Below, in pieces: positions 1 through 21,985 of a DNA stretch of 21,985 nt. A model generated the notes under the pieces. It did not search any database, had not been told where the DNA came from, and saw only the letters and a list, made by a program, of their open reading frames with translations. The stretch lies in assembly GCA_016202645.1 (NCBI GenBank), contig JACQOF010000028.1, forward strand, positions 1 through 21,985, given 5' to 3'. The stretch's first letter is position 1; the number at the start of each line of letters is the position of its first letter. The translations under genes were made by a program, and so were the position numbers. The DNA comes from a bacterium (GTDB taxonomy: Bacteria; Lindowbacteria; 2-12-FULL-62-27).

Positions 1-62
1 GATTTGAACACGCGGCCTCCTGCTCCCAAAGCAGGCGCTCTTCCAAGCTAAGCTACGCCCCG
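1..62 (-). tRNA. tRNA-Pro (UGG), 3' end cut by window edge
   Basis: The reverse complement starts with the acceptor strand CGGGGCG and has a D-arm. The anticodon stem CCTGC/GCAGG encloses loop TTTGGGA, which gives anticodon TGG (Pro). It runs into the T-arm (GTTCAAATC) at the window edge, so the 3' acceptor half is missing only because the window stops. The 65 bases between this tRNA and the next gene hold nothing I can name. Confidence 0.93.
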
Positions 63-127
63 GTGTAGGACTTACGTATACCATAAATCGGCTGGTCTAA
101 GCGTGGTCCAATCGCGTTTGGTGAAAA

Positions 128-553
128 TCAGCGGACGCCGGCGCGCCGGACGCGATCCTTGGACCAGCGCCGGATCGTGTCAATTCGGCGTTTCAAGGGA
201 AAAACATCTTTGCGAGAAAACGACCGACCTTCGTATGAAACCTGGTTCTTGATCGAAATTACCCGCTGGATAGACTTCAAGGCTTCCCTGTCGACCGGGT
301 CGGTGCCGGCAATCACGTCATTCAACAGATCGACCACATCGTCGTGATCCTCGGAGGCACTCTTCTTGCCCGACATCGCGATGCACACCGCATCGGCATA
401 GGCGATGGCGGCGTGGACGTATAAAACGCCGGCCGCGTTGAAATACTCGAATTCCTCCGCCGTGTCGGCGCCTCCTGCAAAGTCATCGGCCACTTTCAAA
501 TAATCGGCCGCGCGCGTCCTTGCCTCCGCGCGAATTTTTCGCCGTTTAACCAT
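128..553 (-). CDS. HEPN-domain protein, partner of adjacent nucleotidyltransferase (HepT/MNT-type pair)
   Basis: A 141-residue, mostly helical protein. Residues about 35-60 (EYFNAAGVLYVHAAIAYADA) and 90-130 look like the paired helices of a HEPN domain, and the IKNQVSYEGR segment at 101-110 matches the end of the long helix in HEPN proteins. The catalytic R-X4-6-H of RNase-type HEPN toxins is not evident; the equivalent region reads K-N-Q-V-S-Y, so nuclease activity is uncertain. It starts 3 bases after the stop of the upstream nucleotidyltransferase gene, a layout typical of MNT-HEPN toxin-antitoxin modules, in which the MNT can modify or neutralise the HEPN protein. It could instead be a non-toxic substrate-binding HEPN. 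The family call rests on sequence feel plus the neighbour. Confidence 0.72.
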   Translation of the reverse strand: MVKRRKIRAEARTRAADYLKVADDFAGGADTAEEFEYFNAAGVLYVHAAIAYADAVCIAMSGKKSASEDHDDVVDLLNDVIAGTDPVDREALKSIQRVISIKNQVSYEGRSFSRKDVFPLKRRIDTIRRWSKDRVRRAGVR

Positions 554-556
554 GAA

Positions 557-1165
557 TTACTTCCCCCACGGCTGTCCCCAGAGGATCTCGCCATCCCGCC
601 GGAGATTTTTCCACATGCCGCGGGACTGCTTCAGCTTGGCTCTAAACTGCGGCTCTGACAAAAGAATGGGCGACAGCCGAAGACCGTACGATTTACGAAG
701 CGTTTGCCGAATACCGTCCAGATCCGTCTCCGTGAGGCGATTCTTCCGAGACGCACTGACGATCACGATGTCCAAATCGCTCCGGGAGGTTTCCTGACCT
801 CGCGCGACACTGCCGAAAAGGATTCCAAATTTGGCTCTCTTTCGCAGGTGGCGATTCAAGAGTCCGATGACCTCGGATCGAATGTTGCGTTCGGACGTCA
901 GAAGACCCGCCAGAGCGGTTTGAACCAGCCTGTGCTCGCGGTTCAACGTGAAAAAATAGGTCCTGCCCCCGACCTGGCGACTCACCAGTCCAAGCTCCTC
1001 CATGCGCGCCAGCGCATCCAGAGCGCCAGGCGGGCTTAATCGGGCCGCCGCGGCCACGGCGCGTCCCGTCATCGCACCTGCGGAGTCAGCCAGCGCCCGA
1101 AGCACGGCCAGGTTCGACCGCACCGAAAACACATCGTCCAAGGAGACTTTCAACCGGATCGGCAT
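557..1165 (-). CDS. Winged-helix + minimal nucleotidyltransferase (MNT) protein, probable antitoxin/regulator
   Basis: 202 residues with two parts. The N-terminal 10-80 region resembles a winged helix-turn-helix: helix-rich, with a LEELGLV-like turn (RMEELGLVSRQ) and a hairpin wing (GGRTYFFTLN). From about 110 there is a nucleotidyltransferase domain with GSVARG at 118-123 and the metal-binding pair D130/D132 (SDLD), the Pol-beta superfamily signature. The third acidic residue expected on a later strand is not obvious near LRLSPILLSE, so catalysis may be weakened. It lies directly upstream of the HEPN gene in the same orientation and is probably co-transcribed. A 20-bp palindrome sits 10 bases upstream of its ATG. 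Inference: the winged helix binds that palindrome and autoregulates the pair, while the MNT domain modifies the HEPN partner. Confidence 0.8.
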   Translation of the reverse strand: MPIRLKVSLDDVFSVRSNLAVLRALADSAGAMTGRAVAAAARLSPPGALDALARMEELGLVSRQVGGRTYFFTLNREHRLVQTALAGLLTSERNIRSEVIGLLNRHLRKRAKFGILFGSVARGQETSRSDLDIVIVSASRKNRLTETDLDGIRQTLRKSYGLRLSPILLSEPQFRAKLKQSRGMWKNLRRDGEILWGQPWGK

Positions 1166-1174
1166 TGTAATGAA

Positions 1175-1194
1175 AACCTAACATATGTCAGGTT
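1175..1194. promoter_or_regulatory. 20-bp palindrome, candidate operator of the MNT-HEPN pair
   Basis: AACCTAACATATGTCAGGTT is an inverted repeat with 9 of 10 base pairs matching (only 1180/1189 fails). It is centred on CATATG, 10 bases from the MNT start at 1165. The adjacent gene encodes a winged helix, so an autoregulatory operator is a natural reading. It also contains the most upstream possible ATG of the divergent plus-strand gene. Confidence 0.5.
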
Positions 1195-2462
1195 CAGTTT
1201 ACAAGCGGTATTTCGGCCAGCACATGCGACAGGGGCTTGAGAATGCCGGGCGGCGGGGATATTCTCCGGTTCTCATGAAGGTTGCGTTTCTCATTTCCCG
1301 GCAAGGGCGCGCTGTTTCTCCGTCGACCTGGTGGCTCCGCGCGGCGCTTTCCGCGGCGCGATGGGCCGCCGGCCGGGGATGGACGCTGGTGGCCGGATCG
1401 GGATTGATCACGCATGATTTTGTCCGGTGGGCATTCCGGGCGGAGGGTGGATCCGTGATCGATGTCGGACTGGCCGGCGTGGGCGGACGCGAGAACAAGA
1501 CCGCGGCACTTCGGGCAAGAGACCGGGAGGTCGCCGATCTGGCCGACGCGTTGGTTGCCGTTGCGGTCCGGTCGGGCGGGATCATGGAATCGGAGGGACT
1601 TCGGGCGATCTCGGCCGGAAAAGTCGTCCATGTTCTGCCGCCGCCCCGCCGTTCATCCGCGTATGGCGGGAATTCCACGCTTCTTGCGGCCGGCGCCCGG
1701 CCTTTGGTCATTCCCGATGGGCAGGTACTCCCAAGTCCGCCCCCTTCGCAGATTGAAGGAAATCCCGTCCTGGGATTTCCTGAGTCTGGAGCGTCGGGGA
1801 CTGGACATCCCTGTCCGCATACCCGCCAGGAGCGGCGGCGCGCCGCCCGGCCCGTCCGTCCCATTCCCGCGAATTTTCTATGGCACTTCACGCGGTCCTG
1901 CCCCGGTCCGTGGCCCGGACAGACTCAGGACGAATATTTTTCCGCGCTCGCCCGGAGCGATCCCGGCGCCGCGCACACGGGGCTGGACACGCTGATCCGG
2001 ATCGATCTCGAACGAACGCTCCGCGCGTCCGCGAAAATCATCCGGGGCCGGCATCCCGTCGTGAGTTTCACCGCCGCCAACCCCCGTGAAATTCTCGCCG
2101 GCCGGAAATTCCGCCAGACCCTCGCGCGCTGGGATTTCGAGCCTTACGCTATCGGCATCCGCGCCGAGGCCGCCCGCCGGATGGGCGTGCGCCCCGTGTC
2201 GTACCTGCCGTCCGGGGAATATCGCGCGCTCCCGGAGGAAGACCGCCCGTTTTACCAGCGCGCCGACAAGGACTCGCTCGACTGGCGGCACGAACGGGAA
2301 TGGCGGCACGCGGGAGATTTCAATCTCGTGAATATCCCCCGCCGGGACCTTTACGCGCTGATCCCCGCCTCCGAGGCGCCCGACGTGGCGGGATCATTCA
2401 CGGCCGCGACCGTCTGTTTGATTGACACGGTTCCGCTTCGCACGTATTCTTCGCGGCCATGA
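1185..2462 (+). CDS. DprA/Smf-like Rossmann domain fused to AbiGi/DUF2971-like C-terminal domain
   Basis: 425 residues if translation starts at 1185. Residues about 31-175 resemble the DprA/Smf fold: a first strand MKVAFLIS, LVAGSGLITHD at 68-78, a DALVAVAVRSGG segment at 121-132, AISAGKVVHVLPPP at 141-154, then GNSTLLAAGARPL. A Pro/Arg-rich linker follows (about 180-228). Residues 230-395 carry HFT (234-236), VSFT (293-296), a GVRPVSYLPSGE segment and DWRHEREWR (366-374), an order seen in AbiGi and DUF2971-type proteins tied to abortive infection. No stop or frameshift lies between the halves. The gene diverges from the MNT-HEPN pair and overlaps the next gene by ATGA. The start is uncertain: 1185 lies inside a palindrome, and in-frame ATGs at 1224 and 1275 are alternatives. 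None has a convincing ribosome site. The C-terminal assignment is tentative. Confidence 0.62.
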   Translation: MSGSVYKRYFGQHMRQGLENAGRRGYSPVLMKVAFLISRQGRAVSPSTWWLRAALSAARWAAGRGWTLVAGSGLITHDFVRWAFRAEGGSVIDVGLAGVGGRENKTAALRARDREVADLADALVAVAVRSGGIMESEGLRAISAGKVVHVLPPPRRSSAYGGNSTLLAAGARPLVIPDGQVLPSPPPSQIEGNPVLGFPESGASGTGHPCPHTRQERRRAARPVRPIPANFLWHFTRSCPGPWPGQTQDEYFSALARSDPGAAHTGLDTLIRIDLERTLRASAKIIRGRHPVVSFTAANPREILAGRKFRQTLARWDFEPYAIGIRAEAARRMGVRPVSYLPSGEYRALPEEDRPFYQRADKDSLDWRHEREWRHAGDFNLVNIPRRDLYALIPASEAPDVAGSFTAATVCLIDTVPLRTYSSRP

Positions 2463-3544
2463 AACTTCCTCTGCTCGAATTTCTGGCCTGCCCCCTCTGC
2501 GCGGCCCCGCTCAAGCTGACGATTTTTTCATCCGGCGGCGACTGGATCGACGAAGCGGTCCTCGACTGCGCCTGCGGGAACCGCTATCCGGTGATTGGCG
2601 GCATTCCCGTTCTGATCGAGCCGTCGCTCCGCCGCGAAATTCTCGGGCGGGAGGAACGGGCGTTCTGGGACCGGCATCCCGACCTGCGACCTTCCGGCGA
2701 GGCCGCGCCCGACGACGAAAGCCGGCAGGACAAAAAATCCGCCGCCGCGGTCTGGGGATACCAGTGGCAGGATTTTCACGAGCTGTGGCAGGACGCCGCG
2801 GGCGAGGACCAATTCTACCGCTGGATCGCGCCGCTCGGGCCGCAGGATCTTCAAGGCAAAACCCTCCTCGACGCCGGCTGCGGAACCGGCCGGCACACAC
2901 TCTACAGCGCCCGCCACGCGAAACTCGTCATCGGCGCCGATCTTTCATTTGCGACGCGCGTCGCCGCCAAACTGACCCGGGACGTTCCGAACGCCCACAT
3001 CGTCCAGGCCGACATCTACCGACTGCCGTTCCGGCCGGAGACTTTCGACCGGGCCTATTCCATCGGCGTCATCCATCATCTACCGGATCCCGAGGCCGCC
3101 TACCGAAACCTCATCCCCAAAGTGAAACGCGGCGGCTCCCTGACCGTGTGGCTCTACGGCCGCGAGAACAACTGGCTGGCCGCCTGCGCCGTCGAGACTG
3201 TCCGCGCGATCCTGACGCGCCACCTGCCGCTTCCGCTGCTCAAGGCTCTCTCGTTTTTTCCCGCCGCCGTTTTGTGGCTCCTCATCAAATTGTTGTACGC
3301 GCCCCTCAACGCGCTCGCGCCCGGACTTTCCGCCCGTCTGCCCTACAACACCTACTTCATGCTTTTTTACCGGCTCTCCTTCCGCCACCAGTGGATGAAC
3401 GTTTTCGACAAGCTCAACGCGCCCATCGCGAATTATTACCGCCACGAGGAAATGCAGGCCTGGCTCGACGGGTCGGGCCTTGCCGGCGTACGCCTGTCCC
3501 ACACAAATCAGATCAGCTGGAGCCTTCACGGCATTCGTTCTTGA
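2459..3544 (+). CDS. Class I SAM-dependent methyltransferase with N-terminal Trm112-like zinc ribbon
   Basis: 361 residues. The N-terminus has a zinc-ribbon pattern, CPLC at 11-14 and CACG at 37-40, followed by YPVIGGIPVLIEP, as in Trm112-like/UPF0434 domains. From about 135 there is a Rossmann methyltransferase: motif I LLDAGCGTGRHT (136-147), acidic D161 after strand 2, QAD at 183-185, and a motif IV/V segment ending VIHHLPDPEA with GGSLTVWLYG. Residues about 260-290 are hydrophobic and may touch the membrane. The substrate is unknown; this architecture is common in methyltransferases of polysaccharide and quinone-type pathways. The start overlaps the stop of the DprA-like gene as ATGA, so the two are translationally coupled. 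Confidence 0.85.
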   Translation: MKLPLLEFLACPLCAAPLKLTIFSSGGDWIDEAVLDCACGNRYPVIGGIPVLIEPSLRREILGREERAFWDRHPDLRPSGEAAPDDESRQDKKSAAAVWGYQWQDFHELWQDAAGEDQFYRWIAPLGPQDLQGKTLLDAGCGTGRHTLYSARHAKLVIGADLSFATRVAAKLTRDVPNAHIVQADIYRLPFRPETFDRAYSIGVIHHLPDPEAAYRNLIPKVKRGGSLTVWLYGRENNWLAACAVETVRAILTRHLPLPLLKALSFFPAAVLWLLIKLLYAPLNALAPGLSARLPYNTYFMLFYRLSFRHQWMNVFDKLNAPIANYYRHEEMQAWLDGSGLAGVRLSHTNQISWSLHGIRS

Positions 3545-3577
3545 CCGCGTTTTTTCGCGGATGTAAAAAGACTCCAA

Positions 3578-4423
3578 ATGGCCCTCTACGTCGTGGCGAC
3601 GCCGATCGGAAATCTCGAAGACATCACCGGGCGGGCCCTCCGGATCCTGCGGGAGGTTCAAGCCGTCATCGCGGAGGACACGCGGACGTACCGGAAGCTC
3701 GCAACGCGTTACGGCATTCCCGCCAAGCCCCTCTATTCCCTCTACAAGGGAAACGAGTCGGCCCGCGCGCGGCAGATTCTGCCGAAACTTCAGGAAGGCC
3801 TGGAAGCGGCGCTGGTTTCCGAGTCAGGCACGCCCGGCGTTTCCGATCCCGGAGCGCTGCTTGTCCGGCAGTGTCTGGAGGCCGGCGTCCGGGTTGTTCC
3901 AATTCCCGGGCCGTCCTCGATCACCGCGGTCCTTTCCGCCGCCGGAATTTTCGCGTGGCCGGTGGTCTTGTTTGGATTTTTATCTGGAAAACAAACTCTG
4001 GATCACGTTCTTCAAGCGGTTACCGCCGGCCAGACCGCCGTGTTTTTCGAGCATCCGGCGCGCCTCCCGAAAACCCTGAACCTTCTCTCGGAAAAAGCGC
4101 CCAGCCTGCGCGCCGTCATCGGGCGCGAGCTGACGAAACACTTTGAACAGATTTGGGCCGGACCGGTGTCCGACGCCGGGAAGGCGTTTGACGCCCGGAA
4201 TCTCAAGGGGGAACTGGTGATCGCGCTGGAGCCGCGGCCCGGCGAGGCGCGGCGCGCGGCCGTTTCAGAAGAAAACATCGACCGCGCGCGGTCGGCCCTG
4301 CAGGAACTCCGGGACGCGCGGATGACCCTGTCGAGCGCCGTCCGGAAGGTCGGCGCGGAAGCCGGCGTGCCGAGAAAACGTCTGTATGATGAGGCTCTGA
4401 AGATATGGCCGACGACCCGTTAA
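3578..4423 (+). CDS. rsmI: 16S rRNA (cytidine(1402)-2'-O)-methyltransferase RsmI
   Basis: 281 residues, the usual RsmI length. The N-terminus has LYVVATPIGNLEDIT, the tetrapyrrole-methylase-fold hallmark of RsmI, followed by AEDTRTYRKLATRYGI. Residues about 85-115 carry SESGTPGVSDPG and the region near 110 carries PIPGPSSI, both SAM-site loops of the family. The C-terminal tail (RDARMTLSSAVRKVGAEAGVPR) resembles the basic helical extension that contacts the ribosome. RsmI 2'-O-methylates C1402 in the 30S decoding centre. It starts 33 bases after the methyltransferase and overlaps the TsaC fusion gene by 19 bases, so it belongs to the same plus-strand operon. Confidence 0.96.
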   Translation: MALYVVATPIGNLEDITGRALRILREVQAVIAEDTRTYRKLATRYGIPAKPLYSLYKGNESARARQILPKLQEGLEAALVSESGTPGVSDPGALLVRQCLEAGVRVVPIPGPSSITAVLSAAGIFAWPVVLFGFLSGKQTLDHVLQAVTAGQTAVFFEHPARLPKTLNLLSEKAPSLRAVIGRELTKHFEQIWAGPVSDAGKAFDARNLKGELVIALEPRPGEARRAAVSEENIDRARSALQELRDARMTLSSAVRKVGAEAGVPRKRLYDEALKIWPTTR

Positions 4424-5496
4424 GGACGCCGCGGACTCTCGATTGGGAGGCGGATGAAGCGCCGTCCGCCCAGCCCATCGTCGAGGCCGTCCGGAAAAAG
4501 AAAGTCATTCTCTTTCCGACCGACACCGTCTACGGCATCGGAGGTCTTCCCAAGGATCCGATCGTCGAGGAAATGATGGACATGAAGGGCCGAAGTCCCG
4601 ACAAGAAATTTCCGATCCTTGTCGGCACCCGCCAGCAGGTCGAAAAACTTGCGGCGGAAATTCCCCGCCGCGCGCGGATCCTCATGGCCCGCTTCTGGCC
4701 CGGCGCGCTCACGGTCGTCCTCCCGGCGCAGAAGGATCTCGCGCGAACGCTCTGCGGGGCGGACGGCACCGTCGCGCTCCGGATTCCGGCGCATGCCAGG
4801 CTCCGGGATCTGCTCATCAAAATCGGCCCGCTCGTCTCCACCAGCGCCAACCGGTCCGGGAAGGGCGCCGTCGGACGGTTCGACGAAATCGACCCGAAAA
4901 TTCTGGATCGGGTGGCGCTCGCCATCCGGGACGACCGGCACTCCTGCAAGATCGCCTCGACGGTGGCGACGGTCGAGGATGAGGAGGTCAAGGTCATCCG
5001 GCAGGGCGTCATCCCGCTCGACGTTCTGTCGGGCCCGCTGAGAATCCTCTTCGTCTGCGCGGGCAACACCTGCCGGAGCCCCATGGCGGAAGCGATCGCC
5101 CGGCGGGAAATCGCGCCGCTGTCGGACTTGGCGGAAACTTTTTCCCGGGGCCTCATGGCCGGGGAGGGCCGCGCCGCCAGTTCGGTGGCCCGGCAGGCGT
5201 GCGAGGAAATCGGGATCGATCTTTCCTTCCATTCAAGCTCGGCGCTGACCGCGGAAGACGTGGCCAAGGCGGATCTGATTCTCTCGATGGAACACAGCCA
5301 GCGGATGCTCCTGCTGGCGCTTTTTCCGGCGCGGCGAAACCGCATTTTCACGCTCCGCGAATACGCCACCCGGAAACCCGGGCCGGACGTGCGCGATCCA
5401 ATCGGCGGCGACCTGGACACCTATCGCCGGTGCCGCGAGGAAATCCGGATCCTCGTCCGGAAAGCCCTGCGGCGACTGCTCGGAAGTTTCGGATGA
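4405..5496 (+). CDS. Fusion: threonylcarbamoyl-AMP synthase (TsaC/Sua5/YrdC) + low-MW phosphatase (YwlE-like)
   Basis: 363 residues with two full domains. Residues about 20-205 form a YrdC domain: FPTDTVYGIGG (37-47), KGRSPDKKFPI (61-71), STSANRSG (145-152). This domain makes threonylcarbamoyl-AMP from Thr, bicarbonate and ATP for t6A at position 37 of ANN-decoding tRNAs. Residues 212-360 form a low-molecular-weight phosphatase: P-loop CAGNTCR with nucleophile C218 and R224, then SP, and the general-acid loop around D330 (RDPIGG). Residue 222 in the loop is Thr, as in the protein-arginine phosphatase YwlE; tyrosine phosphatases of this family usually have Ile there. In Bacillus, ywlC (Sua5) and ywlE are near neighbours, so the fusion joins genes often found together. 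It overlaps rsmI by 19 bases and gcvT by ATGA. Confidence 0.93.
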   Translation: MADDPLRTPRTLDWEADEAPSAQPIVEAVRKKKVILFPTDTVYGIGGLPKDPIVEEMMDMKGRSPDKKFPILVGTRQQVEKLAAEIPRRARILMARFWPGALTVVLPAQKDLARTLCGADGTVALRIPAHARLRDLLIKIGPLVSTSANRSGKGAVGRFDEIDPKILDRVALAIRDDRHSCKIASTVATVEDEEVKVIRQGVIPLDVLSGPLRILFVCAGNTCRSPMAEAIARREIAPLSDLAETFSRGLMAGEGRAASSVARQACEEIGIDLSFHSSSALTAEDVAKADLILSMEHSQRMLLLALFPARRNRIFTLREYATRKPGPDVRDPIGGDLDTYRRCREEIRILVRKALRRLLGSFG

Positions 5497-6638
5497 GCGA
5501 AACATCTTCCGGTTCGGCCGACGCTCTGCTCAAGACCCCTCTCCACGCCCTGCACGTGGGAAGCGGCGCCCGGATGTCGCCGTTCGCCGGATATCAGATG
5601 CCCGTTTTTTACAGCAGTATCTACGAGGAAGCCGCCGCCGTCCGCGGATCCTGTGGGGTTTTCGACGTCTCTCACATGGCCCGGTTTATTTTTCCGGCCG
5701 AAGCCACTCCGGCCCTCCAGCGGCTCCTGACGTGTGACGTCGGCCGTATTCGCGCGGGCGCCGGGTCGTACGCGCTGGTCCTGAGCGAGGAAGGCGGCAT
5801 CCTCGACGACGTGATCCTGTACCGGAAACCGGACGGACAGTTTCTGCTGGTCGTGAACGCCTCCAATCACGAAAAAATTTTGAATTGGATCCATTCAAAA
5901 ATCGGCCGTACCGGCGCTCCCCAGGACATCACCGCCGACACCGCCATGCTGGCCGTTCAAGGGCCGCAGGCCCAGGAAATTCTTCAGGAGGCCCTGACGC
6001 CGGGGGTCGGCGGGAGAACCGCCGCTGAACTCGGCTATTTTGGGATTTCGAACATGCGCTGGACGATTTTTGACCAGATGGAAAGTCTGGTCGCCCGGAC
6101 CGGCTACACGGGCGAGGACGGATTTGAAATCATCGCGCCCGCCGGCATTGCCGAAAAAATCTGGAAATGGCTGACGGAAACAGGTACTGTTGCCGCTTGC
6201 GGGTTGGGCGCGCGGGATGTCCTCCGAGTCGAGGCCGGATACAGCCTCTATGGATCGGACATGGACGAGACCACAAGCCCATACGAGTGCGGGCTGGGAT
6301 TTGCCGTTGCGAAGGACGCGCCGTACATCGGCGCCGAAGCGCTGAAGGCCCGGCCGATCCGTCGGCGTTTGATCGGATTGGACGCCGGATCACAGCCCTC
6401 GGCAGTGCTCCGGCATGGATACCCGATCCTGTCGGACGGCCGGCCGGCGGGTCAAGTCACCAGCGGCGTTTTTTCCAGGACGCTCGGGCGCAGTATTGGA
6501 TTCGGATCGGTCGACGCCGGCCTTTCGGAGACGGCGCCGCTCAGCGTCGACATCCGGGGACGGATGGTCCCCGTCAAACGCGGATCGCGGCGGTTTGTCC
6601 GGGACCGCGTGAAAGCGCATTCCCAAGGAGGCACGTAG
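5493..6638 (+). CDS. gcvT: Glycine cleavage system T protein (aminomethyltransferase)
   Basis: 381 residues from ATG 5493, which overlaps the preceding TGA as ATGA; the frame is open further upstream, but that part lies inside the TsaC fusion. Family features run in order: LKTPLHALHVGSGARMSPFAGYQMP near the start, RGSCGVFDVSHM, GGILDDVILYR, VNASNHEKI (folate/aminomethyl-lipoyl site region), LAVQGPQAQEIL, ARTGYTGEDGFEI, then GARDVLRVEAGYSLYGSDMDE. GcvT moves the methylene group from aminomethyl-lipoyl H protein to tetrahydrofolate and releases ammonia. It heads gcvT-H-PA-PB. There is no leader space for a glycine riboswitch. Lipoamide dehydrogenase is not in the window. Confidence 0.97.
   Translation: MSETSSGSADALLKTPLHALHVGSGARMSPFAGYQMPVFYSSIYEEAAAVRGSCGVFDVSHMARFIFPAEATPALQRLLTCDVGRIRAGAGSYALVLSEEGGILDDVILYRKPDGQFLLVVNASNHEKILNWIHSKIGRTGAPQDITADTAMLAVQGPQAQEILQEALTPGVGGRTAAELGYFGISNMRWTIFDQMESLVARTGYTGEDGFEIIAPAGIAEKIWKWLTETGTVAACGLGARDVLRVEAGYSLYGSDMDETTSPYECGLGFAVAKDAPYIGAEALKARPIRRRLIGLDAGSQPSAVLRHGYPILSDGRPAGQVTSGVFSRTLGRSIGFGSVDAGLSETAPLSVDIRGRMVPVKRGSRRFVRDRVKAHSQGGT
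6625..6631 (+). promoter_or_regulatory. Shine-Dalgarno sequence deciding the gcvH GTG start
   Basis: AAGGAGG lies inside the last codons of gcvT, 10 bases before GTG 6642. It is one of the few strong ribosome sites in the window and supports the non-ATG start. Confidence 0.7.
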
Positions 6639-6641
6639 GTC

Positions 6642-7031
6642 GTGGCAATCCCATCGGATTTGAAGTACACGAAGGAGCACGAGTGGATCCGCCTGAACGG
6701 CAAAACCGGCGTCATCGGCATCACGCAGTTCGCCGCCGACCAGCTCGGCGACGTCGTGTTTGTCGATCTGCCCCAGCCGGGCCAGGCGGTCAAGCAATCG
6801 GAAACGCTGGCGTCGATCGAGTCGGTCAAAGCCGTCTCGGACATTTACGCTCCCGTATCCGGGAAGGTTGTCCGCGTCAATTCCGCCCTGGCCTCAAAAC
6901 CGGAACTCGTCAACGCCGACCCCTACGGCGAAGGCTGGATGCTCGAGATCGAAGTCTCCACTCCCTCTGAAAGTTCGTCCCTCCTGTCTCCCGCGAACTA
7001 CGAAGCGCACATTCAGGAAAACAAGAGCTAG
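6642..7031 (+). CDS. gcvH: Glycine cleavage system H protein
   Basis: 129 residues, standard H-protein length. The N-terminus has LKYTKEHEWIRL, followed by GITQFAADQLGDVVFVDLPQ. The lipoylation loop SIESVKAVSDIYAPVSG places the lipoyl-lysine at K63. The C-terminus has NADPYGEGWMLEI, typical of the family. It carries the lipoyl arm between the P, T and L proteins. The start codon is GTG, supported by AAGGAGG 10 bases upstream. It follows gcvT after 3 bases and is followed by gcvPA after 14 bases. Confidence 0.97.
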   Translation: MAIPSDLKYTKEHEWIRLNGKTGVIGITQFAADQLGDVVFVDLPQPGQAVKQSETLASIESVKAVSDIYAPVSGKVVRVNSALASKPELVNADPYGEGWMLEIEVSTPSESSSLLSPANYEAHIQENKS

Positions 7032-7045
7032 TCCTCCTGCCTCGC

Positions 7046-8383
7046 ATGATCCCAACTTCGTCCGGCGTCGGATTTGTCCCGCATTCGGACGCCCAGCTCG
7101 ATGCGATGGCGCGGGACATCGGCCTGGCCCGGCCCGAGGATGTCTTCTCGGAAATTCCCAAACATCTGATGGCGGCCCAGCCTCCGCTCGGCCGCGCCGG
7201 CCTTTCCCAGGACGACATCCTTCGGCTCGGGATGAAGGCCGCGGCGCGGACCCGCCACGACCGGCCGATTTTTCTCGGCGGCGGATTCTATGACCGCTTC
7301 GTCCCGCCCGCGCTGGTTGAGGCGATCCTTCGCCGGACCGATTATTATTCCGCCTATACGCCCTACCAGCCCGAGGCGTCCCAGGGATTGCTCCAGGGAC
7401 TTTTCGAATACCAGCGGGGCATTTGCGCGCTGACCGGATTGGATGTGTCCAACGCGTCGCTCTATGACGGCGCGACGGCGCTCGCGGAGGCGGTGCTCTG
7501 TCTCTACGGCGCGTCGGAACACACCCGCGGCGCCGTGCTGGTTTCGGCCGCGGTCCATCCCCACTACCGCGCGGTTCTCCGGACTTATCTCTCGGACATT
7601 TCTCTGGACTTGATCGAAATCCCCTATTGCGCTGAAGGCGGAAACACTCTCCCGGACGCGGTCCGGCGGGCCCGGTCCAACGGCCCGGTCATCGCGGTGG
7701 TCGCGCAGAACCCGAACTTCTTCGGCGTCATGGAAGACATGCGCGGCATCGCGTCGGCCGCGAAGGATCACGAAGCCGGAATGGTTTATGTCTTCGAGCC
7801 GACGTCCCTCTCCGTCCTCGCCAGTCCGGAAGAAACCGGCGCCGACATCGCCGTCGCCGAGGGCCAATCCCTTGGCCTGCCGCTTTACTATGGGGGTCTT
7901 GCGCTCGGCGTGTTCGCGGCGCGCGAAAAATTCCTGCGCCGTCTGCCCGGCCGGATCGTCGGAAAAACGCTGGACAACCAGGGCCGCGAGGCCTACTGCC
8001 TCACGCTTCAGACCCGCGAACAGCACATCCGCAGGGAGAAGGCGACGTCCAACATCTGCACCAATCACACCCTCTGCGCCATTTACGCGGGCGCCTACCT
8101 GCGGCTTCTCGGGGCCGATGGTCTGAGGAGCGTCGTTGAAACGTCGGCGGCGCGAATGGACCAGTTCCTCGACGGTCTTCTCCCCGACTTCGCGGCGCCG
8201 CGGTTTTCATCGCCGTCCCTTTTTGAAGTTGTCATCCGGTCCAAGCGGCCGCTGGACCATCTGCCTGTTCTGCCTCTGCGGTCTTATTATCCGGATCTGC
8301 AAGACGCGTATCTGGTGTCCTTCACCGAACGGCGCACGACGGCGGACGTGATGGGACTTCTGTCGGAGATCTCCCGGGCATGA
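7046..8383 (+). CDS. gcvPA: Glycine dehydrogenase (decarboxylating) subunit 1
   Basis: 445 residues, the usual length for the N-terminal half of the split P protein. Recognisable segments include FVPHSDAQLDAMARDIGL at the start, FLGGGFYDRF, YSAYTPYQPEASQGLLQ, DVSNASLYDGATALAEA, and YYGGLALGVFAAREKFLRRLPGRIVG. With subunit 2 it decarboxylates glycine using PLP and loads the aminomethyl group onto GcvH. The split PA/PB form is typical of Gram-positives, Thermotogae, archaea and many candidate phyla; the single-chain GcvP is typical of Proteobacteria. Its stop overlaps the gcvPB start as ATGA. Confidence 0.96.
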   Translation: MIPTSSGVGFVPHSDAQLDAMARDIGLARPEDVFSEIPKHLMAAQPPLGRAGLSQDDILRLGMKAAARTRHDRPIFLGGGFYDRFVPPALVEAILRRTDYYSAYTPYQPEASQGLLQGLFEYQRGICALTGLDVSNASLYDGATALAEAVLCLYGASEHTRGAVLVSAAVHPHYRAVLRTYLSDISLDLIEIPYCAEGGNTLPDAVRRARSNGPVIAVVAQNPNFFGVMEDMRGIASAAKDHEAGMVYVFEPTSLSVLASPEETGADIAVAEGQSLGLPLYYGGLALGVFAAREKFLRRLPGRIVGKTLDNQGREAYCLTLQTREQHIRREKATSNICTNHTLCAIYAGAYLRLLGADGLRSVVETSAARMDQFLDGLLPDFAAPRFSSPSLFEVVIRSKRPLDHLPVLPLRSYYPDLQDAYLVSFTERRTTADVMGLLSEISRA

Positions 8384-9774
8384 GCGGCCTCTTCCACTGC
8401 GCCTCCTCCCCGAGGGTCGAGCGTCTATCGGAGGGACTGGCGAGACGCGCGCCCCTCGATCTTTCCGTCCTCCCGGAAAACGATCTCGTCCGGCACCATG
8501 TGAACTTGTCCCGGAAAAATCTCTGCGTCGACTCGAGTTTTTATCCGCTCGGATCCTGCACGATGAAATACAGCCCCAAGGCCGGGGAGGCCGTCGCCGC
8601 CGAACGCGGGTTTTCCAGCGCGCACCCGTGGCAGAAACCGGAGGAAGTCCAGGGCGTGCTCCACGTCCTCGGGGAACTTTCCCGCGATCTTGCGGCGCTG
8701 ACGGGCATGGACGCGATGTGTCTCTATCCGGCCGCGGGCGCGCACGGGGAACTCTGCGCGCTGAAAACCGCCCGGCAATATTTCCGCCTGAAAAACGATC
8801 CAAACCGGACGGAAGTCCTCGTGCCGGAAAACGCGCACGGCACCAATCCCGCGTCGGCGGCCATGGCGAAACTCCAGGTTGTCGTCGTGCGGATGAACAA
8901 CCGTGGGCGGGTCGACGTCGAGGACCTCCGGAAAAAACTCTCGGCGCGGACCGCCGTCCTCATGCTGACCAATCCCAATACCCTCGGCCTATTCGAAACG
9001 GAAATCGACACCGTCGCCAAACTCGTGCATGACGCGGGCGGTCTCCTGTATTACGACGGCGCGAACCTCAACGCCATTCTCGGCCGCGTGCGGCCGGGCG
9101 ACATGGGATTCGACATGATTCATGTCAATCTCCATAAAACATTTTCCATCCCGCACGGCGGCGGCGGCCCGGGCGCGGGGCCGATCGGCGTCAAGGCCCA
9201 TCTCGCGCCCTTTTTGCCCGGCCCATTTCTTGTACAGGAATCCAATCGTTGGTCCTGGACCGAGGCCGACAGCCGCTCGATCGGCCGCTTCCACGGCGCG
9301 CACGGAAATTTTCTGAATCTTCTCAAGGCCTGGGTTTATCTCCACCTTCTCGGCGACGAGGGTGCGCGGCGCGTCAGCCTCGCCGCGGTGCTCAACGCCA
9401 ATTATCTCCAGGAAAAAATCAAGCCGCTCCTGCCGGTCCCATACGGCGCCGGCCGCTGCATGCACGAATTCGTCGCGTCCGCGCTTCCGCTCAAGGATGA
9501 GACGGGCGTGTCGGCGATGGACATCGCCAAGCGGATTCTGGACGAAGGCATGTACGCGCCAACGGTCTACTTTCCGCTCCTCGTCAAGGAGGCCCTCATG
9601 GTGGAGCCAACCGAGACGGAACGCCGCGAGACCCTCGACCGTTTCGTGGCGCTGATGCGGACAATCGTGGAGGAAGCCCGGACCCATCCCGAGCGCCTGC
9701 ACGACGCTCCAGTGCGCACGCCTGTGGGACGAGTGGACGAAGTCCGCGCCGCCCGAAATCCTGTCTTGAAGTAG
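8380..9774 (+). CDS. gcvPB: Glycine dehydrogenase (decarboxylating) subunit 2
   Basis: 464 residues, close to the usual length of about 480. It contains CVDSSFYPLGSCTMKYSPK near residues 49-67, MCLYPAAGAHGELCAL, ENAHGTNPASAAMA, and the PLP-lysine motif HVNLHKTFSIPHGGGGPG with K253. LLYYDGANLNAI provides the Asp that contacts the PLP nitrogen. It pairs with gcvPA to form the alpha2-beta2 P protein. The start overlaps the end of gcvPA as ATGA, which suits equal synthesis of the two subunits. A heptad repeat separates its stop from uvrC. Confidence 0.97.
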   Translation: MSGLFHCASSPRVERLSEGLARRAPLDLSVLPENDLVRHHVNLSRKNLCVDSSFYPLGSCTMKYSPKAGEAVAAERGFSSAHPWQKPEEVQGVLHVLGELSRDLAALTGMDAMCLYPAAGAHGELCALKTARQYFRLKNDPNRTEVLVPENAHGTNPASAAMAKLQVVVVRMNNRGRVDVEDLRKKLSARTAVLMLTNPNTLGLFETEIDTVAKLVHDAGGLLYYDGANLNAILGRVRPGDMGFDMIHVNLHKTFSIPHGGGGPGAGPIGVKAHLAPFLPGPFLVQESNRWSWTEADSRSIGRFHGAHGNFLNLLKAWVYLHLLGDEGARRVSLAAVLNANYLQEKIKPLLPVPYGAGRCMHEFVASALPLKDETGVSAMDIAKRILDEGMYAPTVYFPLLVKEALMVEPTETERRETLDRFVALMRTIVEEARTHPERLHDAPVRTPVGRVDEVRAARNPVLK

Positions 9775-9782
9775 GAGTTGTT

Positions 9783-9814
9783 GGCTGAAGGCTGTGGGCT
9801 GAGGGCTGAGGGCT
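9783..9814. repeat. Heptad repeat (GGCTGAG)n between gcvPB and uvrC
   Basis: Four 7-bp units and a half: GGCTGAA, GGCTGTG, GGCTGAG, GGCTGAG, GGCT. It fills most of the 47-bp gap. The last GAGGG lies about 9 bases before the uvrC ATG and is the only ribosome-binding-like sequence there, so the repeat may supply the uvrC ribosome site. Confidence 0.75.
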
Positions 9815-9821
9815 CTCCCAC

Positions 9822-11510
9822 ATGAAACCTCTGCACGACATCGCCCGCGCCGCGCCCCGCGCGCCGGGCGTTTACCTCTTCAAAGACGCCGCCGGAAAAG
9901 TTCTCTACGTCGGCAAGGCCTCATCTCTTCGAGACCGGCTCGCCTATTATTTTTCCGGCAGGATTCCTGATAAGACCCGGCTCTTCCTGAAAAAAGCCGC
10001 GGACCTGGAAATTCTTCTCTGCCGCTCGGAATACGAAGCCTTCATGCTTGAATACACGCTGATCAAGGAACACCAGCCGGCTTTCAACGTGGTGTTCCGG
10101 GACGACAAGCGATATCCCTACCTCAAAATCACGTCGGAGGATTTTCCGAGGCTGATCGTGACCCGGCGCGTCGAAGAGGACGGGGGCCGGTACTTCGGCC
10201 CCTTTGTCTCCGGGTCGAACGTTCGGCGGATTCTAGACATGACCCATCGCTTCTTCAAGATCCGGACCTGCAAACGGCGGATCCTTGAAGGCAAAAAAAA
10301 TCCGCCCCTGTGCCTTGAATACCACCTCAAGCGGTGCGACGGGCCCTGCGAGGCCCTGGTGTCGAAGGCCGTCTACGCCGAACAGATCGCGCGTGCCGAA
10401 CGGTTTCTCCGGGGCGATTACGGCGCGCTCCTCGCGGAACTGGGCGCGAAAATGCGGGAGGCTTCGGGCGCAAGGTCGTTCGAACTGGCGGCCCTGTACC
10501 GAGACCAGATCGCGGCGGTGCGGGAGCTGTCCGAAAAACAGCGCGCTGCCTCCGCGCGCGCGACGGACATCGACGCGATCTCCTTCGCGTCGGACCCCAA
10601 CCGCGGCCGGATTTGTTTTTATGTGTTTCGAGTCCGCAAGGGCCACATCATCGGAAGCGCCGGCTTTGTTTTTCCGCTCGCCGCCGCGGACGAGGCCGAG
10701 GCCCTCGGACAATTTTTGCCGGAATACTACAAACTCCGCACCGACATCCCGACGGCCGTGGCCCTTCGGACCGAGCCCGCCGCGCCGGCGAGCCTCCGCC
10801 GGTGGCTCGCCCGGCTGGCCGGACGGGCGGTCAAACTCTGGGCGCCACAGCGCGGCTACGCGAGGGACCTCGTCGGCATGGCGGAAAAAAACGCGCGGGC
10901 CAAACTCTTTGAAAAATCCGATCCCGACGCGGAGGAACTGCTCGACCGCGTCCGGGAAAAACTCCAGCTGGACCGGCGGCCGGAATGCATCCACGGCTAC
11001 GACGTCGCCAATCTCGGCCCCAGCATCGTCACCGGCGCGCGCGTCGTGTTTCTTCACGGCAAGCCCGCGCGCACGCATTACCGGTCGTACGGACTCCAGG
11101 AACTCGAGGCCAAGGACGACTACGCCGCGATGGAGGAACTCGTCCGCCGGTCGGTCCGGCGCGCCGTCGAGCAGGAACCCGAGGCGGCGCCGGATTTACT
11201 GCTCATCGACGGCGGCCTCGGCCATGTCCGCGCGGCTCGCAAAGCCCTGCGGCCATTCTCGTCTGAAGTTGACCTTAAATCCGCAATCCGCAATCCCAAA
11301 TCCGAAATCCACCATCGTCCGGGCATCGAAATCGCCGGTCTGGCCAAGGAGGAGGAACGACTGGTGCTGGAGGACGGCAGAATGCTCCGGCTTGCCGGAA
11401 CCGACCCTGTGCTCAACCTCCTGCGGCGGATCCGCGACGAAGCCCACCGCTTCAGCCGAAGGCTGATGACGTTGCGGGCCAAAAAGAAAATGCTGGCGCG
11501 AAAAGCGTGA
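9822..11510 (+). CDS. uvrC: Excinuclease ABC subunit C (UvrC), C-terminally short, with in-frame repeat insertion
   Basis: 562 residues. The GIY-YIG domain spans about 1-95 (GVYLF 16-20, YVGKA 29-33, R37). A cysteine set C150, C164, C172, C176 fits the UvrC Fe-S cluster. A UVR segment lies near 205-240 (the UvrB contact). The RNase H-like domain follows, with HGYDVANLGP (391-400), LLIDGGLGHV (460-469) and DEAHRF (539-544). UvrC makes both incisions in nucleotide excision repair. Two oddities: about 20 residues at roughly 481-500, including SAIRNP, are encoded by a heptad repeat, and the chain ends soon after DEAHRF, so the usual C-terminal helix-hairpin-helix module is absent. No HhH remnant appears in the next gene, so a recent frameshift is unlikely. 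The stop overlaps the next GTG as GTGA. Confidence 0.95.
   Translation: MKPLHDIARAAPRAPGVYLFKDAAGKVLYVGKASSLRDRLAYYFSGRIPDKTRLFLKKAADLEILLCRSEYEAFMLEYTLIKEHQPAFNVVFRDDKRYPYLKITSEDFPRLIVTRRVEEDGGRYFGPFVSGSNVRRILDMTHRFFKIRTCKRRILEGKKNPPLCLEYHLKRCDGPCEALVSKAVYAEQIARAERFLRGDYGALLAELGAKMREASGARSFELAALYRDQIAAVRELSEKQRAASARATDIDAISFASDPNRGRICFYVFRVRKGHIIGSAGFVFPLAAADEAEALGQFLPEYYKLRTDIPTAVALRTEPAAPASLRRWLARLAGRAVKLWAPQRGYARDLVGMAEKNARAKLFEKSDPDAEELLDRVREKLQLDRRPECIHGYDVANLGPSIVTGARVVFLHGKPARTHYRSYGLQELEAKDDYAAMEELVRRSVRRAVEQEPEAAPDLLLIDGGLGHVRAARKALRPFSSEVDLKSAIRNPKSEIHHRPGIEIAGLAKEEERLVLEDGRMLRLAGTDPVLNLLRRIRDEAHRFSRRLMTLRAKKKMLARKA
11277..11311. repeat. Intragenic heptad repeat in uvrC
   Basis: Five consecutive 7-bp units: AAATCCG, CAATCCG, CAATCCC, AAATCCG, AAATCCA. 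Bases 11275-11296 are identical, over 22 bp, to 17782-17803 inside pheS. It is read in frame as LKSAIRNPKSEI at a point where UvrC proteins normally pass directly from the DGG-loop helix to the IGLAK strand. Confidence 0.85.
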
Positions 11511-12112
11511 CGCCGGCGCTCGGCGTTTTCATGCGGGAACCGGTTGCCGGCAAGGTGAAGACCCGGATGGCGCGAAAAATCGGCCGGACCCGGGCTTGCG
11601 CCGTTTACGTTGAATGTGTCCGGCGGACGCTTCGCACCGCATCGCGTTCAGGTCTCCCGGTCCGCATCTTTTATACGCCGGCCGGATCGGCGGAACGGAT
11701 CCGGGACCGGTTTCAGATTTCGTTCGACATGACGGCTCAAAAAGGCCGGAGCCTGGGCGCGCGCATGCGGCGGGCGTTCGAGGTCCTTCTCAAAAAGTAC
11801 ACTGCAGCCATCCTCATCGGATCGGACAGCCCGACCCTTCCGGTCCGGTTTATCGGCCGGGCAGGCCGAATGCTCCGAACAAACGATCTCGTTCTGGGCC
11901 CGTCGGAAGACGGCGGATATTATTTGATCGGCCTGACGAGGCGGGCATATCGCAGATCGGCCCATGTTCTATTTTCCCGGATCCAATGGGGCGGCCCCCG
12001 CGTTTTTCGCGACACAATCTCGCGGGCGCAACGGGCGCGCCTGAGAGTTGAGATGTTGCCGCTCTGGTTCGACGTGGACACCCCGGAAGACGCGCGAAGG
12101 GCCGGGATATGA
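11507..12112 (+). CDS. TIGR04282/DUF2064-family glycosyltransferase-like protein
   Basis: 201 residues. The N-terminus, GVFMREPVAGKVKTRMA, is the nucleotide-binding start of DUF2064 (TIGR04282). IGSDSPTLP follows near residue 105, then LGPSEDGGYYLIGL (about 128-141) and a DVDTPEDARR tail. These are the conserved blocks of this GT-A-fold family, related to MobA/CofC nucleotidyltransferases. The substrate is unknown; family members often lie beside other glycosyltransferases or methyltransferases. The start is GTG in a GTGA overlap with the uvrC stop, so it is coupled to uvrC and ends the plus-strand run. Confidence 0.9.
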   Translation: MTPALGVFMREPVAGKVKTRMARKIGRTRACAVYVECVRRTLRTASRSGLPVRIFYTPAGSAERIRDRFQISFDMTAQKGRSLGARMRRAFEVLLKKYTAAILIGSDSPTLPVRFIGRAGRMLRTNDLVLGPSEDGGYYLIGLTRRAYRRSAHVLFSRIQWGGPRVFRDTISRAQRARLRVEMLPLWFDVDTPEDARRAGI

Positions 12113-12149
12113 CGTGCAGAAACTCAATACCCGGAACGGAGACCGTAAA

Positions 12150-12197
12150 AGAAAAAGGGACGGTTCTAATTTATCCTGTTCATTTTCATGAGGATAA
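12150..12197. repeat. Possible REP/RAYT-associated remnant with small hairpin
   Basis: Within the 102-bp gap after the glycosyltransferase, AGAAAAAGGGACGGTTCTAA at 12150-12169 resembles the motif often flanking RAYT (TnpA-REP) transposases in other genomes; this is from memory, not a search. It is followed by a 7-bp stem TTATCCT (12171-12177) and AGGATAA (12191-12197). The hairpin could also help end the plus-strand transcript. The region is clearly AT-richer than its neighbours. Confidence 0.35.
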
Positions 12198-12214
12198 CCC
12201 CCAAAAATAACGCA

Positions 12215-12532
12215 TTAAAACGTCACTTCGAAGTAACTTCCCTTTGTTGCGGTCTCGACTGTTGCGACTACGAGTGCCGTCTTTTTCTGAATCTTCGGCC
12301 AACTTGTTGAAAGCAGAGCCACAATGGCGATGCTGCGGTTACGCAGATTTTGCTGATGCTTCAAATTGGAGTCGGTCGTCACGAACACATCGAAGCCCTC
12401 ATCCTCGGCCATGCGGATCAGGTCTCCATTTTTAAGCTGATTCCAGCCTTTTTCGAAAACAGTCACAACTGAATGATTCTGGAAAAAGTTTCTCAAAGGC
12501 GAGGGTGTGCCTTGATCAAAAAGAATTTTCAC
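12215..12532 (-). CDS. DUF5615 PIN-like toxin-type protein
   Basis: 105 residues. The N-terminal strand MKILFDQGTP with Asp6 is the first acidic residue of PIN-like folds. NGDLIRMAEDEGFDVFVTTD (about 35-54) supplies the later acidic residues, followed by NLKHQQNL, a block typical of DUF5615. This family is the presumed ribonuclease partner of DUF433 proteins in VapBC-like pairs. It sits directly downstream of the DUF433 gene and overlaps it by 4 bases (ATGA). The region is AT-richer than the flanking operons, consistent with acquisition by transfer. RNase activity is inferred from the family. Confidence 0.88.
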   Translation of the reverse strand: MKILFDQGTPSPLRNFFQNHSVVTVFEKGWNQLKNGDLIRMAEDEGFDVFVTTDSNLKHQQNLRNRSIAIVALLSTSWPKIQKKTALVVATVETATKGSYFEVTF

Positions 12533-12747
12533 GCCACCAGAAGGCTTCGGGCGGCGTGCTCAAGTACCGCGTCCACTTGCTCACGCGTGACTCCGGAAAA
12601 CCATTCCAGGAACTGTTCGACCGTGGCTCCGCCCTCCAAATTTTCGAAGAGCGCGGCAACCGGCACACGTGTCTGCCGGAACACCCACGCACCGCTCACT
12701 TTTTCATCAGAGCGCTCCACGGCGGAACATTTCGTCCAGTCCAGCAT
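12529..12747 (-). CDS. DUF433 antitoxin-type protein
   Basis: 72 residues from ATG 12747. The frame stays open far upstream (to 13158), but that extension runs antisense through the GYF gene and lacks family similarity, so the short start is chosen. The core VSGAWVFRQTRVPVAALFEN (18-37) followed by GATVEQFLEWFSGVTREQV is the DUF433 pattern, a small helix-turn-helix-like domain. It precedes and overlaps the DUF5615 gene, the standard antitoxin-first order, and probably represses their shared promoter in 12748-12855. Confidence 0.88.
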   Translation of the reverse strand: MLDWTKCSAVERSDEKVSGAWVFRQTRVPVAALFENLEGGATVEQFLEWFSGVTREQVDAVLEHAARSLLVA

Positions 12748-12820
12748 ATTCAAATGGTACTCCGACGCGGAGAAAAAAACAAGTGAAGTGGAAGTCCTAG
12801 AGGGGAGGCCCGGGGTTTTA

Positions 12821-12849
12821 TTGACATGAAATCGAAAACGGCGTAACCT
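12821..12849 (+). promoter_or_regulatory. Candidate promoter of the GYF-domain gene (leaderless)
   Basis: A consensus -35 TTGACA (12821-12826), a 17-bp spacer and a weak -10 TAACCT (12844-12849) would start transcription close to base 12856, which is the ATG itself. No ribosome-binding sequence lies before that ATG. It sits in the 108-bp divergent region that must also hold the toxin-antitoxin promoter. Confidence 0.4.
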
Positions 12850-12855
12850 GCACGA

Positions 12856-13404
12856 ATGGATCGCTGGTACGCGTGGGTCGACAACAAAATCTACGGGCCG
12901 TATCTTCCGGAACAGCTGGGCGAATTCGTCCGGCCTGAGACGAACCTGTGCCGGGAAGGCATGGAAGAATGGAAACCGGCGAAGGACCATCCGGAACTGG
13001 CGTTTATCCTGCGGGGCATGGTTCTCGAGACGCCACCCAATGTCGGGTGGATGGTCCGCAAGGCAAACACGCCGGATGTGCGTGGGCCGTTCGCGAAGTC
13101 GGAACTTCTGCGGATGATGGATGCGGGGCAGATCGCCCAGGGCGATTTCATCAAGCACACCGGGTGGGATGAGTGGGAACCCTTCGAAAAAACAAAATTA
13201 CTCCATCCCGAATCGGCGGAACCCGACGCGGAAACCCCGCCCAATCCGGAGGAATTTCACCGCGTCTTGAAGGAATCGACCGATGCGGAACTCCTGAAGG
13301 AATATCAAACCAACTACAGAATGTACCCGCGAAGAGAACGTCAAATGCTGAAAGAGGAACTCCTGAGGCGCGGGTTGATCAAAAAGACGTTCGGGTTGTT
13401 CTAA
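12856..13404 (+). CDS. Protein with two GYF_2 (DUF4339) domains, function unknown
   Basis: 182 residues. The first GYF_2-like module, residues 3-50, has WYAWVDNKIYGPYLPEQL and a closing EWKPA. The second, 64-115, has GWMVRKANTPDVRGPFAKSE and a closing GWDEWEPF. Each shows the Trp/Tyr-x-x-x-Gly-Pro pattern of GYF_2 domains, usually seen as peptide-binding adaptors at the N-termini of bacterial membrane proteins. No membrane segment is present here; the C-terminal 65 residues are charged and helical (EFHRVLKESTDAELLKEY), so it is likely cytosolic. It is convergent with the inositol phosphatase gene and diverges from the toxin-antitoxin pair. No specific role can be assigned. Confidence 0.75.
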   Translation: MDRWYAWVDNKIYGPYLPEQLGEFVRPETNLCREGMEEWKPAKDHPELAFILRGMVLETPPNVGWMVRKANTPDVRGPFAKSELLRMMDAGQIAQGDFIKHTGWDEWEPFEKTKLLHPESAEPDAETPPNPEEFHRVLKESTDAELLKEYQTNYRMYPRRERQMLKEELLRRGLIKKTFGLF

Positions 13405-13416
13405 CCAAGGGCGCCG

Positions 13417-13437
13417 TTAGCTATTAGCTAATAGCCA
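13417..13437. repeat. Heptad repeat (TTAGCTA)n containing a perfect 16-bp palindrome
   Basis: Units TTAGCTA, TTAGCTA, ATAGCCA in the 40-bp gap between two convergent genes. Bases 13420-13435 (GCTATTAGCTAATAGC) form a perfect palindrome. It could act as a weak bidirectional terminator, although no T-run follows on either strand. Confidence 0.65.
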
Positions 13438-13444
13438 AAAGCAG

Positions 13445-14365
13445 TCAATAATCCACCTTCTCAACAACCTTGATGTGCGGAAGAATCGCCCGGACGGTTT
13501 TTTCCGGGCCGGCGATCAGCGGCTCGGGCGGGCGGTCGCCGGCGATCAGGGGGGCCCAGTCACAGGGAGCGCCGGAGAGAGTCAGAACGACGCCGCCTTG
13601 AACGAGGATCATCGCCGCTCCCGCCGCGATGTCCCAGAGGTGCGGACGGCCAAGCAGTGTCGCGTCGGCCGAGCCGGCGGCCACGAAGGCCATGTGCGCG
13701 GCGAGACTGCCCATCGAGCGCGTCTTGCCCGGAAAACTGATCGTATATTTTCGGTGGACGTTCGAAGGCACCATCAGGGCCGATTCCGAATCAAATCGGT
13801 CCGTGCCCTCCCTCAGGTGGACGCGTTTCCCGTTCATAAAGACGCCCTGCGCGTCGCCCCAATAGAGCTCGTCCGCGCCGGGCAGGCTCATGACGCCGAT
13901 TTCCGGGCGGCCGTCCTGAACGACGCCGACGGAGATGGCCCAGATCGGAAGGCTTGACGCGAACGCGGACGTGCCGTCGATCGGGTCGATCGCCCAGAGC
14001 ACGCCGCTCGAGCCGGCGGATCCGGCGGGCGGCGCCGACGGGAGGTCCTTGAAAAGTTCCTTCACGGTCTGCTTCTTCGGCAGGCCGCCCAGTTTGGCGA
14101 TCAAGCCGCCGCGCGGCGCCGCTTCAACGGGATCGCCCGCGGGAAGGTTTTCCGCGGTTCCGCCGGAGAATCCGGATTCCTCGCCGAGAATTCTTTCGGA
14201 CGGGAATGTTTCCCGGATCCGCTTCTTGACGAATTCCTCGATCTCCGCGTCCGCGTCCGTCACGATCCCCTGGTTGCCCTTCCGGCGGCCCTCCGTGCGC
14301 CGGTAATGGCGAAGCGCAATCTCCGCGGCTTTTTTGGTGAAGGCTTTCGCGAGGTCCAGTCTCAT
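13445..14365 (-). CDS. Inositol monophosphatase family protein with internal insertion
   Basis: 306 residues from ATG 14365, which overlaps the ccmD stop as ATGA; a longer frame to 14455 only runs through ccmD. Family metal-site motifs are present: TDADAEIEEF (36-45), GEES (61-64), DPIDGT (127-132) and the C-terminal WDIAAGAAMI. It therefore hydrolyses a phosphomonoester with Mg2+. Inositol-1-phosphate, histidinol phosphate, fructose-1,6-bisphosphate and PAP are all possible substrates. The gap between GEES and DPIDGT is about 62 residues (a Gly/Pro/Lys-rich stretch, 68-119), much longer than the roughly 15-25 usual for the family. It is the last gene of the minus-strand operon. Confidence 0.88.
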   Translation of the reverse strand: MRLDLAKAFTKKAAEIALRHYRRTEGRRKGNQGIVTDADAEIEEFVKKRIRETFPSERILGEESGFSGGTAENLPAGDPVEAAPRGGLIAKLGGLPKKQTVKELFKDLPSAPPAGSAGSSGVLWAIDPIDGTSAFASSLPIWAISVGVVQDGRPEIGVMSLPGADELYWGDAQGVFMNGKRVHLREGTDRFDSESALMVPSNVHRKYTISFPGKTRSMGSLAAHMAFVAAGSADATLLGRPHLWDIAAGAAMILVQGGVVLTLSGAPCDWAPLIAGDRPPEPLIAGPEKTVRAILPHIKVVEKVDY

Positions 14366-14499
14366 TTGGAATCCGGCTTTTCCGCGCGGGCGAGCCGGCG
14401 GTGCAGGTAAACGAGATACCCAAAAAACAGAATCCAGATGGCGAGGTAGCCCCACTGGAAATACCCGGCGTTTCGCAGGGTCAAATCCATTTCAGCCAT
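14362..14499 (-). CDS. ccmD: Small membrane protein CcmD-like (heme exporter subunit D)
   Basis: 45 residues. Residues 9-16 lead into one hydrophobic span (GYLAIWILFFGYLVYLH, about 17-33), followed by a positively charged tail RRLARAEKPDSK. This single helix with a YLVYLHRRL-like exit is the CcmD pattern. Its start lies 8 bases inside the end of ccmC and its stop overlaps the phosphatase start (ATGA). CcmD helps release holo-CcmE from the CcmABC heme exporter. The gene is easily missed because of its size; its position directly after ccmC is the strongest support. Confidence 0.78.
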   Translation of the reverse strand: MAEMDLTLRNAGYFQWGYLAIWILFFGYLVYLHRRLARAEKPDSK

Positions 14500-15166
14500 G
14501 ACTCATCGTCCTTTCCTCCAGAAGACAAAGGTGTGTCCTGAAGCGCCACAGCAGGAAAAAAAGCGCCGTCATCGCGGCCATGGACATCCAGAGCGGGTAA
14601 AGAAATTCCGGCGCGAGAGCGATCGTGGGCGGATGAAATTGCGCCTCCGGTTTCCAGAAGTGGACCGAGACGTAGACCACCGGAATCTGGACGGCCGCCA
14701 CGATCGCGTAAACCGAGACGGCGCGGTCCCGGAACGGCGCGCGGTCGATCGACGCCCGGACGACCAGGCAGGACGCGTAGGTCGCCCAGAGGATGAGAAA
14801 CGTCGTGAGCCGCGGTTCCCACCGCCACCAGACGCCCCAGACGGGCCGGGCCCAGATCGGTCCGGTGATCAACACGACCGTGCAGAAGAGAAACCCGACT
14901 TCGATCGCCGAAAAACACGCGGCGGCGCGGCGGCTCGCGGATTGGGAGGAGGATTCCGCGATCAAGTGTCCAAGGCCAAATCCCGCGGCGATGAGGAAGG
15001 CCATGAAGGCGGTCCAGGCGGAACTCACGTGGAAATAAAATATTTTCTGGGCCATCGCCCCCGCTTCGATCTGCGCGGGCGGCGCCGCGAAGACCGCCTG
15101 AATCGCGGCCAGACAGAGGATCAGGGCGGGAATCCATAGACCGAAAAAAAGGAGGGATCGAGACAT
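14492..15166 (-). CDS. ccmC: CcmC/CcsA-type heme handling protein for cytochrome c biogenesis
   Basis: 224 residues from ATG 15166, starting 7 bases after pheT; the longer frame to 15394 runs through pheT. Six hydrophobic spans fit CcmC. Conserved heme ligands are visible: H46 in FYFHVSSAW and H169/H178 in SVHFWKPEAQFHPP. The tryptophan-rich heme-binding motif WGVWWRWEPRLTT (110-122) carries Glu where the enterobacterial protein has Asp. CcmC presents heme to CcmE in system I cytochrome c maturation. Only ccmC and ccmD are here; ccmA, ccmB, ccmE and the ligase CcmF are outside the window or absent. Confidence 0.92.
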   Translation of the reverse strand: MSRSLLFFGLWIPALILCLAAIQAVFAAPPAQIEAGAMAQKIFYFHVSSAWTAFMAFLIAAGFGLGHLIAESSSQSASRRAAACFSAIEVGFLFCTVVLITGPIWARPVWGVWWRWEPRLTTFLILWATYASCLVVRASIDRAPFRDRAVSVYAIVAAVQIPVVYVSVHFWKPEAQFHPPTIALAPEFLYPLWMSMAAMTALFFLLWRFRTHLCLLEERTMSHG

Positions 15167-15173
15167 TAACGAT

Positions 15174-17201
15174 TCACCTGAGGCGCGCGCCGATCTGTCG
15201 TTCCAGCCGCGCCAGCGCGGCGTCGCGGGACCGGTTCGCTTCTTCGTCCGAAAGACTCCGGACGGGCGACTGAAAACGGAGCGATACCCCCAGTGCGTAC
15301 GCCCCGGCAGGGAGATTGTCTCCGCGGTAGAGATCGAACACATCGACGTGAACAAGGTCCGACAGGCCCGCCGCGCGGACTTCCCGGCAGACATCTCCGG
15401 CCGTCACAGCCTGGCCCACAACGAGCGAGAGGTCCCGGCGGATGGACGGGAACCGCGGGATCGCGGCGTAAGCGACGGCCGCGCGTTCGAAGGAAAGCAC
15501 GCGGCTCAGGCTGATCTCCGCGGCGAAGGCCGGCTGGGACAGATCAAAAGTTTTACGGGCCTCTTCTGAAACCAGGCCCATACAGCCGATGGACACGTCG
15601 CCCACCCGAATGGCAGCGCAGGCGGAGGGGTCAAGACCGCCGACGGCGGCCGGCAGAAAAACAGTTTCCGGAAGGGCGCGGCCGGCATCGGCCAGGATGG
15701 CCATGATGATTGCCTTGAGATCGAGAAAGTCGACCGGACGGGCCGGTCTCGAAAAATGCGGCGGCGCGGCCTCGCCGGAGATCACCACACCCAGGCGAAG
15801 TTCCTCCTTCAGAGGAGCGCCCGGCAGAAAAACCGCGCCGGTTTCAAAGAGGCGGATGGAAACGCCGGCCTCCCGGCGGATGTTGAGCGACAGCGTCGCA
15901 AGCAGTCCCGGCAGAAGCGTCGGCCGGAGGTGGGACGCGGCAAGGCTGAGAGGATTTTGAAGGGCCACCGCATCGGCGGGGGAGATGCCGAATCCGCGCA
16001 ATGATTTTTCGTCCACGAAACTGAGTTGAACCGTCTCGGTCAGTCCCTGCGACAGCGCCGACCGCCGGACCCGATCCAACGCGGTGACATGATCAGAGCG
16101 TTCCGCCGGCCGCATCGCCGGGATTCGGGACGGGATGCGGTCCATGCCATATAGCCGAGAAACCTCCTCAACCAGATCATGGGGGCCGCGCAGGTCCGGA
16201 CGAAAACTCGGCGGCACGACCCGCCAGCGGCCCGCGCCCGACGACGCGACCCTGCAGCCTGTCGCCGCCAAAAATTTTCGGACGCTCGCGGGCGGAACCG
16301 AAACGCCCATCAGGCGGTCAATGTCCTCCACGCTCAGCCGGATGGCGGAAGGAGAATCCGGCGCGCGGCCCTCCGCTTCCACCCACTCCAGATTGCCACC
16401 GGTGAGTTCCTCGATGAGCTCGATCGCCCGGTGGAAGGCGCGTTCAAGCCCGGCCGGATCGACCGAACGCTCAAACCGGAACGAACTTTCTGTCGCCAAT
16501 CCCAGCCGCCGGCACGTGCGCCGGACTGTCGACGGTTCGAACCAGGCGCATTCGAGAAAAATGTTCCGGGTCGTTTCGGAAACCGAAGTCTCCAAGCCGC
16601 CGATCACTCCGGCCAGGGCCACCGGCCTGCCGGCGGTGATCACAAGATCATCCGCCAAGGAATATGTGTTTCCGTCGAGGGCCGCAATTTTTTCGCCGGG
16701 ACGGGACCGGCGGACGTGGATGGATTCGCCGAGTTTGTCCGCGTCGAATACATGGAGAGGCTGGCCGAGTTCGGCCAGGATGAGATTGGTGACGTCGACG
16801 GCGTTGTTGAAGGATGCATAACCGGCCTGACGAAGTTTCCGGACAGCCCATTCCGGCGACGGACCGATTCGCGCGCCGTCGATCCGCGCGCCCAGGTAGC
16901 GCCGGCAGCCCGAGCCACGGTCGATCTGGATGAATCCCCGCTTTTTTGGAACGGTCATGCGCCGGACCGCGGGAGGACAAAGACGCACGCCCATCACGGC
17001 GGAAATTTCGCGGGCCATGCCCCACACGGAGAGAAGATCCCCGCGGTTCGGAGTGATCTCGACTTCGAGGACGCGGTCGCCCTCGATTTCCTCCTCGCCG
17101 GCGATCTCGACGCCGGTCTCCGTCAGGCGCCGCGCCAGACGCGCGCGGTCGGCGGCGGTCAGCCGGACGAATTCGGAAACCCAGCCGATGGGCAGTTTCA
17201 T
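15174..17201 (-). CDS. pheT: Phenylalanine-tRNA ligase beta subunit, short form
   Basis: 675 residues, against about 790-800 for the usual bacterial subunit. It starts LPIGWVSEFVRL and goes straight from ETGVEIAGEEEI to VLEVEITPNRGDLLSVWGMA (residues 45-64), so the tRNA-binding EMAP-II/OB domain normally inserted at about 40-150 is missing. The B3/B4 editing region (about 110-290), the B5 domain (about 305-370), the catalytic-like core and the C-terminal anticodon-binding FDX-ACB domain (FPSIRRDLSLVVG onward) are present. It overlaps pheS by ATGA and is followed 7 bases later by ccmC. The bacterial C-terminal domain shows it is not the archaeal-type short beta subunit. Confidence 0.95.
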   Translation of the reverse strand: MKLPIGWVSEFVRLTAADRARLARRLTETGVEIAGEEEIEGDRVLEVEITPNRGDLLSVWGMAREISAVMGVRLCPPAVRRMTVPKKRGFIQIDRGSGCRRYLGARIDGARIGPSPEWAVRKLRQAGYASFNNAVDVTNLILAELGQPLHVFDADKLGESIHVRRSRPGEKIAALDGNTYSLADDLVITAGRPVALAGVIGGLETSVSETTRNIFLECAWFEPSTVRRTCRRLGLATESSFRFERSVDPAGLERAFHRAIELIEELTGGNLEWVEAEGRAPDSPSAIRLSVEDIDRLMGVSVPPASVRKFLAATGCRVASSGAGRWRVVPPSFRPDLRGPHDLVEEVSRLYGMDRIPSRIPAMRPAERSDHVTALDRVRRSALSQGLTETVQLSFVDEKSLRGFGISPADAVALQNPLSLAASHLRPTLLPGLLATLSLNIRREAGVSIRLFETGAVFLPGAPLKEELRLGVVISGEAAPPHFSRPARPVDFLDLKAIIMAILADAGRALPETVFLPAAVGGLDPSACAAIRVGDVSIGCMGLVSEEARKTFDLSQPAFAAEISLSRVLSFERAAVAYAAIPRFPSIRRDLSLVVGQAVTAGDVCREVRAAGLSDLVHVDVFDLYRGDNLPAGAYALGVSLRFQSPVRSLSDEEANRSRDAALARLERQIGARLR

Positions 17202-18280
17202 CCGAGCGCCCCGAACTGCGCGACAAAGCGGACATCGTTTTCATAGAAGAGCCGGATGTCGCTGATCGCGTATCTCAACATCGCGATCCGCTCGACCCCC
17301 ATCCCGAACGCAAGGCCGGTCACGCTCGACGGGTCGATCTTCACCGATTTGAAAACGTTGGGATGCACCATCCCGGCCCCGAGGATTTCCAGCCAGCCGG
17401 TCGATTTACAGGTGCGGCAGGCCGAAGCCCGCTGACGGGATTCGCCCCCGCAGATCACGCACGACACGTCGACTTCCAGGGAAGGCTCCGTAAACGGAAA
17501 AAAGGACGGTCTGAGCCGGAGATGGACGGACGAACCGAACAGAGTCTTCGCGAAATATTCGAGCAGGCCCCGCAGGTCCCGCATCGTGACGCCGCGGTCG
17601 ACCCAGAGGCCCTCCACCTGATGAAACATCGGCGCGTGCGAAACATCATCGTCCCGGCGGTACACGCGCCCGGGCGCGATCACCCGCACCGGCGGCCGGC
17701 GCTTCTCCATCACATGAATCTGCACGGGCGAGGTATGGGTCCGCAGCAGGTATTGCGGATTGCGGATGGCGGATCGCGAATTTAAATCCGCAATCCGCAA
17801 TCCACAATCCGCAATATAAAATGTGTCATGCATGTCCCGCGCCGGATGATCGGCGGGCACGTTCAGCGCGCCGAAATTGTACCAGTCGGTCTCGGCCTCC
17901 GGGCCGCCGGCAATCTCAAATCCGGCGCGGCCGAAGATGTCGCAGATGTCGTTCAGGGTCGTCAGAACGGGATGCGCGGCGCCCCGCGAAACGGAGCGGG
18001 CGGGAAGCGTGACGTCGAAGGCCGCGCTCCGCGCGGCGGGGCCGGACCGGCCGGACTGGGCTTCCTTCAGCTTCGATTCGATAAATCCCTTTAATTTGTT
18101 GAGATCGGCGCCCCGGGCGCGGCGGCCTTCCGGGGGGACTTCGGACATGCGGGAAAACTCGGCGGCGATGAGGCCGTTGCGGCCGAGAAAACGGATCCGG
18201 ATTTCCTCCAGGGCGCGCTCATCCGCGGCCCCGGCCAGGGCACGCTCAAAGTCGCCTTGGATGCTGTCGAGATCGGTCAT
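17198..18280 (-). CDS. pheS: Phenylalanine-tRNA ligase alpha subunit with 22-residue palindrome-encoded insertion
   Basis: 360 residues. The N-terminal coiled-coil covers about 1-75. The class II core follows: HPVLTTLNDICDIF, GPEAETDWYNFGALNVP, HPARDMHDTFY (motif 2 region), LLRTHTSPVQIHVME, VYRRDDDVSHAPMFHQVEGL, and GMGVERIAML (motif 3) near the end. A Cys pair set (CVICGG and CRTC) precedes GWLEILGAGMVHPNV, as in some other bacteria. It charges tRNA-Phe together with PheT. Between DTFY and LLRTHTS, where related proteins have only a few residues, 22 extra residues (about 156-177) are encoded by a 66-bp inverted repeat. The insertion sits in a loop, so activity is probably kept. The start lies 22 bases after rplT. 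Confidence 0.96.
   Translation of the reverse strand: MTDLDSIQGDFERALAGAADERALEEIRIRFLGRNGLIAAEFSRMSEVPPEGRRARGADLNKLKGFIESKLKEAQSGRSGPAARSAAFDVTLPARSVSRGAAHPVLTTLNDICDIFGRAGFEIAGGPEAETDWYNFGALNVPADHPARDMHDTFYIADCGLRIADLNSRSAIRNPQYLLRTHTSPVQIHVMEKRRPPVRVIAPGRVYRRDDDVSHAPMFHQVEGLWVDRGVTMRDLRGLLEYFAKTLFGSSVHLRLRPSFFPFTEPSLEVDVSCVICGGESRQRASACRTCKSTGWLEILGAGMVHPNVFKSVKIDPSSVTGLAFGMGVERIAMLRYAISDIRLFYENDVRFVAQFGALG
17751..17816. repeat. 66-bp near-perfect palindromic element inside pheS
   Basis: The two 33-base arms meet at TTTAAA (17781-17786) and match at 29 of 33 positions. Each arm is built from roughly 7-bp units related to ATTGCGG. Its length is exactly 22 codons, so the pheS frame is preserved. 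Bases 17782-17803 are identical to 11275-11296 in uvrC. Confidence 0.9.
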
Positions 18281-18302
18281 GCGCGCCGCGCCGCGCCTGG
18301 AA

Positions 18303-18650
18303 TCAGGCGGCTTGCGCGAGTTTCAGAATTTCGCCGAACCCCGCCGGATCGCGGGCGGCGATTTCGGAAAGAGACTTCCGGTTCAACTCGACTTTGGATT
18401 TCTTCAGCGCATGGATCAGGCGGCTGTAGGAAATGCCCGAAGCCCGCGCGGCCGCGGTCAGGCGTGTGATCCACAGCGCGCGGAAATCCCGCTTGCGCGC
18501 GCGGCGGTCGCGGGTCGCGTAAAATCCGCTCTGCATGAGCTGCGTCTTGGCCTCGCGGTAGGTCTTGCTCTTGCGGCCCCAGTACCCCCGCGCGTCTTTC
18601 AGAAGCCGTTTTTTCCGGGACCGGCGGCCCGTGCTCTTTTTCGATCTCAT
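18303..18650 (-). CDS. rplT: 50S ribosomal protein L20
   Basis: 115 residues, standard length. The basic N-terminus (RSRKKRLLKDARGYWGRKSK) and the FRALWITRLTAAARASGISYS segment are diagnostic. L20 binds 23S rRNA early in 50S assembly and in several bacteria represses its own operon (rpmI-rplT). It follows rpmI after 27 bases in the classical infC-rpmI-rplT order. No leader pseudoknot could be judged by eye. Confidence 0.97.
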   Translation of the reverse strand: MRSKKSTGRRSRKKRLLKDARGYWGRKSKTYREAKTQLMQSGFYATRDRRARKRDFRALWITRLTAAARASGISYSRLIHALKKSKVELNRKSLSEIAARDPAGFGEILKLAQAA

Positions 18651-18677
18651 GTCATCCGACCTTTCCTCGGTATCTCG

Positions 18678-18878
18678 TCAACCCGCGTTCGGCATCAACC
18701 GCCGGACACGCTTCATGTCCGCCGCGTCGATGATCTCCAGTCCCTTCAACGACCGCTTGCGCTTGCGCGACTTAACCGTCATCAGATGCCGCTTGAACGC
18801 CTTCCGCCGCATCCATTTCCCCGTGCCCGTCCGGCGGAATCGCTTGAACGCGGCCCGGTTGGTTTTGATCTTCGGCAT
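18678..18878 (-). CDS. rpmI: 50S ribosomal protein L35
   Basis: 66 residues from ATG 18878, the standard L35 start MPKIKTNRAAFKRFRRTGTG, which is preferred over the longer open frame to 19049 that runs through infC. RRKAFKRHLMTVKSRKRKR and the terminal DMKRVRRLMPNAG fit the family. It lies 16 bases after infC and 27 bases before rplT. Confidence 0.97.
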   Translation of the reverse strand: MPKIKTNRAAFKRFRRTGTGKWMRRKAFKRHLMTVKSRKRKRSLKGLEIIDAADMKRVRRLMPNAG

Positions 18879-18894
18879 GTCTGCTCTCCTCTGT

Positions 18895-19386
18895 CTAACG
18901 AATCGGATCGACCATGATCCCCAAAAACCGCCCGTCCAGAATCGCCTCCTGGATGATCTTGCCGTCCTTGGCCAGCGATCCGCGGGCGCGTTCGAGAAGC
19001 TTGTACCCGATCTCCGGATGCGTAATCTCGCGGCCGCGGAACATGACACTCAGCTTCACGCGGTGTCCCTTCTCGAGAAACCGCCGGATCCTCGCCATCT
19101 TGATCTCAAAATCATGCTTCTCGATCTTGGTCCGAAGTCGCATTTCCTTGAGTTCCGTCCGGTCGGATTTCGACCGGGCCTTGCGGTCTTTCTTTTTCAA
19201 GTTGTACTTGAACTTGCCAAAATCCAAAATCTTGCAGACCGGCGGGTCCGAATTCGCCACGACTTCCACCAGGTCCAGCCCCGCCGCCTTCGCGGCCTCA
19301 ATGGCCTCCGCCACCGGCTTCTCGCCGATGTGCCGGCCGTCCGCGCCGATCAACCGGACCAGCGGCGCGGCAATTCCCTCATTCAC
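18895..19386 (-). CDS. infC: Translation initiation factor IF-3
   Basis: 163 residues from GTG 19386. The N-terminal domain begins NEGIAAPLVRLIGADGRHIG, then EAAKAAGLDLVEV and PVCKILDFGKFKY. The C-terminal domain has a KMARIRRFLEKGHRVKLSVMFRGREITHPE-like stretch (about 95-125). IF-3 blocks premature subunit joining and checks the start codon. Family proteins usually read R-V/I-N-E-G, so the Val encoded by this GTG is probably internal. There is no ATG upstream in frame before the thrS stop. A CTG at 19413-19411 overlaps the thrS TGA as CTGA, with a G-rich ribosome-site-like run (GGGGAG) 8 bases before it, giving nine more residues. IF-3 genes of enterobacteria use a rare AUU start for autoregulation, so a rare start here would make sense. 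Confidence 0.95.
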   Translation of the reverse strand: MNEGIAAPLVRLIGADGRHIGEKPVAEAIEAAKAAGLDLVEVVANSDPPVCKILDFGKFKYNLKKKDRKARSKSDRTELKEMRLRTKIEKHDFEIKMARIRRFLEKGHRVKLSVMFRGREITHPEIGYKLLERARGSLAKDGKIIQEAILDGRFLGIMVDPIR

Positions 19387-19409
19387 ACGGATCGATTCAC
19401 TTTTACTGC

Positions 19410-21182
19410 TCAGCTGCCAATCTCCCCCTCCGGTAACCCCGCCTCACGGCGAATGCCTTCAACAAATTCTCCCAAAGACAGTACCTCCTGGTCTTTTTTT
19501 CCACGGCGCCGCACATTCACCGAACGCGCCTGCGCCTCGCGATTGCCGATCACGGCAACCACCGGTATCTTCTCAAGCTCCGCCGCGCGGATCCGCTTGC
19601 CGAGGGACTCCTCACGGTCGTCCACATCAAAACGAATGTCGGCGGCGCGAAGCTCGCTCATGACTTCCTTCGGGAAATCCCCGGCGGCTTCCGCCGAAAC
19701 CGGAATGACCCGCGCCTGGATGGGCGCCAGCCACACCGGAAAATCTCCCGCGTAATGCTCGATCAAACATCCGATAAACCGTTCCAGACTTCCCAAAATC
19801 GCCCGGTGGATCATCACCGGCTGTTCCCGGCCGCCGCCTTCGGCGACGTACTCGAGTCCAAACCGCTGCGGCAGGTTGAAATCAACCTGAATGGTCGGCC
19901 CCTGCCAGGACCGGCCCAAAGCGTCTTTCAGGGCGACATCGATCTTGGGGCCGTAAAAAGCGCCGTCCCCGTCGTGGATCTTGTGCTCGATTCCCTGCGC
20001 GTTCAGCGCCTTGACGAGAGCGTCGGTCGCGCGATCCCACAGCCCCGGATCTCCCATGAACTTTTGGGGCCGGGTACCGACGCCGACCGTATATGAAAAC
20101 CCGAAGAGGCGCAAGACCGATCGGACGAAATCCAGGACGCCGATGATCTCGTCCGTGAGCTGGGATTCCCTGCAGAAGATGTGCGCGTCGTCCTGGGTGA
20201 ACCCGCGCACCCGCAGAAGTCCGTGGAGGACTCCGGAACGCTCGAAGCGGTAGACCGTGCCCAATTCAAAATACCGGATCGGCAGTTCCCGGTAACTCCG
20301 GAGGTGCGACCGGTAGACTTGGATGTGAAACGGGCAGTTCATGGGCTTGATCCCGAACTCCTGCTCCTCGATCTCGGTGAAGTACATGTTTTCCTTGTAA
20401 TTTTCGTAATGCCCGGAAATCTTCCAGAGATTGGCGTTCGCCATGTGCGGGGAATAAATGTACTGGTAGCCGAGCTTGCGGTGCGCGCGCTTGAGGAAAT
20501 CCTCGATCACGCCGCGAAGCGCGGAACCTTTCGGATGATAGAGCACCAGGCCGCCGCCGATCGTTTCGTCCATGCCGTAGAGATCGAGCTCGACGCCGAG
20601 TCTCCGGTGGTCCCGCTTTTCGGCCTCCGCGCGGCGCCGCACGAATTCCGCCAGCTGGCCCTTGTCGCGGTAGGAGATTCCGTAGATCCGCTGAAGTTTC
20701 GGGCCCTTGTCGTTCGCGCGCCAGTAGGCGCCTGAAAAACTCAGAAGTTTGAAATGTTTGACCAGGCCGGTCTGCTTGAGATGCGGGCCGCGGCAGAGGT
20801 CCGTGAATTCGCCCTGGCGGTAGATGCTGACTTTGTCATCCGGCAGGCCGCGGATCAGTTCCGCCTTGAAGATCTGGCCGCCCTTTTCGAAAAAGGCCAG
20901 CGCCTCATCCTTCGTCCAGAGCGCATGCTCCACCGGGTGGTCTTCCTTCAATATCTTCTTCATCTCGGCTTCGATGGATTCAAGGTCTTCCGGCAGAAAG
21001 TTCCGGCCGATGTCGAAGTCGTAATAAAATCCCTCTTCGATGGTCGGCCCGATGGCGTATTTCGCGCCGGGAAACAGCCGGCAGACCGCCTGCGCCATGA
21101 TGTGGGTGGTGGTGTGCCAGTAGGTGTCCTGGTCTTCGGCAAAAGGGACCGCGGCAGGCGCGGCGTGTTTGTCTTCGTTCAA
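19410..21182 (-). CDS. thrS: Threonine-tRNA ligase lacking the N-terminal TGS domain
   Basis: 590 residues; full bacterial ThrRS is about 640. The protein opens directly into the editing (SAD) domain with YWHTTTHIMAQAV (H23, H27) and DLCRGPHL, so the roughly 60-residue TGS domain is absent. The class II core is complete: FELGTVYRFERSGVLHGLLR (motif 2), PMNCPFH with the zinc-ligand Cys, GFTQDDAHIFC, and HRAILGSLERFIGCLIEH (motif 3), followed by the anticodon-binding domain (WLAPIQARVIPVS). The start is TTG 21182: the frame is closed by a stop at 21209-21207 and contains no ATG or GTG between. A five-codon reading frame ATG...TGA at 21196-21179 ends overlapping this TTG and could re-initiate ribosomes onto it. 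First gene of the translation operon. Confidence 0.95.
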   Translation of the reverse strand: MNEDKHAAPAAVPFAEDQDTYWHTTTHIMAQAVCRLFPGAKYAIGPTIEEGFYYDFDIGRNFLPEDLESIEAEMKKILKEDHPVEHALWTKDEALAFFEKGGQIFKAELIRGLPDDKVSIYRQGEFTDLCRGPHLKQTGLVKHFKLLSFSGAYWRANDKGPKLQRIYGISYRDKGQLAEFVRRRAEAEKRDHRRLGVELDLYGMDETIGGGLVLYHPKGSALRGVIEDFLKRAHRKLGYQYIYSPHMANANLWKISGHYENYKENMYFTEIEEQEFGIKPMNCPFHIQVYRSHLRSYRELPIRYFELGTVYRFERSGVLHGLLRVRGFTQDDAHIFCRESQLTDEIIGVLDFVRSVLRLFGFSYTVGVGTRPQKFMGDPGLWDRATDALVKALNAQGIEHKIHDGDGAFYGPKIDVALKDALGRSWQGPTIQVDFNLPQRFGLEYVAEGGGREQPVMIHRAILGSLERFIGCLIEHYAGDFPVWLAPIQARVIPVSAEAAGDFPKEVMSELRAADIRFDVDDREESLGKRIRAAELEKIPVVAVIGNREAQARSVNVRRRGKKDQEVLSLGEFVEGIRREAGLPEGEIGS

Positions 21183-21257
21183 AGCAAGTCCGCCATAAGG
21201 CCAGTATTAAATCATGGCGCGGGGAGAATTCAACTCATCGGAGAATGAGCCCGGGCT

Positions 21258-21322
21258 GAGGCCCCTTTCCGAGGCCCCTTTCCGAGGCCCCTTTCCGAGG
21301 CCCCTTTCCGAGGCCCCTTTCA
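21258..21322. repeat. Five tandem 13-bp repeats (GAGGCCCCTTTCC)
   Basis: Five head-to-tail copies at 21258, 21271, 21284, 21297 and 21310; only the last base of the fifth copy differs. It lies in the 209-bp region between tRNA-Val and thrS. Each copy contains GGCCCCTTTC, complementary to GAAAGGGGCT at 21369-21378 apart from the last pair. Confidence 0.95.
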
Positions 21323-21377
21323 CTCCCGTGCCATTTTTTCGTGCTCTCCTGCACGAAAAAATGGCAGTGAAAGGGGC
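21313..21377. other. Long two-part hairpin upstream of thrS
   Basis: Inner stem: TGCCATTTTTTCGTGC (21329-21344) pairs perfectly over 16 bp with 21351-21366 around a TCTCCT loop. Outer stem: 21313-21323 pairs perfectly over 11 bp with 21367-21377, separated from the inner stem by a 5-base bulge (21324-21328). The outer arm is the fifth copy of the 13-bp tandem repeat. It is not a standard terminator because no terminal T-run follows. It may be a leader structure, or part of an integration site. Confidence 0.85.
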
Positions 21378-21391
21378 TATACATCCCTGTA

Positions 21392-21465
21392 TGGGCGCTA
21401 GAGGACTTGAACCTCTGACCCCCTCCATGTCAAGGAGGTACTCTAACCAGCTGAGCTAAGCGCCC
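21392..21465 (-). tRNA. tRNA-Val (GAC)
   Basis: The reverse complement folds as a full cloverleaf. Acceptor GGGCGCT pairs with AGCGCCC, the D-arm is GCTC/GAGT, the anticodon stem CCTCC/GGAGG encloses loop TTGACAT (anticodon GAC), and the T-arm AGAGG/CCTCT encloses TTCAAGT. The discriminator base is A. CCA is not encoded. It lies 19 bases downstream of the integrase stop. Confidence 0.95.
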
Positions 21466-21484
21466 TCACTTGTGCGTCAAGATA

Positions 21485-21985
21485 TTATGCAACCGCCATT
21501 TTTGCAATCGGCGGAATCGTGCCCTTTTCGTGCCCTTTTGATTTTGACCTGGCGTCCTCAAGCGCTTTCGTAAGTCGATCCAGCGAGTCCCGCAATTTTT
21601 CGGTGTAGTAGTGCGTGTAAATCCGCGCCGCCGCGTAACTCTTGTGCCCCATCAGCGCCATGCGCTCGTCAATGTCCACGCCGTTCATGGCGAGATACGA
21701 TCCGAACGTGTGGCGCAGATCGTGGAAGCGAAGGCGGCGCGTGATCCCGAGACGTTTTTTCAGACAGCAAAACGAGGACTTGCATTGTCTCGCCGCTTTA
21801 CCCTTCCAGCCAAAAACGTAATCACTGCCTGCGTCTTTGGGCTGGCGGTCGATGATCTCCGCAAGGATCGGATGCAACGGCAGAGTGCGCGGCGTGTCGT
21901 TCTTTGTTTGTGGAATGTAGATCACATTCGCCGTGCGGTCGATGTCAGAATGTCTAACCCGCAGGATTTCGCCGCGCCGCATGCC
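21485..21985 (-). CDS. Tyrosine recombinase/phage integrase, C-terminal catalytic part (cut by window edge)
   Basis: 166 residues are visible and the frame continues past the edge. The catalytic set is present: first Arg in GMRRGEIL, the Lys-bearing beta-hairpin region (TKNDTPRTLPLHP), HDLRHTF with His and Arg, the third-box His in LMGHKS, and the nucleophile Tyr in YTHYYTEKL. The enzyme therefore looks intact and probably moves an element extending to the right of the window. It ends 19 bp from the 5' end of tRNA-Val. tRNA-targeting elements usually place the integrase at the 3' end of the tRNA, so this orientation is unusual. The tail codons contain an 11-bp tandem repeat. Confidence 0.93.
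   Translation of the reverse strand, partial: GMRRGEILRVRHSDIDRTANVIYIPQTKNDTPRTLPLHPILAEIIDRQPKDAGSDYVFGWKGKAARQCKSSFCCLKKRLGITRRLRFHDLRHTFGSYLAMNGVDIDERMALMGHKSYAAARIYTHYYTEKLRDSLDRLTKALEDARSKSKGHEKGTIPPIAKMAVA
21518..21539. repeat. 11-bp tandem repeat at the integrase 3' end, candidate integrase arm sites
   Basis: CGTGCCCTTTT occurs twice head to tail. The same arrangement, CGTGCC then a T-run then CGTGC, recurs at 21327-21344 on the other side of tRNA-Val (CGTGCCATTTTTTCGTGC). Repeats flanking a tRNA next to an integrase may be recombinase-binding sites. Confidence 0.45.

Follow-up and report, generated by a model that had tools for sequence, protein, structure and literature searches.

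In-frame AATC-box repeats in phenylalanine-tRNA ligase and other proteins of a Lindowbacteria genome, with occupancy of the same coding sites in sister genera

Background

How has a palindrome come to lie, in frame, inside pheS, the gene for the alpha subunit of an enzyme as conserved as phenylalanine-tRNA ligase, and is it an isolated accident or one copy of a family? The question was raised by a first-pass annotation, made from the sequence alone, of the stretch of DNA that we call the window (21,985 nt; assembly GCA_016202645.1, contig JACQOF010000028.1, positions 1 to 21,985), which comes from a bacterium of the lineage Lindowbacteria; 2-12-FULL-62-27. The source genome (G000) is a draft of 2.9 Mb in 146 contigs, 82% complete. 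For the comparison within the phylum, three genomes (G000, G001 and G002), each representing a separate genus, were used. Genes were called with a codon model that was trained on the source genome and then applied to G001, and the copies in G001 were collected by pattern match.

Results

The insert in pheS

The pheS gene (17198-18280, minus strand) is an uninterrupted reading frame of 360 aa, identified by profile search (NCBIfam TIGR00468, E = 1e-93), with the insert at about residues 155-177; the nearest named PheS is that of a Candidatus Lindowbacteria MAG (64%). We re-derived the inverted repeat that the first-pass annotation had described, a 66-bp element at 17751-17816 that is made of 7-bp units and read in frame within pheS. 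Its arms (17751-17783 and 17784-17816; 0 nt apart) are complementary at 29 of 33 positions (88%), the predicted fold of the single-stranded DNA has an energy of -29.3 kcal/mol (shuffled sequences, -12.0 +/- 2.3; z = -7.5; equalled by 0 of 200 shuffles), and a scan of the 22-kb window found no other hairpin of such strength. The 66 bp run from the third base of codon Tyr155 to the second base of codon Tyr177, and the encoded stretch reads ...DTFY-IADCGLRIADLNSRSAIRNPQY-LLRTHTSP.... An Rfam scan gave no match at the element and detected two tRNAs only.

The repeat resolves into two arms of 32 bp. Arm 1 (17751-17782, minus strand) has five boxes with 7-bp spacing and reads, 5' to 3' on that strand, AATTCGC GATCCGC CATCCGC AATCCGC AATA, and arm 2 (17785-17816, plus strand) reads AATCCGC AATCCGC AATCCAC AATCCGC AATA, so that some boxes are degenerate against the consensus AATC. 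Between them lies the strandless dinucleotide TA (17783-17784), which yields the TTTAAAT centre typical of most dyads in the genome.

The extra residues are missing from nearly all of about 30 aligned PheS sequences of other bacteria, in which the usual turn has 2-4 residues, and the two bacterial PheS structures in the alignment (4p71 and 6p8t) likewise have a short turn of 2-4 residues and lack the insert; the annotated position, where PheS normally has a short loop, was thus confirmed. In the AlphaFold model of PheS (mean pLDDT, 79; pTM, 0.62) the insert is placed between two short strands and residues 158-166 have values below 50. The model is consistent with a flexible loop, and this low pLDDT, obtained from the modelling that had been proposed as a check of surface exposure, is compatible with such a loop rather than a proof of exposure.

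A dispersed family with a 32-bp arm as its unit

With an 18-bp family probe and up to 2 mismatches, 78 matches were found in the 2.9-Mb genome (reversed control, 0). Of 28 catalogued elements, 17 lie wholly inside predicted ORFs, 5 at ORF edges and 6 in regions called intergenic, one of these last being the N-terminus of ArgH on closer look. The search of the source genome for copies inside other genes, which had been proposed as a check, was accordingly positive, with at least 17 of the 28 in frame within predicted ORFs.

Nine of the 28 elements are dyads with a TTTAAAT-like centre and arms placed tail-to-tail, and the others are single arms. Because most genomic copies are single, a description as two 32-bp arms suits the element better than the 66-bp palindrome of the first-pass annotation: what repeats is a 32-bp five-box arm, and in the palindrome two independent arms are joined as a dyad. 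Alignment of the arms gave the structure AATC-NNN (four times) followed by AATC, where the NNN spacers vary and are mainly CGC or CGA; the unit of the source genome is AATCCG[CA]. Four boxes were counted in 11 arms of the source genome, five in 19 and nine in one; the corresponding counts were four in 4, five in 26, six in 4 and seven in one in G001, and four in 8, five in 13, six in 2 and eight in one in other bacteria. Where four boxes were counted, an end box has often mutated, as it has in pheS. In G001 most exact matches to the five-box pattern are un-nested, and in G311, which lies outside the family, this holds for 16 of 16; arrays are longer in some other carriers, for example G181.

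Within a dyad, the arms resemble each other no more than arms taken from different dyads do (similarity 0.786, against 0.809 when permuted), so that the likeness of the arms was rejected as evidence that the hairpin is selected; the hairpin results from the pairing of arms and has no conserved stem. The openness of the unit in six frames was also considered as a special adaptation; this was rejected, because both strands are open in half of all heptamers.

A second copy lies in the window, a single arm at 11278-11309 (plus strand; AATCCGC AATCCGC AATCCCA AATCCGA AATC) that is in frame, as LKSAIRNPKSEI, in uvrC (9822-11510, plus strand; excinuclease subunit C, 562 aa, assigned from the ORF and a profile search). 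Other short arrays in the window are a 7-mer array of the GGCTGAG/TCAGCCC type at 9783-9814, in the gap that separates gcvPB (8380-9774) from uvrC, and a perfect tandem array of the 13-bp unit GAGGCCCCTTTCC (4.9 copies) at 21258-21321, with thrS on one side and, on the other, a tRNA/integrase-like ORF that lies at the end of the contig.

Host genes and direction of reading

Profile searches identified as hosts PheS, UvrC, GlmM (with two inserts), dihydropteroate synthase (DHPS/FolP), HisF, SsnA and a WaaA-type Kdo transferase. Other copies extend the N- or C-termini of proteins, namely radical-SAM, MqnA/D-like and pilin-like proteins and the C-terminus of a ResB-like protein; these names, and that of ArgH, were assigned by eye from the sequences. 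A copy in G062, which belongs to another family, is in frame within a HemW-like protein (also named by eye).

All 23 internal single arms of G000 and G001 have the AATC strand as their coding strand (P = 2.4e-7), which gives a hydrophilic reading (NPxSxIx), and the ratio was 19:0 when five paralogous sites were counted once (P = 3.8e-6). The sole apparent exception in the orientation table is the pheS dyad, which was scored as single since its other arm has diverged. Arms at N-termini were oriented 7:5, several reversed copies resembling hydrophobic signal-peptide or leader starts, and the difference between internal and N-terminal arms was significant (Fisher's test, 0.0024). Because internal arms always take the hydrophilic direction, the peptide is probably under selection. 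The bias would be best explained by translation together with purifying selection; a mechanistic strand bias is a possible alternative source.

Five paralogous proteins of G001 (L295, L267, L272, L277 and L080) carry an array at one common site, with AATCCAA-like units in four of them and AATCCGC in L080; a relative of theirs in G000 (L034) bears a sorting tail of the T9SS type.

Same sites, different repeats in the sister genera

The main unit in G001 is AATCCAA, with 98 matches there against 8 in G000, and there is no dyad among the 36 elements tabulated for G001. Drift in GC content was rejected as the cause of the change of unit between genera, because the GC contents are close (0.619 and 0.603 in G000 and G001; 0.58 in G002).

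In 7 of the 11 host genes examined, five-box arrays of the AATCCAA type occur in G001 at the sites that are occupied in G000 (PheS, UvrC, SsnA, KdtA/WaaA, the radical-SAM N-terminus, the ResB C-terminus and the ArgH N-terminus). With an assumed, generous chance of 10% per gene, the probability of such coincidence is 2e-5, so that these sites are strongly preferred. In MqnX, the G001 array is directly upstream of the start. The loops of G002 contain yet other units, that is, TCGTCAG and an 8-mer in GlmM, GACGAGC in SsnA and units of about 10 bp in PheS. Thus, the PheS of the sister genera has extra residues from tandem arrays of their own, which half bears out an objection foreseen in the first-pass annotation, namely that relatives might carry the same loop with unrelated DNA. 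At the second GlmM insertion site, the glmM of G001 (L234) has a different palindromic stretch, CCCCCCCTTGAAAAGGGGGGG, which is read as PPLEKGGPGG.

Shared sites of this kind could have arisen in the ancestor of the family, if ancient insertions had been kept at the same loops and the unit had since been homogenised in each genus by concerted evolution, with gene conversion among dispersed copies. Sharing in 7 of 11 genes whose proteins are only about 55-78% identical in alignments of G000 with G001 speaks for this explanation, as does the fact that nearly all copies in each genome carry that genome's unit. However, one site can hold different families or periods: the WaaF site is filled by a 7-mer array in G001 but by an 8-mer array in G000, and GlmM of G002 has both a 7-mer and an 8-mer. 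Certain sites are, moreover, empty or nearly so in one genus (FolP and HisF in G001, KdtA in G002, RlmB and PepA in G000), and a tract of 32 bp is short for gene conversion. We consider ancient insertion unlikely and favour recurrent filling of permissive loops over concerted evolution of old insertions. The empty sites were found solely in other genera, where the junctions are too diverged for a target-site duplication to be read. Across the three genomes, one per genus, no excision, circular form or polymorphic insertion came to light.

Distribution and a candidate mover

An array of the type AATCCGN was present in 35 of 386 sampled genomes (about 9%), across many families. A survey of 422 kb revealed more families of 7-mers and 8-mers (for example CAGCCAA, TCAGCCC, CTCCCTTT and GTATCGGA), which also occur single or paired, and arrays of period 7 and period 8 far exceeded those in shuffled controls. 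In G000, the 8-mer families CTCCCTTT and GTATCGGA (L170, L175, L177, L186, L312 and others) have about 31-41 bp per arm, and their arms, single or in hairpins, are often within or at the edge of predicted genes.

Matches to the Y1 transposase profile (PF01797, Y1_Tnp) numbered 10 in G000, 8 in G001 and 6 in G002, mainly in ORFs of about 300 aa, and many RAYT-like Y1 loci (e.g., L338, L339, L342 and L349) bear terminal inverted repeats. A short tandem array lay within 150 bp of the Y1 ORF in 10 of 23 loci, compared with 26 of 183 size-matched genes (P = 0.0017); each of these loci has its own unit, and none of the 23 Y1 loci inspected was flanked by AATC-type arrays. We treat this enrichment as a lead only, because none of these arrays belongs to the AATC family and short arrays are frequent in the background as well. 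The presence of a Y1 transposase was uninformative as an explanation of carriage, since most non-carriers have Y1 too. Among possible movers, the best candidate, though a weakly supported one, is a RAYT-like Y1 transposase that acts in trans.

Discussion

The copy number, the five-box design, the in-frame insertion, the orientation bias, the lineage-specific occupancy of the same sites and the presence in unrelated bacteria are observations, and the explanation that we regard as probable is a dispersed, selfish-looking element with a 32-bp arm, selected into tolerant loops whose sites are refilled repeatedly and whose translated peptide is a passenger. According to this explanation, arms would insert without regard to orientation, selection would purge the copies that damage a protein, and the survivors within genes would be those in frame in tolerant loops or at termini, internally in the hydrophilic reading only. 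The peptide would be translated as a passenger, probably functionless. Tolerant sites would be refilled again and again, sister genera placing their own unit, or another repeat family, at the same codons. From the observations we infer active movement, translation and an occupancy that results from re-insertion rather than from genome-wide homogenisation of old insertions; that the inserted peptide is translated and neutral is likewise suggested by the sequences.

Alternatively, the arms might be functional, as multi-box binding sites of a nucleoid or regulatory protein or as RNA hairpins that are tolerated in genes. A favoured number and spacing of boxes, seen in unrelated bacteria too, and the copies that are intergenic or near start codons would fit such a role; the spacer and the unit differ between sister genera, however, the pairing of the hairpin is not conserved (0.786 against 0.809, as above) and the same loop may be occupied by other families instead, which makes a functional site improbable. 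Local replication slippage, by which tandem repeats would arise independently in length-tolerant loops, would suit the tandem 7- and 8-bp units in permissive loops and the other short-unit arrays at these loops in G002, but seems highly improbable for a single unit that is dispersed genome-wide on both strands, has a sharp mode of five boxes instead of a broad spread, and has arms that pair as dyads.

Beyond refilling by a selfish element, the data might be taken to indicate that uncultivated bacteria widely harbour a class of mobile, protein-invading DNA that has so far gone unrecognised. Its replicating unit would be the five-box 32-bp arm, with a unit sequence particular to each genome and with insertion sites conserved between genera, and a dedicated copying mechanism would have to target the same coding loops anew or rewrite them. 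We offer this wider proposal tentatively and with some doubt.

Until now, the in-frame entry of selfish repeats into core enzymes has been regarded as peculiar to Rickettsia and its relatives. In the present case, the lineage is unrelated, the minimal element is different, and three genera fill the same loops with different repeats. Two questions are thereby made testable, the origin of new protein loops and the spread of geneless 7-bp arrays through genomes and phyla. The family also accounts for the odd stretches, similar to NPKSEIR or SAIRNPQ, that predicted proteins contain, and cautions against reading function into them.

Comparison with known repeat systems

We conclude that the AATC boxes form a protein-invading repeat family that works like the Rickettsia palindromic elements (RPE), is unrelated to them by sequence and probably refills permissive loops time and again. 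The RPE-like behaviour that the first-pass annotation had proposed is borne out by a dispersed family in frame at loops of many genes; a match in sequence or size to RPE is not part of the likeness. A scan of ten insert-bearing proteins against NCBIfam, a library that presumably includes RPE models, gave no RPE domain at E <= 0.001. Translation of an RPE has been demonstrated experimentally (gmk), whereas here it is suggested by the open frame and the orientation bias. The RPE are palindromes or stem-loops of unique sequence, 105-146 bp long, of Rickettsia (Ogata et al. 2000; PMC2229807). Like RPE and the related Wolbachia elements, the present repeats are dispersed, small and hairpin-capable, lie in frame in conserved protein genes and are apparently kept translated; unlike RPE, they consist of 32-bp five-box heptamer arms or 66-bp dyads, and most copies are non-palindromic and form no hairpin.

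Bacterial MITEs that overlap ORFs, e.g., QMITE1 of Coxiella, are 150-400 bp long with direct repeats at their ends (PMC5896051); they are likewise non-autonomous small repeats that contribute to proteins, but are longer than our 32-bp arms. With the REPIN/RAYT system the family shares a short unit that occurs as singlets and as hairpin-forming inverted doublets (the nine dyads of G000), as well as Y1 (HUH) genes in the genome. REP units, however, are themselves palindromic and extragenic (PMC3116915), whereas the arm described here is non-palindromic and in many cases lies within genes, and repeats of the AATC family flank none of the Y1 genes.

Heptamer arrays as such are known, from the STRR of cyanobacteria and the TAACTGA repeats of Beggiatoaceae (PMC4679880) and from the heptamers of Xanthomonas and Nostoc (PMC4692102), so that the proposal of an undescribed family holds, as far as we found, for the present combination of features and not for heptamer arrays in general. 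The TAACTGA sets are mainly intergenic, upstream of start codons, with two to six copies, and the cases in ORFs are chiefly at protein ends (PMC4679880). The AATC-box family differs from such arrays in its mode of five boxes, in the dyads that are common in one genome, in the internal position of its copies in core enzymes and in the share of copies within ORFs (17 of 28). It agrees with them in being made of 7-bp tandem arrays that are dispersed over the genome, patchy over distant phyla and without a known mover, and at the DNA level its place is among heptamer arrays of the TAACTGA kind.
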